From contig RECQ01000046.1 of assembly GCA_007693965.1 (NCBI GenBank), positions 62,001 to 126,000 of the forward strand: a DNA stretch of 64,000 nucleotides. The letters are read 5' to 3'. The notes under the pieces are model-generated. The model was given only the letters and a program-made list of their open reading frames with translations, was not told the DNA's origin and did not search any database. The position numbers were made by a program, and so were the translations under genes. Below are positions 1 through 64,000 of this stretch, piece after piece. The stretch comes from Phycisphaeraceae bacterium. GTDB taxonomy: Bacteria; Planctomycetota; Phycisphaerae; Phycisphaerales; UBA1924. The first letter of the stretch is position 1, and the number at the start of each line of letters is the position of its first letter.

Positions 1-810
1 CACGATGTCGCAACCGGCGAGCGCATCATCCTTGATCTCACGCCGCGGTCAGGCGCCTTGGACGATGGTGATCTGTCGGAAGAGCGTCCCGAGACGCGCC
101 TGCTCCGCGCGACCGTCTACGGCGCCGATGTCGAATCGCCCGACGGCCCGCTCGCGCGTGTCGAATCCCGCCGCTACGCGCCCGATGCCGACTCAGACAC
201 GGGTCTGCGACTCAACCGCCTGGTCTATCTCGATGGCCCCGTCATCATCGCCGATGGCGAAGAGAACACACTCGAAGTCCCCGGCGCCGGACGCCTGCTC
301 ATCGAGGATCGACGCCCCGACGAAGCCCAAGCGCAGCGCGACCAGGAGCGGCAGCCCGCCGATCTGCGCGGCACCACGCTCTTTGAGTGGGACGGCTCTT
401 TCAATGTCGAGCGTGATCGCGGCTACGCGGTGATGGATCGGCGCGTCCGTCTGCGCCAGCGCGCCCCCGGCGCCGGCGCTGTCACCGAGCTCGAATGTGA
501 ACAGCTCCGCGCCTGGATGGATCCGGACGCCATTGCCGAGAATGATGATCCCGAGATCGCTCCCGAACTTCGCCGCGTGGAGGCCTCCGGCGCCGTCTAC
601 GCAGCCCAGCGCGGCAGGCAGCTCATCGGCGACACGCTCGTCTACGACGCCGTCAGCGGCCAGCTCGAAGCGCGGGCCGAGCCCGGCAACCTCGTCACCC
701 TCTTCGATCAGGCCCAGCCCACGCCCCTCACCGGCAGCGTCCTCCGCTGGGACCTCCTCCGCGATCGCGTGGAATGGTTCGATGCGGGTGAAACGACCGC
801 CCCGCGCTAG
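1..810 (+). CDS. LptA/OstA-like protein, 5' truncated by the window edge
   Basis: The reading frame is open from base 1 to the TAG at 808-810 with no convincing start, so the N-terminus lies outside the window. The visible 269 residues show the repeating short beta-strand pattern of OstA/LptA beta-jellyroll proteins. This is clearest in the C-terminal part, where phrases such as SGAVYAAQRGRQLIGDTLVY and LVTLFDQ alternate strand and turn. LptA-type proteins bridge the periplasm for lipopolysaccharide export; no other lpt gene is visible here. The family call rests on pattern recognition and is moderately sure, and an LptC or LptD N-terminal domain fragment is an alternative. A 132-base gap separates it from the glycosyltransferase downstream. 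Confidence 0.6.
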   Translation, partial: HDVATGERIILDLTPRSGALDDGDLSEERPETRLLRATVYGADVESPDGPLARVESRRYAPDADSDTGLRLNRLVYLDGPVIIADGEENTLEVPGAGRLLIEDRRPDEAQAQRDQERQPADLRGTTLFEWDGSFNVERDRGYAVMDRRVRLRQRAPGAGAVTELECEQLRAWMDPDAIAENDDPEIAPELRRVEASGAVYAAQRGRQLIGDTLVYDAVSGQLEARAEPGNLVTLFDQAQPTPLTGSVLRWDLLRDRVEWFDAGETTAPR

Positions 811-942
811 CGCCCGGCTGTTTTTCGGGGAATACGATCGCGTAAAGAATCTGTTTGATCTGTTGCGGGTCGAGCGATCCGCCGCCGACGCTGGTCGGCG
901 AATCGCGACCAGACCCACCAGCCCACCCGGAGCGTCAGTTCC

Positions 943-1692
943 ATGCGCACACTCGTCGCGATCCCCGTCTACAACGAGCAGAAATATGTCAATCGCGTCC
1001 TGTGCCGTGTGCGCGAATTCGCGGACAACGTGCTCGTGATCGATGACGGCTCCACCGACGATACGCCCTGCCTGCTGGGCAAGCACCGGGTCGAGGTGAT
1101 CCGCCACGCCGAGAACCGCGGCTACGGTCGCTCCCTTCAGGACGCATTCCGCTGGGCCATGGTCGACGGCTATGACTGGGTCATCACCATGGACTGCGAC
1201 GAGCAGCACGAGCCCGCCGCGATTCCGCGTTTCATCGAGGCCGCCCGCGCCGACGCCCACGATGTCATCAGCGGCTCGCGCTATCTCGACCAGGAGCAGT
1301 CAGGCGACCGTCCGCCCGAAGATCGGCGCGCCATCAACAAGCAGATCACAGAGGAGATCAACCGGCGCCTCGGCTTCGAGCTGACCGACAGCTTCTGCGG
1401 CTTCAAGGCCTACCGCGTCGACGCCCTGCGCCGACTCTCCCTCGATGAAGACGGCTACGCCTTCCCGCTCCAGTTCTGGGTGCAGGCCGCGGCCCACCGG
1501 CTGCGCGTGAGCGAGATACCGGTTCGCCTGATCTACAACGACCCCAACCGCTCCTTCGGCGGCCCGCTTGATGTGCCCGAATCGCGCCTGAACCACTACC
1601 GGCGCGCCCTGCACTGTGAACTCCGCCGCTGCGCCGACATGCTCCCCGCCAGCGCCCTCAATGGCGAACTGATCGGAGCCTGTTGCCGTTGA
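943..1692 (+). CDS. Family 2 glycosyltransferase, dolichol-phosphate mannosyltransferase-like
   Basis: A complete 249-residue GT-A fold enzyme starting MRTLVAIPVYNEQKYV. It has the nucleotide-binding IDDGSTDDT segment near residue 30, an MDCDEQHEP segment in the metal-binding DxD position near residue 84, and the DSFCGFKAYR acceptor-side motif near residue 150. These are typical of polyprenyl-phosphate sugar transferases and DPM1-like enzymes, which load a sugar from a nucleotide onto a lipid carrier at the inner membrane. No C-terminal membrane helices are present, so it resembles the soluble DPM1 type. The stop codon overlaps the start of the next gene by 10 bases, suggesting co-translation. 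The substrate cannot be read from sequence. Confidence 0.85.
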   Translation: MRTLVAIPVYNEQKYVNRVLCRVREFADNVLVIDDGSTDDTPCLLGKHRVEVIRHAENRGYGRSLQDAFRWAMVDGYDWVITMDCDEQHEPAAIPRFIEAARADAHDVISGSRYLDQEQSGDRPPEDRRAINKQITEEINRRLGFELTDSFCGFKAYRVDALRRLSLDEDGYAFPLQFWVQAAAHRLRVSEIPVRLIYNDPNRSFGGPLDVPESRLNHYRRALHCELRRCADMLPASALNGELIGACCR

Positions 1693-3110
1693 CGACGCCC
1701 GCCGACGCCATCGCGCCCGCGCACGAACCGGTGTCGAGCACGACGCAGCCGGAGCCGTCGCTCACCATTGATCCCGCGCCCGGGCGCTGGCGCGACCTGA
1801 TCCTGAACGCATGGAAGAATCGCAATGCCGAGCGCGCCCGGACCTTCCGGCACGAGCTCGGCCTGCCCATTGACCGGCCGATCGTCATGACCGGGCACCA
1901 GCTCGAAGTCTGGCATCCCGGCGTGCTCGCCAAGTTCTACGCCTGCGAAGCCGCGGCCCGGACGGCCGACGCCGCCACGGCGTGGGTGATGGTGGACCAG
2001 GATGAATCATCGTTCTGGAATCTGCGGGCGCCGGTGGTGGATCGCGACGGGGTGATCCGGAGCGAGACTGCGTCGCTCCTCTCACCCGGCGCCCGCCCGC
2101 CGGTCGGGGCGGCGGTGGGCGCGTGCCCGGCGTTCCCGCCGGAATCGCCCGCGTACTCCGGCGCGCCGGCGCTGAAGACGATCAAGCCCGCGTCCGCCCG
2201 CCTCGTCGAGTCGCTGCAGCGCCGCCAGAGCGCCGGCTCCGCCGCCCGGCAGATCGGCGCGAGCGTCGCCGAGCTCGCCGCCCCATTGCTCGCGGCTGCG
2301 CCGACCGTATACGCCACCGACCTTGCGGGCGCCACGCTGTTCAAGGAGCTGGTCGAGCGCATGCGAACCGCGCCGCGCGAAGTCGCCCAGGCCTACAACG
2401 CCGCCGTGAGAGCGAACCCCGGCGCCGGTGTCGCAGAGCTGCGCATCGGCGATCGCGATGAGCAGATCGAGCTTCCCCTGTGGCGCGCGCCAAAGTGCGC
2501 GCCGCGCCGGCGCGTGCTCTGCGGCGAGCTTGCGGACATCCCCCGCGATGAACTGGCGCCGAAGGCGCTTCTGCTCACGCTCATCTTCAGACTGGCAGGA
2601 TGTGAACTGTTCATCCACGGAACCGGCGGCGCCGCGTACGACGCGGTCACCGATGCATGGAGCCAATCCTGGCTGGGCGAGACGCCGGCTCCCCGAGCCC
2701 TCGTCACCGCCACGCTTCGCCTGCCGCTGCCCGGCGCCGATGCATCGGCAGACGACCTGCGCATCGCGCGCTGGCGTGCCCACCACGCCCGCCACAACCC
2801 CGAACTGCTCGGCCTCGACGCCCTCGGCGCCCGCAAACGCGATCTCGCCCGGCGCATCGACACGCTGCGAGAACAGGGCGAAGACGCCTCCGCGCTCTTC
2901 CGCGACATGCACGACCTGCTCGAAACCGCTCGACGCGAGGGCGAGCGCGAGCTGAAGCGACTCGATGAATCAACCCGCCGCGCTGAACTCGCACTCGAAT
3001 CCGCAGAAGCCGCGAAGGACCGGACCTGGCCCTTCATCTGGCACGAGCCCGATGCCCTGCGAGCCCTGCGCAATCGCGTGCACAGTACCTTCGATGGCCA
3101 CGCGTCCTGA
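1683..3110 (+). CDS. BshC-like protein (putative cysteine-adding enzyme family)
   Basis: A 475-residue soluble protein. Around residues 69-80 it reads MTGHQLEVWHPGVLAKFYA, matching the TGQQ...GPLY region of bacillithiol synthase BshC. A WVMVDQDESSFW segment matches the BshC acidic/aromatic motif, and LAPKALLLTLIF...FIHGTGGAAYDAVT matches the later LRPL..LP...VGGPAE region. The C-terminal 100 residues are a strongly charged coiled coil, as in BshC. BshC joins cysteine to glucosaminyl-malate in bacillithiol synthesis; bshA and bshB are not in the window, so the role is unproven. The frame opens with TTG at 1683, overlapping the preceding gene. There is no ATG before the conserved region, so the start is uncertain. 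Confidence 0.5.
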   Translation: MPLTTPADAIAPAHEPVSSTTQPEPSLTIDPAPGRWRDLILNAWKNRNAERARTFRHELGLPIDRPIVMTGHQLEVWHPGVLAKFYACEAAARTADAATAWVMVDQDESSFWNLRAPVVDRDGVIRSETASLLSPGARPPVGAAVGACPAFPPESPAYSGAPALKTIKPASARLVESLQRRQSAGSAARQIGASVAELAAPLLAAAPTVYATDLAGATLFKELVERMRTAPREVAQAYNAAVRANPGAGVAELRIGDRDEQIELPLWRAPKCAPRRRVLCGELADIPRDELAPKALLLTLIFRLAGCELFIHGTGGAAYDAVTDAWSQSWLGETPAPRALVTATLRLPLPGADASADDLRIARWRAHHARHNPELLGLDALGARKRDLARRIDTLREQGEDASALFRDMHDLLETARREGERELKRLDESTRRAELALESAEAAKDRTWPFIWHEPDALRALRNRVHSTFDGHAS

Positions 3111-3121
3111 TCGCTGATCCG

Positions 3122-3155
3122 AAGCTTCGTCGAAGGCTCCTTAGCCTCGGCGTCT
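3122..3155 (+). repeat. REP-like palindromic element, family 1, copy a
   Basis: This 34-base element, AAGCTTCGTCGAAGGCTCC then TTAGCCTCGGCGTCT, shares its 3' two thirds with five other copies in the window (19690, 19832, 48989, 49157, 53826). Its left half is degenerate relative to the consensus CCGAGGCTTCG. It lies 11 bases beyond the stop of the BshC-like gene and before the end of the convergent gene on the other strand, the same context as all other copies. Confidence 0.7.
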
Positions 3156-3181
3156 CAAGCGAAACGGGCTGCTGCGGAGTT

Positions 3182-3922
3182 TCAGCCCATGATCGCGATC
3201 ACGGCGATAAGAATCGCCACCACCGCCACGGCGCCGCAGATCACGCCGATGGTCACCATCGTGCGCCGCGTGGTGGCGATGAGCTCGACGAGTCGCTGCT
3301 CGCGCGTCTCTGAACTGCGGCGCATGCCGTCAAGCGTGTCGCCGACACGCGCGTTGGCGCCGGTCATCTCGCCGAGAGCGGAGCGGAAATCAGTCACGCT
3401 GTCGCGCAGCTCTTCCTCGACCTGGCCGGTGCGCTGCACGTGCTCCCCGACGCCCGCGACGGCCTCGGCGACGCGCTCGTCGCCCTCGCGTGTGGCCTCG
3501 GCGAGCCGGTCCACCGCCTCGACCATGCGGGCGCCCTGGTCGCGGATCTCGGGAATGGCGTCCATCGCTGCGGGAATCCGCTCGGCGATCTCCATCAGCC
3601 GCTCGGCCCGTCGCTCCTGCAGATCAAGGTGCCCGTCGAGCTTGCGGACCAGCTCCAGAACCTCCTCGTAGTTCTTCTGCAGCTCCGCAATCATCTCGTT
3701 CTTGTTCCGCGGCGCCGGGGCGCCGGGGCGGCGTTCGGCGAGCTGGCCGATCTCGCGGTCGAGAGCCCCCTCATCATCACGGTCGATCTCGATCTCCAGC
3801 GGCTTGCCCTCGGCGGTCGCCGAGGCGAGGGCCGATCGGCCGGCGCCGTTCGTTCCCGACGCATCCTTCGAGCGACGACCGGATTTCGCGAAGTAATTCG
3901 AGAGCTTCGAGAAGACTTTCAT
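3182..3922 (-). CDS. Tail-anchored coiled-coil protein of unknown function
   Basis: A 246-residue protein read from the ATG at 3922 (MKVFSKLSNYF), preferred over an upstream GTG at 4000 because the extra 26 residues look like untranslated leader. Residues about 80-215 are highly charged and heptad-like (ELQKNYEEVLELVRKLDGHL, then many E/A/R-rich turns). The last 26 residues form one hydrophobic helix (TIGVICGAVAVVAILIAVIA), so the protein is probably anchored by its C-terminus with a long coiled coil facing the cytoplasm. The layout is loosely like the signalling part of chemoreceptors, but no methyl-accepting hairpin motif is seen. No family was recognised. Confidence 0.7.
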   Translation of the reverse strand: MKVFSKLSNYFAKSGRRSKDASGTNGAGRSALASATAEGKPLEIEIDRDDEGALDREIGQLAERRPGAPAPRNKNEMIAELQKNYEEVLELVRKLDGHLDLQERRAERLMEIAERIPAAMDAIPEIRDQGARMVEAVDRLAEATREGDERVAEAVAGVGEHVQRTGQVEEELRDSVTDFRSALGEMTGANARVGDTLDGMRRSSETREQRLVELIATTRRTMVTIGVICGAVAVVAILIAVIAIMG

Positions 3923-4080
3923 GGCGAATCCTTCCGTTGTACCGCGCTCCGCGGGGCGATCGCCTCCGGCGATCCAACTCGACACAGCCGACTCCTGCAC
4001 GGATGGGGCGGCCTCTTTCTCTGAATCGACCAGCCGCGGGCGTCCCGCTCCACTCTTTCCCGCCCGCTACGCTCCCCGAG

Positions 4081-4989
4081 ATGCTCTTCCTCCGCCACTT
4101 CTGCAGAATCCGGCCGCTGCTCATCGCATGCGCCTGGGTCCTCTCTCTCTGCCCGGGGTGCGATCGCGAGGCCGCCGACCAGGCCGCCGGAGAGCCGGAC
4201 GAGGGACTGCGGCTGGCCGTCCTGAGTCCCGCCGCGGCGATCATACTCCGCGACCTGGGCCTTGAGGACGCCATCGTCGCCCGCCACGCCTATGACAAGG
4301 ATCTGGACCAGAGGCTGCCCGTCGCCGGCGACCAGGCCGGAATCGACTACGAATCACTGCTCCGGGCGCGACCGACCCATGTCCTTCTGGAATGGGGCCC
4401 GCGCGACCTCCCGCCGCGACTGGAATCGCTGGCCCAGCGTCGCGGCTGGACGGTCAGAAGCGTTCGCCTGCTCACGCTTGACGACATCCGCAGCGCCACC
4501 CGCGAACTGGCGGCGCTGACCGGTGACGAGGCGACGCAGAATCGCGCCGAAGCCCTGGTCCGCCAGTTGGATGAGGCGTGGGCGCCAAGGCCGGGCATCG
4601 GCGCCGCCGCGGGCCGGACGCTCGCGCTCTACTGGACCGATCCACCCGGCGCCGCGGGTCCGGGGTCGTTCCACCAGCAGATGCTCGAGTCGATGGGAAC
4701 GACGCCTGCGATCGAGCGCGGCGAGCCGTACATCGCGCTGGACGGCGAGCGACTGCGCCGGCTCGATCCCGATTCGATCATCCTGTTCATGCCGGGCGCC
4801 GATGCGGAGCGGCTCGACGAACTGCTCGGGCCGCTGGTGCGGCTCGACTTACGCGCGGTGCGCGAAGGGCGCATTGCGCTGATCGCACATCCGCACTGCC
4901 AGCTTCCGAGCACAGCGATGATCGACATCGCGGAGGAGGCGGCGCGGGCGATGGAGTCGTGGCGAGCCGCTGACCACCGAGCCCCGTGA
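4081..4989 (+). CDS. BtuF-like ABC transporter substrate-binding lipoprotein
   Basis: A 302-residue protein starting at the ATG at 4081. A hydrophobic signal ends in LSLCPGC, a lipobox with the modified Cys near residue 28. The mature part has the PF01497 (BtuF/FhuD) layout: LRLAVLSPAAAIILRDLGL near residue 45, IDYESLLRARPTHVLLEWGP near residue 95, a long helix, then IILFMPGADAERLDELLG near the end. Such proteins capture cobalamin, siderophores or other metal chelates for a BtuCD-type importer. No permease or ATPase gene adjoins it, so the ligand is unknown. An in-frame extension to 3490 exists but overlaps the opposite gene and was not used. Confidence 0.75.
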   Translation: MLFLRHFCRIRPLLIACAWVLSLCPGCDREAADQAAGEPDEGLRLAVLSPAAAIILRDLGLEDAIVARHAYDKDLDQRLPVAGDQAGIDYESLLRARPTHVLLEWGPRDLPPRLESLAQRRGWTVRSVRLLTLDDIRSATRELAALTGDEATQNRAEALVRQLDEAWAPRPGIGAAAGRTLALYWTDPPGAAGPGSFHQQMLESMGTTPAIERGEPYIALDGERLRRLDPDSIILFMPGADAERLDELLGPLVRLDLRAVREGRIALIAHPHCQLPSTAMIDIAEEAARAMESWRAADHRAP

Positions 4990-5431
4990 TCGCCAGTTGG
5001 GAATGAATGCACTCTGACCGTCGCCTGGCTCCCTTGCCCATCTTCCCTGCGAGGTGGAGCATGGGCAATACAAGGCATTTGGGGCGGAGATTCGGGCGAT
5101 TCAGACCTCGTATTTTTCCCGGTAAGTTCTTGCAATGGCCTTGGGGTCGTGATAAGGTCATTTCTGGAAGGAAGAACTTTTTTCGAAGGACGTACACGTC
5201 GCATCAACCACAATTCTGATTTTGAACCAATGACTGCATGTCCTTGCGCTTGTGCGCTTGGCGATGGTCAGCGGTTTTGCATCGGGCGGTTTCGGCCGCT
5301 TATGTGCTGATGCTCTTTGGGCGCTGCTTGTCGCGGCGCGCGAAGTGGTCTTTCGAAAAGGGACAGTGTTCTGCGTTCGCCATGTTGCGTGCGCTGTAAT
5401 TGTCTTTTCACTCATCGGAGGGAAGCAAGTA
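4990..5431. other. Non-coding leader region upstream of the PEP-CTERM-like gene
   Basis: No convincing coding frame is seen in these 442 bases, which are less GC-rich than the flanking genes and contain several T-runs. A possible sigma-70-like promoter reads TTGCAA (5130-5135), a 17-base spacer, then TAAGGT (5153-5158). If real, it would leave a long 5' leader of about 270 bases. The match is weak (4/6 and 3/6) and is offered only as the best candidate. Confidence 0.3.
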
Positions 5432-6364
5432 ATGAATCGGAATCTCAAGGCTCTCAAGCTCTTCGTCGGCGCCGCCGCCGGCCTGGCTCTCGTCTCACCC
5501 GCGATGGCCGTCGACAAGTTTAAGGACAGCGTTCACACGCCTCGCGGCGGGTCGTACACGTTCCCGGCCTTCAACCTCTTCGTCCCGAACCCCGGCGTGA
5601 CGGAAGTTCTGGACGTCTCCGGCGTTCCCGCGGGCACATACGGCTCCTACGAGATCAGCGTCGACTGGACCAATGATTTCGACGCCTGGTCCTCCGAGGC
5701 GCGGGCTGGCCTCTGGAGCGTCAACGACGGCGCGTACGCCGCCCCCTTCGTAGCGCCCAACAACGGCGCCAGCAACGACGCCCCTGTGACCCTGAACTGG
5801 GCCGGATCGCTCGAATTCGAGTACAACGGCGGCGATCCGCTCGAGTTCGATGCGAATCAGACATGGGGCGGCTCCTCGGCCAACTGGGACAACATCGCCA
5901 TCACGCTCTTCGAGGGCTCTGTCACCCTGCCCATGCTGTCTGACATCGCCATCGCCAAGATCGGCCCCGGCGCCAACGTCACGGGCAACAACAGCGGCTC
6001 TCCCGACGTCCTCAACGGCACCGGCGGCTTCGGCTCCGGCTCCTGGAGCGGCGGCGACGATGTCTACGAGTTGAACTGGACCGGCGGCGACCTCGTCGTC
6101 GACCTCCTGTTCACTCACGCCGATGGCGATCTCGACCTCTTCGTCTGGGGCAACGACACCGCCACCAACCTGCTGGGCTCCGGCCTGAGCGTGTCCGACA
6201 ACGAGCAGGTTGTCGTTCCCGGTCTCGCCGCCGGCACCTACTGGATCCACATCGATGGATGGCTGGGCGCCAGCAACGATTACAAGCTCAACGTCATCCC
6301 CACGCCCGGCGCCCTGGCCGTCTTCGGCCTCGCCGGTCTGGCTGGGCTTCGCCGCCGTCGCTGA
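5432..6364 (+). CDS. Secreted PPC-domain protein with PEP-CTERM-like anchor
   Basis: A 310-residue protein from the ATG at 5432, preceded by a good Shine-Dalgarno (CGGAGGGAAG). A signal peptide ends at about AMA-VDKF near residue 29. The middle is beta-rich, with a pre-peptidase C-terminal (PPC) type domain around residues 210-290 (YELNWTGGDLVVDLLF ... GDLDLFVWG ... GTYWIHIDG). The extreme C-terminus is PTPGALAVFGLAGLAGLRRRR, a Pro-rich motif, hydrophobic helix and Arg cluster that matches PEP-CTERM/exosortase sorting signals, so processing and surface display are likely. No enzyme motif is visible. An in-frame upstream ATG at 5252 would place the signal peptide internally and was rejected. 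Confidence 0.8.
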   Translation: MNRNLKALKLFVGAAAGLALVSPAMAVDKFKDSVHTPRGGSYTFPAFNLFVPNPGVTEVLDVSGVPAGTYGSYEISVDWTNDFDAWSSEARAGLWSVNDGAYAAPFVAPNNGASNDAPVTLNWAGSLEFEYNGGDPLEFDANQTWGGSSANWDNIAITLFEGSVTLPMLSDIAIAKIGPGANVTGNNSGSPDVLNGTGGFGSGSWSGGDDVYELNWTGGDLVVDLLFTHADGDLDLFVWGNDTATNLLGSGLSVSDNEQVVVPGLAAGTYWIHIDGWLGASNDYKLNVIPTPGALAVFGLAGLAGLRRRR

Positions 6365-6436
6365 GCTTCGCAGTCTGACACGTTCATCCGCATCGCTCTT
6401 CTGCGAAGCCGGATGAACTGACATCAGTCGACCAAA

Positions 6437-6468
6437 GGGCCGGTCCGAAAGGATCGGCCCTTTTTTTT
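6437..6468 (+). terminator. Rho-independent terminator of the PEP-CTERM-like gene
   Basis: A 10-bp stem (GGGCCGGTCC / GGATCGGCCC, one G-T wobble) closes a GAAA tetraloop and is followed by eight T. It lies 73 bases after the stop codon at 6364. Confidence 0.92.
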
Positions 6469-6636
6469 CGCGCCTGTGCGCCGCGAACGCCTGCCCAACG
6501 ACTTTCTTCGGGTTTCGCAGGAATTTTCTCGCGATCGATGCTCAGTCCGATTATGCTGAAATGTTATTCACCGTGCGGAAGCGGCCGCGTTGGTGAACGT
6601 GGAGATCAGGGCGCCTCTCATATCGAGGACAGACAT

Positions 6637-8412
6637 ATGGCGTATCGCTTTCTTCGTTGTGTTGCTTCGGCGGCTATCGGCGCAACGTGCGGCGTGACCG
6701 CGCATGCGCAAATTGATTTCACATTCATTGACGTCTCCGTCGAGTGCGGCATCCAGCCCTATGCGATGCAGATGGGCATGGGGGCGGGCGTCTCTGCGTT
6801 CGACTACGACGGCGATGGCTACATCGACCTGTTCGTGCCCAACGGCCCCGGAATTCCCGACCAGCTCTATCGCAACAACGGGGATGGAACATTCTCCGAG
6901 ATCGCGGCTCAGGTCGGCCTCGACTCCACCGCCGCCAGCCGGGCGGCGCTCTGGATCGATTACGACGGCGATCATCTCCCCGACCTGCTCGTCGCGAGTG
7001 ACTGCTTCATGCGAGATCCCTGCGATCAACCCACCACGCTGCGGCTGTATCGCCAGCTTCCCGACGGAACCTTCGAAGATGTCACCGTCGAATCGGGGCT
7101 TTTCGGCCCGTTGTGGCCGGAGCTGCGCACCGAGATGGCGCACCTCTCCGGACTCGCCGCGGGCGATCTTACGGGGAACGGCTACATCGACATCTACGTT
7201 CCCTTCTGGGGCGATGAGGCCGTGCCCAGCGGCGTGCACGCCTACATCTTCCGCAACAACGGCGACGGAACCTTCACCGAGGTGGGGCAGCAGGCCGGCG
7301 TCCGCGGCCCGGGGCGGAGTCACTGGCAGCCCGTCATGCACGACTTCAGCGGGAACGGCAAGCTCGACATCTTCGCGCCCGTCGACTTCGCGGCCAACGC
7401 GCTGTGGATCAACGACAGCACCTTCACCACCATGAAATTCATCAACAGGGCGTCGGAGGCCGGCGTGGACATCAGCCCCTTCGACATGGGAATCGCGCTC
7501 GGCGATTACGACAACGACGGCGACATCGATGTCTTCGTGTCGAACATCACCAACACGAACCAGGCCGGCTCGTACCAGTACCTCTACCGCAACGACACCG
7601 TCGGCGAAATTCCGCAGTTCACCGACGTCAGCCACCTCGCGGGCGTGTGGGACGCCGATTGGGCGTGGGGCACGACGTTCGCCGACATGAACAACAACGG
7701 CTGGCTCGACCTCGTAGTCGCCAACGGCTTCGACCGCACGCTGTACATTGACAACAGGGCCCGCGTCTTCCTGAATCTCGGTCCGAACGAGAACGGAGAC
7801 GTCACGTTCGCAGACGTCTCGGAGCAGTCGAGCTTCGATGATCCGCACTGGAACAGTTGCGTGATCGCAGTGGACTTCAACCGAAGCGGCTCGCTCGACC
7901 TCGTGGAGACTGTCGCGATTGGTAGCGAACTCCGCGTCCACGAGAACGTGCCATTCGGCCGCAGCGCGAACAATGGCCACCTGGTCATCCAGCCGCGCAT
8001 GGACGGGCCCAACCACTTCGCAATCGGCGCTGTGGTGCGCGTGCAGGCGAACGGGCTGAGCATGATGCGCGTCATCACCGCAGGAACGAGCTTCTACGGC
8101 CAGGAGCCCGCCGAGGCCTTCTTCGGCGTCGGCGAGGCCGAAGTCGCCGACCTCGTCACCATCGAGTGGCCGGGCGGCGCCGTCACCACGCGATACAACG
8201 TCCCCACCAACCAGGTTCTGGTCATCACCGATTCACCCGCCGGCGCCGACCTCAACGGCGACGGCGTCGTCGGCAGCGCCGATCTGGCAATCCTGCTTGG
8301 CAACTGGGGGCCCTGCCCCGCCGAGCCCGCGGTCTGCCCCGCTGACCTCACCGGCGATGGATCCGTCGGCAGCGCCGATCTCGGCGTTCTTCTCGGGCAG
8401 TGGGGCTCCTGA
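6637..8412 (+). CDS. CRTAC1-like FG-GAP/ASPIC-UnbV protein with dockerin-like tail
   Basis: A 591-residue exported protein from the ATG at 6637, with GAGG ten bases upstream and a signal peptide ending at AHA-QIDF. Repeated FG-GAP/VCBS blades carry Ca-binding loops such as DYDGDGYIDLFVPN, DLTGNGYIDIYVP and DYDNDGDIDVFVSN, which predict a beta-propeller. Residues about 450-545 match the ASPIC/UnbV domain (HFAIGAVVRV ... FFGVGEAEVADLVTIEWPGG). The C-terminus has two EF-hand-like repeats, DLNGDGVVGSADLAILLGNW and DLTGDGSVGSADLGVLLGQW, shared with the proteins at 14463 and 16758. The domain set suggests an extracellular adhesion or binding role. The 5' extension to 6538 was rejected because it precedes the signal peptide. 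Confidence 0.87.
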   Translation: MAYRFLRCVASAAIGATCGVTAHAQIDFTFIDVSVECGIQPYAMQMGMGAGVSAFDYDGDGYIDLFVPNGPGIPDQLYRNNGDGTFSEIAAQVGLDSTAASRAALWIDYDGDHLPDLLVASDCFMRDPCDQPTTLRLYRQLPDGTFEDVTVESGLFGPLWPELRTEMAHLSGLAAGDLTGNGYIDIYVPFWGDEAVPSGVHAYIFRNNGDGTFTEVGQQAGVRGPGRSHWQPVMHDFSGNGKLDIFAPVDFAANALWINDSTFTTMKFINRASEAGVDISPFDMGIALGDYDNDGDIDVFVSNITNTNQAGSYQYLYRNDTVGEIPQFTDVSHLAGVWDADWAWGTTFADMNNNGWLDLVVANGFDRTLYIDNRARVFLNLGPNENGDVTFADVSEQSSFDDPHWNSCVIAVDFNRSGSLDLVETVAIGSELRVHENVPFGRSANNGHLVIQPRMDGPNHFAIGAVVRVQANGLSMMRVITAGTSFYGQEPAEAFFGVGEAEVADLVTIEWPGGAVTTRYNVPTNQVLVITDSPAGADLNGDGVVGSADLAILLGNWGPCPAEPAVCPADLTGDGSVGSADLGVLLGQWGS

Positions 8413-8453
8413 TCGCTCCGCGGCCCGCAGCACATCCGCACATGTCAGCCACG

Positions 8454-8486
8454 ACAGGCGCCACTTCGCAACGGCGCCTGTTTTTT
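8454..8486 (+). terminator. Rho-independent terminator of the FG-GAP gene
   Basis: The inverted repeat ACAGGCGCC (8454-8462) / GGCGCCTGT (8473-8481) has a 10-base loop and is followed by a T-run. It lies about 40 bases after the stop at 8412. Confidence 0.9.
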
Positions 8487-8770
8487 CTCGTGGCTGCGGC
8501 ATCTTCCGTTCACCTGTCTACAGATCAGAGACAACTCGCCTCGTTCTGCGCGGCGCAGCCGTCGGCGCCGCCAATCACACCATGCTCCTGACCAATGGGG
8601 GCGTCCGCACCGATTGAGCAGCGACAGGGTCACGGCGATCCACTCGGCGCCCCTGGCCAAAAATGGGAGTCTTCTCGGCCCTCGACCGCTGCCGCAACGC
8701 CGACGCGGCCTGAATTGACCTCGGGATGCAATGCGCCCACCCCGACGGCGTTTTCCCGATAGTGACGTCA
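8487..8770. other. Intergenic region upstream of the sigma factor
   Basis: No gene is seen in this stretch. It must contain the promoter of the sigma factor operon, but no clear promoter match was found. The bases just before 8771 contain no Shine-Dalgarno. Confidence 0.5.
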
Positions 8771-9379
8771 ATGACCACCCCCAGGCACGACCCTCCAGCG
8801 CCGGAGACCGCGGCCCTGCTAGCGGCGGCGGGCGCCGGCGATGAGCAGGCATGGCGCGATCTCATCCGCCTCTACTGGCGCCGGGTCTACGCCCTTGTCC
8901 GCTCCCGCAGCGGCCGGGACGATGTCGCCGAAGAAATCACCCAGTCGGTATTCGTCACCATGGCCGAGCGAATCGGCAATGATGGCTACGACGAGCGGGG
9001 CCGCTTCGAATCGTGGCTCTTCCGAGTCGCCATGAACCGGCTTCGCGACGAGATCCGCCGACGACGACGCGCCCCAGGCGGCTCCGGCAGCCCGGAAGCG
9101 GCCCATCTCGCCTCCATCCCCGCCGCGGCGGCGGAAACACCGACGGACGAGCATGAGGCCCGCTGCATCGCCCTGCGAACCGCCCTGGCCACACTCAACG
9201 AGGCCGACCGGGAGATCATCGAGCTTCGCCACCACGCGGGGCTCTCCTTCGCCCAGATCGCCGACCTGCTTGAGGAGCCCCTGGGCACCCTGCTGGCCAG
9301 GCACCACCGGGCGCTGAAAAAAGTTCGAGATGCAATGACAGAGGCGCCGGCGCCGTTTCACGATCAGAGAGACTCCTGA
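8771..9379 (+). CDS. ECF-type RNA polymerase sigma factor
   Basis: A 202-residue sigma-70-family protein. Region 2 is visible near residues 35-100 (WRRVYALVRSRSGRDDVAEE, then QSVFVTMAERI and FESWLFRVAMNRLRDEIRRR). Region 4 is near residues 140-190 (LNEADREIIELRHHAGLSFA, then QIADLLEEPLGTLLARHHRA), with the expected helix-turn-helix. Regions 1 and 3 are absent, as in ECF factors. The ATG at 8771 was chosen; an in-frame ATG at 8726 would add 15 unconserved residues. Two bases separate it from the membrane protein gene that follows, a typical place for an anti-sigma factor. Such factors redirect polymerase in response to an envelope signal. Confidence 0.9.
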   Translation: MTTPRHDPPAPETAALLAAAGAGDEQAWRDLIRLYWRRVYALVRSRSGRDDVAEEITQSVFVTMAERIGNDGYDERGRFESWLFRVAMNRLRDEIRRRRRAPGGSGSPEAAHLASIPAAAAETPTDEHEARCIALRTALATLNEADREIIELRHHAGLSFAQIADLLEEPLGTLLARHHRALKKVRDAMTEAPAPFHDQRDS

Positions 9380-9381
9380 CC

Positions 9382-9900
9382 ATGAATGACAACACCAACA
9401 CCCATCCGACCCCCGGGCGCAACCTTCCGCAGACGCCTGCCGAGCTTCGTTCGATCGAGGCCTCTCTCGATGAATTGGGCGCCGAGGAGCGCAGCGCCGC
9501 TCCGGAGGCACTGGAAGACCGAATCTACCTCGCCTCCCGCGCCTCCCTCGGCGCCGGCGATGCAGCGCCGGTGATCGCCCGCATCGGGGGCCAGGGGGGC
9601 CGGTTCGGGGCCCCGGCCCGCATCGCCGCGGGTCTTGCGATTGTCGTCGGCGCCGGTGCGCTGATCGGATGGCTGGCGCTGACGCCGCCCCCGGTGGCGC
9701 CGCATGACAGCGCCGTCGCGATCGAGGCCGCCGCCATTGATGAAGAATTCGAGACGTGGCTCGCCGCCGCGTCCGTCTGGGACGACATAGACGTATTCAT
9801 CACGTTCGATGTTGAGAGCGATATGGCCGCCCTGAGCGACGAGATCGCAAGTCCCTGGTTCGCACTTGAAGATCCACTTCTTTCCGAGGAGCTTTTCTGA
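9382..9900 (+). CDS. Single-pass membrane protein, possible anti-sigma factor
   Basis: A 172-residue protein with a charged cytoplasmic N-terminus of about 80 residues, one transmembrane helix near residues 81-100 (IAAGLAIVVGAGALIGWLAL) and an acidic C-terminal portion of about 70 residues. The topology and the position directly after an ECF sigma factor match anti-sigma factors. However, no zinc-binding HxxxCxxC motif or other anti-sigma signature is visible, so the role is inferred from context only. The TGA overlaps the ATG of the next gene (TGATG), so translation is probably coupled. Confidence 0.6.
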   Translation: MNDNTNTHPTPGRNLPQTPAELRSIEASLDELGAEERSAAPEALEDRIYLASRASLGAGDAAPVIARIGGQGGRFGAPARIAAGLAIVVGAGALIGWLALTPPPVAPHDSAVAIEAAAIDEEFETWLAAASVWDDIDVFITFDVESDMAALSDEIASPWFALEDPLLSEELF

Positions 9901-10889
9901 TGAATCGCATGAACGCAAACACCCTGATCCGCAGCGCCGCGCTGGGCCTGGGCCTGTCCCTCTTCGCAGCGACCGCCTTCGGTCAGCCCGGCGATTTCCG
10001 CCTGAACCGAGGCGAGCCGACCGAGCAGCGCGCCGAGCAGGCCTCACCCGAGGCGCGCGAGCAGATGCGCGAGCGCCTGCGCAACCGTCTGAACGACATT
10101 CGCAGCTCCGAGGCCCGTCTCGAGGAGGCGCTGCGAATGCTCGACGCCGGCGAACCGATTGACGCCGTGCGTCGTCGCGTTGTCGCTGAAGGCGCCGAAC
10201 AGGTCCGGGAGCGGCGCGAGCAGATGACCGATCGGCGCCCCCAGATGGGTCGCCGCGGCGCGGTGGCGCAGACGCCGCTCACGCCGGAGCAGACCCAGGA
10301 GCTGATGCAGTTCCTGCGCGAGACCAATCCACAACTCCACGACCGGCTTCAGTCGGTGATGGAGCGCGATGAGGAAGCCGGCCGCAGGGCGCTCCAGCGC
10401 GTGGCGCCGGGTCTGCAACGCTTCATAGATGCGAGAGAGCGCGACCCCGAGGGCTTCGAGGCCCGGCGTGAGGAGCTCGTCACCGCGCGGCGGACAATGG
10501 AGCTGGCCCGCGAAATCCGCACCGGCATCGAAGAAGGCATGGCGCCGGAGCGTCTCCGCGAGGCTCGCGAGGAGCTTCGCACGCTTGTCGCCCGCCAGTT
10601 CGAACTCCGCATGCAGAACAGCCGGCGCACCATCGAGCAGCTCCGCAGCCGCCTCGAACGCCACGAAGCCGACATGCAGGCCCAGAAGGAGCGGCGCGAA
10701 CAGCTCGTCGAAGATCGCGTCAACGCAATCATCCGCAGCGCCGTCGAGGGTCGACCGGTACGCCCCGACAACGCCCGCCCCGGCGCCCCCGGAAGTCGCG
10801 ACGGCGCCAAACCGGGCGAGCATCGCCGTATGCATGAGGATCGGCGTCCCGGCCGCCGCGGCGCCGGACGCGAGCGCGGCGGTCGCTGA
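9900..10889 (+). CDS. Periplasmic Arg/Glu-rich helical protein
   Basis: A 329-residue protein with a signal peptide ending near residue 29 (ATAFG-QPGDF). The mature part is almost entirely charged alpha helix, rich in Arg and Glu (ERLRNRLNDIRSSEARLEEA and similar), resembling Spy/CpxP-like periplasmic chaperones in composition, though no LTxxQ motif was found. The last 40 residues are a disordered basic tail. It is the third gene of the sigma factor operon and starts inside the preceding stop codon, so a link to envelope sensing is plausible. The function is unknown. Confidence 0.7.
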   Translation: MNRMNANTLIRSAALGLGLSLFAATAFGQPGDFRLNRGEPTEQRAEQASPEAREQMRERLRNRLNDIRSSEARLEEALRMLDAGEPIDAVRRRVVAEGAEQVRERREQMTDRRPQMGRRGAVAQTPLTPEQTQELMQFLRETNPQLHDRLQSVMERDEEAGRRALQRVAPGLQRFIDARERDPEGFEARREELVTARRTMELAREIRTGIEEGMAPERLREAREELRTLVARQFELRMQNSRRTIEQLRSRLERHEADMQAQKERREQLVEDRVNAIIRSAVEGRPVRPDNARPGAPGSRDGAKPGEHRRMHEDRRPGRRGAGRERGGR

Positions 10890-10934
10890 ACGAATTGAAT
10901 TGAGCGACGGTCACATCCGCAGCGCTCCCGGGTT

Positions 10935-12089
10935 ATGCTCGCAGGCGTCATGGCTGAGCGGGCGCCCACAAAAAGAGCGATTGATCCAGCAGGCGCTCCG
11001 GGACCGGTTCCGGCGCGCCTGTCTGACAATCCGCTCACACGCTCCGCCGCGGGCGTGGTCGGCATGGTGGTGCTGGGGCTGATCAGCCTCGCCTGCATTT
11101 TCTCGCTCCCGTGGACCCTGGGCTGGACCTCGCCGAGCGAGACGCCCCCCTACCGGGCCCAGGAGCTCGAAGCACAGTACCTGCCCCCCTTCTGGAGCAG
11201 TCACGACGCCGACGCCCGTGAGCGGCTGCTCGAAGCCGCCGCCGCCCGCATCGCGAGAGAGACAGAGGACGCAGGCCCCGGCGGAGCGCCGTTCGAGCCG
11301 AGCGAAGAGGAACTCCACAGCGCCGCCCCCCGTTACATCCTCGGCTCCGACAACCTCGGGAGAGACCTGTTCGTCCGCTGTCTCGCGGGCGGAGGCGTCT
11401 CGATCGGGATGGGCGTCGCCGCGGCGATCATCAGCGTCTTCATCGGGACCATCTACGGCGCCATAGCGGGATACTTCGGCGGACGCCTCGACGCGGTGAT
11501 GATGCGCATCGTCGACATCCTGTATGGATTGCCATACATCCTGCTCGTGGTGCTGCTCGCCGTGGCGGTGGATGCGCTCATGCTCGAATGGATGGCCCGC
11601 ACCGGGCGCGAACTGAGCGAAGGGCAACGCATCTTCGTGAACGTGCTCACACTACTGGTCGCGATCGGCGGCGTGAGCTGGCTGACGATGGCCCGCGTCA
11701 TCCGCGGCCAGGTTCTCAGCCTGAAGGAGCAGCCATTCATGGAGGCAGCCCGAGCCATCGGTGTGCCGCTGCATGCGCAGTTCTTCCGCCACCTGCTTCC
11801 CAATCTGCTCGGCCCCATCATTGTCTACGCGACACTCACCATACCGCAGGCGATTCTGCAGGAGTCGTTCCTGAGCTTTCTCGGCATCGGTGTGAGGCCG
11901 CCTCTGCCAAGCTGGGGCAACCTGGTGGCGGGCGGACTGGCTGAATTGAACACGGTAAAGCCGCGCTGGTGGCTGCTGCTCTTCCCCTCGCTGCTGCTGG
12001 GTGTGACGCTCCTGGCGCTGAACTTCGTCGGCGAGGGGCTGCGCGAGGCATTTGATCCCAAACGTGGCGCTGCGCGACGCTCGACGTGA
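10935..12089 (+). CDS. OppC/DppC-type ABC transporter permease
   Basis: A 384-residue inner-membrane protein of the oligopeptide/dipeptide permease C family. After a first helix near residues 34-55, a long hydrophilic loop of about 95 residues ends in YILGSDNLGRDLFVRCLAGG, a hallmark of OppC. The remaining helices and the cytoplasmic EAA loop (EAARAIGVPLHAQFFRHLLP) follow, then the LQESFLSFLGIGVRPPLPSW motif. The loop is longer than in typical OppC proteins. No OppB, OppA, OppD or OppF gene is adjacent, so the partners must be elsewhere. The start could instead be the ATG at 10950; neither has a Shine-Dalgarno. Confidence 0.88.
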   Translation: MLAGVMAERAPTKRAIDPAGAPGPVPARLSDNPLTRSAAGVVGMVVLGLISLACIFSLPWTLGWTSPSETPPYRAQELEAQYLPPFWSSHDADARERLLEAAAARIARETEDAGPGGAPFEPSEEELHSAAPRYILGSDNLGRDLFVRCLAGGGVSIGMGVAAAIISVFIGTIYGAIAGYFGGRLDAVMMRIVDILYGLPYILLVVLLAVAVDALMLEWMARTGRELSEGQRIFVNVLTLLVAIGGVSWLTMARVIRGQVLSLKEQPFMEAARAIGVPLHAQFFRHLLPNLLGPIIVYATLTIPQAILQESFLSFLGIGVRPPLPSWGNLVAGGLAELNTVKPRWWLLLFPSLLLGVTLLALNFVGEGLREAFDPKRGAARRST

Positions 12090-12148
12090 TCGACGGGATG
12101 ATTCCGCCCGCCGCGCCATCATGATGCAGTCTGACGTACCATGTGCCG

Positions 12149-13309
12149 ATGCGAGTCCTGCTCATCGCCGACCGCTCATTCGGCGCCCGGGAACGGCTCA
12201 TGATGGGCCGGCTCGAGGTCGGCCTGGCCGATGAGGGTGTGCGCGTGGTGCGGGCCCAGCCCGCGGACGCCACGCCGCTGTCGCGCAGCACGCTGGGCGA
12301 ACAAGTCTTCTACGACGCCTCGGGCTACATCTCCTCGCTCGTCGGACTCGGGCGACTGCGCCAGGGGCCTCACTCGATTGACGCCAGACTTGAATCGAAG
12401 CGCCTCGTCACACAGATCGAGGAACTGAACATGACCCCGGCCGACCGCCTGGTCGACGTCGTGCATGCGTGGGGGGAGGAGTGCTGGACGCTGGCGCTCT
12501 CTCTGGCGACGTCCATGGGCGCCGGGTGCGCGCTGGAAGTCTGGCGCTCCGATCTCGCGCCCAAGCTGCGCCGGTATGAGCGGCGTTTCCTGCGCACCGA
12601 GGAAGCGCTGCCGCTGGTCTGGATGTGTCCCAACGAGCTCATTCGGATGAAGGTCGAACGCGCCAGCGCCAAAGCGCCCAGCCGGCTGGCGCCATGGGGC
12701 GTCTTTACGCCGGCCGAGCCGCAGGCGTGGCGCTCGCATCAGAGCGACGTCGTCTCCATCGCGGTGCTCTCCACCGGTGAGGACCAGGAGGCGCTGACCA
12801 CGGCGCTGGAAGGCCTGAGCCGGGCGGCGCCGGATCCGGACCATGCGATCATCCTGCTCGACTCCGGCGCTGTGCGCAGAGGCCACCGCAGTTGGAAAAC
12901 CGCTGAACAGCTCGGACTGCTGGATCGGCTCACGCTCATCCCCGACATGGAGGCGCGTCGCGAACTGATCCTGCGCGCCGATGTGCTGGTGCAGCCGGAG
13001 CCGAACCTGGGCGTCAGGTCGATCATCCTCGACGCCATGGCCGCGGGCATGACCATCATCTCGCGCCGCGATGAAGAGCTGGAGGAGTTGGTCGACGACG
13101 AGACCGCGATGCTCGTGCGCACACCTACCGCCGAAGCGTGGGAGTCCGCCATTGGCGCCGTCCTGCAGGATCGCGACCGAGCCCTGCGTCTCTCCGAAAG
13201 CGCCCGCGCCTACATCCGCGCCCACCGCAGCGCCAGCGGCCAGGTGTCCGCGACCCTTGAAGCCTACAGCTGGCTGCTCGGCAGCGATGCGCTCGCCTTT
13301 AACGGCTGA
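12149..13309 (+). CDS. Glycosyltransferase, GT4/GT1-like
   Basis: A 386-residue two-domain protein starting MRVLLIADRSFGARERLMMG. The C-terminal half carries a GT-B pattern: LTLIPDMEARRELILRADVL near residue 270, VQPEPNLGVRSIILDAMAAG with the conserved E/G positions, then ISRRDEELEELVDDETAMLV, which parallels the EAMA.G.PVVA...G...E.V family motif. Such enzymes add a sugar from a nucleotide donor in polysaccharide or glycolipid synthesis. A GTG six bases upstream of the ATG is an alternative start. It ends 140 bases before a strong terminator, which follows a separate promoter. Confidence 0.75.
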   Translation: MRVLLIADRSFGARERLMMGRLEVGLADEGVRVVRAQPADATPLSRSTLGEQVFYDASGYISSLVGLGRLRQGPHSIDARLESKRLVTQIEELNMTPADRLVDVVHAWGEECWTLALSLATSMGAGCALEVWRSDLAPKLRRYERRFLRTEEALPLVWMCPNELIRMKVERASAKAPSRLAPWGVFTPAEPQAWRSHQSDVVSIAVLSTGEDQEALTTALEGLSRAAPDPDHAIILLDSGAVRRGHRSWKTAEQLGLLDRLTLIPDMEARRELILRADVLVQPEPNLGVRSIILDAMAAGMTIISRRDEELEELVDDETAMLVRTPTAEAWESAIGAVLQDRDRALRLSESARAYIRAHRSASGQVSATLEAYSWLLGSDALAFNG

Positions 13310-13395
13310 CGCCTCTGGAGGGGGACGACGCCCCTTGGGCGAACCCCTCGCAACGATCAGGGAATTGCGGCGCGCACTTCGACGAGTTCATTTTG

Positions 13396-13424
13396 TTGAC
13401 CCTGTACCGGATGGGACCGATAAT
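13396..13424 (+). promoter_or_regulatory. Sigma-70-type promoter
   Basis: TTGACC (13396-13401), exactly 17 bases, then GATAAT (13419-13424): five of six matches in each box, the best promoter noticed in the window. Transcription should begin near 13431, only about 18 bases ahead of a strong terminator hairpin, so it may drive a short RNA or an attenuated leader for the secreted protein at 13672. Confidence 0.6.
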
Positions 13425-13448
13425 CACAGTGCATCTTTCTCCCCCTCC

Positions 13449-13485
13449 ACCCCGCCGGCGCCAAGCGCACCGGCGGGGTTTTTTT
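13449..13485 (+). terminator. Rho-independent terminator or attenuator
   Basis: The perfect 10-bp inverted repeat ACCCCGCCGG (13449-13458) / CCGGCGGGGT (13470-13479) is followed by a run of T. It sits 140 bases after the glycosyltransferase stop and immediately downstream of the promoter at 13396. Confidence 0.85.
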
Positions 13486-13537
13486 CTCACCCGAAGTCCG
13501 GCAGAAACAAGGGACATTCGACCCATTATGTGATTCT

Positions 13538-13560
13538 AAGTCTTGCTTTACTCAAGACTT
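13538..13560. repeat. Short inverted repeat in the leader of the gene at 13672
   Basis: AAGTCTTG (13538-13545) and CAAGACTT (13553-13560) form a perfect 8-bp inverted repeat around a 7-base centre, in an A/T-richer patch. It could be a dimeric-repressor operator or an RNA hairpin. No T-run follows it. Confidence 0.5.
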
Positions 13561-13671
13561 GGGGCAAGCTGTGGTCAGACGTCGGCTTGAGTTTCGGTCG
13601 GCGTCCGTCGACGGCGGCGGCCCTGTCCGGGTCCCCGTCGGCGTTTCCATTTCACAGGGAGAATCAAAGAG

Positions 13672-14328
13672 ATGAACGCAACACTTCTGGCGCCCATTCT
13701 CGCGCTGTGCCTGCAGACGTCCCACTTCGGGCCGCAGACCGCGCGCGACGACCTGCTCGTCACCCCCGCCCCCTACCCCGCCAATCGGGTGGACTCGCCC
13801 GCACGCGCTGAGAACGGGCGACTGTGGATGAGCCGCACGCCCATCGGCAACCGCACGCCCATCCGCGAGCAGGTCTTCGGCGACCCCGGACCCGCGGCGT
13901 ACGGCGCCCCGCTGCACGAAATCGACCGCCTCATCTTCGTGCGCATCGGACACACCCCCATCGCCATCAGCCCCTGGCGCAATTACTCGAAGCCCGGCTT
14001 CGAGCGCTTCGAACGCGCCCGCCACCAGTGGCTGCGCGAGCAGGGATACATCCAGTCGGTGCGCACACACGTGAACCCGCGCTTCCGTCACCTGCACACC
14101 GGTGAAGCGGCCGAGCGGATGATGTACCCCGCGCCGCGTGCGACGATCCACATCGACGACGAGCTGCCGCGCCGCCCGTCACGCATGCGCGTCGAGGGCC
14201 CCATTTCCGGCGAGCCCATCACGCGGATCTCACGCCCCCACGCGGCGCCCGACCACGGCCCGATCCGCGCCGCCGCCGATGAAGCCGAGACCACCGACAC
14301 GGTGGCCGAAGCCGCGGACCACGAGTAA
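13672..14328 (+). CDS. Secreted protein of unknown function
   Basis: A 218-residue protein whose ATG at 13672 is preceded by an AGGGAG Shine-Dalgarno-like stretch. A short hydrophobic N-terminus (MNATLLAPILALCLQT) looks like a signal peptide. The rest is hydrophilic and Pro/Arg-rich, with an ERFERARHQWLREQGYIQS helix near residue 110 and an acidic disordered C-terminus. Its third codon positions are GC-rich like its neighbours, so it is real coding sequence. No domain was recognised. Its leader holds the promoter, terminator and hairpin listed above, and its own terminator follows at 14368. Confidence 0.7.
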   Translation: MNATLLAPILALCLQTSHFGPQTARDDLLVTPAPYPANRVDSPARAENGRLWMSRTPIGNRTPIREQVFGDPGPAAYGAPLHEIDRLIFVRIGHTPIAISPWRNYSKPGFERFERARHQWLREQGYIQSVRTHVNPRFRHLHTGEAAERMMYPAPRATIHIDDELPRRPSRMRVEGPISGEPITRISRPHAAPDHGPIRAAADEAETTDTVAEAADHE

Positions 14329-14367
14329 GGCAGGACGCCGATCTCGATTGCAATCTTCAGAAGAGAG

Positions 14368-14404
14368 AGGGCGCCTTCGCGGAAACGCGAGGCGCCCTTT
14401 TTTT
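14368..14404 (+). terminator. Rho-independent terminator of the gene at 13672
   Basis: AGGGCGCCTTCGC pairs with GCGAGGCGCCCT (one bulged T) and is followed by a run of T. It is also positioned between convergent genes. Confidence 0.88.
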
Positions 14405-14462
14405 CATTGCGGCGAGTGAGACACAATAAGCTTCTACCGACCACGCGCCCACAGCGCCGCGT

Positions 14463-16157
14463 TCATTCCGGCGCCGTCGCGCCCCAGTTGCCGAGAAGGA
14501 TGGCCAGATCCGCCGAGCCCACGCTTCCGTCGCCGTTGAGATCCGCCGGACAGGGATCGGGCTCGGGCGGACACATGCCCCAATTGCCGAGGAGGATGGC
14601 GAGGTCGGCGGAGCCGACGGCGCCGTCACCATTGAGGTCGCCGGGGATGGATTGGACTGGGCAGCCCTGCCATTTGGCGATGCGGTCCGCCGACTCGTCA
14701 CCAGCGGTCGTGAAGAAGCCCCCGGCGTAAAGGGCGGGGCCGCCCCCGGAGCCGTCGTCGAAGACCGTCAGGGCGCGGACATTGCCGTTCATCCCGCTTC
14801 CCAGGGGTGACCATGCCGCGCCGTCCCATTTTGCGATATGGCTTGTTGCCGTAACGCCGCCGGCGGAAGTGAAGAAGCCTCCGGCGTAAAGTGCGAGGCC
14901 GCCACCGGAACCGTCGTCGAAGACCGTCAGTGCGCGGATATTGTCGTTCATCCCGCTTCCCAGCGGCGACCAGGATGCGCCGTCCCATTTTGCGATGTTG
15001 TCGGTCGAAACACCGCTGGCGGTGGTGAAGTCGCCCCCGGCGTAGAGGGCGGGGCCGCCACCGGAGCCGTCGTCAAAGACCGTCAGGGCGGTGACGAATG
15101 GAAAATCACCGCCGCTAACACCGCTTCCCAGTGGCGACCAGGTGGCTCCGTCCCATTTCGCGATGCGGTTGGCCGACATGCCGCCGGCGGTAGAGAATGT
15201 GCCGCCGGCGTAGAGGGCGGTGCCCGAGCCGTCGTCGAAGACTTTCAGGGCGTTGACCGAAGCGTCCATCCCGCTTCCCAGTGGCGACCAGGAGGCGCCG
15301 TCCCATTTCGCGATACGGTTAACTGTCTGGCCGCCGGCGGCGGTAAACAAGCCCCCGGCGTAGAGAGCGGGCCCCGTACCATCGTCGAAGACTGTCAGGG
15401 CGTCAACCGGGTTGTTCATTCCGCTTCCCAAGGGCGACCAAGACGCGCCATCCCATTTCGCGATGCCGAAGACCGTCACGTCGCCGGCGGTGGTGAACCC
15501 GCCACCGGCGTAGAGTGCGGGGCCAGAGCCGTCGTCGAAGACCGTCAGGGCGTTGACCCAGTTGTTCATTCCGCTTCCCAGTGGCGACCAGGCAGCGCCA
15601 TCCCATTTCGCGATGCGGTTGACAATCTCGCCACCGGCGGTGGAGAACAAACCCCCAGCGTAGAGGGCGGGACCGCCACCGGAACCGTCGTCGAAGACTG
15701 TCAGGGCGTAGACCCGGTCGTTCACGCCCGCTTTGCCGCCGAAGGTGGGGATCCAGGCGGGCTCGCAGTCGGTGGCGGCGGCGAGCGTGATGGCGCCGGC
15801 GTCGATTGATGTAGATGAATTCAGAGTGTCGAGGCGCACGTTGCCCACATGGTTGGCGCCGCCGATGACCGCGGCGGCGGTGATGTGGAGTGATTCGGCT
15901 GATGGATCAATCGCGACGTTGAAGAGCGCGGCGCCTGTGTTACCGGTGACGCCCTGGCCGCCGGCGGAGGTGACGACGACCGCGTCTTCAACAGGCGCGC
16001 CGCCGGCGTCCAGGACGACGGCGCGAATCTCGATTGTTTCAACGTGTTGAGCAGCGGAGGCCTCGCGCGAAAGCGCCGACGAAACTTCCTGTGGGTCTGC
16101 GGCGTGCGCGGCGAAGGACGCGGCCACGATCATCAGCACTGACAGGATTCGATGCAT
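14463..16157 (-). CDS. Secreted seven-repeat beta-propeller-like protein with dockerin-like tail (paralogue A)
   Basis: A 564-residue protein read from the ATG at 16157, with a signal peptide MHRILSVLMIVAASFAAHA. A carboxypeptidase-regulatory-like segment (EIRAVVLDAGGAPVEDAVVV) follows near residue 40. From about residue 135 come seven repeats of 45-55 residues, each of the form LTVFDDGSG..ALYAGG.F..AGG....IAKWDG..WSPLGSG. Seven units fit a closed propeller. The C-terminus has two EF-hand/dockerin-like units (DLNGDGAVGSADLAILLGNW, DLNGDGSVGSADLAILLGNW). Its ligand is unknown. The tandem paralogue at 16758 has the same order of parts. An in-frame extension to 16250 was rejected because it precedes the signal peptide. 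Confidence 0.85.
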   Translation of the reverse strand: MHRILSVLMIVAASFAAHAADPQEVSSALSREASAAQHVETIEIRAVVLDAGGAPVEDAVVVTSAGGQGVTGNTGAALFNVAIDPSAESLHITAAAVIGGANHVGNVRLDTLNSSTSIDAGAITLAAATDCEPAWIPTFGGKAGVNDRVYALTVFDDGSGGGPALYAGGLFSTAGGEIVNRIAKWDGAAWSPLGSGMNNWVNALTVFDDGSGPALYAGGGFTTAGDVTVFGIAKWDGASWSPLGSGMNNPVDALTVFDDGTGPALYAGGLFTAAGGQTVNRIAKWDGASWSPLGSGMDASVNALKVFDDGSGTALYAGGTFSTAGGMSANRIAKWDGATWSPLGSGVSGGDFPFVTALTVFDDGSGGGPALYAGGDFTTASGVSTDNIAKWDGASWSPLGSGMNDNIRALTVFDDGSGGGLALYAGGFFTSAGGVTATSHIAKWDGAAWSPLGSGMNGNVRALTVFDDGSGGGPALYAGGFFTTAGDESADRIAKWQGCPVQSIPGDLNGDGAVGSADLAILLGNWGMCPPEPDPCPADLNGDGSVGSADLAILLGNWGATAPE

Positions 16158-16757
16158 TGTTTTTCCCCATCGCCCAGTGAGTGTGAACACCCGTCGTGGA
16201 CTTCCGGAGGGCGATCCGGCAGTCGGGCGAGTGAACTCAGACCTGCACATCGGGAGCGAACACGTGAGACCGGCGCTCCTTCTGTGGTCAACCTGTATCT
16301 ACGAAATTGGGGAGGGAAATGCAAGATCTTTTCGGACGTTTACGTGTCCTTGCTGATCGAAGGTGTTGTAGTTGAGATTCTGGGGGCTGAGTGGCTAAGT
16401 GGCGGCGTCGCCTGAAGATGCGAAGATGGTGTGAATATTTGCGCGGCTGGCGGCTCGCTCATCGCGGCGGGCATGCACAGCGCGATCATGCATGGGATGC
16501 ACGCGAACATGCGCGCATTTCGGCATGACGGTGCGAAGGCTGGCGGGAACGAAGTGAGGGCGCGAGACCGGTGGTGACCGAAAAACCTAATCCCAAACCA
16601 TGAATTCACCACAGAGACACGAATGACAAAGAGAAACACATCTTGAGTTGCAGTCTCTGCGCTCTCCGGTCTCTGTGGTGAAATAGAAGCGAGAAGGTTC
16701 CGGGATAGGTTCTCCTTGCATCAAATTTGTGTTGAAGAAGAGATTGCTGGTGTTCTG
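16158..16757. other. 600-base non-coding region between the two paralogues
   Basis: No coding frame is convincing here. The part next to 16157 must hold the promoter and leader of paralogue A, and the part next to 16757 is the 3' region of paralogue B. It is less GC-rich than its surroundings and contains the inverted repeat at 16605-16682. No T-tailed terminator was found. Confidence 0.6.
16605..16682. repeat. Inverted repeat with perfect 14-bp arms
   Basis: TTCACCACAGAGAC (16605-16618) is the exact reverse complement of GTCTCTGTGGTGAA (16669-16682), with 50 bases between. The inner part is AG/AC-rich. The arm resembles the CACCACAGAGACAC-type intergenic repeats found in many environmental genomes. 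A degenerate relative may lie near 43412-43440 (CACAAAGACTCGGAGTCACA). Confidence 0.75.
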
Positions 16758-18536
16758 TCAGTCGGATCCGGTTGCGCCCCAGTTGCCGAGAAGGATGGCC
16801 AGATCCGCCGAGCCCACGCTTCCGTCGCCGTTGAGATCCGCCGGGCAGGGATCGGGCTCGGGCGGACACAGGCCCCAACTGCCGAGGAGGATGGCGAGGT
16901 CCTGCGCGTTCACGACGCCGTCACCGTTGAGATCGCCGGGGATGCTTGCGTCCACCGGGCAGCCCTGAAGTCTGGCGATGAATGAGTCGCCGGCGGTGGA
17001 GACGGTGAAGCCGCCACCGGCGTACAAGGATGGGGCCGCGCCGGAGCCATCGTCATAGACCGCCAGGGCATTGACTGTCGAGTTCATTCCACTTCCCAGA
17101 GACGACCACAACTCGCCGTCCCATTTCGCAAGGCGATTGGCGCTCTCGCCGCCGGCGGTGGTGAACGAGCCGCCGATGTAGAGCGCAGGGCCGTCGCCGT
17201 CGTCAAAAACCGTCAGGGCGTGGACGGCGCTGGGGAGACCACCATCGACTCCGCCATCGAGCGCCGACCACGATACTCCATCCCATTTCGCAATGTGCCT
17301 GACAAACTCGTCGTCGATATCACCGAAATGGCCGCCTGCGTACAGGGCCGGACCATCGCCCGAGCCGTCATCGAAGACCGTCAGGGTCGCAATGTATGGA
17401 TTGTGGTCGAAGAAGCCGGTGCTGGTGTTCAGCCCGCCACCGAGCCCCGACCAGGATGCGCCGTCCCATTTCGCGATGCCCTTGACGGTCTCGCCGCCGG
17501 CTGCGAAGAAACTGCCGCCGGCGTAGAGCGCCGGGCCGGCGCCCGAGCCGTCGTCGAACACCGTGAGGGCGCCAACACCTCCCCCGCCGGAGCCGGAAAT
17601 ACTCCCGCTCACCCCGCCGTCGAGTGACGACCAGTTCTGGCCATCCCATTTCGCGATGTGGTTGACAACAACGCCACCGATGATGGTGAAGCCGCCGCCG
17701 GCGTAGAGAGCCGGGCCGGCGCCCGAGCCATCGTCGAAGACCGCCAGAGCGGAGACTCCGCTGAAGCCGCTCACCCCGCCGCCGACTGGCGACCAGCTCT
17801 GGCCGTCCCATCGCGCGATGCTGTTGACTATCTCACCGCCGGCGGTGGTGAACTCGCCGCCGGCGTAGAGGGCCGGACCCGCGCCCGATCCGTCGTCGAA
17901 GACCGCCAGTGCAAAGACCCACCCGGTCACCCCGCCGCCCAGTGGCGACCATGATTCACCGTCCCACCTGGCGATATGGTTGACCGTCACACCGCCTGCT
18001 GTGGTGAAGGTACCTCCGGCGTACAGGGCCGGGCCTGCGCCCGAGCCGTCGTCGAAGACCGCAAGATCAAAAACAACGCCGTCGACACCAGTCGCGCTAT
18101 CGAATGTCGGAAGCCACGCCGGCTCGCACTCGCCTTCAGCGCTGAGCACGATCACCCCCGCATCCGCTTCAACCTGATGCGGCGCCAGGTCCAGCTTCAC
18201 GCTGCCCACATGGTTCACGCCATCAACGCTGGCGACGGCTGTCACATGTGCATCTGCGCGCGAAGAATCCGGGGCGACCGTAAAGAGCACCCCGCCGTCG
18301 CGGCCGCTCACCCCCCGGCCCCCGGCGGAAGTGACGACGACCGCCCCTTCCACGGGCGCGCCGTCGGCGTTGACCACTCGTGCTGCAATCTCGGTCGCTT
18401 CACGATTTGCGCCCTGCGCTGTAGCGCGGTCGCCGGCGAGGGCGCTCGGTGACAGAACCATCGCGCACGCCGCGGTAGCGGCGGCGATCGGAAGAACAAG
18501 GGCGAAAAGACGGCGCGGTGCGCGGCTTGCTTTCAT
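16758..18536 (-). CDS. Secreted seven-repeat beta-propeller-like protein with dockerin-like tail (paralogue B)
   Basis: A 592-residue protein from the ATG at 18536, preceded by CAGGAGTT. It has a signal peptide (ending near SALA-GDRA), a regulatory-like segment (EIAARVVNADGAPVEGAVVV), then seven repeats of LAVFDDGSGAGPALYAGG.F..AGG....IA.WDG..WSPLGGG. Variable inserts between repeats 3 and 5 are Gly/Ser-rich. It ends in two dockerin-like units, DLNGDGVVNAQDLAILLGSW and DLNGDGSVGSADLAILLGNW. It is clearly a tandem duplicate of the gene at 14463, but the repeat bodies have diverged while the 3' ends remain almost identical in DNA. It is probably a surface or extracellular protein. The function is unknown. 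Confidence 0.85.
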   Translation of the reverse strand: MKASRAPRRLFALVLPIAAATAACAMVLSPSALAGDRATAQGANREATEIAARVVNADGAPVEGAVVVTSAGGRGVSGRDGGVLFTVAPDSSRADAHVTAVASVDGVNHVGSVKLDLAPHQVEADAGVIVLSAEGECEPAWLPTFDSATGVDGVVFDLAVFDDGSGAGPALYAGGTFTTAGGVTVNHIARWDGESWSPLGGGVTGWVFALAVFDDGSGAGPALYAGGEFTTAGGEIVNSIARWDGQSWSPVGGGVSGFSGVSALAVFDDGSGAGPALYAGGGFTIIGGVVVNHIAKWDGQNWSSLDGGVSGSISGSGGGGVGALTVFDDGSGAGPALYAGGSFFAAGGETVKGIAKWDGASWSGLGGGLNTSTGFFDHNPYIATLTVFDDGSGDGPALYAGGHFGDIDDEFVRHIAKWDGVSWSALDGGVDGGLPSAVHALTVFDDGDGPALYIGGSFTTAGGESANRLAKWDGELWSSLGSGMNSTVNALAVYDDGSGAAPSLYAGGGFTVSTAGDSFIARLQGCPVDASIPGDLNGDGVVNAQDLAILLGSWGLCPPEPDPCPADLNGDGSVGSADLAILLGNWGATGSD

Positions 18537-18808
18537 AAGTCAACTCCTGAGAAGACGATGGGCCTCCACGATCCATCCACCACTCCGGGAACGCGGCCCC
18601 GGCGTACTGGTGTACGCACGGACTCTGGGGACGGTTGTATTTCCTTCGTGATTTCACAGGGTTCTTCCGAGAATCTCGCGGCAGAAACCCGCTTCAACCC
18701 CGGTCCCCGGGAGTTTGGGCGTTGTGCGGATTGCCTGCGCCGGACTCCGGGCCCGGGTTCGAGGCTTGGGAAGTGAAGGGTCTGCTTCATACGAGCCGCG
18801 GCGCTTCG

Positions 18809-19189
18809 TCAGCGGGAATCGGACTCGCGCGGCCCCGCATAATGGCAGCGGCTGGCGCATGTCTCGTGCACCACGATCTCGGACAGCAGCGGCAGCGTCG
18901 GCGCCAGGTGGTTCCAGATCCACGCCGCCAGCAACTCGCTGGTGGGGTTCTCGAGGCCCTCGATCTCGTTGAGCAGGTAGTGGTCAAGGCGTTTGCGGAC
19001 GGGCTCGATGGCCTCCTTGATCACGCCGTAGTCGACCAGATAACCATCTTCGGGACGCACATCCCCCTCCACGATCACCTCGACACGGAAGGAATGGCCG
19101 TGCATCCGGCGGCATTTGTGGCCGTCCGGGAACGTGGGGAGAAAGTGGGCGGCCTCAAAGCCGAATGATTTCACGAGACGCACATGCAT
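18809..19189 (-). CDS. queD: 6-carboxy-5,6,7,8-tetrahydropterin synthase (QueD)
   Basis: A 126-residue member of the 6-pyruvoyl-tetrahydropterin synthase family. The zinc-binding histidines are in FGFEAAHFL near residue 15 and in MHGHSF near residue 34, the catalytic Cys is in KCRRMHGHSF, LDHYLLNEI occurs near residue 70, and the substrate-binding PTSE and VHET motifs follow. QueD converts dihydroneopterin triphosphate to carboxytetrahydropterin, the first committed step to preQ0 and queuosine. queE lies on the same strand about 750 bases upstream, and queA is at 42 kb. The ATG at 19189 gives the usual family length. An in-frame extension to 19273 overlaps the leader of the divergent STAS gene. 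Confidence 0.93.
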   Translation of the reverse strand: MHVRLVKSFGFEAAHFLPTFPDGHKCRRMHGHSFRVEVIVEGDVRPEDGYLVDYGVIKEAIEPVRKRLDHYLLNEIEGLENPTSELLAAWIWNHLAPTLPLLSEIVVHETCASRCHYAGPRESDSR

Positions 19190-19294
19190 TCCAGACGATT
19201 CTACACAGATGGCCGGACTACCTTTCGCCCGACGATAGGGAAGTTCCAGCGCCGGGGCGCCGGACGCCCGCATCGCTCCGGGGAGACCAGACTC

Positions 19295-19651
19295 ATGACG
19301 ACGAACATCGCAAATTCACTCTCAATCGAGCCCGCCCGCTCAGGTCGCTGGCTCCGCTTTGACGGCGACCTCAACTTCGCCACCGTAGACGAGGCCCGCC
19401 GCCTGATCGCCCGGGCCCTCGCTGAAGCGAAGGCCGATGTGGTGCTCGACCTGCGCCACGTGGGCCTGCTCACGTCGATGGGGATCGAGCTGCTCATCGA
19501 GGCCAGCCGCCTGGACGGGGCGACCTCGTGCGTGATCCTGCCCAACGGGCGCGTGGAGGAAGTGCTGCGCATCGCGAAGCTGGAGAGCCGCTTCCGCATC
19601 GCCCACAGCGAGGACGAGGCCCTGCGCATGGCGGGCATCGACGGCGACTGA
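19295..19651 (+). CDS. STAS-domain anti-sigma factor antagonist
   Basis: A 118-residue single STAS domain. It shows FDGDLNFATVDEARRLIARA near residue 25, VVLDLRHVGLLTSMGIELLI near residue 55, with the conserved D and S/T-S positions around the phosphorylation site, and CVILPNGRVEEVLRIAKLES near the end. SpoIIAA/RsbV-type proteins bind a kinase/anti-sigma factor in a partner switch. A candidate kinase of that type lies at 60270, too far away to be an operon partner. The ATG at 19295 follows GGGGAGACC. It diverges from queD and is followed by the repeat complex at 19690-19872. Confidence 0.85.
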   Translation: MTTNIANSLSIEPARSGRWLRFDGDLNFATVDEARRLIARALAEAKADVVLDLRHVGLLTSMGIELLIEASRLDGATSCVILPNGRVEEVLRIAKLESRFRIAHSEDEALRMAGIDGD

Positions 19652-19689
19652 GCGACGGGCAGCGCCATTGACTTGGCGCTTCGGGCGTC

Positions 19690-19724
19690 GCGCCCGAGGC
19701 TTCGAGGACTCAGCCTCGGCGTCT
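19690..19724 (+). repeat. REP-like palindromic element, family 1, copy b
   Basis: A 35-base element, GCGCCCGAGGCTTCGAGGA then CTCAGCCTCGGCGTCT, whose CCGAGGCT and AGCCTCGG halves form a hairpin. It is the left flank of the minisatellite at 19747 and is inverted relative to copy c at 19832. Confidence 0.85.
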
Positions 19725-19746
19725 CTCTGAGACTGACGCCGTCCCG

Positions 19747-19830
19747 CAGGTGCTGTCCCACAGGTGTTGTCCCATAGGTGTTGTCCCATAGGTGTTGTCC
19801 CATAGGTGCTGTCCCACAGGTGCTGTCCGA
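19747..19830. repeat. 14-bp minisatellite, six units
   Basis: There are six contiguous 14-base units with consensus YAGGTGYTGTCCCA. The first base (C/T) and the seventh base (C/T) vary, and the last unit ends in CCGA. The array ends at the boundary of REP-like copy c. It lies in the convergent gap between the STAS gene and queE. Confidence 0.92.
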
Positions 19831-19831
19831 C

Positions 19832-19872
19832 AGACGCCGAGGCTGAGGAGTCTTCGACGAAGCCTCGGGCGC
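19832..19872 (-). repeat. REP-like palindromic element, family 1, copy c
   Basis: A 41-base element and the fullest copy. Read on the minus strand it is GCGCCCGAGGCTTCGTCGA followed by AGACTCCTCAGCCTCGGCGTCT. The inner TTCGTCGAA is itself palindromic, so the whole folds into a long hairpin. Confidence 0.85.
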
Positions 19873-19943
19873 CATGCACGCGCGAACGATCCGCGCCGCC
19901 CGGACCGACGAGCATCGGCGCGGACACACTCGTCGAATTCTTC

Positions 19944-20627
19944 TCAAACGCCCCGCATCTGCGCGCCCCAGATGAACTTGTGCAGCTGCGACTGCATCAC
20001 CACCGGCAGGCCGTCGGCGAGGATCCACTCCGCCAGGTCGCGCATGGGCAGGCCCGGCGCCCCTGCGATCTCCAGCCCCGTGGGCTGCTCGTGCACCGGT
20101 GAGAAGAGTACCGCCTTCACGCGCTTCGGCAGCGCATGCCGCTTGACCATTTCGCGCGACCATTCGTAATCCGCGCGGTCGCTGATGACGAACTTCACCT
20201 CGTCTTCGGGGCGCAGGCGTTCGATGTTGTCCCAGTCCATGCGCTCGTGCTCGCCGGAGCCGGGCGTTTTCACATCCATGATGCGGATGACGCGGGCATC
20301 GCATTCGGAGATGTCGCAGGCGCCGCTGGTTTCGATGAGCACTGTTTTCCCGAGGTCGCACAGCCGCGACATCAGATCGTGCACACGCTTCTGCAGCAGC
20401 GGCTCGCCGCCGGTGATCTCGACCAAGTCGCACGGGTGCGAGCAAACCTCTTCCACGATGTCGTCGATCGTGCGGGGCGCCCCCTCGCGGAAGGCGTACT
20501 CTGTGTCGCAGTAGGCGCAGCGCAGGTGGCAGCCGGTGAGGCGCACGAAAACACACGGATGACCCGCCCGGGTGGATTCTCCCTGGATCGAAAAGAAAAC
20601 CTCGTTGATGCGCAGCGTGTCGGACAT
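19944..20627 (-). CDS. queE: 7-carboxy-7-deazaguanine synthase (QueE), radical SAM enzyme
   Basis: A 227-residue radical SAM protein starting MSDTLRINEVFFSIQGES. The cluster-binding motif CHLRCAYC (CX3CX2C) is near residue 31, followed by DTEYAF. The EITGGEPLLQ glycine-rich motif is near residue 70, VLIETSG near residue 95 and DVKTPGSGE near residue 118. QueE rearranges carboxytetrahydropterin to CDG in the preQ0 pathway, after QueD. The ATG at 20627 was chosen because the conserved N-terminus begins there; an open extension to 20804 overlaps the upstream repeat and gene. queC and folE are not in the window. Confidence 0.93.
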   Translation of the reverse strand: MSDTLRINEVFFSIQGESTRAGHPCVFVRLTGCHLRCAYCDTEYAFREGAPRTIDDIVEEVCSHPCDLVEITGGEPLLQKRVHDLMSRLCDLGKTVLIETSGACDISECDARVIRIMDVKTPGSGEHERMDWDNIERLRPEDEVKFVISDRADYEWSREMVKRHALPKRVKAVLFSPVHEQPTGLEIAGAPGLPMRDLAEWILADGLPVVMQSQLHKFIWGAQMRGV

Positions 20628-20748
20628 CGGGGCAACTGTAGTGCCATCGCCGGGTGTCTGGTGGGATGTTCTCGGGACGAATCCGGCGTTTACGGATTCT
20701 TGTAAAGACGGGCGCCTGGGATTGAGTGGTAGCGTGAGTTCCAAACGA

Positions 20749-20782
20749 CGTGGCGGGCCGCAAAGCCGGCCCACCACGGCAC
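20749..20782. repeat. REP-like element, family 2, divergent copy
   Basis: CGTGGCGGGCCGCAAAG then CCGGCCCACCACGGCAC: the outer CGTGGC...CCACGGCAC frame matches the elements at 24986 and 25068, but the stem interior differs. It lies between the TPR gene and queE on the minus strand. Confidence 0.6.
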
Positions 20783-20800
20783 CCGCATCAGGCCCATCGC

Positions 20801-21835
20801 TCACTCGTCCTGCATCAGCCTCGCCAGCATCTTCTCGCCCTCGTCGCTGCCCAGTCGGGCCGCGAGTGACGCGTAGACGGCGGCCACATCGGCGTCGCCG
20901 GCCCGCTCATACCACTTCGCCGCCTCCAGGTGCAGTCCGATGTTCTCTCTGTCGATGGCCGCAGCTTCGGCGTAGAGGTTAGCCGCGTCGGAGGGGCGAC
21001 CCAGCAGCCCGTAGCACAACCCCATCTCCTCCAGCACGTCGGCGCGGGAGAGGACGACATCCTCATCGAGCGCCGACAGCAGGCGCAGGGCGCTCTCGGG
21101 GTCGTTGTCCCGCCGCAGGATCTTCGCCTCGATCACGCGCCACAGAACCGAATCGGGCTCAGCATCGCGGGCCTTGCTGATATACGTCCGCGCCACCGAG
21201 AGCTTGTTGTCATCGAGGGCGATGCCCGCCAGCGAGCCCCAGGCGTGGCCGAGCTGCGGATCGAGCGTGGCGGCGCGGAGGAAGCTGGCCCGGGCGTCGT
21301 CCGTATTGCCGCGGCGGCGCTGGACGTGCCCGAGATAGAGCGGATGCTTGGGGTTCGAGGGCGCCAGTTGCTGGGCCCGCCAGAAATGCTCCTCGGCCTG
21401 TTCATCGAGGCGAATCATGCTGGCGGTTGTGCCCGCGGCGAAGCGGAGTTCGGGGTTGTCGGGGCCGATGGCGACGGCCGCCTCATAGTGCCGGTACGCC
21501 TCGCGGACCTTGGCCTGCGCCAGCAGCGACTCGGCGTAGAGGATCTGGAGCTCCTGATCCTCGGGGTCGGCCTCGATGGCGTCGCGCAGGATGGCCTGGG
21601 CCTGACCCGGCTCGTTCTGGTTCAGGTGCTGGCGGGCCTGCTCCAGGCGGGCGAGCAGATTTCGGTGGTCGATGCCGCCACCGGGCTTCAGGGCGCCCTC
21701 GGCGTGGCGCGGGCCGTCGCCGGATGTGAAGCTCCGCAACAGCAGCGCCAGCGTCAGGACGATGATGACCGCGGGCACAATCGCCGCGGCGGTCAGCAGA
21801 CGACGCTTCAGGATGGCTCTTCGATCGGGCTCCAT
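20801..21835 (-). CDS. Membrane-anchored tetratricopeptide repeat protein
   Basis: A 344-residue protein with a basic N-terminus, one transmembrane helix near residues 14-34 (AAAIVPAVIIVLTLALLLR), then a run of TPR motifs from about residue 60 to the end. Examples are LEQARQHLNQNEPGQAQAIL, YAESLLAQAKVREAYRHYEA and LGHVQRRRGNTDDARASFLR, each with the expected small residues and P-rich turns. TPR proteins act as scaffolds for protein assembly; no catalytic domain is present, and the partner is unknown. It diverges from valS with only 39 bases between the start codons, so both promoters must overlap or one transcript is leaderless. Confidence 0.85.
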   Translation of the reverse strand: MEPDRRAILKRRLLTAAAIVPAVIIVLTLALLLRSFTSGDGPRHAEGALKPGGGIDHRNLLARLEQARQHLNQNEPGQAQAILRDAIEADPEDQELQILYAESLLAQAKVREAYRHYEAAVAIGPDNPELRFAAGTTASMIRLDEQAEEHFWRAQQLAPSNPKHPLYLGHVQRRRGNTDDARASFLRAATLDPQLGHAWGSLAGIALDDNKLSVARTYISKARDAEPDSVLWRVIEAKILRRDNDPESALRLLSALDEDVVLSRADVLEEMGLCYGLLGRPSDAANLYAEAAAIDRENIGLHLEAAKWYERAGDADVAAVYASLAARLGSDEGEKMLARLMQDE

Positions 21836-21874
21836 GGTTCAGGAAGGGTATCGTCCGGATACACTGGAAACTCA

Positions 21875-24800
21875 ATGACACAGGCCGCAAACCAGAAATC
21901 GCCCGTGGCGGGGGACGAGCAGTCCCTGCCCAAGACCTACCAGCCCGAGGCCCACGAGGAGCGGATCCGGGAGCGATGGCTCGCCTCCGGGGCGTTCCAC
22001 GCGGACCCGGCCCGGGTCCTCTCCGGCGAGCGGAAGCCGTACAGCGTGGTCATCCCGCCGCCGAACGTGACGGGGGCGCTGCACCTCGGCCATGCGCTGA
22101 ACAACACGCTGCAGGACATCCTCGTTCGTGCGCACCGGATGATGGGCTTCGAGGCGATGTGGATGCCGGGGGCGGACCACGCGGGCATCGCCACGCAGAC
22201 GGTGGTGGAGAAGCGGCTGATCGAAGAGGGCCACCCGGCGCGGATCAAGTGGAAGCGGGAGGACTTCGTCGCCAAGGTGCAGGACTGGAAGGACGAATAC
22301 GAGGAGCGCATCAAGGGGCAGCTCCTGGCGATGGGCTGCTCGTGCGACTGGGACCGCTGGCGCTTCACGATGGACGAGGTGTGCGCCAGGGCGGTGCGCG
22401 AGGCGTTCTTCCGGCTCTTCCAAGATGGGCTGATCTATCGCGGCAAGCGGCTGGTGAACTGGGACCCGGTGACGCAGACGGCGCTGGCGGATGACGAGGT
22501 GGAGATGGAGGAGGTGGACGGCCACTTCTATTACCTGCGGTATCCGCTGGTGAAGAAGGATGGCTCGGAGCTTTCGGTGACATTGCCCGGCGATGAGACG
22601 ATCAAGCATGTGACCGTCGCCACGACGCGCCCGGAGACGTATCTGGGCGATACGGCGGTGGCTGTGAACCCGAAGGACCCGCGCTGGGAGGCGCTGCAGG
22701 GTGCGGGGGCGCATGTGAAGCTGCCCTTCGTGGGGCGTGTGATTCCGGTGATTGCGGATGACTATGTGGTGATGGCCGCGGCGGACCCGGATGCGCCGGG
22801 GACGGACCCCAAGGCGAAGTTCGCGACCGGGTTCCTGAAGGTGACGCCGGCGCACGATCCGAACGACTGGGAGATCGGGCAGCGGCACACACTCGAAGCG
22901 ATCAACGTGATGGCGCCGGATGCGTCGATCAGCGATCAACACGGCTGGAGCGATGTGAGGGAGGCCGGGCAATGGCTGGGCATGTCGCGCGAGGATGCCC
23001 GCAAAGCGATCGTCACGGCCTTCAAAAAGGACGGATTGCTTGAAGATGTGAAGCCGCATCGCCACAGCGTCGGGCACAGCTATCGCAGCCATGTGCCGAT
23101 CGAGCCCTATCTGAGCGATCAGTGGTATGTGAAGGTGACGGACGATCGGCTGCGCGGATCGGCGCAGCGTGCGGTGGCGAAGGAGCAGCGAACCAGCGAC
23201 ACCCACCCGCCGCGGCCAGGGGAGAAGGGCGACGACGCGATGCGCTTCTTCCCCGAGCGCTACGCGAAGATGTACGAGAGCTGGCACGACAACATCCGCG
23301 ACTGGTGCATCTCCCGGCAGCTCTGGTGGGGGCACCGGATTCCGGTGTGGAGCGCTCCCGAAGGCGATGCGGAAGCGGCTGCGACGCTCAAAGATATTCT
23401 CAAGCGGTTGGACGACCGGATGGACATTCATGTCCGCGGCGGGGCGAAAGATGATGACGCGGAGCAATCGGGCCTGCATGTCTGCATCCGCAGCGACGAT
23501 GACCCCGTGATCCCCGAGCTCGAGTCGGCCGGCTTCGTGCGCGATGCCGATGTCCTCGACACCTGGTTCTCCTCAGCCCTCTGGCCCCTCTCCACGATGG
23601 GCTGGCCCGATCCGGACGCGAACGAGGAGACGAAGGGGCTGATCGACGCCTTCAACCCCACCAGCGTTCTCTCCACAGCCCGCGAAATCATCACGCTGTG
23701 GGTCTCGCGGATGGTGATGTTCAACCGCTACCTCACCGACGACCATCGCGTTCCCTTCCATCACGTCTACATCCACATGGTGGTGCAGGACGGCGAGGGC
23801 AAGCGGATGAGCAAGTCGGCGGGGAACGGTGTGGACCCGCTCGACATCATCCATTCCCACGGCGCCGACGCCATGCGCTTCACGCTGTGCCAGATGGCCA
23901 CGCAGACGCAGGATGTGCGCATGCCGGTGGAGCGCGACCCCGAATCCGGGCGCAACACCTCGCCCAAGTTCGACATCGGCAAGCGCTTCTGCAACAAGCT
24001 GTGGAACGCCGCCCGCTTCACCATGATGATGCTGGGCGAGGCGGAGGACGAGGGAAGCTCCGGCGCGCCCCCATCACCCCCGGAAAACATCGCCGACTAT
24101 TCGCTGGTCGATCGCTGGATGCTCTCGCGCCTCGCCGGCGCGGTGAAGCAGGCGGAGGCGGCTCTGGCCGACTACCAGTTCGCGGCCTATGCGGAGAACA
24201 TCTACGACCTGATGTGGCGCGATTTCTGCGACTGGTATCTCGAAGCGGTCAAGCCCACCATCAAGAAAGACGCCGGGCAGCAGGCGGTGCTGCGGGCGGC
24301 GCTGGGATCGATCCTGCGGCTGCTGCACCCGGTGTGCCCCTTCGTCACCGAGGCGGTCGCCGAATCGTTCCAGCCGCTGGCTCGCCGCGGCGCTCCGGCG
24401 CCGGGCGTGGAGCTCGGGGATTTCGAGATGCTCTGCACAGCGCCGTGGCCGGTCGTCGATGCGTCGCTGCACAGCGAGAACGTCGAAGCGCGCTTCGAGC
24501 GGCTGCGCGAGCTGGTGTCGATGATCCGCGATGTGCGCGAACGGCAGCAGGTCCCGCCGCGAAGACGCGTGACGCTGCACGTCGAGAAGGCGCTGGCGCA
24601 GGAGATCGCCGAGGCCGGCGGCATGGTCGAGACGCTGGCGGGGCTGGAGAAGGTCGAAACCGGCGGCGATCCCGAGCGCGCCAGCGCCTTCCGTTTCCAG
24701 GGCGCCGAGTGCCGCCTGAGCGGCCTGGTGGACGAGGCCGATGCGGGCGCCGCGCAGGATGCGGAGCGCGAGCGGCTGCAGAAGCGCATCGAGGATCTGG

Positions 24801-24952
24801 ACAAGTCCATCAGCGTGATGGAGAAGCGCCTCGGCAACCCCGGCTACGTCGACAAAGCGCCGGCGCAGCTGGTGGAGCAGTCGAAATCGCAGCTCGCGGC
24901 CCAGAAGTCGGAGCGCGAGGCGGCGGCGGCGAGTCTGGAGAAGCTCAAGTGA
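21875..24952 (+). CDS. valS: Valyl-tRNA synthetase
   Basis: A 1025-residue class I synthetase that charges tRNA-Val. The HIGH motif appears as VTGALHLGHALN near residue 70 and the KMSKS loop as KRMSKSAG near residue 645. The editing domain carries TTRPETYLGDTAVAVNP, and WCISRQLWWGHRIPVW marks the junction back to the catalytic core. The C-terminal 60 residues form the ValRS coiled coil (LQKRIEDLDKSISVMEKRLG). The start is set at the ATG at 21875 (MTQAANQKSP); a frame open far upstream is only the shadow of the divergent TPR gene. The length is normal to slightly long for the family. Confidence 0.97.
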   Translation: MTQAANQKSPVAGDEQSLPKTYQPEAHEERIRERWLASGAFHADPARVLSGERKPYSVVIPPPNVTGALHLGHALNNTLQDILVRAHRMMGFEAMWMPGADHAGIATQTVVEKRLIEEGHPARIKWKREDFVAKVQDWKDEYEERIKGQLLAMGCSCDWDRWRFTMDEVCARAVREAFFRLFQDGLIYRGKRLVNWDPVTQTALADDEVEMEEVDGHFYYLRYPLVKKDGSELSVTLPGDETIKHVTVATTRPETYLGDTAVAVNPKDPRWEALQGAGAHVKLPFVGRVIPVIADDYVVMAAADPDAPGTDPKAKFATGFLKVTPAHDPNDWEIGQRHTLEAINVMAPDASISDQHGWSDVREAGQWLGMSREDARKAIVTAFKKDGLLEDVKPHRHSVGHSYRSHVPIEPYLSDQWYVKVTDDRLRGSAQRAVAKEQRTSDTHPPRPGEKGDDAMRFFPERYAKMYESWHDNIRDWCISRQLWWGHRIPVWSAPEGDAEAAATLKDILKRLDDRMDIHVRGGAKDDDAEQSGLHVCIRSDDDPVIPELESAGFVRDADVLDTWFSSALWPLSTMGWPDPDANEETKGLIDAFNPTSVLSTAREIITLWVSRMVMFNRYLTDDHRVPFHHVYIHMVVQDGEGKRMSKSAGNGVDPLDIIHSHGADAMRFTLCQMATQTQDVRMPVERDPESGRNTSPKFDIGKRFCNKLWNAARFTMMMLGEAEDEGSSGAPPSPPENIADYSLVDRWMLSRLAGAVKQAEAALADYQFAAYAENIYDLMWRDFCDWYLEAVKPTIKKDAGQQAVLRAALGSILRLLHPVCPFVTEAVAESFQPLARRGAPAPGVELGDFEMLCTAPWPVVDASLHSENVEARFERLRELVSMIRDVRERQQVPPRRRVTLHVEKALAQEIAEAGGMVETLAGLEKVETGGDPERASAFRFQGAECRLSGLVDEADAGAAQDAERERLQKRIEDLDKSISVMEKRLGNPGYVDKAPAQLVEQSKSQLAAQKSEREAAAASLEKLK

Positions 24953-24985
24953 GGCGGGCGGTGGGCGCCGTGGTTAAGTATGTGG

Positions 24986-25020
24986 GCGCCGTGGTAAAGC
25001 CGTCCGCGGCTTTGCCACGC
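24986..25020 (+). repeat. REP-like element, family 2, copy x
   Basis: GCGCCGTGGTAAAGCCGTCC then GCGGCTTTGCCACGC: the halves GTGG.AAAGCCG and CGGCTTT.CCAC pair into a hairpin. Its reverse complement matches the element at 25068 with about four differences over 35 bases. A further partial left end (GTGGGCGCCGTGGTTAA) precedes it at 24961. Confidence 0.85.
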
Positions 25021-25067
25021 GTATGCAAGTTCACGCCCCGATTTCCTATCCAGCGAACGCAACCGTG

Positions 25068-25102
25068 GCGTGGCAAAGCCGAAGACGGCTTTACCACGGC
25101 AC
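25068..25102 (-). repeat. REP-like element, family 2, copy y
   Basis: GCGTGGCAAAGCCGAAGA then CGGCTTTACCACGGCAC is an inverted copy of the element at 24986, separated from it by 47 bases. The pair together could form a large cruciform between valS and the lipoprotein gene. Confidence 0.85.
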
Positions 25103-25131
25103 CCAGCGCCACCATTTCCAAGAAGGGCGCC

Positions 25132-26172
25132 GTGGTGGTGATAGTCGCTCTTCTCTCGGGCTGCGCCGGCGGTGGATCCGGCCGAGCGACAGTGTCTCCC
25201 GGGGACTTCGCATCGCAGCGGGAGTCGGCGGTTGAATCGACCGAGCCGTGGACGTTCGATGGTGCGCAGGGGCGCATCGTGCGCACACGCCACCACCGCA
25301 TCTTCACCACGGTGCGCCATCCCGTGATCAACGAGCGCCTGCCGGACTTTCTGGAAGACGCGATGGCCCACTACCGCACCGCCCTCGGCCCCCTGCCGGC
25401 GCCGCCGAACCGGCTCGACACCTACCTGATGGACACGCGGGCCCAGTGGAACTCGCTCACCCTGCGACTGCTGGGTGAGCAGGGGCGGGAATATCTGCGG
25501 ATCGGGCGCGGGGGGTTCGCGACGCGCGGCATCGCCGTCTTCTACGACATCGGCGTCTTTGACACACTCGCCATCGCCGGACACGAGGGATGGCATCAGT
25601 ACACGCAGCGCGCCTTCCGCAACCCGCTGCCGGTGTGGCTGGAAGAGGGCATCGCGACCTTCATGGAGGGGCACCGCTGGGACCGCGACCGGGCGATCTT
25701 CCTGCCGTGGTCGAACATCGAGCGCTTCGACCGGCTGCGCGACGCGATGAACGCTGATGAGCTGATTCCGCTGCCGGAGCTGCTGTCGATGACGCCTCGG
25801 GAGACGCTGGGGCGCGTCGACCAGCGCGGCCTGACGTACTACGCGCAGGTGTGGGCGCTGGTGCATTTCCTGAACGAGGGCGACAATGGCGCCTACAGCG
25901 ACTCGCTGCGGCTGTTGCTGTCGGACGCCGCCGCCGGGCGCATGGCGCGCAAGCTCGCGACGCATCTCGGGGGCGAGCGCGAGGCCCGGGCCATGATGAT
26001 GCGCCGGGCCGGAGATGCGGTTTTTCTCACCTATTTCAATGAAGATCTGGACGCGACGGATCGTGCCTACCGCGATTTCATCCGCCAGATCGTTCGCCCC
26101 GGCGGACGCGATGCAGTGGTCTCGGGCCGGTCGCCGGTCACTGGCACCGCAGGGACGGGAGGGTCGCGATGA
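25132..26172 (+). CDS. Putative HExxH metallopeptidase-like lipoprotein
   Basis: About 346 residues. The zinc-binding motif HEGWHQYTQ (HExxH) lies near residue 151, followed 20 residues later by PVWLEEGIATFMEGH, whose Glu is in the position of the third ligand of gluzincin (peptidase MA-like/DUF1570) proteins. The N-terminus is hydrophobic and ends in LLSGC, a lipobox. The start is odd: GTG at 25132 gives a signal with no positive charge, whereas the in-frame codon ATT at 25114 would give ISKKGAVVVIVALLSGC, a perfect lipoprotein signal. No in-frame ATG exists between the valS stop and here. The TGA overlaps the ATG of the next gene. Substrate unknown. Confidence 0.72.
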   Translation: MVVIVALLSGCAGGGSGRATVSPGDFASQRESAVESTEPWTFDGAQGRIVRTRHHRIFTTVRHPVINERLPDFLEDAMAHYRTALGPLPAPPNRLDTYLMDTRAQWNSLTLRLLGEQGREYLRIGRGGFATRGIAVFYDIGVFDTLAIAGHEGWHQYTQRAFRNPLPVWLEEGIATFMEGHRWDRDRAIFLPWSNIERFDRLRDAMNADELIPLPELLSMTPRETLGRVDQRGLTYYAQVWALVHFLNEGDNGAYSDSLRLLLSDAAAGRMARKLATHLGGEREARAMMMRRAGDAVFLTYFNEDLDATDRAYRDFIRQIVRPGGRDAVVSGRSPVTGTAGTGGSR

Positions 26173-26720
26173 GCGATGGCGCTGCAACCATTGAACTGCC
26201 CGCGCGTGTGCTCGGCCTGCTCTCCGATTCGCACGGCGACGCGGAGATGACGCGGAAGGCGGCGCGACTGCTGCTGGAGCACGGCGCCGAAACACTGTTG
26301 CATCTCGGCGATGTGTGCGCCGAGTCGGTGCTGGATGAGCTGGCGGGGCTCCGGGCGCCCGATGGGACACCGGTCGAATGCCGCGTGGTCTTCGGCAACA
26401 TGGATCATGATGAGCTGTCGATGTCGCGATACGCCGAAACGGTCGGCGTGAAGGTCGATCATCCGGTGGGGCGATACACCGTTGTGGGAAAAACTGCCGC
26501 GGCCCACCACGGCCACGATCCCCGGCACGAGCCCGCCGCGATGCGGGCGGGGTTGGACTACTTCTTCCATGGCCACACCCACAGAAAACGGGATGAGCAG
26601 GTCGGTGGAACCCGCTTCATCAACCCTGGCGCCCTGCACCGGGCCACGAACTACACCGTCGCCCTGCTGGATTGCGCCTCGGACGAGCTGACCTTTCTGG
26701 ATGTTCCCAGGGGCGCCTGA
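26169..26720 (+). CDS. YfcE/MJ0936-type metallophosphoesterase
   Basis: A 183-residue calcineurin-like phosphoesterase with every metal-binding block: LGLLSDSHGD near residue 15, LLHLGDV near residue 44, VFGNMD near residue 76, AHHGHD near residue 114 and FFHGHTHR near residue 135, then FINPGAL. This compact family hydrolyses phosphodiesters or phosphoesters with Mn or similar metals in the cytoplasm; the physiological substrate is not known. It begins at an ATGA overlap with the HExxH lipoprotein gene, so the two are probably translated together. Confidence 0.9.
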   Translation: MSDGAATIELPARVLGLLSDSHGDAEMTRKAARLLLEHGAETLLHLGDVCAESVLDELAGLRAPDGTPVECRVVFGNMDHDELSMSRYAETVGVKVDHPVGRYTVVGKTAAAHHGHDPRHEPAAMRAGLDYFFHGHTHRKRDEQVGGTRFINPGALHRATNYTVALLDCASDELTFLDVPRGA

Positions 26721-26778
26721 GCAGGGGTTTGCTCTATCATGTGGCGGCGGCCCGGGGGCTGCGGGAAACACTGGCGAC

Positions 26779-27303
26779 ATGACCGAAAACAACGCACAAC
26801 ATGCATCGCAGGAGCCGGAAGTGGTCGTGCGCCGCGCCAGGCCCGGCGATCAGGACGCCGTCACCTGCCTGTACGAAATGGCGCCGGCGAGTGAACGCTT
26901 CCACGACAATGGTGAAGACGTGCGCGACATCACCGGCGCATACCTGAGCGACGGTGACGACGGGTCCAGCTTCTGGGTCGCCGAGGCGGACGGCGACGGC
27001 GTGATCGGCATGGTCGGTGTCCGCCGCGAAGGCGCGAGCATGGCCAAGATGCGTCGCCTGCGCGTGCATCCGGACTGGCGCCAGCGCGGCATCGGCAAGC
27101 GGCTGGTGCGCGAGGCGCTCGGCTTCTGCCGCGACCGAGGCTATGTGAAAGTCGCGCTGCAGGCGGAAGTGGAGCAGGAGGCGGCAATCGCGCTCTTCAA
27201 GCGCTTCGGCTTCCAGCTCACCCGCACGAGGATGGTGGACGACATCGAGGTCATGGAGTTCTACATGGATCTCTACCGCGATCCAGACGACTCCGATGAC
27301 TGA
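26779..27303 (+). CDS. GNAT-family N-acetyltransferase
   Basis: A 174-residue protein with the GNAT fold. Motif A, with the acetyl-CoA pyrophosphate loop, reads MRRLRVHPDWRQRGIGKRLV near residues 92-112 (R-x2-G-x-G/K variant QRGIGKR). ALQAEVEQEAAIALFKRFGF near residue 140 is motif B. The substrate is not evident. The ATG at 26779 is the start of the conserved region. It lies 58 bases after the phosphoesterase and 42 before thpR, so an operon is likely. Confidence 0.88.
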   Translation: MTENNAQHASQEPEVVVRRARPGDQDAVTCLYEMAPASERFHDNGEDVRDITGAYLSDGDDGSSFWVAEADGDGVIGMVGVRREGASMAKMRRLRVHPDWRQRGIGKRLVREALGFCRDRGYVKVALQAEVEQEAAIALFKRFGFQLTRTRMVDDIEVMEFYMDLYRDPDDSDD

Positions 27304-27345
27304 CCCCGCCGGCACGGGAGGCGGGACGCACGAGCCGCTTCGATC

Positions 27346-27930
27346 ATGGGCGCGACCAGCCGGATCTTCATCGCCGCTCCTCTCGACGACGCCTGCCGGG
27401 CGGCGCTGGAGCGACTCGACCGCTGGCTCGACCACCTGCCAACCCATCGGAGCGTCCCCACCGCACAGCGGCATCTGACCGTGGCCTTCATCGGCGCCAT
27501 CTCCGAGGCGGAGACGCAAGCGGTCATCGAGGCTCTGGGCGAGCCCTGCCGATGGAGCTGGCCCGAAGAGGCGACCCTGACGCCACTGATGGCAATTCCC
27601 TCACTCCGACGCCCTCGCGTGCTGGCGGCGGGGCTGGACGACCCGGGGAACCTGTCGCGCCTCATGGAGGACACCGCCCGCGCTGTCGCCGAGGCCGCTC
27701 CGACCGAATCAATCCTGCGGGGGCTGGATCGACCCGCGCTGCCACATATCACTGTCGCGAGGGTCAGAGGCTCGCGCCCGCCCCGGCCGATCAGTCTTGA
27801 CACCGCGCCTCGGCCGGACGGCGTCCTGAAGCTGACATGTCTCAACGTGGTGCGCTCCACCCTGACGCCCCGGGGTCCTGACTACTGCACCCTCGCCAGC
27901 ATTCCCATCCAATGCAACCTGCAGCCCTGA
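27346..27930 (+). CDS. thpR: RNA 2',3'-cyclic phosphodiesterase (2H superfamily)
   Basis: A 194-residue LigT/ThpR-type protein. The two catalytic HxT motifs are RHLTVAFIG near residue 43 and PHITVARVR near residue 133, at the spacing expected for 2H phosphoesterases. The N-terminal RIFIAAPLDDACRAAL is typical of the family. These enzymes open 2',3'-cyclic phosphate ends of RNA. The family also shows tRNA-half ligase activity in vitro; the cellular role is unclear. The C-terminus is slightly longer than usual. Confidence 0.9.
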   Translation: MGATSRIFIAAPLDDACRAALERLDRWLDHLPTHRSVPTAQRHLTVAFIGAISEAETQAVIEALGEPCRWSWPEEATLTPLMAIPSLRRPRVLAAGLDDPGNLSRLMEDTARAVAEAAPTESILRGLDRPALPHITVARVRGSRPPRPISLDTAPRPDGVLKLTCLNVVRSTLTPRGPDYCTLASIPIQCNLQP

Positions 27931-28368
27931 ATCGCTTGAGACCAGAAGACCTATCGGACTGTCGGCCCCAAAGGGCGATTGCCGGGCGAACGAGTAGCGC
28001 CCCTGAGCTGCTGCCGGAATACTGACGTGTCGCGTAGGTCCTTGCAGGGCATGGATTTTCGGCTTGCTTTGACTTCGCACCCCCTGTACCGTGGGGGAGC
28101 GATTTGGCGGTCGCATCACAGACGGCAGGCAAGAATCAAGGCCGCAGTGTGGGGTTTCCTGAATCCAAAGCTGTGGCGCCTGCGTAGATGCAAGTGCAAA
28201 TCCTTAACCAAGGCTTCCCTCTTACTCAACGCCCCAGGTTTGCATTCATGCAGGCCTGGGGTTTTTTCGTGGACGCAAGGCCTTCATTTCATCGGATCAA
28301 GAAGGCTGAATACCTGAATTCCCGTGAGTAAATACCCCGAGGGACGCCGCTGATTTCCGGTGATCGAC
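27931..28368. other. Intergenic region with possible independent transcript
   Basis: This 438-base convergent gap has no convincing protein frame. Its terminator at 28232 lies 300 bases past the thpR stop. Between them are a CCCCC...GGGGG hairpin at about 28079-28096 and a weak promoter-like pair, TTGCTT (28064-28069) and TACCGT (28087-28092) 17 bases apart. A small RNA of about 165-200 bases ending at the terminator is possible, but no known RNA family (SRP, RNase P, tmRNA) was recognised. Confidence 0.3.
28232..28267 (+). terminator. Rho-independent terminator
   Basis: CCCCAGG / CCTGGGG outer arms and TGCAT / ATGCA inner arms close a tiny loop and are followed by six T. It ends either a long thpR transcript or a separate small RNA. 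Confidence 0.88.
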
Positions 28369-29649
28369 TCAGTTCGCCAGGGATTCATCCCGCCCCGGCG
28401 CCATGGCCTCTCTGAGCAGGCGTGATCGGCCGCGGCGACCCGAGAGCACCGCGCCACCGACCCCCAGCAGACACACCACGAAGACGAAACCCAGCGTCGC
28501 ATAGCTGACGTGCTCCACGCCGACGAGCCCGATCCCCACCAGCGCCCACGCGCCGAGACCGGTGAGGGGGCCGATGGCGTAGCCGGCGCCGATGACGGCC
28601 TCGTGCTTCCCCCCCGCTTCGACCTCCGCCGCCCCGACTTCCATGGCGTAATACAAGGCGCCGCAGTACACACCGCCCGCGCCGACGCCGAAGAGCACCA
28701 GCCCCGTGATCAGTGCCGGAACCGTCGGAGCGACGATGATGATCGCGGCGCCGCCGATCAGGGCGCCGCCGGTCCAGAAGGGCGTGCGCCAGCGTCCATG
28801 CCAGCCTTCCCAGTGCTGCATGAGCAGGAACATCAGGACGCGGCAGACCATCCAGATCGAGGCGAGGCGGGTAAACCAGTTCTCATGCACCTCGAGGGCC
28901 GCAAGCTGTGAGGGCAGAATGGGCGTGACGACGTAGAGCAGAATGAAACAGAGCACCAGCAGCCAGCGGAACGTGACCAGCAGGTCGTAGTAATTGGCCG
29001 GGTGAGGCTCGTGGATGTCTTCAAGGTGGCGGGCCGGCTCCCGCGGCGCCGCGATGGCGAGGGGAATGCATACCAGGTGAACCAGCCCGAGGGCCGCGAT
29101 GACGCCGAGCGGGTTGTCCTTCAGAAAAGGCGTCATTCCCCAATAGGCGACGGCGACGGCGGAGGCCCAGACCAGGTTGAAGGCGCCGATGGCGCGGCGA
29201 AGATCCTTGCCGCGTCGGCCGCCGGAGATATAGCTCTCGATGATGGGCCACAGACCGCCGGTGAGGGTCGCGTACAGGGCGCCGAAGAGCCAGATCGACC
29301 ACTCGCGCTCAACAAGCACCGGCAGAGCGCAGACCAGCCCCATCGCGACCATCAGCGCGACAAGCACCAGCCGCGAGGTGATGCGGCTGGAACGGGCCGC
29401 CAACCGACGCAGCGCCGGACCCACGGCGAGGGCGCCAACGATGTAAATCGCGCCCATCACAAAGGCCAGCGACAGGTTCTGGACCTCGGAGAAGTCGTAC
29501 CGCTTGTGGGTGACGAAGAAGACGCCGTTCATGACAGCGCCGGTGCCGAGGCTGTTCAGCCAGGTGAAGACCAGCACCGGACCGAGAGGCGAGCGCCCAG
29601 CCCGGCCCGTGTCTGAGAGGGAGGCGGGGTGTCGAGCGTCGGTGAACAT
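28369..29649 (-). CDS. MFS-type transporter
   Basis: A 426-residue protein with about 12 predicted hydrophobic helices in two halves. The loop between helices 2 and 3 is R/A-rich (GPALRRLAARSSRITSRLV), and a GLWPIIESYISGGRRGKDLR segment lies near helix 5, typical of sugar/permease-like MFS proteins of planctomycetes. The longest central loop (REPARHLEDIHEPHPANYYD) separates the halves. The transported compound cannot be inferred. The ATG at 29649 was preferred; an open extension to 29718 adds 23 polar residues. Confidence 0.85.
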   Translation of the reverse strand: MFTDARHPASLSDTGRAGRSPLGPVLVFTWLNSLGTGAVMNGVFFVTHKRYDFSEVQNLSLAFVMGAIYIVGALAVGPALRRLAARSSRITSRLVLVALMVAMGLVCALPVLVEREWSIWLFGALYATLTGGLWPIIESYISGGRRGKDLRRAIGAFNLVWASAVAVAYWGMTPFLKDNPLGVIAALGLVHLVCIPLAIAAPREPARHLEDIHEPHPANYYDLLVTFRWLLVLCFILLYVVTPILPSQLAALEVHENWFTRLASIWMVCRVLMFLLMQHWEGWHGRWRTPFWTGGALIGGAAIIIVAPTVPALITGLVLFGVGAGGVYCGALYYAMEVGAAEVEAGGKHEAVIGAGYAIGPLTGLGAWALVGIGLVGVEHVSYATLGFVFVVCLLGVGGAVLSGRRGRSRLLREAMAPGRDESLAN

Positions 29650-29776
29650 GGGGCGTATGAAGGGGCGCTGTGCGTGAAGCCGCGGGTCGTTGCCGGACGG
29701 CGGCGCGGATCGTAGCATGCACTGCAGTTGCCGCGGGCGAGGGCCCGGGCGCTGCGTATCCCAGTCCGCGTCACGA

Positions 29777-29850
29777 GCGCGCGTAGCTCAATTGGATAGA
29801 GCGTCGGCCTCCGGAGCCGAAGGTTGCTGGTTCGAGTCCAGCCGCGCGTA
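29777..29850 (+). tRNA. tRNA-Arg (anticodon CCG)
   Basis: The 74-base cloverleaf is intact: acceptor 29777-29783 with 29843-29849 (one G-T pair), D-arm GCTC/GAGC, anticodon stem TCGGC/GCCGA with loop CTCCGGA, and T-arm GCTGG-TTCGAGT-CCAGC. The anticodon CCG is at 29811-29813 and reads CGG Arg codons. The discriminator base is A, and CCA is not encoded. Confidence 0.96.
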
Positions 29851-29937
29851 TTTCTACTTCATCGACCCTCATCGACCTGTCGGTCTGGAGGTCAGTCGGT
29901 CGTCATTTGGGCGGGCGTTGTCGCGGGGCATGGCGGC

Positions 29938-29993
29938 GTCAGCGATCCGTAGGATCGTCGGGGTCGTCAGCGATCCGTAGGGTCGTCGGGGTC
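29938..29993. repeat. 28-bp direct repeat, two copies
   Basis: GTCAGCGATCCGTAGG followed by A or G and then TCGTCGGGGTC occurs at 29938-29965 and 29966-29993 with a single mismatch. The second copy covers the stop and last codons of mnhG; the first lies just past it, so it looks like a recent tandem duplication of the gene end. Confidence 0.9.
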
Positions 29994-30449
29994 ATGGTCT
30001 GGTGTTCTGGGTTCGTCGCCTGTCGCGGGTTCGGGGTTGGGTGTGGTGTGATCAGAGGCGCTCGCCTTCTGCGCGCCGGCGCCTCCCGCGCCTCGCATGA
30101 TCTGATCGTCTTCGCCGATGCCGCGGTCGGGGGAGTCCTTGAGTTCGTCGATGACGGTGCCGCTCCAGAGGGGCACGCCGATGTGGTAGGCGGCGCGGGC
30201 GATGATGTATGCCGCCACCGGCGCGGTGAGGAAGAGAAAGCCGATGACGAGCAGGGCGCGGGTGGAGTCTCCGAGGTCGGCGAAATAGATTGCGACGCCG
30301 AGGATGAGGCAGCCGACGCCGAGCGTTCCGGCCTTTGTCGCGGCCTGCATGCGCGTGAAGGAGTCTGGCATTCTCAGGATGCCGAGGCCGGCGAGCAGCG
30401 AGAAGAGGCCGCCGAGTATGAAGAAGGAGCCGGCAAGTATGTCTTTCAT
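29967..30449 (-). CDS. mnhG: Na+/H+ antiporter subunit G
   Basis: A 160-residue protein. Residues 1-100 contain the three helices of the MrpG/MnhG family (LAGSFFILGGLFSLLAGLGI, then RMPDSFTRMQAATKAGTLGV, then ALLVIGFLFLTAPVAAYIIA with the conserved RMPD and TAPVAA motifs). The last 55 residues are a hydrophilic, Asp/Pro-rich tail not found in short family members. It is the last gene of the mrp operon and overlaps mnhF by four bases. It is needed for assembly of the Mrp complex. Confidence 0.93.
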   Translation of the reverse strand: MKDILAGSFFILGGLFSLLAGLGILRMPDSFTRMQAATKAGTLGVGCLILGVAIYFADLGDSTRALLVIGFLFLTAPVAAYIIARAAYHIGVPLWSGTVIDELKDSPDRGIGEDDQIMRGAGGAGAQKASASDHTTPNPEPATGDEPRTPDHDPDDPTDR

Positions 30450-30730
30450 GGCGGGGCTCCCTTCTGGATGTAGAGCGCAAACGCGATGGTGCCGAGGAAC
30501 ATGATCAGCGCCAACACGATTGCGACGAGCAGAAGCACGGGCATCGATGTCTTCACGGAATAGATGGCGATCATGCCCACGGAGAGCGTCGCGATGAGGT
30601 CGAGCGCGACCACGCGATCGGCGAGCGAGGGGCCGAGATAGAGCCGAATCGCGGACATGGCGATGCCGAAGGCGAGCATGCCGATGATCGCGTCAAGCAG
30701 GACGACGGGCATGGTCAAGTCTGCGGTCAT
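30446..30730 (-). CDS. mnhF: Na+/H+ antiporter subunit F
   Basis: A 94-residue three-helix membrane protein with the MrpF signature RLYLGPSLADRVVALDLIAT near residues 29-48 and ending in LGTIAFALYIQKG. It is a structural subunit of the Mrp antiporter. It overlaps both neighbours by four bases (ATGA), a pattern that runs through most of this operon and indicates coupled translation. Confidence 0.94.
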   Translation of the reverse strand: MTADLTMPVVLLDAIIGMLAFGIAMSAIRLYLGPSLADRVVALDLIATLSVGMIAIYSVKTSMPVLLLVAIVLALIMFLGTIAFALYIQKGAPP

Positions 30731-31200
30731 CGGGTCAGCTCCAGCAGACGTCGTTCGAAGCTGCCCTTGATTTCACTTCGCAGCTTGTCGGGGTCGTCAA
30801 CGCGCATGAAGTGGACATACAGCGTTTTGCGATCCTGGGAGAGGAAGACGCTGAGTGTTCCGGGGGTGAGCGTGATCAGATTCGAGAGAACGACGAGCTC
30901 TGAATCGGTCAGGTCCTCGAGCGGGATGCCGATGACGCCGGGCTTCATTCTGTTGAGAGGAGAGATCGTGTAATACGCCATCCGCACGTTCGCAATCACG
31001 AGCTCCTTGATGAAGAAGAAGAGGAAAGTGACCAGGCGCCATGATTTGAGGAAATACGCGCGGCGGCCTTCAACGCTCGGCGCGAACCACAGCACGATGT
31101 AACCGATGATGAATCCGATCACGAAGTTCGTCGGCGTGAAGAGTTCAGTCGTCACCGCCCAGACGAAGGCGAGCAGGATGTTCCACATGAAGGCGCTCAT
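30727..31200 (-). CDS. mnhE: Na+/H+ antiporter subunit E
   Basis: A 157-residue protein with two N-terminal helices (MWNILLAFVWAVTTELFTPT and FVIGFIIGYIVLWFAPSV) and a cytoplasmic domain containing the MrpE marker SNLITLTPGTLSVFLSQDRK near residues 107-126, then LYVHFMRV. This matches the family in length and order. It lies between mnhD and mnhF with ATGA overlaps. Confidence 0.95.
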   Translation of the reverse strand: MSAFMWNILLAFVWAVTTELFTPTNFVIGFIIGYIVLWFAPSVEGRRAYFLKSWRLVTFLFFFIKELVIANVRMAYYTISPLNRMKPGVIGIPLEDLTDSELVVLSNLITLTPGTLSVFLSQDRKTLYVHFMRVDDPDKLRSEIKGSFERRLLELTR

Positions 31201-32771
31201 TTGACGCCTCCCCGCACCTGTTCGATGTACTCAGGCGGCAGCACGGCCTCGATGTAGGCCCGAGGATCGAGAATCTGGTCGGCCATATCGATAGAGAAAT
31301 TGTAGACGGGCTCAAAGAAGACTCCCAAGGCGACCGCCAACACCGCGAGAAAGATGATCGGCGCCATCATCAGGGCCATGCCGGGCTGGCGAACCGCGGC
31401 CTTCCCGGGCGACTCGCCGGCGGACTCATCGTCGGACTCGTCGGGGGCGGGCTTCCAGAATGCCTCCGCCCAGATCTTCGTCATCGAGAAGAGTGTAAGC
31501 AGGCCGACGCCGAGCGCGACCGCGACGATCACATACGCCTCGGCCTCGAGGCCGGCGCGCACGAGCATCAGCTTCCCGAAGAATCCTGAGAGCGGCGGCA
31601 CGCCCGCCAGCGCAAACGCCGAGATCAGAAACAGCAGCGAAAGCGCGGGGTTGGATGCGTAGAGCCCTCCAAGACGCGAGAGCTCGTAGGAGCCGCGCAG
31701 CTTGTTGGCGACGCCGCTGATGAGGAACAGATTCGACTTGGCGACAATGTTGTGGATGATGTAGAAGAACGCCCCTGCAATGGCCAGGCGCACGGCGGCT
31801 GGATTGCCCGAGACCATCAGGCCGAGCCCCATGATCATGTAGCCGATCTGGCTGATGATGTGGAAGGACAGGATGCGCCGGAACTCGTGCTGGGCCGCTG
31901 CGCCGAGCACGCCCGTCACCATCGTGAAACCGGCGACGACCAGAATCAGAGTATGGGTGTAGCTAATGTCCTGGTTGAAGATCAGCGTGAAGACGCGGAT
32001 CAGGGCGTACACGCCCACCTTGGTGAGCATGCCGGCGAAGATGGCTGAGACCGCCGCGGGCGGCGTGTGGTAGGAGGCCGGGAGCCAGAAGAAGAGGGGG
32101 AAAATCGCCGCCTTCACGCCGAAGGTGATGAACAGGATCATCGACAGTGTCGTGACGATGCCCTGCTCCTCAAAGGCGCTCAACTTGAGGGCGAGGTCGG
32201 CGAAGTTGAGGGTGCCCGCCACCCCGTAGACCACGCCGATGCCCGTGAGAAAAATCACCGATGAGGCGAGATTGAGGGTGACGTATTTGAGTGCGCCCTC
32301 GAGTTGGGCCCGCTCGCCGCCGAGCGCCAGCAGCACGAAGGATGAGATCAGCATCACCTCGAACCAGACGTAGAGGTTGAAGAGATCTCCTGTGAGAAAT
32401 GCGCCGTTGATGCCCATGAGCAAAACGTGCATCAGCGGGTAGTAAAAGAAGGATTCTCGAGCGCGATCGACGCTGCCGAAGGAATAGACGATGACGCAGA
32501 CGCCCATCACGGCTGTGGCGAGCACCAGCGCGACAGAAAGCAGATCTCCGACGAGTGTGATGCCGAACGGCGCCTGCCAGTTCGCGATCTGTAGGCTCTG
32601 GATTCCTTCCTCGCGCACCAGAACGAAGAGCCACACCGAGGCGATCACCAGCACAACGGAGCCGATGAGCCCGATGGCCCGCTGCAGCCTCCGCGAACGC
32701 CAGGCGAGAATGCCGACGCCGGCGGTCGCGAGCGGGATCAGCAGCGGCAGGATCAGGGCGAGTGAGCTCAT
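31197..32771 (-). CDS. mnhD: Na+/H+ antiporter subunit D, NuoN/NuoM-like
   Basis: A 524-residue polytopic protein homologous to proton-pumping subunits of complex I. The helix-5 Glu lies in [20 protein letters not shown] near residues 130-149. The Lys-containing channel segment [20 protein letters not shown] lies near residue 235, preceded by [14 protein letters not shown] hydrophilic insert near residue 450 ([20 protein letters not shown]) is unusual for MrpD. With MnhA it provides the ion-translocating core. Four-base overlaps connect it to mnhC and mnhE. Confidence 0.95.
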
Positions 32772-33115
32772 GTGTCGGTCGCCCTCATAAGATCGATGTC
32801 GTCATTGCCGACCGCCTGCCACGTCCGCTTCACCAGCACCAGCGTGAAGGCGACGACGCCGAAGCTGATCACGATCGCGGTCAGGACCAGCGCCTGGGGA
32901 AGCGGGTCGGCCACCAGTTCGGGCGGGGCGTCGGCGCCGGTGGGCACAAGGGGTGGGGCGCCGCGGCGCAGCCCGCCAGCGACGAAGATGACGAGATTCG
33001 CAGCGTGGCCCAGCAGCGCCAGCCCGATCACCAGCTTGACGATGCTTCGGCGCATCATCATGTAGAGCCCGCATGCGAACAGAATCCCGATCACGATGGC
33101 AAGCAGTACTTCCAT
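32768..33115 (-). CDS. mnhC: Na+/H+ antiporter subunit C, NuoK-like
   Basis: A 115-residue three-helix protein of the NuoK/MrpC family. Helix 1 is [20 protein letters not shown], helix 2 is [20 protein letters not shown] with the H-x2-N-L motif of the family, and helix 3 is [20 protein letters not shown] with [14 protein letters not shown]. It starts directly after the mnhB stop with one base between. Confidence 0.95.
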
Positions 33116-33116
33116 C

Positions 33117-33530
33117 TCACTCCTCCGCCACGGTGATGATCATCAGCAGGGCGACACCGATGACGGTGAGATAAACGCCGATGTCGAAGATGAGAGGCGT
33201 GCCGACCTTGATGTACCCGATCGATTCGTGCCCGAGATCCATCCAGTATGCCTGCATGTACGAATCGCCCCGCATGAGCGCGGGAATCCCGCTCACCAGC
33301 GCCGTGATGAGGCCGATCGCGATGAGCGCCCGCAGATCGATGCGCACCGCCTGCCGGGCCCTGGCCGGGCCGAAGGCGATGGCCTGCAGCGCGATCGCGG
33401 ACGCCGCCACCAGCCCGCCGACGAATCCGCCTCCCGGCTCGTTGTGGCCGCGCCACAGGAGGAAGAGCGAGAAGAGGAGCAGCAGAGGAAGCAGGTACCG
33501 CGTCGCGGTCTGGAGAATGATCGAGTTCAT
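33117..33530 (-). CDS. mnhB: Na+/H+ antiporter subunit B
   Basis: A 137-residue protein matching the MnhB domain family: [20 protein letters not shown] then [20 protein letters not shown] near residue 35 ([12 protein letters not shown] is diagnostic), four helices, and [20 protein letters not shown] near the C-terminus. Many mrp operons have MnhB as a separate gene; here it is separate, while the MbhD/MbhE-like parts are at the end of MnhA. Confidence 0.95.
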
Positions 33531-35848
33531 CGCCTCGCCCTCCTGTCAGGCCTGAGGCGCAGCAGGGTGTGGACGCCGATCGCGGCCACCGCCAGCACGA
33601 GAATCTCGCCCAGCGTGTCCAGCACGCGGAAATCCACAAGAATCACGTTCACAATGTTGTGCCCGTACGCCTTGGGAGCGCTGTTGCGGATGAAGTAGTC
33701 GGAGACGGGCTCATCCACCTGAATCTCGACGGCCAGTAGCACCAGAACCGTCATCATGGCGCCGCCGATCAGAGCGACCAGCATGTCGCGGAGACGCTCG
33801 CGTTTGCCCGAATACGTCGCGAACGCGGGGAGGTGGTAGAAGACGAGAACGAAGAGGATGACGGTCAGCGTCTCGATCGCGAACTGCGTCATGGCGAGGT
33901 CCGGCGCTCCATAGAGCACGTAGATCAGGCCGACGGAGTACCCCACCAGCCCCAGGGCCGCGATGGCGCCGAGCCGCGAGCGCGACACGACAACAATCAG
34001 CGCCCCCACCACGACCAGAATGGCGAGGCCGACCTCGTAGAAATTCGGAATGGTCTGCACGCGAATTTCGGGGACGCCGTGTCGTGCGAAGAGCGTGAAG
34101 CCCACCAGCCCCGCCGTGCTGATGATGAGGATGATCAGGTAATTCCGCAGGTATCCGCTCTGGAGAATGCGCGTCTGGGCCGATGCGATCAGGTTCAGCG
34201 AGGCCATCGCCGCGTCATAGCCGCGGGCAGGCCCGACCGCGTCGATGGGCCCGAGCGCCGCTCCCACGCCGCGAACGCCGGCGCGTCCGAAGTACAGACC
34301 CACGCCGAGCAGAACCGCCAGGGCGCTGAAGCCCAGCGCCGGCGTCAGGCCATGCCACAGGGCCAGCTTCACCTCCGTCTGCTCGCCCAGCACCGATGAC
34401 GCCCCCGCGCCGACGATCGGCCCGGCGAGAAACTGCGGCGCCAGCCCCAGCGCGATGGTGAAGAGCGCCAGGATCGCCGGCCCGGCCTGCATCGCCAGGG
34501 GCGGGTCGTGCGCCTTCTTCGGCGTCTCGAGGTGGGCGCCGATGAAGGGCTTGACCGCGACCAGGATCGCCGCGGCGACGGTCAGCGCCGCCATCGCCAC
34601 ACTCGCGGCGACCAGCCACGTCGAGAATGTCGGCGACTCCAGCGTCGCCTCCAGCAGCACTTCCTTACCGACGAAGCCGAAGAGGGGCGGCAGGCCCGCC
34701 ATAGACACCGCCGCGATGATCGACACCGCTGCCGTCGCGGGCATCAGCCGCACCAGGCCGCCGAGCTTCTCGGTGTTCTTTTCTCCAGTTTCATGGTCGA
34801 TGGTCCCGGCCACCATGAAGAGCGCGCCCTTGTAGAGGGCGTGAGCGAGAATGAAGGCGATGGCCGCCTTCGCCGCCAGCGGCGTGCCGATTCCAAGCAG
34901 CATCACCATCGCGCCGAGGCTGCTGACCGTGGAATAGGCGAGCACGCGTTTGAGCTGGTTGTTCTGCAGGGCCAACCACGCCCCGAGCACCATGGTGACG
35001 GCGCCGAAGATGGAGAGGGCCCAGATCCACGAGTCGGTTCCCCCCAGCGTGGGGTGCATGCGTGCGAGGATATAGACGCCTGCCTTCACCATCGTCGAGG
35101 AGTGCAGGTAGGCGCTGACGGGCGTCGGCGCCTCCATGGCGTTGGGGAGCCAGAAGTGGAATGGGAACTGGGCTGATTTCGTGAAAGCGCCGGCGAGGAC
35201 CAGAATCAGGATTGGCGTGTACAGCGCGTGCTCGCGCAGGACGTCGCCGGATGCGAGAATTTCGCTCAGCTCCCAGCTTCCGCTCGCGATCCCCATGAGG
35301 ACCAGACCGGCCAGCAGCGCCAGGCCGCCGGCGCCGGTGACCAGCAGCGCCTGCAGCGCCGCCTTGCGGGCCGCGGTCCGCCGGTGATCGAAGCCGATCA
35401 GCAGGTACGACGAAATACTGGTCAATTCCCAGAAGACGAAGATGGCGATGAGGTTGTCCGCAAGGACCAGCCCCAGCATGGACGCCATGAAGAGAATGAG
35501 GAAGCAGTAGAAGCGCCCGATCTGGTGATGACCATGCAGATAGGCGCCGGCGTAGGCGACGATCAGGGCGCCGATGCCGCAGATCAGCAGCGCGAAGAGA
35601 AGCGCGAGCCCATCAAGGCGCATGGTGAGGGCGATGTCGATGCTTGGGGCCCATCGCAGGGCTGCTTCAAGCGTCTCGCCGCGGGCGACGGCGGGGATCT
35701 GCGTGGCGAACCAGGCGAAGAGGGACGCGGGGCCGAGCGCCAGGAGCAGGCCGGTCCAGCCCCGCACGAAGCGTTGGACCGTGGGCGCCAGCGCCGAAAG
35801 GGCGACAAGGAGGAAGACGGAGAAGATCAGGCCGACGGCGCCATCCAT
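33527..35848 (-). CDS. mnhA: Na+/H+ antiporter subunit A, NuoL-like with C-terminal MbhD/MbhE-like extension
   Basis: About 773 residues. The NuoL-like body has [17 protein letters not shown] near residue 135 with its conserved Glu, and [20 protein letters not shown] followed by [13 protein letters not shown] with the channel Lys near residue 235. The last 190 residues contain the extra helices found in Mrp[21 protein letters not shown] then [20 protein letters not shown] (MbhD-like), and [20 protein letters not shown] (MbhE-like). It is the first mrp gene of the operon. The ATG at 35848 gives the usual N-terminal helix; a GTG at 35893 is an alternative. No Shine-Dalgarno is seen at either. 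Confidence 0.94.
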
Positions 35849-35980
35849 AGCAAGGTCGGAGAGGGGAATACCCGGGGAGTTCGCCGCGCACACCGGCCCT
35901 TCCGGGGCGTGGTTGAAGGATCCATCGGCTCGCGCAGGTCCGAAACATTCGCGGATCCGGCGGATTCTGCGCGGCGGGGG

Positions 35981-37465
35981 CTAGACGTTGGTCTCCCCGG
36001 CCCTGGTCAGGCCGAGCTTGAAGAGGATCGGGCCCACCAGCTCGTGGATCGCGATCATCGCCAGCGTGAGGTTGAAGATGTTGTCGGCGAAGGGCTGGCC
36101 GGGGAAAGACCGCTGGATCACGGAGGCCAGCGCAAGCGACACACCCGCCTGAGAGACGAAGCACGTCCACACCCATTTGCCGGCGGGATCCTCCAGACCA
36201 GAGATTTTCCGGCCAGCGTGGGAGCCGATCGCGATCATGAGGGCCCGAAGTCCGACGAGCAGCGCCGCCGCCATCCACAGGTCGCTGAGAACGCCGAGAT
36301 CCACCTTGGCGCCGGCGAGGGCGAAGAAGACGCAGTACACGGGCAGACTGAGCTGCTCGACGCTGCCGAAGAGCGGCTCGCTGCTCTCGGGCCAGACATT
36401 CTGCATCAGCATCCCCGCCACCAGGGCCACGATGAGCGGCTCGAGCCCCAGCGCTCCGCTGAGCAGCGCGATGCCGAAGCATGTCAGCACCACGAAGATG
36501 TCCAGGTGAGCGTTGACCGCGTGCACGTACCACGCCAGGAAGAGTCCGACCACCGCCCCCACCACCAGCGAGCCGCCGAGGTGAATGGCGATGTACACGG
36601 GGAGGCTCTGGCGCACGGGCGCGCCGTCGTCAGCGATTGCGACAGGCCGTTCGGGATCGCCCTCCGCGGCCTCCGCGGCCGCTGTGTGACTGACGTCGGC
36701 GCCCGCATCAAGGTGCACAGCCGCCGGTGTCGTCGCTCCCTTCTCGGCGTCGAGATCGCGCAGGATGGGTCCGCCGATCGAGATCACCAGCGCAAAGAGC
36801 ACGATGAGCACCAAATCGAGACAGACGATCACCGAGAGGGCCGTCTGGGTGAGCGGGCCCCTCGCCTTCATCTCGGTGATGACGGCGATGACCACCGCCG
36901 GCGAGCCGGACGCCGCAACGAGCGCCACCATCAACGCCACGATGATCATGGGCGTCACGCTCTCGAAATCGACAAGCTCCATCGGGCGCATGATGAAGAA
37001 CATTGCGATCGTCACCCCCGCCAGCACCAGCGTGGTGACGGAGGCGGTGAAGGCGAGCACGGTGCGGTAATGCTTTCGCAGGAAACTGAGATGCATCTCG
37101 CCGCCGGCCGTGAGCGCGATGAGGGCGATGGCCAGGTCGTTGACCAGTCCAAGATGCAGAACGTGTTCGCGCGACACCATCGCCAGTGCGCTCGGCCCCA
37201 CGATCAGGCCGAAGACCAGGTAGCCGGAGATCTTGGGCAGCCCCGCCGCCTTGAAGAGCCGCCCGAAGAGCCACGATCCCAGCAGCAGAAGCCCCAGACT
37301 CGTGCCCGAGCCCATAAGCCCCGGGGGCAGCTCGGACGCCACATCTCCCAGCGCGTCGGTGAACTGTCCCTCCCCCGCACCACTCATCGCGGCCAGCGCC
37401 CGCACCAGGTGCACGAAGATCAGCAGCGCCCCCACCGCCAGGAAGATCCGCGCCAGACGCATCAT
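35981..37465 (-). CDS. CPA2-family cation:proton antiporter (Kef/NapA-like)
   Basis: A 494-residue membrane protein with the Na_H_exchanger fold. The GLPKISGYLVFGLIVGPSAL motif lies near residue 78 and an LDLVLIVLFALVISIGGPIL helix near residue 220. An acidic/Ala-rich cytoplasmic insert occupies about residues 240-295, then LSLPVYCVFFALAGAKVDLG follows near residue 380. It lacks TrkA-N/RCK domains. Its ATG overlaps the stop of the next antiporter-like gene upstream, so the two are coupled and could form a heteromeric transporter. Ion specificity (Na+ or K+) is not readable. Confidence 0.88.
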   Translation of the reverse strand: MMRLARIFLAVGALLIFVHLVRALAAMSGAGEGQFTDALGDVASELPPGLMGSGTSLGLLLLGSWLFGRLFKAAGLPKISGYLVFGLIVGPSALAMVSREHVLHLGLVNDLAIALIALTAGGEMHLSFLRKHYRTVLAFTASVTTLVLAGVTIAMFFIMRPMELVDFESVTPMIIVALMVALVAASGSPAVVIAVITEMKARGPLTQTALSVIVCLDLVLIVLFALVISIGGPILRDLDAEKGATTPAAVHLDAGADVSHTAAAEAAEGDPERPVAIADDGAPVRQSLPVYIAIHLGGSLVVGAVVGLFLAWYVHAVNAHLDIFVVLTCFGIALLSGALGLEPLIVALVAGMLMQNVWPESSEPLFGSVEQLSLPVYCVFFALAGAKVDLGVLSDLWMAAALLVGLRALMIAIGSHAGRKISGLEDPAGKWVWTCFVSQAGVSLALASVIQRSFPGQPFADNIFNLTLAMIAIHELVGPILFKLGLTRAGETNV

Positions 37466-38763
37466 GACGATCCCTCCCCGGCGCCCGATTGCGCCGAGGC
37501 GACATCCTGAGACCCCGAGGGCGCATCGGTGACGCCGGATGATTTCGAAAGCGTGAGCAGCAGCGGCAGCACCTCAGAGGTCAGCCCCGCCAGCAGCACC
37601 ACGGTGAGCATTTTCTGATGCAGCGGCGTGGGATCGGAAATGACCAGCCCCAGCCCCAGCGCCATCGCCATCGGCGCCTGCCGCACCGGCGCGATGAAGA
37701 GCGGCGAGCCCACCGGCTCACTGAGCGGCCTGATGCCGACGCGGAAGATCCACGGCTTCAGGATGAGGCGCAGGATCGCAATCGACATCGCCAGCCCCAG
37801 GCCCCAGATCCCGATCGCGGGATCGATCAACATCCCGGCCAGCATCGCCAGCAGCACCGCCATCACGTGCTCGGCCCGCAGAATGAACCGCTCAAACATC
37901 CGCAGGGCCGGCCCGCCCAGATTCGCGATCACGACCCCCGCCAGCATGGCGGTGAAGAGGGCCGATGTGGCCAGGTCCGCCGCAATCCCCGCCACGAGCG
38001 CCACCAGCCCGAGAAAGACCGCCAGCAGTTCGGCCCGGCTCCGTCCGGCCAGGCGCAGCGCGTACCTGCCGAGGATGCCGAGCGTCACCGCCATCGCCAG
38101 CGACATTGCGAGCTTGGCGCCGGCGCCGAACCAGTCGAGCACGAGCTGGCCGCTCGCCGGATCGCGCGCCACGGGCTTGGAGATGAGTCCGAAGAGGGTG
38201 ATGGCCGCGATGGCGCCGAGCGCACCCCCGCCGCGCACGAAGACGGCGAGGCGGGCCGAGTCGAGCGACCGGCTGATGCGCATGGAGCGCGTCTCCATCG
38301 TCCAGCCGATCGCCGCCGCGCCGATGATCAGCGCGGGCATGACGCGCCAGGCGGCGCCTTCGGTCCCCGGGGCGCCGACGCTGCTGATCCACAGGGCCGC
38401 CGCGACCCAGCCCAGAAAGCCGAAGACAACGGCGCTGACCAGCACATCAATCGTCGCAAGGCGCCACAGGGCTCGCGGCAGGGTCGCGAATAACTCGCGG
38501 CGCGCCTGCAGGCCCACCATCAGGCCGATCCACCCCAGGCAGATCATGATCAGGGGCGACGAGCGGAGCAGCGTCTCGCGCTCCAGAGCGCCCAGCCCGC
38601 TCTCACCAAGAAGCGCACCGGCGGCGATCGCCAGCCACCCGCCGCTGAGCAGCATCCCGAACATGCGGCTGCGCCGAAGCCGATACGTCATGGGGCTGCT
38701 CGCAACCAGCGCGAGGATCGCCAGCACCAGGATCGTCAGGAAAAAGCGCTCCGTCTGCCCCAT
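37462..38763 (-). CDS. CPA2-like membrane protein, partner of the adjacent antiporter
   Basis: A 433-residue protein with about 12 hydrophobic helices. The arrangement (a GWLAIAAGALLGESGLGALE segment near residue 40, an ATSALFTAMLAGVVIANLGG helix near residue 265, and HVMAVLLAMLAGMLIDPAIG near residue 295) parallels Na_H_exchanger proteins, but the classic antiporter motifs are weak, so it may be a degenerate or regulatory paralogue. It overlaps the antiporter at 35981. The ATG at 38763 (MGQTERFFLTIL) gives the first helix; the longer frame adds 28 polar residues. Confidence 0.7.
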   Translation of the reverse strand: MGQTERFFLTILVLAILALVASSPMTYRLRRSRMFGMLLSGGWLAIAAGALLGESGLGALERETLLRSSPLIMICLGWIGLMVGLQARRELFATLPRALWRLATIDVLVSAVVFGFLGWVAAALWISSVGAPGTEGAAWRVMPALIIGAAAIGWTMETRSMRISRSLDSARLAVFVRGGGALGAIAAITLFGLISKPVARDPASGQLVLDWFGAGAKLAMSLAMAVTLGILGRYALRLAGRSRAELLAVFLGLVALVAGIAADLATSALFTAMLAGVVIANLGGPALRMFERFILRAEHVMAVLLAMLAGMLIDPAIGIWGLGLAMSIAILRLILKPWIFRVGIRPLSEPVGSPLFIAPVRQAPMAMALGLGLVISDPTPLHQKMLTVVLLAGLTSEVLPLLLTLSKSSGVTDAPSGSQDVASAQSGAGEGSS

Positions 38764-38872
38764 GTTGAATTCCAGAGAATCGATGCGAGCGCAGCTTCCG
38801 GCGCATCGCGACATGAACGTTACTGGTGTGCTCCGGCCCCGGCGCAAAGGATTGGGCAGCGCCCCTTCGCCG

Positions 38873-39253
38873 TCACGAGTCGTCTCCCGCGCGCTTCAGG
38901 CCGCAGATGCGATCGACCGGCGTCGTGAAAGCAATCGGACGCTCGTTGGGTTCGAGTTCGTCAAGCAGGTATCGAAAGGCCTCGCCGGCCTGCTTGGATG
39001 TGGTGAGGGAGAGCACAACGCGGCTTCCTGTGTGCTCCGGTATCAGCGATGCAAGCCCGGCGAAGATGGGCATGTCCTCGCGCAGGATCGCGCCCATGCC
39101 CTTGGTTTCGATGACGGTGGCGCCGGTCACCCCGATGTCCAGCAGCGCGGTGATGAGGTCGTCCAGCATCGCGGGGTTGGAGGCGATCATCACCAGCAGC
39201 ACGCGATCGGATCCGTCGCGAACGCCGGAGGCGGAGGCGACGCTCTCAGCCAT
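38873..39253 (-). CDS. PII-like small signalling protein
   Basis: A 126-residue protein with an alternating beta-alpha-beta pattern like PII/CutA ferredoxin-fold trimers: RVLLVMIASNPAMLDDLITA near residue 17, LLDIGVTGATVIETKGMGAI near residue 37, RVVLSLTTSKQAGEAFRYLL near residue 78. The ETKGMG segment sits where the PII T-loop begins. It overlaps the EIIA-type gene by eight bases and lies at the head of the antiporter block. Carbon- or ion-sensing PII paralogues often regulate the transporter encoded beside them, but that role is inferred. No uridylylation tyrosine motif is seen. Confidence 0.65.
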   Translation of the reverse strand: MAESVASASGVRDGSDRVLLVMIASNPAMLDDLITALLDIGVTGATVIETKGMGAILREDMPIFAGLASLIPEHTGSRVVLSLTTSKQAGEAFRYLLDELEPNERPIAFTTPVDRICGLKRAGDDS

Positions 39254-39722
39254 GAGAACGATCCTCCTTCACCAGCGTTTCGTGTAGCTGCCGCTCATCC
39301 TCGACGGCGCGGAGCCGTTCCAGCGCCCCGGGCCCCCGCGCGATCCGCGCCAGCCGCGCCAGCAGCCGCACGTGCTCCCAGGGTCGACCCGAGTCGCCGA
39401 ACATGGCGAAGACCAGATCTATCTCCGGGCTCTGCACCGAGCTGCCCTCGTTGCGAAAGGAGACGGGCGGGGAGACCCGCGCCGCCACCACCACGGTGGA
39501 CTTGATGCCCGGCAGCATGGCATGGGGAAAGGCGACGCCTTCGGGGGTTACGGTCGCCATCTGGGCCTCACGGGTCCGCAGCGCTTCGGCGAGGGTCGCG
39601 GCGTCGAAGCCCTCCATGGCCTCCGCCGCAACCTCGGCGAGACGGGTCAGCAATGCGTCCCGGTCCGAGGTGTCGCGGAGAAAGAGGACCTGCTCTGGTT
39701 TGAGATATGGCTCAAGGCGCAT
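39246..39722 (-). CDS. PTS EIIA (fructose/Ntr-type) domain protein
   Basis: A 158-residue PTS_EIIA type 2 domain: LTRLAEVAAEAMEGFDAATL then EALRTREAQMATVTPEGVAF, and the phospho-acceptor His in VAFPHAMLPGI near residue 67. A VFAMFGDSGRPWEHVRLLAR strand-helix follows. No EIIB/EIIC genes occur here. Stand-alone EIIA proteins regulate K+ or Na+ transport and nitrogen metabolism rather than importing sugar, which fits its place at the head of the antiporter operon. The ATG at 39722 was chosen; the longer frame adds a non-conserved N-terminus. Confidence 0.82.
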   Translation of the reverse strand: MRLEPYLKPEQVLFLRDTSDRDALLTRLAEVAAEAMEGFDAATLAEALRTREAQMATVTPEGVAFPHAMLPGIKSTVVVAARVSPPVSFRNEGSSVQSPEIDLVFAMFGDSGRPWEHVRLLARLARIARGPGALERLRAVEDERQLHETLVKEDRSHG

Positions 39723-39830
39723 GGTGAATCCGATAGATGATCTCGACGATACCAGACCCGGACCGTCAGCGGCGTCCATCGGGCGTGAGTTGAGCGGCGA
39801 GCCGGTCTGGGCTTAGAATAAGGAATGTTC

Positions 39831-40610
39831 ATGCAGCTTCGGCGACCCATCCTGAACTTTCTCAAACGTGTTTCACTGGCTGTATGCGCCCTCGGGTTCG
39901 TGCTTCCACTCGTCGGGTGCGATCCCGGCGAGCCGCCGGATGAGCGCCTCACCCTTCGGATCTTCGTCACCAGGGATCTCGAAAATGTGGTCCACGATCT
40001 GAGGCCCCTCTACCTGCAGGACCATCCCGATGTTCGTATCGAATTCTCCGGCGGGGAAACCCAGTCGCTGGCGCTCCAGGCCGCCGCGGGCGATAAGCCG
40101 GACCTGCTCATCACCAACGATGGGGAAGTGTTCAACAACATGATCCCGCCGGCAAGCAGCGTCGATCCATGCCTGGCGGATGACATGGTCGTCATCTCCT
40201 CCGATGCGGACGCGGACATGGCCGAATTCACCACCGGCGCCGATCCCGTCGCGATCGTCATGGAAAGCGCGCCCGCCGGCGCGGAGACCAGGCTTGCCCT
40301 GCAAGTGATCGACGCCTGGACCAGCGTGGAGTTGCGGGCCCAGCGCTCGCAGACCGTCGCGGATGTGATCTCGCGCGTGCAGGCCGGTGATATCCGCTTC
40401 GGCGTTGTCTACACCTCTTCGGTGGCCGCCGCTGACGATGACGTGCATGTCGTGGGCGTGCTGCGGATGCCCAACGGAGCGGCGCTGACCTACTACGCCG
40501 GCGCCTTCTCGGACGAGGGACGGGCTTTCTCCAACTGGATGCGGTCCAGCCCTGAAGCTGCGCGAATCGCAGAACAGGCCGGCTTCCGGGTCGTCGAGCC
40601 CTCCCGCTGA
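39831..40610 (+). CDS. ModA-like extracellular substrate-binding lipoprotein
   Basis: A 259-residue protein with a signal peptide ending in LPLVGC (lipobox Cys near residue 26). The layout of the mature part is that of type 2 periplasmic binding proteins for molybdate/tungstate or anions: TLRIFVTRDLENVVHDLRPL, then FSGGETQSLALQAAAGDKPD and LLITNDGEVFNNM, and finally GAALTYYAGAFSDEGRAFSN. No modB/modC follows, so the ligand is unproven. AAGGA lies six bases before the ATG at 39831, supporting it over the ATG at 39825. Confidence 0.75.
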   Translation: MQLRRPILNFLKRVSLAVCALGFVLPLVGCDPGEPPDERLTLRIFVTRDLENVVHDLRPLYLQDHPDVRIEFSGGETQSLALQAAAGDKPDLLITNDGEVFNNMIPPASSVDPCLADDMVVISSDADADMAEFTTGADPVAIVMESAPAGAETRLALQVIDAWTSVELRAQRSQTVADVISRVQAGDIRFGVVYTSSVAAADDDVHVVGVLRMPNGAALTYYAGAFSDEGRAFSNWMRSSPEAARIAEQAGFRVVEPSR

Positions 40611-40839
40611 GAGCTGCTGGAGGACGCCCTCCGTCCGCAGAGAGGGCCTGCTCCTGCTGGTCGGAATCTCCCTCCTGTGCCGCGTCCGGGCACTGGCGGC
40701 CTCAGGGCCCCTCGGTGAGTTGGCCAGCGCTGCGCCGCCCCCAATTTCCAGAAAATTCAACGCTTTCGCCGGTACAATGCCGCAAGACAGCATCGCAGAT
40801 TCCCAAAGAATCGACGCACCCCCTGTGGAGGTTTTGGCC

Positions 40840-41076
40840 ATGGATCTCGCGCTTGCGACCGGCATTTTCGAATCGCGGAATTTCCTGTTCCTTATCGGAG
40901 GCGTCATCGCGCTGGTGTGGATCGTGGCGGCGTCGCTGGAGACCATCATCTCGACGCGGTCGCGGGAGCGCACCAAGCGAGAGGTGGCGGCGTACGTCGC
41001 AGAGGGCTCCATCAAGCCGGAGGACGCCGTGCGCATCCTCAACACGGAGCACAAGAAGATCAGCGATTACCTCTGA
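40840..41076 (+). CDS. Small single-helix membrane protein, AAYxAEGSI family, member 1
   Basis: A 78-residue protein: a short N-terminus, one transmembrane helix (FLFLIGGVIALVWIVAASLE), a basic juxtamembrane stretch and the C-terminal motif KREVAAYVAEGSIKPEDAVR. GGAGG eight bases before the ATG at 40840 supports this start. The motif is shared with the next two genes. No family name was recognised; the C-terminal part resembles SHOCT-like domains (short amphipathic helix, G-x-I turn, acidic helix), which would imply oligomerisation or partner binding. It is the first of three closely spaced genes, 21 bases before the second. Confidence 0.82.
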   Translation: MDLALATGIFESRNFLFLIGGVIALVWIVAASLETIISTRSRERTKREVAAYVAEGSIKPEDAVRILNTEHKKISDYL

Positions 41077-41097
41077 GCGCAGGCCCCCGGCGCCTGA

Positions 41098-41331
41098 ATG
41101 CGAGCAGTCATGGAAGCCATCGAAACCATCATGAACTCCAGATCGTTCTTCTTCCTCGTCATCGGGGCGATCGCGATCGTGGCGATCCTCGGCGGCATCC
41201 TGGAGAGCATTCTGCGCACGCGGGCCCAGGAGCGGAGCCGTCGCGAGATCGCCGCCTACATCGCAGAGGGCTCCATCACGCCGGAGCAGGGCGAGCGGTT
41301 GATGAAGTCCACGCCGAAGAAGTCCTGCTGA
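41098..41331 (+). CDS. Small single-helix membrane protein, AAYxAEGSI family, member 2
   Basis: A 77-residue protein with the same plan as its neighbours: a transmembrane helix near residues 18-38 (FFFLVIGAIAIVAILGGILE) and the motif RREIAAYIAEGSITPEQGER near residues 48-67, ending in a lysine-rich tail. The start at 41098 could instead be the ATG at 41110. Neither has a strong Shine-Dalgarno, and coupling to the preceding gene is likely. Function unknown. Confidence 0.82.
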   Translation: MRAVMEAIETIMNSRSFFFLVIGAIAIVAILGGILESILRTRAQERSRREIAAYIAEGSITPEQGERLMKSTPKKSC

Positions 41332-41344
41332 TGGAGGTCGGACT

Positions 41345-41635
41345 ATGGACAAACTGATCGAAGCGATCGCGGAAGACCCCTCGATGTTCGTCAACGTGCT
41401 GTTTGCCCTCTCGTCGATCGTCATCATCGGCGCGACCATCGTTCTGTGCATGCGCATCGGACTGAAGATGAAGCGCGAGCAGGAGATCTCGCGACGCGAG
41501 ATCGCCGCGTACGTCGCGGAGGGCTCGATCAGCGCCGAGGACGCCGAGTCGCTGCTCCAGCCGCGCCCGTGGTTCTCGCGGGGAAAGACCGCGGAGAAGA
41601 TCAAGGAGGCGTGCCGGGGGCTCGGCGGCCTCTGA
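41345..41635 (+). CDS. Small single-helix membrane protein, AAYxAEGSI family, member 3
   Basis: A 96-residue protein, the longest of the three, with a helix near residues 15-35 (MFVNVLFALSSIVIIGATIV) and the motif SRREIAAYVAEGSISAEDAE near residues 49-68. A basic/amphipathic C-terminal extension of about 25 residues (KTAEKIKEACRGLGGL) is absent from the others. GGAGG lies nine bases before the ATG at 41345. The gene ends 38 bases before the convergent gene at 41674. Function unknown. Confidence 0.83.
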   Translation: MDKLIEAIAEDPSMFVNVLFALSSIVIIGATIVLCMRIGLKMKREQEISRREIAAYVAEGSISAEDAESLLQPRPWFSRGKTAEKIKEACRGLGGL

Positions 41636-41673
41636 CCGCCGCGGCGGCGCACGCCGAACGCGGGGCGCTCCAC

Positions 41674-42069
41674 TCACATTAAAACGTCGATCATGTTGCC
41701 CAGCGTCGAGCGCGATCGCACCTGGTAGGTCTGCTCGACCCGGATCCGCTTCGTGATCTCGCGCGTGGGTGAGACATCCGCCAGCCGCGGACCCGGGCGG
41801 TCGCTCCGGTCGCTGCGGTGCGGCTCATGCGTCTCGTGGCGAAGCGGAGATTCGGTCCCGGACCGATCGGCGCCGGCCGGGGACTTCTCTGCGGCTCGCG
41901 CGTGCTCTTTCCTCAGGAATTCGGCGAAGAGGAGCCTGCCGTCCCATCGCGCCGGGGCCGGACGATCCACGCCCGCATCCTGGCCCCTGCACGGCGGCTC
42001 GATGCGCCGGGGGCGATCGCCGCAACGGGCGCCCGGGTTCGGTTCTGGCGTGTATGACTCGATCTGCAC
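41674..42069 (-). CDS. Hypothetical protein with conserved-looking C-terminus
   Basis: The frame opens farther upstream (to 42222) but becomes convincingly coding from about 42069, where a GTG would start VQIESYTPEPNPGARCGDRP. From there to the TGA at 41674 nearly all third codon positions are G or C. The C-terminus EITKRIRVEQTYQVRSRSTL then GNMIDVLM looks helical and constrained; the middle is polar and Arg/Pro-rich. No domain was recognised and no Shine-Dalgarno precedes the GTG, so the start is a guess. It lies divergently next to queA and convergent to the small membrane protein trio. Confidence 0.5.
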   Translation of the reverse strand: MQIESYTPEPNPGARCGDRPRRIEPPCRGQDAGVDRPAPARWDGRLLFAEFLRKEHARAAEKSPAGADRSGTESPLRHETHEPHRSDRSDRPGPRLADVSPTREITKRIRVEQTYQVRSRSTLGNMIDVLM

Positions 42070-42227
42070 GCCTGATATGGAGTAAAACCGGCGCCGCCCC
42101 GGCGAGGGCCCGCGGGTCCGGAAAGATCCGCAGCCATCGCACCCGTTCCCGCACGCTCCCCACGACGCCGCAGACCGACCGAAAACACGTCGCGGAATGA
42201 CCACACGCCGTGTTGCATCCACGCATC

Positions 42228-43397
42228 ATGCTGCCCACCAGCGCCCTCGAATTCGACCTGCCGCAGCGGCTCATCGCCACGCGCCCCGCCGAGCCGCGGG
42301 ACTCGGCCCGGCTGTTCGTGATCTCGCGCTCCGACCCCGAGCGGCGCGAGCACGCGCTGGTGCGCGATCTGCCCGAGATACTCGGACGCGCTTCCGACCA
42401 ATTCACGATGGTGTGCAACGTCAGCGGCGTGCTGCGGGCAAGGCTGCGGGGCGTCCGCTCTGACACCGGCGGCGGCGTGACGGGCCTCTTTCTCGAAGAG
42501 CTCCGCACCGAGCGCGACGGGCGCCTGTGGCGCGTGATGCTCAAGTCCGGCGGCCGCCTGGCGCCTGGTCGCACGATCGAGCTGCATCCGCATGTTTCGC
42601 CGGGGACGTCGAAGCACGAGTCAAAGCACGAGGGGAGCGCGTTGACGCTGGAGCTGCTGTCACGCGAGACGGACGCATGGCTGACCAAGGTGCGCACACC
42701 GCAGTCCGACGCGGCGGTCGACGACGATCTCTCATCGCTGCTGGAGCGCATCGGCGCCACCCCCCTGCCCCCCTACATCCTCAGCGCGCGGCGCCAGGCC
42801 GGTGAGTCTCCTGCGGATGCGCAGGATCGCGCCTGGTACCAGACCGTCTACGCCGACAGCGCCCACGCCGCCTCGGTCGCAGCGCCGACCGCCGGACTGC
42901 ACTTCACGCACGAGCTGCTCGACCGCCTCGCCATGCAGGGCGTGCGCCGGCGCGATGTGGCGCTGCACGTCGGGCGAGGCACATTTAAGCCGGTGGAATC
43001 GGCCCACATCGAGGAGCATCCCATGCACGCCGAGCGGTACGACATTCCGCCCGAGACGATGGGCGCCCTCTCCGAACGCGCTGCGGGCTCGACACGCATC
43101 CTGTGCGTCGGCACCACCAGCGCCCGCGCCCTCGAGAGCGTTCCCACGCGGATTCCCGACGAACCACTCGAGCGCGGCCTCACGGGCGAAGCGAGAATTC
43201 TCATTACACCCGGCCACCAGTGGCGCCATGTCGACGCCCTGCTGACCAACTTCCACCTGCCGCGCTCGACCCTGCTGGCGATGGTCGGCGCCCTGCTTCC
43301 CGAGGGTGTGGAGCGCCTGCTGGAACACTACCGCGAGGCGATCTCGATGGAATATCGCTTCTTCAGCTACGGTGATGCGATGCTGGTGTTGCCGTGA
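42228..43397 (+). CDS. queA: S-adenosylmethionine:tRNA ribosyltransferase-isomerase (QueA), divergent
   Basis: A 389-residue QueA homologue (epoxyqueuosine synthesis on tRNA). Family blocks are clear: FDLPQRLIATRPAEPRDSAR near residue 9, AAPTAGLHFTHELLDRLAMQ near residue 222, LHVGRGTFKPVESAHIEEHP near residue 245, VGTTSARALESV near residue 290 and TNFHLPRSTLLAMVGALLPE near residue 340. However, the normally invariant NDTRV segment after the LVxN strand reads NVSGV near residue 64. The ATG at 42228 was chosen; a TTG at 42210 is possible. It may be a functionally altered QueA, or the change may be compensated. Confidence 0.88.
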   Translation: MLPTSALEFDLPQRLIATRPAEPRDSARLFVISRSDPERREHALVRDLPEILGRASDQFTMVCNVSGVLRARLRGVRSDTGGGVTGLFLEELRTERDGRLWRVMLKSGGRLAPGRTIELHPHVSPGTSKHESKHEGSALTLELLSRETDAWLTKVRTPQSDAAVDDDLSSLLERIGATPLPPYILSARRQAGESPADAQDRAWYQTVYADSAHAASVAAPTAGLHFTHELLDRLAMQGVRRRDVALHVGRGTFKPVESAHIEEHPMHAERYDIPPETMGALSERAAGSTRILCVGTTSARALESVPTRIPDEPLERGLTGEARILITPGHQWRHVDALLTNFHLPRSTLLAMVGALLPEGVERLLEHYREAISMEYRFFSYGDAMLVLP

Positions 43398-43540
43398 TGG
43401 CGTGAATCCAGAATCAACACAAAGACTCGGAGTCACAGAGATGAAATCAGGATGGGGAAGCTCCGGATTCGGCGTCCCAGCGCAGTTGCAGCGCCGTTGA
43501 TGCACCACATTCGCCCTGTGCTATTCCGGTCCGAGTCCGC

Positions 43541-43798
43541 TTACGCCAGGATCACACGCTGGAATTTGATGATCAGGCGCGTCCGGCGGGGGACGAGCAT
43601 GCAGACGGACTCGTCCGCATCGGCCGCCAAGTGGCACTCTTCGACGCCCGCCTGCGATGGCGCCGAGCGGTCGATCGAAGCCTCGTCCTCGATCTCAGAG
43701 GCATGGCCTGTGATGGCCGCCAGCGAAAGAATCGCCGCACACGCCATCGAGTTTCGGAACAGAATCCTGGTGTTCAGTCGAGTCTTCAGATGTTTCAT
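43541..43798 (-). CDS. Small secreted protein of unknown function
   Basis: An 85-residue protein: a basic N-terminus, a hydrophobic segment (MACAAILSLAAITGHASEIE) and an acidic mature part with two Cys (EECHL and SVCML) that could form a disulfide, ending in a basic hydrophobic strand (RLIIKFQRVILA). A GGGAG sequence precedes the ATG. It is a small gene in a gap otherwise lacking coding sequence, so it is only a likely gene. Confidence 0.5.
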   Translation of the reverse strand: MKHLKTRLNTRILFRNSMACAAILSLAAITGHASEIEDEASIDRSAPSQAGVEECHLAADADESVCMLVPRRTRLIIKFQRVILA

Positions 43799-44088
43799 AC
43801 CGAGCGTCTCCCAGCCCCTTGCGGCTACTTAAACCTACCACCGATCCGGCGAGGTCAAAGCGAAAATCTCCGCTGCCGCTCGCTTCGCGTCTGTCGCGTC
43901 GAGGGCGCCGTTCTTTCCGGACGCAGCCGGCGCTTCCGGGGCTTCCGGGGCTTCCGGGGGAGAGCAGCGTCCGGAAACAGGCGTCGCCGGCACAAGGTCC
44001 GACGTTGTTACACTCGCCGCACGAATCGTGGACCGGTGTCCCCCTAGTCGGTGAGCCGATACGGACGCCGAGGGATAGGAACAGCGTG

Positions 44089-45066
44089 ATGCGGCAACAG
44101 GCCGTTGAGCAAGGATCGACACCGGGCGGGACCGGCGCCGGGAACTCGACGGCGTTGCGCAGAGCAATCGCCGCGGTCATCGGGCGCGGCCTTCGATTCC
44201 TCCCGATCAAGAGCGGCGTCGGTAAGCTCGCCGGCCGAATCCCCCGGCTGCACGCACAGGCGCCGACAGAGCGCTTTGTCATAACCCGCCTGCGGACCGG
44301 TGAGCGGATCGTGGTTAACCCGCATGACCTGATCGGTGGCCATGTGTACTGGACGGGTGATTACGACCGCAAGATCTCCTGGCTGTGCAGAAGAACGCTC
44401 CGCAGCGGCGACACGGCGCTGGACATCGGCGCCAATAACGGTGTCGTGGCGCTCGCCATGGCGAGCGCCGTCGGCCCCGATGGGAGCGTCCACGCCGTCG
44501 AGCCGCAGCCGGAGCTGACGGCGGCGCTGCGAGATTCGGCCGCGTTGAACGGCTTCACACATCTTCATGTGCACGAGATCGCGCTTTCGGACACAGATGG
44601 GACTGCGGTCATCCACATCCCGAGAAGCAACAGCGGCGAGGCGTCGCTGGGCGAATCCCGCGGCGAGCGGCGCGGCGTCGAGGTCGCGCTCCGCCACGCC
44701 GGCGCCTTCCTCGAATCGCTCGGCCCGGCCCGCCTGCGGCTGATGAAGATCGATGTCGAGAACCACGAGGCCCAGGTGCTCGGCGCCGCGCTGGAGACAC
44801 TGCAACGCAACCCGCCCGATGTGATCATCTTCGAGTCGCACAATCACGGCGCGCCCTTCTGGGAGCGCGAGGCGGTCCGCATTCTGCACGGACTCGGCTA
44901 TCGACTGCATCAGGTTCCCAAGGCGCTGCTGCGGATGCGCCTGGACTTCTTCCCGCAGGACAGCGAGCCGCCGCACAAAGGATGGGACTTCGTGGCCATC
45001 GCGCCCGGAGAACAGCGTGAAGCGCTGGAGCGCCGTCTCCGCGTGCGCAGCGCGCCGCGACGCTGA
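44089..45066 (+). CDS. FkbM-family methyltransferase
   Basis: A 325-residue SAM-dependent methyltransferase of the FkbM type. The SAM-binding motif ALDIGANNGVVALAMASAVG is near residues 107-126, VHAVEPQPELTAALRDSAAL follows near residue 134, and RLMKIDVENHEAQVLGAALE near residue 220 carries the FkbM D.EG/H-E signature in a variant form. Such enzymes O-methylate sugars or other surface molecules. The ATG at 44089 follows GGATAGGAA; a GTG one codon earlier is possible. The open frame extends back to 43819, but that part looks like leader. It converges on the next gene with a 4-base gap. Confidence 0.85.
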   Translation: MRQQAVEQGSTPGGTGAGNSTALRRAIAAVIGRGLRFLPIKSGVGKLAGRIPRLHAQAPTERFVITRLRTGERIVVNPHDLIGGHVYWTGDYDRKISWLCRRTLRSGDTALDIGANNGVVALAMASAVGPDGSVHAVEPQPELTAALRDSAALNGFTHLHVHEIALSDTDGTAVIHIPRSNSGEASLGESRGERRGVEVALRHAGAFLESLGPARLRLMKIDVENHEAQVLGAALETLQRNPPDVIIFESHNHGAPFWEREAVRILHGLGYRLHQVPKALLRMRLDFFPQDSEPPHKGWDFVAIAPGEQREALERRLRVRSAPRR

Positions 45067-45070
45067 CGCG

Positions 45071-45775
45071 TCACTCTCCGCCGGGAAGGGGGCGCAGCTC
45101 TTCCAGCAGCGTCAGCCACACTTCCTGCGGCGTCTGCCCGATCAGCGCCGGCGCCGCGGCGATGCAGAGAAGCGAGACCACCAGGAGCCAGAAGCCGATG
45201 TGATCCCCCACCGCCCAGCGCTGCGTCCAGCCGCCCCACATCGAGAATGTTTCGGCGGCGTCCGGCGAATCTTCGGTGTCCGAGCCGTTCTTGCGTTTGC
45301 CGCCTGCAGCGCGGGCGACGTGGGCCATGTCGTCGACGGAGATGAGCACGCCGCGGATCGCCCGCTCCCAGCCGGCGAAGCGGGCCGCGCTCATCGTGCC
45401 CGTGCGGGCGGCGGCGCCGAGGCCCGCGGCGCCGAGAACCACATCCATGTACACGGCCAGAGCCAGCGCGAACATCACCAGAGCGATATCAAGCTTCACC
45501 TCCCACAGCACGCGCACCACAACGCCGGGCGTCCACCGATCGGTGTGCCGCTGGCGGATCCATTCGAACAGAATGTGAATCCCGACGACCACCAACAGCC
45601 AGAAGAGGCTGATGACAATGCTCAGCACAACCGCGAGCGTGACATAGGCGCCGATGAAGAGCCAGCTGTCGTCGTGGTTGATGATCCACTCGCGCAGGCG
45701 CGATCTGGGGGCGCCCTCCGGAGACGACGACGCTTCTTCGAGGACGATGTCGACTTGGCCGTCCGACTGCGGCAT
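45071..45775 (-). CDS. Four-helix membrane protein of unknown function
   Basis: A 234-residue protein with helices near residues 40-66 (WLFIGAYVTLAVVLSIVISL then FWLLVVVGIHILFEWI), 90-115 (LDIALVMFALALAVYMDVVL) and 205-225 (HIGFWLLVVSLLCIAAAPAL). The loop before the last helix is polar and acidic. Its N-terminal EEASSSPEGAPRSRLREWII looks cytoplasmic. No family was recognised. The frame extends upstream to 45952 but overlaps the next gene; the ATG at 45775 was chosen. Confidence 0.7.
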   Translation of the reverse strand: MPQSDGQVDIVLEEASSSPEGAPRSRLREWIINHDDSWLFIGAYVTLAVVLSIVISLFWLLVVVGIHILFEWIRQRHTDRWTPGVVVRVLWEVKLDIALVMFALALAVYMDVVLGAAGLGAAARTGTMSAARFAGWERAIRGVLISVDDMAHVARAAGGKRKNGSDTEDSPDAAETFSMWGGWTQRWAVGDHIGFWLLVVSLLCIAAAPALIGQTPQEVWLTLLEELRPLPGGE

Positions 45776-45824
45776 GAGCCGAGCAGACCGATCACCGGGC
45801 TGGTTGTCAAGACTGTCGCGCCGA

Positions 45825-47234
45825 TCAGGCCCGGCGCAGCTCGATCTCCACGAGCTCCGGCGCCACGCCCAGACGCACCGGCAGGATGGACATCCCCACG
45901 CCGCGCGACACCACCACCGGGAAGAGTGGCCCCTGCACCAGCCCGCCGACATACTTCTGCCCGTACGAGCTGGAGACGATGGGGGCGCCGATGAAAGGCA
46001 GACGCACCTGGCCTCCGTGGGTGTGTCCGCTGAGCATCAGGTCGATGCGTTGCGTCAACTGCGGCAGTTCGGCCGTGTCAGGGTGGTGGGCCAGGACGAG
46101 CCGGGGCGTCGATGCGTCAACGCTCGCCAGGGCCGCGGCCGGATCCTGAATGTCTTCATAGAGGTCGCCGAGTCCGGCGATGCAAAGCGACTCCGCCCCT
46201 GGAGCACCCGATTCCGACAGCGTGACGCGCCCCGCCGCGCCGTCAAGGAAGATTCGATCATTGTCCACCATGTGCGCGCCGACGCTCCGCAGCGCATCGC
46301 GCACCCGACGACCACCTGCGTACCAGTCGTGGTTGCCGAGCACGCCCACCACGCCGAAACGGGCGGCGCTGTCGTTCACCAGCCGGCTCACCAGCTCCGC
46401 AGCGTGCGGAATCTGGTCCGGGCCGTGGCTTACATAGTCGCCGGTGAGGAGATACACATCGGGCTTGATCGCGATGGCCCGCTCGATCGCCTCGTCCAGA
46501 AAGGCACGCGCGACACGCGGACCGCAATGCAGGTCGGAGACGTGCGCGATGCGCATGCCCTCGAAGCTGGCGGGAAGACCGCGGATGGCCACGCGGTAGC
46601 GGCGCACCGCCAGCCCCCACGGATCGATCAGCGTCGAGCGGGCCGCGACGCCGAAGGCGCCCGCGCCGGCGAGCGTGAGCGGGGCGTCGAACAGAAAACG
46701 GCGCCGGGCGATGGAGAAACTGTGGGGCGCTGCGCCGTCAACACCGGCGCGCCTCGCATTGAAGAAACTGTGGACAACCCGGCGCAAGCGAAGCGTGATC
46801 CAGAAGAGCGTGATCCACATCGCGACGGCGACACCATTGGCCATCAGCGCCGGCGACGTCAGATGGATCGATTCCCGTCCCAGCGTCTTGGCCACAAGGA
46901 TCCAGCCCGGCAGGGCCATCATGTGCAGCATGTTGTCGATCGCGTGTGAAAACACGCCCTCGATCGGCGCCGGCAGATCCGGGAGAAATCGCATATCGGT
47001 GGTCCACTTGGAGGCGTGGCGCCAGGTTCCGATCACCGTCAGCAGAGCCCACAGCCCCGCCATCACGGACAATCCCCGCCATCTTCGCTTCCAATACTGC
47101 ACCACGCCGCCCGCTCCTCCCTCGCGCCTGTTCAGCAAGTCCGATCCAGACTCCCTCGGTACGAGATCGACGCCTCCGGGTTCACGCGTGACCGGATCGG
47201 GACATGTCGTCGCATCGACAGGCCCACGACCCAT
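45825..47234 (-). CDS. Membrane-anchored metallophosphoesterase
   Basis: A 469-residue protein: an N-terminal membrane region (helices near residues 55-70, 95-120 and 135-150) followed from about residue 205 by a calcineurin-like phosphoesterase domain with all metal-binding blocks: RIAHVSDLHCG, VYLLTGDYVSHG, VGVLGNHDWYAG, LVLAHHPDTAE and LMLSGHTHGGQ. This matches YkuE/YaeI-type proteins that act on lipid or nucleotide phosphoesters at the membrane. The ATG at 47234 is preceded by GAGGGGG and is a strong start; the frame continues to 47756 under another gene and was not used. Confidence 0.87.
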   Translation of the reverse strand: MGRGPVDATTCPDPVTREPGGVDLVPRESGSDLLNRREGGAGGVVQYWKRRWRGLSVMAGLWALLTVIGTWRHASKWTTDMRFLPDLPAPIEGVFSHAIDNMLHMMALPGWILVAKTLGRESIHLTSPALMANGVAVAMWITLFWITLRLRRVVHSFFNARRAGVDGAAPHSFSIARRRFLFDAPLTLAGAGAFGVAARSTLIDPWGLAVRRYRVAIRGLPASFEGMRIAHVSDLHCGPRVARAFLDEAIERAIAIKPDVYLLTGDYVSHGPDQIPHAAELVSRLVNDSAARFGVVGVLGNHDWYAGGRRVRDALRSVGAHMVDNDRIFLDGAAGRVTLSESGAPGAESLCIAGLGDLYEDIQDPAAALASVDASTPRLVLAHHPDTAELPQLTQRIDLMLSGHTHGGQVRLPFIGAPIVSSSYGQKYVGGLVQGPLFPVVVSRGVGMSILPVRLGVAPELVEIELRRA

Positions 47235-47309
47235 ATTCCCCCTCACGAGAGCCGCTGAGGCGAACCGCGGCATATCGGTAGAATCACAGCCACAGACGGG
47301 AGGGTCGGC

Positions 47310-48797
47310 GTGGACGACAGACAACGGCTGGAACAGTGCATCCGCACGCGGCACACGTGCATCTTCATCTCCACGCACGAGGAGGAGGAGGCGGTGCGCC
47401 TGGTGTGCGAGACGGCGATCTCGCTGGGGCGCGAACTGCACATGTGGTCGGTGGACGAGGGCGTGCGCAGCGGCGTGGTCCAGGGCGCGGGGGCCGTGCC
47501 CGATTCGGAGCACCCCGCCGCGGCGTTGACGCGGCTGGCGGATGACGACCCCGCGGGCGTCGTGGTGATGCTCGACCTGCTGGACCATCTGGACGATCCG
47601 CGCACACTGCGGGCCCTGCGCCGCCTGCTGGCCCGTCGCCGGGTGGGCGGCGGAGCTGTGGTGCTGATCGATCATCGCGGCGATCTGGCGCCGGTTCTCG
47701 GCGCCGGCGCCACGCGCTTCGAGCTGTCGCTGCCAGAATCTGAGGAGCTCGAGCAAATCCTGCGATCGACCTTACGACGCGTCCACCGGGAAACGCCCAT
47801 CGAAGTGGACATCAACCGCGGCTCGCTCGACACCATCATCCGCAACCTGCGCGGGCTCACACGCCGCCAGGCCGAGCAGATCGTCTACGAGATGGTCGCC
47901 GAGGATCGCAGCTTCAACTGCGACGATGTGAACCACGTCATGGCCCGCAAGCGCCAGCTCCTGCACCAGGGCGGCCTGCTCAACTACGTCGAAGCGCCGA
48001 CCAGCCTCGACGACATCGGCGGCCTGCGCCGGCTCAAGGCGTGGCTCAAGCAGCGCCGCGGCGCTGTGAGCGACGAGGCGGAGAAGTTCGGCATCACGGC
48101 GCCGCGGGGCGTGCTGCTGCTGGGCGTGCAGGGCGCGGGCAAGAGCATGTGCGCCAAAGCAATCGCCACCGCGTGGGGCAGGCCCCTGCTCCAGATGGAT
48201 CCCGGCGCCCTCTACGACCGCTACATCGGCGAATCCGAACGCCGCCTGCGCGACGCCCTGCAACAGGCCGAAGCGATGGCGCCCATCATCCTGTGGATCG
48301 ACGAGATCGAGAAGGGCTTCGCATCGGCGGGCAGTCAGAGCAACGACGGCGGCCTGAGCAAGCGCATGTTCGGCTACCTGCTCACGTGGATGCAGGACCA
48401 CGAGCACCCCGTCTTCCTGGTGGCGACGGCCAACGACATCAACGCCCTGCCCCCCGAGCTGCTGCGCAAGGGACGCTTCGACGAGATCTTCTTCGTCGAC
48501 CTGCCCGAGGCAGACGTGCGCGAGGACATCTTCGCAATCCACATCCGCCGACGCGGGCGCGACCCGGAGCAGTTCGATCTGAAAGCCCTGGCGAAGGCGT
48601 CAGACGGCTACAGCGGCGCCGAGATCGAACAGGCCGTCGTGGCGGCCCTGCACGACGCTTTCTCGGCGAAGAAGGAGCTGAGTACGGAGCGGATCGTCGA
48701 GGCCCTGGAGATGTCGCCCCCGCTGAGCGTGACGATGCGCGAGCGGGTGGATTCGCTGCGCCGGTGGGCGAAGGACCGGTGCATGCCTGCGGATTGA
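47310..48797 (+). CDS. Ycf46-type AAA+ ATPase
   Basis: A 495-residue AAA protein. The N-terminal 200 residues form the Ycf46-like sensor domain ([29 protein letters not shown]). The ATPase has Walker [10 protein letters not shown] near residue 275, Walker [17 protein letters not shown] near residue 328, sensor-1 [10 protein letters not shown] near residue 374 and the arginine region [20 protein letters not shown]. Ycf46-like proteins are found in cyanobacteria and many bacteria and affect photosynthesis/CO2 or stress responses; the role here is unknown. The GTG at 47310 follows GGGAGGG. The TGA stop begins the tandem array downstream. Confidence 0.9.
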
Positions 48798-48810
48798 GTG
48801 GGTGCGTGGG

Positions 48811-48866
48811 TGAGCGGTGAGCGGTGAGCGGTGAGCGGTGAGCGGTGAGCGGTGAGCGGTGAGCGG
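48811..48866. repeat. Heptanucleotide array TGAGCGG x8
   Basis: Eight perfect copies of TGAGCGG. The array starts 13 bases after the stop codon of the AAA+ gene at 48797; the bases between (GTGGGTGCGTGGG) are near-matches to the unit, so the whole run begins at the TGA. Confidence 0.95.
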
Positions 48867-48988
48867 GTGATTCGTACAAAACCAGCGAGCCGGGGCGTCC
48901 CGCCCCGAGTCAGATAACACCACGCATCAACAATTCCAAGCGTTCAATCACGCACTGAAACCACACTCAAACGCGCTGCGTATGCACG

Positions 48989-49020
48989 AGACGCCGAGGC
49001 TGAGTCATCGAAGCATCGGG
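48989..49020 (-). repeat. REP-like palindromic element, family 1, copy d
   Basis: Read on the minus strand: CCCGATGCTTCGATGACT then CAGCCTCGGCGTCT. It has one mismatch in the left half relative to copy e, from which it is inverted; the two lie 136 bases apart in the same convergent gap. Confidence 0.75.
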
Positions 49021-49156
49021 TCAGAAGTTCGGCATCGCTCGGTTGAGAACTGCCTTTCTGTGTTCAATAACTCGGCGCCTATGAAAGCACTCGGGGCGGG
49101 ACGCCCCGGCTCGCTTTGTTGTTGTTGGAGATGAATGGCGAATGCAGCGCCAACTT

Positions 49157-49187
49157 CCGAGGCTTCGAAGACTCAGCCTCGGCGTCT
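49157..49187 (+). repeat. REP-like palindromic element, family 1, copy e
   Basis: CCGAGGCTTCGAAGACT then CAGCCTCGGCGTCT, hairpin CCGAGGCT/AGCCTCGG. It lies between the convergent AAA+ and hisS genes. Confidence 0.85.
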
Positions 49188-49230
49188 TCAATCCACCTCC
49201 CCAACACCCTCACCAGTTCGCGCACAAAAT

Positions 49231-49276
49231 CACCCACTCACCCACTCACCCACTCACCCACTCACCCAATCACCCC
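49231..49276. repeat. Octanucleotide array at the hisS stop codon
   Basis: CACCCACT repeats (about four full units, then CACCCAAT and CACCCCT) run into the hisS stop. On the minus strand hisS ends GGG TGA TTGGGTGAGTGGGTGAG, so the stop codon is part of the repeat. Confidence 0.9.
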
Positions 49277-50589
49277 TGCATCTCCACAACAAGCCCATCC
49301 AACGGCACATCCTTTTTCTCTTCGCCTGTTTCAAGGTTTTTCAACGTGCAAGTCGCTGCGTTTTCAATGATCACGGCGTACCGCGCGTGGCACGACGACG
49401 CTTCCTTGAGCAGCTTGCCGACGTTGCGCGTCGTGCGGTGTGTGTGACGGGCGTGCAATCCGGCTCGGCGCAGTTCGGCGACCGTCGGCTTCAGCGCCGC
49501 CTCGCTCTCCTCCTGCCCGTTCGAGATCAGGAAGATATCGGGGCGTGCGTCGATTTTGTCGAGCAGCTCGGCGCCCTCAGGCATGAGGCCGCGGTCCTGA
49601 AGGACGAGTGATAGCACGACATCGCCCATCGCGAAGCCGACCGCGGGAGTGGGCGGGCCGCCGAAGAGCTCGACGAGGTTGTCGTAGCGCCCGCCGCCGG
49701 CGATGGCGCGCTCCTTGCCGCCGGTTTCGTGGACCTCGAAGACCATGCCGGTGTAGTAGGCGAGGCCGCGGACGATGGAGAGATCGATCGTCGTCCATGC
49801 ACTGACGCCGGTGCGTTCGAGTTGCGATGCGAGGCTGGACAGGTCGTCATCGGTCGTCGCAGTCGCATTGTCAAGAGCCGCATCAAGCTCCTTCATTCGC
49901 TTTTCGTCAAAGCCAAGTCGCTGCGCCTGGTTCACATACTCAGCCTGTTCGAGCTTCGGCTTTCGATCGAGGAGCGCAAACCACTCGCCGTAATTCGACT
50001 CCGCGATCTCGAAGCGGCGGAAGATCGACTCGACAGCGGCGCGATGCCCGATGCGCAGCCTGATCTGATCGCTCGACAGCCCGAAGCCCTCGAGCGCGCC
50101 GACACAGCACGCGATCAACTCCGCATCCGCCTCCGCCGACTCATCCCCCAGAATGTCCACGTTCCACTGCGAAAACTCTCTCAGTCTCCCCCGCTGAGGC
50201 CGCTCCGCACGAAAGAAATTCCCCACAGAGAACCACTTGATGGGCTTGGGCAGGCTGTTCGCCTTCGCCGCGACCATGCGCGCCAGTGTGGGTGTGAACT
50301 CGGGGCGGAGGGCGAAGTCGGTCTCGCCTCCGGCTCTCCTGAAGCTGAAGAGCTCGTTCACGATCCCCTCGCCGCTCTTGACGGTGTAGAGGTCGAGGTG
50401 TTCGAAGGTGGGGCCGTCGATCTCGTCGAAGCCGTGGCGGAGGGCGGTCTTGCGCCAGGCGTCGAAGATGTATTGCCGGCGGGCCATGTCCTCGGGGTAG
50501 AAGTCGCGGGCGCCGCGGGGCGCCTGGAAGGGCTTGCCGTGGCGGCCGGAGGGCGTGGGTTCGGGAAATTTCTGGTCTTCGGGCGGCAT
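49270..50589 (-). CDS. hisS: Histidyl-tRNA synthetase
   Basis: A 439-residue class II synthetase charging tRNA-His. Motif 1 lies in the N-terminal QAPRGARDFYPEDMARRQYI region. Motif 2 is NFFRAERPQRGRLREFSQWN near residue 125. The histidine-specific RGLAYYTGMVFEV lies near residue 280, and motif 3 is AIAGGGRYDNLVELFGG near residue 300. The C-terminal anticodon-binding domain ends ENAATCTLKNLETGEEKKDV. The ATG at 50589 (MPPEDQKFP) is the likely start; the longer frame overlaps the divergent gene. Confidence 0.96.
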   Translation of the reverse strand: MPPEDQKFPEPTPSGRHGKPFQAPRGARDFYPEDMARRQYIFDAWRKTALRHGFDEIDGPTFEHLDLYTVKSGEGIVNELFSFRRAGGETDFALRPEFTPTLARMVAAKANSLPKPIKWFSVGNFFRAERPQRGRLREFSQWNVDILGDESAEADAELIACCVGALEGFGLSSDQIRLRIGHRAAVESIFRRFEIAESNYGEWFALLDRKPKLEQAEYVNQAQRLGFDEKRMKELDAALDNATATTDDDLSSLASQLERTGVSAWTTIDLSIVRGLAYYTGMVFEVHETGGKERAIAGGGRYDNLVELFGGPPTPAVGFAMGDVVLSLVLQDRGLMPEGAELLDKIDARPDIFLISNGQEESEAALKPTVAELRRAGLHARHTHRTTRNVGKLLKEASSCHARYAVIIENAATCTLKNLETGEEKKDVPLDGLVVEMQG

Positions 50590-50632
50590 GGGACGTAGGG
50601 TATCCTCTGAATGTGAGGAGAGGAGCCGACGA

Positions 50633-51964
50633 ATGCGCGAGTCGGGGATTCTGAAGCTGGCGGGACTGGTCGGGCTGGGCGTCTTCCTGTGGGCGCTGGT
50701 GACGCAGGCGCCAGAGCCGCTGACGGCGTCCCGGTCGATAACGCACTTCAGGCCCATCGATGTCGGGGAATTGGCCAGCTCGCTCGACTCTCACACCCGG
50801 CGCATCGAAGCTGACATCTTCGATGTCGCGACCTGGCGCGACATGGCGCAGATGTTCCAGATGTGCCCCGACCCCGACGAGGCCATCCGGGCGTGGGCCC
50901 TCATCGCGCCGGCGTCGCTGATCGACGAGCGCGCCGGCGCTGCGCTGGCCCGGTTCTTCACCAGCTCCATGCCCATCACCGGCCGGGCACTGGGGAAGCC
51001 CTACCACAGCATTGCCCTCGATGCGGCGGATGAGCTTCGCAGCTTCATCGCCGAATCCGGCGACAAAGTCACCATTCTCCATTGGCGCGCCTTCGCCTGG
51101 ATGCTGGTCCTGACCGACCAGACCGATGAGGCGCCCCATGCCCTCGAGATGATGCGCACGCTGGCGATGGACGCCTCCTCGGACGTGCCGTTCCGGATGC
51201 GAACCGATGTGCTCCGCTCCATGAGCCTCGCGTGGAAGTTGCTCGGTGATGAGGAAAAGTCGATCGCGGGCTGGCGCCTGCTGGCCGGCATGATGCACAG
51301 CGCCAATTGGGAAGCGCCGGATCTGAACATCACCTGGCGCGCGCTCGGGGGCCAGTTTAAGGACTTGAACCGTCCCGATCTCCAGCTTGCGACCTACCCC
51401 CACGCCATCGAGTTCGCGCTCGACTGGCGCGAACAGTCCCGTGGCGACCCGGAGTGGTGGAGGATCAGGGAACAAATCCTGAACCTCGCTGACCGTGTCG
51501 ATCCGGACTCACTGGCGACGGATGCAACCGATCCCCTCGGGCGCCCACAACTCCTGGCGGCGTGCGACCGTATCGAGTCGCAGTTGCCTGACCTCGGTCC
51601 TCGCGACGCCGGGCTCGCGACGCTGATCGGTCTGGTGCGGCGGGCGCTGGGTGATGCCGAAGGCGCCCGCCGAGCCCTGAACATCGGCGCCGAAATGCAC
51701 GAACGCCGCATCGAGCACCGCCCGGACAGCGCTCAACTTCATTACCAGCTCGCCTGCGCACGGTCCCTCGCCGGTCGCGTCGAAGAGGCGATCGACGCAT
51801 TCGAACGGGCCATCGAACTCGGATGGAGCGACGCCACACGATCCCGCAACGACCCTGCGCTCGTCGCGCTGCGCGATGAACTGCGGTTCGTCCGACTGCA
51901 CGAGCGGATTGAGACGTCCCGACCCGGCTCGCAAGTGCTGGAGCATCCGGTCCGGCTCCGCTGA
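50633..51964 (+). CDS. Membrane-anchored TPR-like protein
   Basis: A 443-residue protein with one N-terminal helix (ILKLAGLVGLGVFLWALVTQ) and a helical domain. A C-terminal TPR-like unit (LHYQLACARSLAGRVEEAID then AFERAIELGWSD) is clear; earlier parts are helical (DEAIRAWALIAPASLIDERA) without a strong motif. GAGGAGAGGAG precedes the ATG at 50633. It diverges from hisS with 43 bases between the starts, and the region contains TATCCT (-10-like) upstream. No function assigned. Confidence 0.75.
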   Translation: MRESGILKLAGLVGLGVFLWALVTQAPEPLTASRSITHFRPIDVGELASSLDSHTRRIEADIFDVATWRDMAQMFQMCPDPDEAIRAWALIAPASLIDERAGAALARFFTSSMPITGRALGKPYHSIALDAADELRSFIAESGDKVTILHWRAFAWMLVLTDQTDEAPHALEMMRTLAMDASSDVPFRMRTDVLRSMSLAWKLLGDEEKSIAGWRLLAGMMHSANWEAPDLNITWRALGGQFKDLNRPDLQLATYPHAIEFALDWREQSRGDPEWWRIREQILNLADRVDPDSLATDATDPLGRPQLLAACDRIESQLPDLGPRDAGLATLIGLVRRALGDAEGARRALNIGAEMHERRIEHRPDSAQLHYQLACARSLAGRVEEAIDAFERAIELGWSDATRSRNDPALVALRDELRFVRLHERIETSRPGSQVLEHPVRLR

Positions 51965-52054
51965 GGGGCGTGTGAGCGCCCGGCAGAATCCCGGGGGCGT
52001 GGGCGCGGCGGGACGCCGCTGCTACCATCCTGCCCCCAGGAGGCCCCGCCCGCA

Positions 52055-53743
52055 ATGCCCGAAATCACCATCAACGGGAAGAAGTGCACCTTCGAGCAGG
52101 GTCAGACGATCCTGCAGGTCGCCAACGACCACAAGGTCGAAATCCCCTACTACTGCTACCACGACGGCCTCTCGATCGTGGCCTCGTGCCGCATCTGCCT
52201 GGTCGAGGTGTGGGCGCCCAACCCGCGGAACGACAACAAGCTCGAGCCCATCCCCAAGCTCCTCCCCTCCTGCCAGACGACGGCGGGCGACGGGCAGGTG
52301 GTCCGGGCCGACTCTCCCAAGGCCGTCCAGAGCCAGAAGATGGTGATGGAGGACCTGCTGATCAACCACCCGCTGGACTGCCCGGTGTGCGACCAGTCGG
52401 GCGAGTGCTACCTGCAGGACTACAGCTACAAGTACGGCCGCGGCGTCTCCCGCTTCGAGGAGCAGAAGGTCAAGCAGCCCAAGAAGGATCTGGGGCCCAA
52501 CGTCTACCTCTACGCCGATCGCTGCATCATGTGCACCCGCTGCACCCGCTTCACGCGCGAGGTGTCGGGCACAGCGGAACTGATGGTCGCCGGCCGCGGC
52601 AACCAGACCCAGATCGATGTCTTCCCCGGCCACGCCCTCGACAACGAGCTGGCCTCGAACGTGATCGACATCTGCCCCGTCGGCGCCCTGCTCGACAAGG
52701 ACTTCCTCTTCGCCCAGCGCGTGTGGTACCTCAAGAGCACGCCCTCGATCGACGGAATCACCGCCAGCGGTGACAACATCTGGATCGAGCACAACGAGGG
52801 CAAGATCTACCGCCTCAAGCCGCGGACGAACCTCGAAGTCAACAAGTGGTGGATCACCGACGAGGTGCGCTACGGCTGGAAGCACATCCACGCCGAAAAC
52901 CGCCTGCGCTCGCCCATGCGCCGCAGACACGGCGCCCTCAGCGAGTGCGACTTCAATCGCGCCTACGACGACGCGCTGGCCGGCCTGAGCCAGGCCGCCG
53001 AGTCGGGCGGACGCCTCGCCGCCCTCATCTCCCCCATGCTCTCCTGCGAAGACGCATTCCTGCTGGCCCGCCTGGTGCGGGCGATCGACGACAAGGCGAT
53101 CCTCGCCCTCGGCCCCGTGCCGCGACAGGACGAGGACAAGGTCTTCCCGCCGAATCTGGATGCGAACAACCCCAAGGCCTTCGTCATGCGCGCTGAAAAG
53201 GCCCCAAACGCCCGCGGCGTGCGCCGCGTCCTCGAAGCGGTGAACGGCGGATCGGTCGACGATTTCAACACCTTCCTGCAACGCCTGTCCCGCGGCGAGG
53301 CAAAGGGACTGATCCTCACCGGCAACTACCCCAGCGATTGGGCGACGGACAAACTCCGCGCCGCCGCGGCGGACGAGACGACCTACACCGTCCTCATCGA
53401 CACACTCGCCGGCCCCCTCGTCGACAGCGCGCAGACAATCCTCCCCGGCGCCACATGGGCGGAGAAGGCGGGCACGTTCGAGAACGATCGCAACCGCCTC
53501 CAGGCCTTCGAACAGGCCATTCCCGTGATCGAGATGGCCAAGAGCGAGGGCCAGATCGCGCTGGACATGCTGGCCCGGCTGGAGCAGGGCGTCGAGGCGC
53601 GGGCGCCGATGTACAACGCTGCGAACGTGCGCATGGAGATGGCGGAGACGCACCCGGACACGCTCGGCGTCTTCACGAAGGATGTGCACCTGCCTCTGAT
53701 CGATGCGCACCACGAGCCGGATATGCAGGTGGTGGAGCTGTAA
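52055..53743 (+). CDS. nuoG: NADH-quinone oxidoreductase subunit G-like protein, short
   Basis: A 562-residue iron-sulfur protein with the full N-terminal NuoG layout: a [2Fe-2S] ferredoxin domain (YYCYHDGLSIVASCRICLVE near residue 33 and LPSCQT), the HPLDCPVCDQSGECYLQDYS [4Fe-4S] site with its His ligand near residue 105, and CIMCTRCTRF...CPVGAL near residues 159-210. It then has a molybdopterin-oxidoreductase-like region of about 320 residues, shorter than in most NuoG proteins (typically 670 or more). AGGAGG lies 14 bases before the ATG. No other nuo gene is in the window, so either complex I genes are split or this serves another enzyme. Confidence 0.88.
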   Translation: MPEITINGKKCTFEQGQTILQVANDHKVEIPYYCYHDGLSIVASCRICLVEVWAPNPRNDNKLEPIPKLLPSCQTTAGDGQVVRADSPKAVQSQKMVMEDLLINHPLDCPVCDQSGECYLQDYSYKYGRGVSRFEEQKVKQPKKDLGPNVYLYADRCIMCTRCTRFTREVSGTAELMVAGRGNQTQIDVFPGHALDNELASNVIDICPVGALLDKDFLFAQRVWYLKSTPSIDGITASGDNIWIEHNEGKIYRLKPRTNLEVNKWWITDEVRYGWKHIHAENRLRSPMRRRHGALSECDFNRAYDDALAGLSQAAESGGRLAALISPMLSCEDAFLLARLVRAIDDKAILALGPVPRQDEDKVFPPNLDANNPKAFVMRAEKAPNARGVRRVLEAVNGGSVDDFNTFLQRLSRGEAKGLILTGNYPSDWATDKLRAAAADETTYTVLIDTLAGPLVDSAQTILPGATWAEKAGTFENDRNRLQAFEQAIPVIEMAKSEGQIALDMLARLEQGVEARAPMYNAANVRMEMAETHPDTLGVFTKDVHLPLIDAHHEPDMQVVEL

Positions 53744-53825
53744 GCGCCGGGAGTTCAGTCAGCCACCCGCTGCTGCGCCCCAGGCTTTCACACTGCGATA
53801 GATGCCTGTGGTATCGAGCGTCTTA

Positions 53826-53857
53826 CCCGAGGCTTCGTGGACTCAGCCTCGGCGTCT
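53826..53857 (+). repeat. REP-like palindromic element, family 1, copy f
   Basis: CCCGAGGCTTCGTGGACT then CAGCCTCGGCGTCT, same hairpin as the other copies. It lies between the convergent nuoG and hydrolase genes. Confidence 0.85.
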
Positions 53858-53886
53858 ATCTATCAAACAAACTTGTTGATGGCGCC

Positions 53887-54816
53887 TTACTCGTCGCTGG
53901 CGCCAAGCGTCTCGCGCAGGAACTCGATGATCGCGTTCTCCGCGCCGGGGTCGACCCAGAAGAGGTCGTTGTGCATGGCGCCGGGGCTGATGCGCACCTG
54001 GATGTCGACTCCGGCGTCCTTGGCCGCCTGTTCGAGGCGCCCTGCGTGCTCGACGGGGACGACCTCGTCGTTGTCGCCGTGGACGATGAGCACGGGTCGG
54101 TCGCCCAGTTTTCGCACCTGGTCAATCGCATCGAAGCCCGAGGGAATGAGCGCCCGGCCCAGCAGCCAGCTGTGGTCGGCCGCGATGCCCTTCCAGCTCG
54201 CGAAGGGGGACATGAGGACGACCGAGCGGATCTCCTCGCGCTCCGCGGCGACGGGGAGACCGATCACGCCGCCGATGCTGAGGCCGAAGAGGGCGATGCG
54301 GCTGTGGTCGATGTCGTCGCGGGCGAGCAGGGCGTCGAGCGCCGCCCTGGTGTCGCGGATGAGCGGCTCGCGGCGGAGGCGCCCGCGATCGGAGCGGCCG
54401 TACGAGCGGTAATCGAAGAGAAAGACGCTGAAGCCGGCCCGGGGCAGAAAATCAACGAACGGGTAGTGGTGGGAGACGTTGCCCGCGTTGCCGTGCGGCG
54501 TCAGCACAACCGGCGCGGGCGCATCGCCATCCAGACTGCGCGGATCGGCGGGGATGAACCAGCCGTGCAGTGTCAGGCCGTCCTCGGTCTCGAAATAGAC
54601 ATCCTCGACGCGGGGCGGCGTCTGGAACTCCGCGCGGCTGGGATAGTAAAAGAGTCGCTCCATGCATCCCGTCAGGGCCGCGAAGCCGACCAGGGTGAGC
54701 GACAGAAGCCCGAAGACAGCCGCGCGAACACGGGAGCGACGACGGCTCTCCGAACGTGACTGTTCAATTCGCTGCGCCATCCCGGGCTCCGCTTCACCTG
54801 GTTGCTCCAGATCCAT
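53887..54816 (-). CDS. Alpha/beta hydrolase, probable lipoprotein
   Basis: A 309-residue protein of the BEM46/dienelactone-hydrolase-like alpha/beta hydrolase group. An N-terminal helix ends in ALTGC, a possible lipobox. The oxyanion/HG region reads LTPHGNAGNVSHHYPFVDF near residue 105, the nucleophile elbow is ALFGLSIGGVIGLPV (GxSxG), and the catalytic Asp is likely in VHGDNDEVVP and the His in AMHNDLFWV. It hydrolyses an ester or thioester of unknown identity. It follows the S9 peptidase on the same strand with a tandem array between. Confidence 0.85.
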   Translation of the reverse strand: MDLEQPGEAEPGMAQRIEQSRSESRRRSRVRAAVFGLLSLTLVGFAALTGCMERLFYYPSRAEFQTPPRVEDVYFETEDGLTLHGWFIPADPRSLDGDAPAPVVLTPHGNAGNVSHHYPFVDFLPRAGFSVFLFDYRSYGRSDRGRLRREPLIRDTRAALDALLARDDIDHSRIALFGLSIGGVIGLPVAAEREEIRSVVLMSPFASWKGIAADHSWLLGRALIPSGFDAIDQVRKLGDRPVLIVHGDNDEVVPVEHAGRLEQAAKDAGVDIQVRISPGAMHNDLFWVDPGAENAIIEFLRETLGASDE

Positions 54817-54817
54817 C

Positions 54818-54940
54818 TGAGTTCCGAGTTCCGAGTTCCGAGTAGTGAGAATTCAGATCTCAGATCTCAGATCTCAGATTTCAGAACTCGGTACTCGGCA
54901 CTCAGAACTCGGTACTCAGTACTCGGCACTCGGTACTCAC
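54818..54940. repeat. Heptad GAGTNCC/GAGATCT array at the S9 peptidase stop
   Basis: On the minus strand the array starts at the TGA stop (54937-54939) and continues as at least 13 seven-base units of the type GAGTACC, GAGTGCC, GAGTACT, GAGTTCT, then GAGATCT x3 and GAATTCT. A second run of three GGAACTC units adjoins the far side. It fills the gap between two co-directional genes, so it would be transcribed. Confidence 0.9.
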
Positions 54941-57225
54941 CTCTCCCGCTCGTTCTCGCGGAACCGTTCGAAGAACTCCACGATCCGCAGCAGCCGGTCC
55001 ATCCGCTGCTTCGGGTCGCCGGTGCGCGAGAGGTCATGGCCGGCGTTGGGGTAACGGATGTATTCCACCGGTCGGCGCAGCTCTTTCAGAGCCCGGTACA
55101 TCATCTCGCTCTGTGTGACGCCGGTGCGGAGGTCGTTGCTGCCGTGCGTGATGAGGAAGGGTGTGCGGATCTTCTCGACGTAGGTGAAGGGCGACTCGCG
55201 CTCCAGGATGTCGCGGATTTCGCGCTGCCAGGGGAAGCCGCCGAAGGCGTGCTCGACCAGGCGCCAGGCGTTGCCCTCGCCGAAGAAGGTGACCAGGTCG
55301 TAGACGCCCCGCTGCGCAACCGCCGCCTTGAAGCGGTGGTCGTGGGCGATGATCCACGCCGTCAGGTACCCCGCGTAGGAGCCGCCGGTGACGAAGAGTT
55401 GATCGGCGTCCATCCAGTCGTCGCGCGACAGGGCGTCGTCGAGGCTGGCGAGCACATCGCCGGCCGGACCGTGCCCCCAGTCCTGGAAGTTGGCCTTCTG
55501 AAAATCGTAGCCATAGCCGCTGGAGCCGCGCGGGTTGCTGAACACGACGCCGTAGCCGAACTGGCACAGGAGCTGAAACTCGTGCCACATGCTCTGCGTC
55601 GCCGGCCCCCACATCACCATCGGGCCGCCGTGGATCTGGAGGACGACGGGGAACGTCTTGCCCTCTTCGAAATTCGTCGGCTTCATCACCCAGTACTGCA
55701 CGCGGTGGCCGTCGGGCCGCTCGATCCAGCGCTCTTCAGGAATCGAAATCTTCTTCTTCGCGATCCAGCCGGTGTTGAGTTCGGAGAGACGGCGCATCGA
55801 GCCGTTCCCGTCCGCATCAAGGAGGTAGAGCTCGGAGGGGTTCTCCGGTGTGACGACCTCCGCCACGATGCGCCCGCCACTCTCGGCGTACGAGCCGACG
55901 CTCAGCGGCCCCTCGGTGAGCTGCCGGCGTCCGCTCGCGTCCGCTTCGAATCCGGTGCGGTAGAGATGGTTCGAGCCGTACACGCCGCTGTTGAAGATCG
56001 CGGCGCCGCTTGACGTCACGTTGGGATCGTTGGCGTGAAAATCCCAGTCGGCCGTGAGCCAGCGTCGCTCGCCGGTCTGCGTGTCGAGGATTCCGAGGCG
56101 CGCCTGTCGGAACAGCCGGTCCTCCATCTCGACGGCGCGGAAGAGGAGGAATCGCCCGTCCGGATCCGGCCGCGGCGAGTCGTAGGACCATGCATCATCG
56201 TGCAGCACGGGCGAAGCGGCGCCGTTGTGCAGCTTCCAGATCGCGGTGCGCCATTCCCGGTCCGGATGTTCGCCCGTCTCCGGATCTGTGACGAACCACA
56301 CCGTCGCGCCATCCGGACTCAGACGCGGATCGTTGTGGGCGCGAAAGCCGCCGGCCACCAGCTTCGCCGAACGCGGCTCGCCGGCGACATCGACCGAGTA
56401 GAGGTGTGAAAAGCGCGGCTCGCCCCGCAGTGTCAGTTCGTCCTGGAAGACCAATCGCGAGATGACGAACGGGTTGGATTTCGAAGCGTTCCGGGCAAGC
56501 CAATTCCGGATCGAGCGCAGATCGCCATCGGGCGCCGCTTCGATGCTCGGCTGCTCGGCGTCCTTCTCAGGCGCCGGTTTCGAGCCGTCGCCGGTGCGGG
56601 GCGCGCGGATGGGCTCCTGATCGGTGTCGCGCCAGTCGCGGCCGGGGCGCTCCATCGGGAAGTCCGGCCTGCCCTCGATCCGTGAGAAGGGGACCGAGGA
56701 AGTCACCAGCAGGCCCTTGCCGTCCGGTCGCCAGCGTGGCGACGAGGCGCCGAACTCCAGGTCGGTCGCCTGCCGGGCCTCGCCGGGCGCCTTCAGGGGC
56801 AGAATCCAGACCTGCGGCTTCTGGGCCTTCTCGGCGCCCTCGTCCACCGTCGTCGTGGCGGCTCGGCGGACGAAGGCCAGCCGCGAACCGTCCGGGCTGA
56901 ACGTGGGGCTGGTGTCGTCGCGCTCGCCATGGGTGATCTGGACCGGCATCGCCTCCGAATCGGCGAGACCGACCAGCCACAGGTGGGTCTGATACTGCCA
57001 TGCCTCTTCGGCCCCGGGCTTCCTGCGAATGGAGCGCACCGCGAAGACCGCCTGTTCCCCATCCGGGGAGACATCGACGCCGGCGATCGTCTGCAGCCTG
57101 AGGAGATCCATGGCGGTAAATGGCTCTGAGGAATCCGAGAGAGCATCGCCCCGCGCCGCCGGCAGGCACGCCGCAGCCAGACACAACACGGTCAACACAT
57201 GCACGGTACGCAGGATCAGGGTCAT
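54937..57225 (-). CDS. S9-family (prolyl oligopeptidase-type) serine peptidase
   Basis: A 762-residue secreted or periplasmic peptidase with an N-terminal signal (LTVLCLAAACLPAARG). The N-terminal 500 residues are a beta-propeller of WD40/DPP type (GVDVSPDGEQAVFAVRSIRR, PTFSPDGSRLAFVRRA, and similar blades). The C-terminal alpha/beta hydrolase domain has the oxyanion HGGPMVMWG, the nucleophile FVTGGSYAGYLTAWI (GxSxxG), the Asp loop THGSNDLRTG and the catalytic His in PNAGHDLS. Such enzymes cut oligopeptides. The ATG at 57225 gives the signal peptide; the stop is embedded in the tandem array. Confidence 0.9.
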   Translation of the reverse strand: MTLILRTVHVLTVLCLAAACLPAARGDALSDSSEPFTAMDLLRLQTIAGVDVSPDGEQAVFAVRSIRRKPGAEEAWQYQTHLWLVGLADSEAMPVQITHGERDDTSPTFSPDGSRLAFVRRAATTTVDEGAEKAQKPQVWILPLKAPGEARQATDLEFGASSPRWRPDGKGLLVTSSVPFSRIEGRPDFPMERPGRDWRDTDQEPIRAPRTGDGSKPAPEKDAEQPSIEAAPDGDLRSIRNWLARNASKSNPFVISRLVFQDELTLRGEPRFSHLYSVDVAGEPRSAKLVAGGFRAHNDPRLSPDGATVWFVTDPETGEHPDREWRTAIWKLHNGAASPVLHDDAWSYDSPRPDPDGRFLLFRAVEMEDRLFRQARLGILDTQTGERRWLTADWDFHANDPNVTSSGAAIFNSGVYGSNHLYRTGFEADASGRRQLTEGPLSVGSYAESGGRIVAEVVTPENPSELYLLDADGNGSMRRLSELNTGWIAKKKISIPEERWIERPDGHRVQYWVMKPTNFEEGKTFPVVLQIHGGPMVMWGPATQSMWHEFQLLCQFGYGVVFSNPRGSSGYGYDFQKANFQDWGHGPAGDVLASLDDALSRDDWMDADQLFVTGGSYAGYLTAWIIAHDHRFKAAVAQRGVYDLVTFFGEGNAWRLVEHAFGGFPWQREIRDILERESPFTYVEKIRTPFLITHGSNDLRTGVTQSEMMYRALKELRRPVEYIRYPNAGHDLSRTGDPKQRMDRLLRIVEFFERFRENERER

Positions 57226-57375
57226 ATCTCTTATAAGACCGTGACATGCCCCGAGATGCAAAGCGGCGCCGCTCGTGCGGGCTGAAGGGGCGACGGGGTC
57301 GCCGATGCCCTGATTTCTCGCGGGACAAGCCGGAAAAGCGGGGGTACGATGAAGACCACCAGAGGAGATGCATTC

Positions 57376-59004
57376 ATGTGGAAATCAGTCCTGAGTGTCG
57401 CCACCGGTGATGCGGCCCCCGCGCCGCTCACCTCGCCTGCGTTGATGTCGGACGCCACCATGCCGGGACGTTCGCCCCGATTGCGTCCGCCCGCACTGGC
57501 CGGATTTGCCGCCGCGGCAGTCGCATCGGGATGTTTCCTGCTGGCGGGCTGCTCCCAGGCCGGCGCCGACGACGCTGATGAGGATCAACAGACGACGGCC
57601 GTCGCGGCGAGCGAGCAGACCGCCGCCGACTCCGAGGACAAGTCCGCTGAGGACAAGGCCGCCGCCGATCGGGCCGAGGCCCTGCGCAAGGCGGCGGTGG
57701 AGCGCAACGCGGGTCTGCCGGTGCGTGTCGAGCCCGTCGTCGCGTCGTTTGGCGAACTGCAGTCCAACACCACCGGCACGATGGAGGTGAAAATCCACAA
57801 TACAGGCGACGAGCCGCTCACCTTCGCCCGCGTCACCACGAGCTGCTCGTGCACGCAGGGCAGCATCGAGCATCGCGAGATCGTCCCCGGCGACGCTGCC
57901 ATCCTCACCATCCGCTACGACGCCGGCAACATCAACGGCTACGAGATGAAGCGCCACTTCGCCTGGATTGAGGGCGGCCGCCGCCCGGTCGAGATTCCGG
58001 TCACTGTCAACATCACCGGCGGGATGGAGCGCGGCGCCACGACGGCCGAACCTCCCGGCGGTCCGGAAGTCAACGCCACCCCGCGTCCGGCCAGGCCCTC
58101 CGTCCGGATCGAGCCGCCTGTCGTCGACGCCGGCTTTCTGCGCCCCGAAGGCACGACGCAGCGCACCGTCAAGATCCACAACACGGGCGAGCACCCGCTC
58201 CGCTTCACGCGCGTCGCGACCGACTGCAGCTGCGCTGTCGGCTCCGTCGAGGACAAGGAAGTGGCGCCCGGCGAACACGCCGAGATGATCGTCACCTTCA
58301 CCGCACGCCCCACGGTTGGTCCGCTCAAGCAGACGCTGCGCGTCTTCGCAGCGGGCTCGCGAGTTCCCGTCGATGTCGAAGTGAAGGCGATGGTGACGAA
58401 TGTCATCAACGCCGATCCTTTCTACCTGAACCTGCTGGCGGGCCGGACCGGCTCGCTGGAGCTGGTCGCCACGGATGACACGCCCTTCCGCATTCTCTCC
58501 ATGGATGGCGAGAAGCCCAGCTCGCGCGCAGTCGAATCAGCGGACCGGTCCGCCACGAAGCACATCGTCAACTGGGATCTCACCGACGTCGCCGATGCCG
58601 ATCTCCGTCAATGGTTCGTCGTCGAGACCGATCATCCGGAGATGCCGGTGGTGGATTTCCGCGTCATCCATCCCGTGGTCCTCGGGCTCGGACAGGTTGA
58701 GCACTGGACGCTGTCGCACGACCGCCTCTCCCTCGGCTGGCTCAATTATGGCGAGACGATCGAGCGCGAGATCACACTGGTGAACCTGCGCAGCGATTCA
58801 CTCAAAGACGTTGTGTCGCGCGACGGCCATTTCGACATCGAAATCGCCGACCGCACCATGACGCCGCGGGGCCTGCGCTTCACGCTGCGGGCCACCGTCA
58901 CCGCTGAGCCGGGCACGATGATCGCCTCGCCCATCGTGGTGCGGTCGGACGACCCGTCGTACTCGTCGCGGATCTTCATCTTCGGCAAGGTCAGGGACGA
59001 GTGA
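57376..59004 (+). CDS. DUF1573-domain lipoprotein
   Basis: A 542-residue exported protein with a hydrophobic segment ending in FLLAGC, a lipobox near residue 50. After an acidic linker (DKAAADRAEALRKAAVERNA) come at least two DUF1573/ASPM-SPD-2-like immunoglobulin-like beta domains, each with a HNTG motif and a Cys pair: ARVTTSCSCTQGSIEH near residue 155 and TRVATDCSCAVGSVED near residue 285, and a third beta-rich region to the end. AGAGGAG precedes the ATG at 57376; an ATG at 57349 is an alternative. The TGA overlaps the ATG of the next gene, a thioredoxin-like fusion, suggesting a shared extracytoplasmic role. Confidence 0.8.
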   Translation: MWKSVLSVATGDAAPAPLTSPALMSDATMPGRSPRLRPPALAGFAAAAVASGCFLLAGCSQAGADDADEDQQTTAVAASEQTAADSEDKSAEDKAAADRAEALRKAAVERNAGLPVRVEPVVASFGELQSNTTGTMEVKIHNTGDEPLTFARVTTSCSCTQGSIEHREIVPGDAAILTIRYDAGNINGYEMKRHFAWIEGGRRPVEIPVTVNITGGMERGATTAEPPGGPEVNATPRPARPSVRIEPPVVDAGFLRPEGTTQRTVKIHNTGEHPLRFTRVATDCSCAVGSVEDKEVAPGEHAEMIVTFTARPTVGPLKQTLRVFAAGSRVPVDVEVKAMVTNVINADPFYLNLLAGRTGSLELVATDDTPFRILSMDGEKPSSRAVESADRSATKHIVNWDLTDVADADLRQWFVVETDHPEMPVVDFRVIHPVVLGLGQVEHWTLSHDRLSLGWLNYGETIEREITLVNLRSDSLKDVVSRDGHFDIEIADRTMTPRGLRFTLRATVTAEPGTMIASPIVVRSDDPSYSSRIFIFGKVRDE

Positions 59005-60245
59005 TGAGCAGCAGTCCTGCGCTGAGCGCTCCCGCGGCCGCGGCCTTTTCCGGCACGCTCCCCTCACGGCCGCCGGCGCTGCTGGCGTCGCTGGTCATCG
59101 CCGCCATCCTGCTCACTGCGGTGACGGCGAAGATCATGTCGATCATGTCGACCTCGTCGTTCGCGATGTCCGACTTTGCGCTGATCGGCGCCGAGATCGT
59201 CATCGCCTTCGCGGTGGTCGCGTTCCACTCGAAGCGCCTGACGTGGATCGGCGTCACGATTCTCTTCGGCGCCTTCGCCGGATTCGCGGGGCAGCGGGCG
59301 TTCGCGGGCCAGTCCTGCGGCTGCTTCGGAGAGTGGAACATCTCCGCGCGGGTCACGCTCGGGCTGGATCTCGTCGCGATTTCGCTGGGCCTGGCGCTGG
59401 CGACTCGCGGCGCGCGTTTCGGCGCGACGTCGCTGGGGCCGCTGGTCACCGCCGCCGCCGTCGCCGCGGGGATCGGCGTCGTCGCGTCGATCGCCACCGC
59501 GCCGCCGCCTGCGAGCGAGTACGAGCTGCGCACCGGGCGCACAACCGTGGGCAAGCTGATGTCGCTGCCGATGATGGTCGACGTCCGCGAGCCGACGCAC
59601 CGCGGCCCGTCGTGGCTGGTCTACATCTACAACCCCGATTGCCCCAAGTGCATCGAGCACCTGCAGGACTACGACGACTACATGGCCGCCAATCCCGACG
59701 ACGGGCTGCTCCGGGTTCACGTCGTCTCGATGGAGACGCTCGAGAACGAGCACGACATCCCGCTCTGGGCGTGGAGCGACGTCCCCACCACCATTCTGGT
59801 TCAGGGCGGCCTGGTCACGCGGCGCTGGGGGATGGACGATGTTCCCAACCCCTACAGCGTGCGCGAGTCGTTCATGACCGAACCCGATGGCGTCGGCCGA
59901 CTGCTGGTGAATACGCCGCTGATCAGCGACATCGCGCAGGCAGGGCCTGACGATCCCTCGTGGCTCGTCTACATCTACAACCCAACCTGCCCGGACTGCA
60001 TCGAGCATCTCGCCGTCCTGCGCCGCTTCATGGAGGAGCACCCGGACGACCCCGCCCTCCGCGTGCGGACGCTCTCGATGCTCGAGCTCGAGAACAGCGT
60101 GAACATCCCGACGTGGGAATGGCCCGGCACGCCCACCACGATCCACATTCGCGACGGGCAGGTGATGGGGATCCATCACACGTCCGATTTCCTGGATCCG
60201 TGGAGTCTGCGCGAGGCTCGGCTTGATCGCATCAGTGAGGACTGA
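59004..60245 (+). CDS. MauE/DoxX-like membrane domain fused to two thioredoxin-like domains
   Basis: A 413-residue protein. The first 165 residues form four membrane helices of the MauE/DoxX type, with the GQSCGCFGEW segment near residue 103, a Cys signature common in this family. Two homologous thioredoxin-like domains follow, each starting SWLVYIYNP and carrying a redox CxxC: CPKC near residue 212 and CPDC near residue 329, and each ending with a cis-Pro-like PTTI. Sequence identity between the repeats is high, so the second arose by internal duplication. It probably transfers electrons or reduces disulfides outside the membrane. The start is the ATG at 59004 that overlaps the preceding stop. 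Confidence 0.8.
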   Translation: MSSSPALSAPAAAAFSGTLPSRPPALLASLVIAAILLTAVTAKIMSIMSTSSFAMSDFALIGAEIVIAFAVVAFHSKRLTWIGVTILFGAFAGFAGQRAFAGQSCGCFGEWNISARVTLGLDLVAISLGLALATRGARFGATSLGPLVTAAAVAAGIGVVASIATAPPPASEYELRTGRTTVGKLMSLPMMVDVREPTHRGPSWLVYIYNPDCPKCIEHLQDYDDYMAANPDDGLLRVHVVSMETLENEHDIPLWAWSDVPTTILVQGGLVTRRWGMDDVPNPYSVRESFMTEPDGVGRLLVNTPLISDIAQAGPDDPSWLVYIYNPTCPDCIEHLAVLRRFMEEHPDDPALRVRTLSMLELENSVNIPTWEWPGTPTTIHIRDGQVMGIHHTSDFLDPWSLREARLDRISED

Positions 60246-60269
60246 GCCGGGTTCCGCGGCGTGCGGGCG

Positions 60270-60770
60270 TCAGCCTGCGCGGGCGGCGTCGCCGTCCAAC
60301 TCCGCCGCAGTCGCCTCGGTGGTCACCATCTTCTTCTGCAGCGTGAGTCGCATGCCTGAGCATTCGCGCTTCTCGTAGCAGGCCACGTCCATCACGTGGC
60401 GGATGATGTGAACGCCGAGGCCGCCGGGCTTCACATCGTCGAGATCGCGTCCCTGGATGCAGTCCGGCTCGACCTGCTTGGCCTCGTCTTCGATGACGAT
60501 GCGGATGCCGCCGCAAGCGCAGTCGTCCGACGCATCCAGGGGCCAGACGCTGATCCACACGCGGCCATCGCTGCGGCCGCCGTAGCCGTGGCGCATCACG
60601 TTGGCGAGCGCCTCATCGACGGCCAGCGCGATCTGGCTGCATGAGAGTTCATCGAATCCGAGCCGTCGCGCCACCGTCGAGACCAGCTCCCGGGCGCCGC
60701 AGAGATAGCGCGGCTGGCTCAGAACTTCGAGCTTCAGGTGGGGCTGATCTTGTTCGTTCGGCTGCGCCAT
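60270..60770 (-). CDS. RsbW/SpoIIAB-like anti-sigma kinase (HATPase)
   Basis: A 166-residue GHKL ATPase of the serine/threonine-kinase type. The N box is [18 protein letters not shown] near residues 47-66. The G1 box is [20 protein letters not shown] near residue 115, and a beta strand [12 protein letters not shown] lies between. It starts [20 protein letters not shown]. RsbW-type kinases phosphorylate STAS antagonists and bind sigma factors; a STAS protein is at 19295, but no link is shown. A DDCACGG cysteine pair near residue 82 is unusual for the family. It diverges from guaA. Confidence 0.85.
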
Positions 60771-60934
60771 GGCGTGAAGACTCCGATCGGTCGGTCAGAG
60801 AGCCTAGGGCCACTGCCGACGCTTCGCCACGTCCGGCGGCGGCGCGGGCGGCTCCGGACACCGACGCCCGCCCCCTCGACCGACCCTCGTGGACGGGATA
60901 CGCTGTCCGCTTCCACTTTCTTCGGGAAACGCCC

Positions 60935-62512
60935 TTGAGCGATTTACAGCACTCCATTTTGCCCACCATCCCCCACGACGAGGTCATCCCCGTTCTGGAC
61001 TTCGGTTCGCAGACCGCCCAGCTCATCGCGCGGCGCGTCCGGGAAGCCGGCGCGTTCTCGCTGCTGGCGGCGCCGGACACGCCCATCGAGAAGCTCGCGG
61101 AGCTGAAGCCGAAGGGCATCATCCTGTCCGGCGGCCCCGCCAGCATCTACGACGCCGGCGCCCCCCGCTGCGACGAGCGTCTTTTCGATCTCGGCGTCCC
61201 CATCCTCGGCATCTGCTACGGCATGTACATGGGCTGCTCGCTGCTGGGCTGCAAGATCGACCGGGCGCCCTCGCGCGAGTTCGGCCGAGCCAACCTGACC
61301 ATCCTCGATCGCTCCGATCTCTTCGCCGCGATCCCGGAGCGCACCGCGGTGTGGATGAGCCACGGCGACCACGTGCGCGACCTCGACGTCGAGTTCGACA
61401 CCCTCGGCGCCACGCCCGCCAGCCCCCACGCCGCCGTCCGCCACAAGCGCCTGCCCTTCTACGGCGTGCAGTTCCACCCCGAAGTGACGCACACGCCCCA
61501 CGGCGTCGACATCATCCAGAACTTCCTCTACGAGATCTGCAAGTGCAGCGGCTCGTGGCGCATGATCGACTTTCTCGACACCGCGGTCGAGCGCGTGCGC
61601 GAGCAGGTCGGAAAGGGCCGCGTGGTCTGCGGCCTCTCGGGCGGTGTGGATTCTTCTGTGTGCGCCGCCCTCCTGCACCGCGCCATCGGCGACCAGCTCA
61701 CCTGCGTCTTCGTCGACAACGGCCTGCTCCGCAAGAACGAGCGCGAACTGGTGGAGACGACCTTCCGCGATCACTTCGCCATCGACCTGCGCGTCGTCGA
61801 CGACAGTGTGCAGTTTCTCGACAAACTTCAGGGCGTGGCCGACCCGCAGGAAAAACGCCGGCGCATCGGCGGCCGCTTCATCGAAGTCTTCAACAACGTC
61901 GCCGCCGACCTGGTTGACGCCCGCTTCCTCGCCCAGGGCACGCTGTACCCCGATGTGATCGAGTCCGGCCACGGCCACAGCGGCAAGGCCGCGAACATCA
62001 AGATCCACCACAACGTCGGAGGCCTGCCCAAGGACCTTAAGTTCGAACTGGTCGAGCCGCTGCGTGATCTCTTCAAGGACGAGGTGCGCAAACTGGGCGA
62101 GGTGCTGGGCCTGCCGGATCGGATCGTCTGGCGCCACCCCTTCCCAGGGCCGGGGCTGGCGGTGCGCGTGCTGGGCGAGGTGACCAGGCCGCAGCTCGAC
62201 CTGCTGCGCGACTGCGACGAGATTCTGCAGGAAGAGGTCATCTCCGCCAACCTGCACCGGGCCCTCAGCCAGGTCTTCGCGGTGCTGCTGCCGGTGCAAA
62301 GTGTTGGCGTGATGGGCGACGGCCGGACGTACGAGAGCGTGGTGGCGATCCGAGCCGTGGAGACGCAGGACTTCATGACCGCCGACTGGGCCCGGATCCC
62401 CTACGACGTGCTGGACACGATCTCGCGGCGGATCATCAACGAAGTCCGCGGCGTGAACCGGGTTGTCTACGACATATCGAGCAAGCCTCCGGCGACGATT
62501 GAGTGGGAGTGA
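60935..62512 (+). CDS. guaA: GMP synthase (glutamine-hydrolysing)
   Basis: A 525-residue two-domain enzyme converting XMP to GMP. The class I glutamine amidotransferase domain has [20 protein letters not shown] near residue 17, the nucleophile Cys in GICYGMYMG near residue 92 and its His in [14 protein letters not shown] near residue 175. The ATP pyrophosphatase domain has the P-loop [14 protein letters not shown] near residue 230, and the C-terminal dimerisation domain has [18 protein letters not shown]. No ATG occurs before the conserved region; a TTG at 60935 gives the usual length, and a TTG at 60959 is possible. The start is therefore a weak point. Confidence 0.95.
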
Positions 62513-62544
62513 ACGGGGCTGGCGCGTCAACCAGGGACACTGCC

Positions 62545-62829
62545 GTGAACATCCGCCTGTACATTGATCCAGAAACCGCCCAGCCACACATCTTCAGACA
62601 CGGAGTTCGCGAGCATGAAGTCGAGGAGGTCCTCGCCAGACCCATGGAGGACCGCTCCGGCCGGGAGGGATCGCGGGTCGCCATCGGGAGAACCCGAAGC
62701 GGACGCTACCTCAGGATTATTTATGTTCCCGACAGCCGATCGAATGGCGTCTTCATCATCACGGCCTACGATCTGAAGGGAAAACCGCTGGCCGCCTTCA
62801 AACGGAGAATGCGAAGGAAACCCAAATGA
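62545..62829 (+). CDS. Small DUF4258/BrnT-like protein, possible toxin
   Basis: A 94-residue protein from the GTG at 62545 (AGGGA seven bases upstream), with IFRHGVREHEVEEVLARPME near residue 15 and GRTRSGRYLRIIYVP near residue 49, then ITAYDLKGKPLAAFKRRMRR at the end. The H-G-V..EVEEVL, RYLRVI and TAYDL segments match DUF4258 proteins, a fold related to RelE/BrnT toxins. It overlaps the next small gene by four bases, the usual arrangement of a toxin-antitoxin pair. Activity is not proven; the frame could also start at a GTG at 62503. Confidence 0.65.
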   Translation: MNIRLYIDPETAQPHIFRHGVREHEVEEVLARPMEDRSGREGSRVAIGRTRSGRYLRIIYVPDSRSNGVFIITAYDLKGKPLAAFKRRMRRKPK

Positions 62830-63023
62830 GCGAGAATCAGTATCCACCCAACTGGGATGAAGATCGGATCCGTCGTGTGCTGGAGCACTACAAGAGCCAG
62901 TCCGAAGAGGAGGCCGTCGCCGAGGACGAGGCTGCCTGGGATGACGTCACACAGACCATCATGGCTGTCCCCGTCGACCTCGCGCCGGCGGTCCGGGATC
63001 TGCTCTCAAGAAGGGCTTCCTGA
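62826..63023 (+). CDS. Small acidic partner protein, possible antitoxin
   Basis: A 65-residue acidic protein: YPPNWDEDRIRRVLEHYKSQ then SEEEAVAEDEAAWDDVTQTI and MAVPVDLAPAVRDLLSRRA. The WDE.R...VL.HY..Q.E.EAVAEDEAA pattern is common in a family usually encoded next to DUF4258 genes. It starts at an ATGA overlap with the preceding gene. Role as antitoxin is inferred from this pairing. Confidence 0.65.
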   Translation: MSENQYPPNWDEDRIRRVLEHYKSQSEEEAVAEDEAAWDDVTQTIMAVPVDLAPAVRDLLSRRAS

Positions 63024-63144
63024 CTGTCGCAGAGCGTTGAGCGTGTGGGACTCGCGACTCCGCGAGCAATCTGAGCGTCTGGATCATCCCGTGCGGCGAG
63101 GACGCGGCCGCGACTCGTGACCACGTACGTGGAGAAAGAGCGCG

Positions 63145-63372
63145 ATGTCATCGAAGATCAAAGAATTTGACGTGGTCGCCCTGCATATTGATCTCCCTGA
63201 TGCGGGACTCTGCGCAGGGCAGACCGGGACGGTCGTCTACGTTCACAATGACGGCGAAGCGTTCGAAGTCGAGTTTCCGATCGAGGCGCGGCGCAGTGTT
63301 GTCGAGACGGTCGATGCGAAAGACCTGCTCAAACTCCTGAACCTCGGGATTCGCAGGGCGCAGGCGGGGTGA
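63145..63372 (+). CDS. DUF4926 domain protein
   Basis: A 75-residue protein matching DUF4926: FDVVALHIDLPDAGLCAGQT then GTVVYVHNDGEAFEVEFPIE, a compact beta-barrel-like domain. DUF4926 proteins frequently neighbour small toxin-like proteins and are suspected antitoxins or immunity proteins. It lies 121 bases after the pair at 62545-63023. GGAGAAAGAG precedes the ATG. Confidence 0.8.
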   Translation: MSSKIKEFDVVALHIDLPDAGLCAGQTGTVVYVHNDGEAFEVEFPIEARRSVVETVDAKDLLKLLNLGIRRAQAG

Positions 63373-63424
63373 TTCGCGAGTCCATCGTGTGCTCAAGCAG
63401 CGCGAGAGCCTCTCAGAGGAGTAA

Positions 63425-64000
<576 letters not shown>

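Follow-up and report, generated by a model that had tools for sequence, protein, structure and literature searches.

Three short genes that follow one another on a planctomycete contig, each encoding a single-helix membrane protein, raise the question of what such proteins do together and what controls them. In the window, here the entire 64-kb stretch of DNA that was analyzed, the earlier note had described three consecutive ORFs of 78, 77 and 96 codons separated by gaps of 21 and 13 bases, and our coordinates agree with this description: all three lie on the plus strand, at 40840..41076 (w1), 41098..41331 (w2) and 41345..41635 (w3). These are real genes. Each is coding by the coding-potential score, and the median pN/pS across 31 pairs of related members of the family is 0.31, with 23 of the 25 pairs listed at 0.03-0.46 and two high (0.87 and 1.47). 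The w2 gene could start at either 41098 or 41110, the latter being preferred by the coding score and yielding a protein of 73 amino acids. A GGAGG sequence at 40827..40831 (+) is the likely ribosome binding site of w1. An Rfam search of positions 39500-42400 of the window found no family, and generic scans picked up three terminator-like sites, each of them on the minus strand, and nothing of the sigma-70 promoter type.

All three proteins consist of one transmembrane (TM) helix, a basic stretch and, after it, the motif [KR]RE[IV]AAY[IV]AEGSI, as had been read in them previously; the motif sequences are KREVAAYVAEGSIKPEDA, RREIAAYIAEGSITPEQG and RREIAAYVAEGSISAEDA. The C-terminal hairpin carries a type B motif (V..DA) in w1 and w3, the latter with an additional basic tail, and a type A motif (I..QG) in w2. 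Under the positive-inside rule, the basic side of a TM helix is cytoplasmic, and because the basic side follows the helix in these proteins, an N-out/C-in topology is suggested, in which a short outer end would be followed by the TM helix, its probable extension as a cytoplasmic helix and the hairpin. In the AlphaFold2 model of w2 (pLDDT 92.3), helices span residues 2-13, 15-57 and 62-70, so that the predicted C-terminal region fits two short helices about a Gly turn, namely a helix up to residue 57, the turn and the helix 62-70. The model of w3, made without an alignment, is weak (pLDDT 73). Neither a comparison of the w2 model with the PDB at E<=0.001 nor a PDB sequence search with the cassette family produced a match.

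The earlier note had likened the shared C-terminus to a SHOCT-like domain, a proposal that profile-profile comparison bears out, pointing to the DUF2089-C type, with the Pfam cut-off not reached. When the family profile was aligned by hhalign with 17 PF22746 domains (17 of the 18 over the cut-off, one with a stop codon being left out), the probability was 96.6% (E 6e-10) over 27 columns covering the motif; as a control, 10 of these domains in a reversed alignment gave 0.5%. No curated family of Pfam or NCBIfam scored over its cut-off with w1, w2 or w3; the only one of the three proteins to match PF22746 (SHOCT-like_DUF2089-C) at E<=0.1 was w3, weakly (E 0.019, 15 bits compared to a gathering cut-off of 27). 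Matches at the same level occur in 38 of 71 members of the family, the best with an E-value of 9.9e-5. In the source genome, the best place for PF22746 reached 19.8 bits, below the 27-bit cut-off, and for SHOCT itself (PF09851), no place scored over the Pfam cut-off. The cassette proteins share with SHOCT-like domains a helical hairpin of about 27 residues, its pattern of hydrophobic positions and an acidic residue followed by an invariant Gly. In contrast to PF22746, the cassette hairpin stands alone on a single TM helix, occurs in position-typed tandem sets and shows a stronger RRExAAYxAEG signature. Some members deviate from this plan: in five loci (L043, L056, L076, L074 and L053) open frames contain two profile matches, and in three of these (L043, L056 and L076) a second copy of the hairpin is located at the C-terminus. 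A cysteine is present in the tail after the hairpin in 96 of the 216 members, often at the very C-terminus.

Profile searches at successive taxonomic levels show the protein family to be lineage-specific, with near-core status in a single family of its order. A search with w2 identified relatives in 41 of 61 genomes, including the source genome. With the profile (71 rows), members were found in 138 of the 163 genomes of the taxonomic family of the source, in 100 of its 112 good-quality genomes and in 66 of its 74 genera. At the class level, 18 of 198 genomes matched: 11 belong to the same family, 4 with strong matches represent two other families of the order, and the remaining 3 match weakly (E 2e-4 to 5e-4), and the w2 search adds one more family of the order (G038); at the phylum level, 8 of 246 genomes matched, five from the same family and three weakly (E 3e-4 to 6e-4), and two of the latter, in G041 and G489, coincide with PF22746 matches. 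Because the profile was built mostly from one taxonomic family, distant members may escape detection. Of 173 stretches confirmed in named genomes, 80 were retained, and of these, 77 come from Phycisphaera-type organisms or Planctomycetota and 3 from entries labeled "bacterium". The window contig belongs to a 3.48-Mb genome, in which one further clear member is encoded on another contig (C57); of two additional weak matches (E 0.015 and 0.11), the one at E 0.015 is no convincing member. Type I toxins, holins or phage-derived small membrane proteins would resemble these proteins in size and in the possession of a single TM helix only, and the presence in 100 of the 112 good-quality genomes, the strongly conserved cytoplasmic motif and the synteny with apparent housekeeping genes make such an origin very improbable.

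Recurrence of tandem sets in related genomes, a check proposed in the earlier note, was indeed observed. Over 102 non-redundant loci (26 redundant ones were left out), we counted 103 cassettes with 216 members, namely 33 single, 34 double, 29 triple and 7 quadruple, so that 70 of the 103 contain two or more genes; two members were missed by the regular expression, contig ends may shorten some sets, and given that the loci were picked for holding a member, these sizes do not represent a genome-wide average. The motif occurs in two types, A (AAYIAEGSMTPEQGERLM) and B (mostly AAYVAEGS.xPEDAERLL). The first gene is of type A (QG form) in 60 of the 70 multi-gene cassettes, a number reached in none of 10,000 within-cassette shuffles. 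In a quick LG+G4 tree of 59-residue segments, from which the diagnostic columns had been removed, the label "first" or "later" changes 11 times, compared to at least 49 times in 200 within-cassette shuffles, and the best-separating clade (support 75), which was chosen after the fact, includes 81 of the 113 later genes and none of the 70 first genes. Together, the shuffle test and the label changes on the tree argue that the A/B split is old and that the gene order is mostly kept, and the idea of a duplicated family of small membrane proteins is supported, with the first and later genes as old, distinct paralogs. The window, with the order B, A, B, is an exception, and w1, w2 and w3 all fall outside the best-separating clade. 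The two paralog lines, A (usually first) and B (usually later), are kept together and are probably partners or graded anchors.

The distribution of conservation along these proteins bears on how they might act. E-7, R-3, E-2, A0, A1, Y2, A4, E5 and G6 are conserved at >=95% in both types, and the helix and the motif stay in register, the layout counted from the motif being gap-free across members. One could imagine a homo- or hetero-oligomeric scaffold or a small pore, built from A and B, that alters the membrane directly, without docking anything, as the joint retention of A and B and the recurrence of small residues at spaced TM positions would allow. These small residues are only moderately conserved, however, and the cytoplasmic hairpin is conserved far more strongly than the helix, which points to contacts on the cytoplasmic side. 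In addition, according to PMC3581485, size exclusion applied to one SHOCT domain gave no support for self-oligomerization, which favors partner binding over a scaffold of helices only, and we regard such a scaffold or pore as quite unlikely.

If the hairpins bind a partner, the partner gene might be located next to the cassette, and the earlier note had suggested looking for a conserved neighbor. The recurring neighbors look instead like housekeeping synteny blocks, and no dedicated partner was recognized. Among the 102 loci, a guaB-like gene lies downstream in 31 and an aat-like gene upstream in 27 (26 of them divergent), a convergent glucosidase-like gene is present in 22 and a queA-like gene downstream in 20; these names were read from one example sequence per cluster and form two synteny blocks. 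At many loci, the cassette constitutes a unit of its own, flanked by a divergent gene upstream and a convergent one downstream. Neither psp genes nor sigma-factor or regulator genes were recognized among the recurring neighbors, judging one example sequence per cluster. A cluster of same-strand upstream frames from 21 loci (cluster 3), considered as a partner, was set aside because it looks like antisense shadow ORFs. Upstream of the cassette in the window are a gene for a PTS EIIA-2 domain protein (39249-39722, minus strand), which is a synteny neighbor at other cassette loci as well, and a gene for an extracellular solute-binding protein (39825-40607, plus strand).

A recurring feature was found in the DNA upstream of the first cassette genes. 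Enriched upstream words revealed the bipartite motif TGAAA-N14-TTCCCAAnnA; TGAAA and TCCCA are found at a distance of 20 in 34 cases and in at most 3 at any other distance listed. A matrix detected the element in 97 of the 103 cassettes and in 3 of the 103 reverse strands when fitted on the same data, and in 95 and 2, respectively, under five-fold held-out scoring at a threshold of 10. At a score above 14, the element precedes 92 of the 103 first members, 1 of the 113 later members and 5 of the 760 other genes. In the window, it occupies 40781..40809 (+), about 30 nt before the start of w1 and outside the segment 40840-41635 considered in the earlier note. Its downstream half, TTCCCAA at 40800-40806 with the A at 40809, is perfect, the upstream half, CGCAA at 40781-40785, is degenerate relative to TGAAA, and the whole differs from the plain pattern by 2 mismatches. 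With a score of 15.7, it is the best matrix match on both strands of the 64 kb (the matrix includes this site), and the held-out score is 16.1. The plain pattern alone is not significant in the window, where six places match with up to 3 mismatches compared to 3.3 expected. Around the element, covariation analysis found no paired-column signal above 20 shuffles. As an aside, three of the five other genes with scores above 14, located near cassettes, are, by reading, BI-1/YccA-like (L148:10092-10865, L052:11799-12617 and L164:6026-6832) and could be further regulon members.

Two half-sites at a fixed spacing, shortly before a gene, form the arrangement typical of promoters of extracytoplasmic function (ECF) sigma factors, and because the halves are non-palindromic and the element has one orientation and a short distance to the start codon, we consider it promoter-like and a putative ECF sigma factor promoter. 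Alternatively, the regulon might be real and its control different, the element being the operator of an activator or a two-component regulator. An operator could account for the unusual downstream half, and in some upstream regions TAGAAT- or TACAAT-like words that could be a housekeeping -10 stand before the element; moreover, the cognate sigma factor is only putative. The same promoter-like geometry speaks against an operator, which we consider unlikely.

The genes behind other copies of the element indicate what kind of regulon this would be. The exact pattern is present in 70 of the 163 genomes of the family (fewer than half) and its reversed control in none. From the 96 exact sites, we read 75, of which 65 have a predicted start within 330 nt; of the 21 excluded, 19 precede known cassette members by up to about 650 nt, and the other two are G350, which is the site in L162, and G253:C34, judged by a near-identical spacer only. 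The first genes behind the 65 sites encode TM-coiled-coil proteins (21), DUF4870 proteins (8), a small protein followed by flotillin (7), cassette members (4), Pmp3 (3), toastrack DUF4097 proteins (2), MoxR (2, with a third at 401 nt), LemA (1, with another as the second gene), SPFH, TM2 and DUF3352 proteins (1 each), two groups of uncharacterized membrane proteins (4 and 3) and seven others, including an MFS transporter, an epimerase and a glyoxalase-type gene. In the background, which consists of cassette neighbors rather than a random genome sample, none of the 916 genes is of the TM-coiled-coil class; of the classes compared, only M48-like (one gene) and MoxR-like (two genes) are represented. 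The sharing of the motif with envelope-type genes is, as far as sequence can tell, strong evidence of co-regulation. In the source genome, 18 sites occur with up to 2 mismatches compared to 7 for the reversed control, so that many of them are chance matches; of the 17 that do not belong to the cassette, three lie 102, 86 and 71 nt upstream of genes for, respectively, a TM-coiled-coil (E 9e-109), a toastrack and a DUF4870 protein, and the other 14, of which one falls within a gene, surely include chance matches. The 194-aa gene that precedes flotillin is located where nfeD often is, but in the absence of a Pfam match for it, an identity with NfeD is only our guess. A sequence search of the PDB at E<=0.01 found no relative of the TM-coiled-coil protein, which was rejected as a PspA, the one in the source genome reaching only a sub-threshold match to PspA_IM30 (E 0.005). 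In 5 of the 75 loci (L253, L254, L263, L309 and L256), mreB is the second or third gene after the element, and this order of TM-coiled-coil gene and mreB may tie the regulon to cell shape.

The sigma-W consensus has a TGAAA upstream half, and its -10 is unlike TTCCCAA. The gene content behind the planctomycete element, with flotillin at 7 of the 75 sites, toastrack at 2 and one further SPFH protein, resembles the envelope-stress regulon of sigma-W: the Bacillus subtilis sigma-W list in PMC3498285 includes yuaF-floT-yuaI, yqeZ-yqfA-yqfB, pspA-ydjGHI and yvlABCD, and in both systems an ECF-like bipartite element with a TGAAA half stands before flotillin operons and toastrack genes (YvlB of B. 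subtilis carries DUF4097, according to PMC9239133). The planctomycete system differs from sigma-W in the TTCCCAA downstream half, in the addition of DUF4870, Pmp3, LemA, MoxR and TM-coiled-coil genes, and in PspA, which is over the cut-off in only 2 of 61 genomes of the family, compared to 9 of 14 control genomes; it was not found in the source genome, and PspA_IM30 is absent from the first-gene families at E<=1e-4 behind the element.

These observations allow a reading that we hold only tentatively, as less probable than not by a clear distance, namely, that one planctomycete family has a PspA-free envelope-stress response, in which a putative ECF factor recognizing TGAAA-N14-TTCCCAA would control flotillin, toastrack, LemA, Pmp3 and coiled-coil/MreB genes together with the A/B cassette, the A/B helices replacing PspB/PspC-like receptors. 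PspB is a small membrane protein with a cytoplasmic helical end that acts in an envelope-stress setting, and the cassette proteins resemble PspB and PspC in being small and membrane-bound with such an end, in a putative setting of the same kind; unlike PspB and PspC, they have their own motif, and no pspA or pspC neighbor was recognized. PspB did not match the three window proteins in Pfam or NCBIfam and, for the 71 members, is not among the 25 listed of the 51 matched families. One genome of the family, G020, combines a strong PspA (E 2e-38) with the lack of a cassette, in favor of this reading; against it, G035 carries a cassette as well as PspA over the cut-off, and both are lacking in G011, G025, G036 and G265. 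It is because of these four of the 61 genomes that we keep the reading tentative, and with so few genomes, a claim of PspA replacement is not warranted.

The reading we prefer, with a probability of roughly 55%, is that the cassette encodes membrane anchors under envelope-stress control, the hairpins of which dock sub-membrane proteins. The cassette would form a separate transcription unit, headed by a promoter-like element of the ECF sigma type, and would share its regulation with membrane and envelope genes of this lineage of planctomycetes; under envelope stress, it would be made alongside flotillin/SPFH, toastrack, LemA-type and coiled-coil proteins, which the hairpins may dock or organize at the inner face of the membrane. 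This proposal draws on analogy with the sigma-W gene lists, with SHOCT fusions and with the recruitment of PspA to the membrane in B. subtilis. The most frequent fusion partner of SHOCT is Band 7, and fusions to PF09685 and TM2 occur as well (PMC3581485); the families of these same partners follow the motif here. For PspA of B. subtilis, localization to the membrane depends on an SPFH protein together with two membrane proteins (PMC8581546), and in the same species, a toastrack protein with SHOCT-like domains has a predicted role at the membrane (PMC11237479). Alternatively, the cassette proteins could themselves be regulators, that is, PspB-like or anti-sigma-like sensors that hold a sigma factor or some other transcription factor at the membrane and feed back on their own regulon. 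A single TM helix with a protein-binding type of hairpin in the cytoplasm would suit this role, and control by the shared motif would fit feedback. The example sequences of recurring neighbors, however, contained no sigma-factor or regulator gene, and several paralogs per unit would be unusual for an anti-sigma factor; we therefore find the regulator role rather unlikely.

The suggestion of an undescribed system thus stands in part: no curated family scored over its cut-off for the window proteins, but the hairpin is of a described domain type, and the cassette proteins accordingly do have known relatives. In the open literature on envelope stress, SHOCT and ECF regulons in Phycisphaerae and other planctomycetes, within the portions of these sources that were accessible, we found no description of the family or the motif. 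What appears to be new is the way in which parts of known kinds are combined, together with the typed tandem paralogs and the DNA signature. Three small, so far unnamed proteins are assigned to a predicted regulon; a defined DNA signature marks this regulon, and its cassette is close to universal in a planctomycete family known largely from metagenome assemblies. The analysis also offers a testable role for SHOCT-like domains, given that SHOCT fusion families share a control motif with free SHOCT-like helices, and opens a route to asking how a lineage mostly without PspA guards its membrane.

With regard to the sigma factor that would recognize the element, the source genome encodes at least 9 sigma-factor relatives, none linked to the motif, and because no first gene behind the sites was recognized as a sigma factor, autoregulation was not seen. 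A candidate for the cognate factor comes from another genome, G304, in which an exact motif is followed by an SPFH gene and then by an ECF sigma factor gene with Sigma70_r2 and r4 domains (L279:475-2989, plus strand). The window itself contains, at 8813-9337 on the plus strand (contig positions 70813-71337), one of these relatives, an ECF-type gene whose product matches the L279 sigma factor with an E-value of 3e-8.
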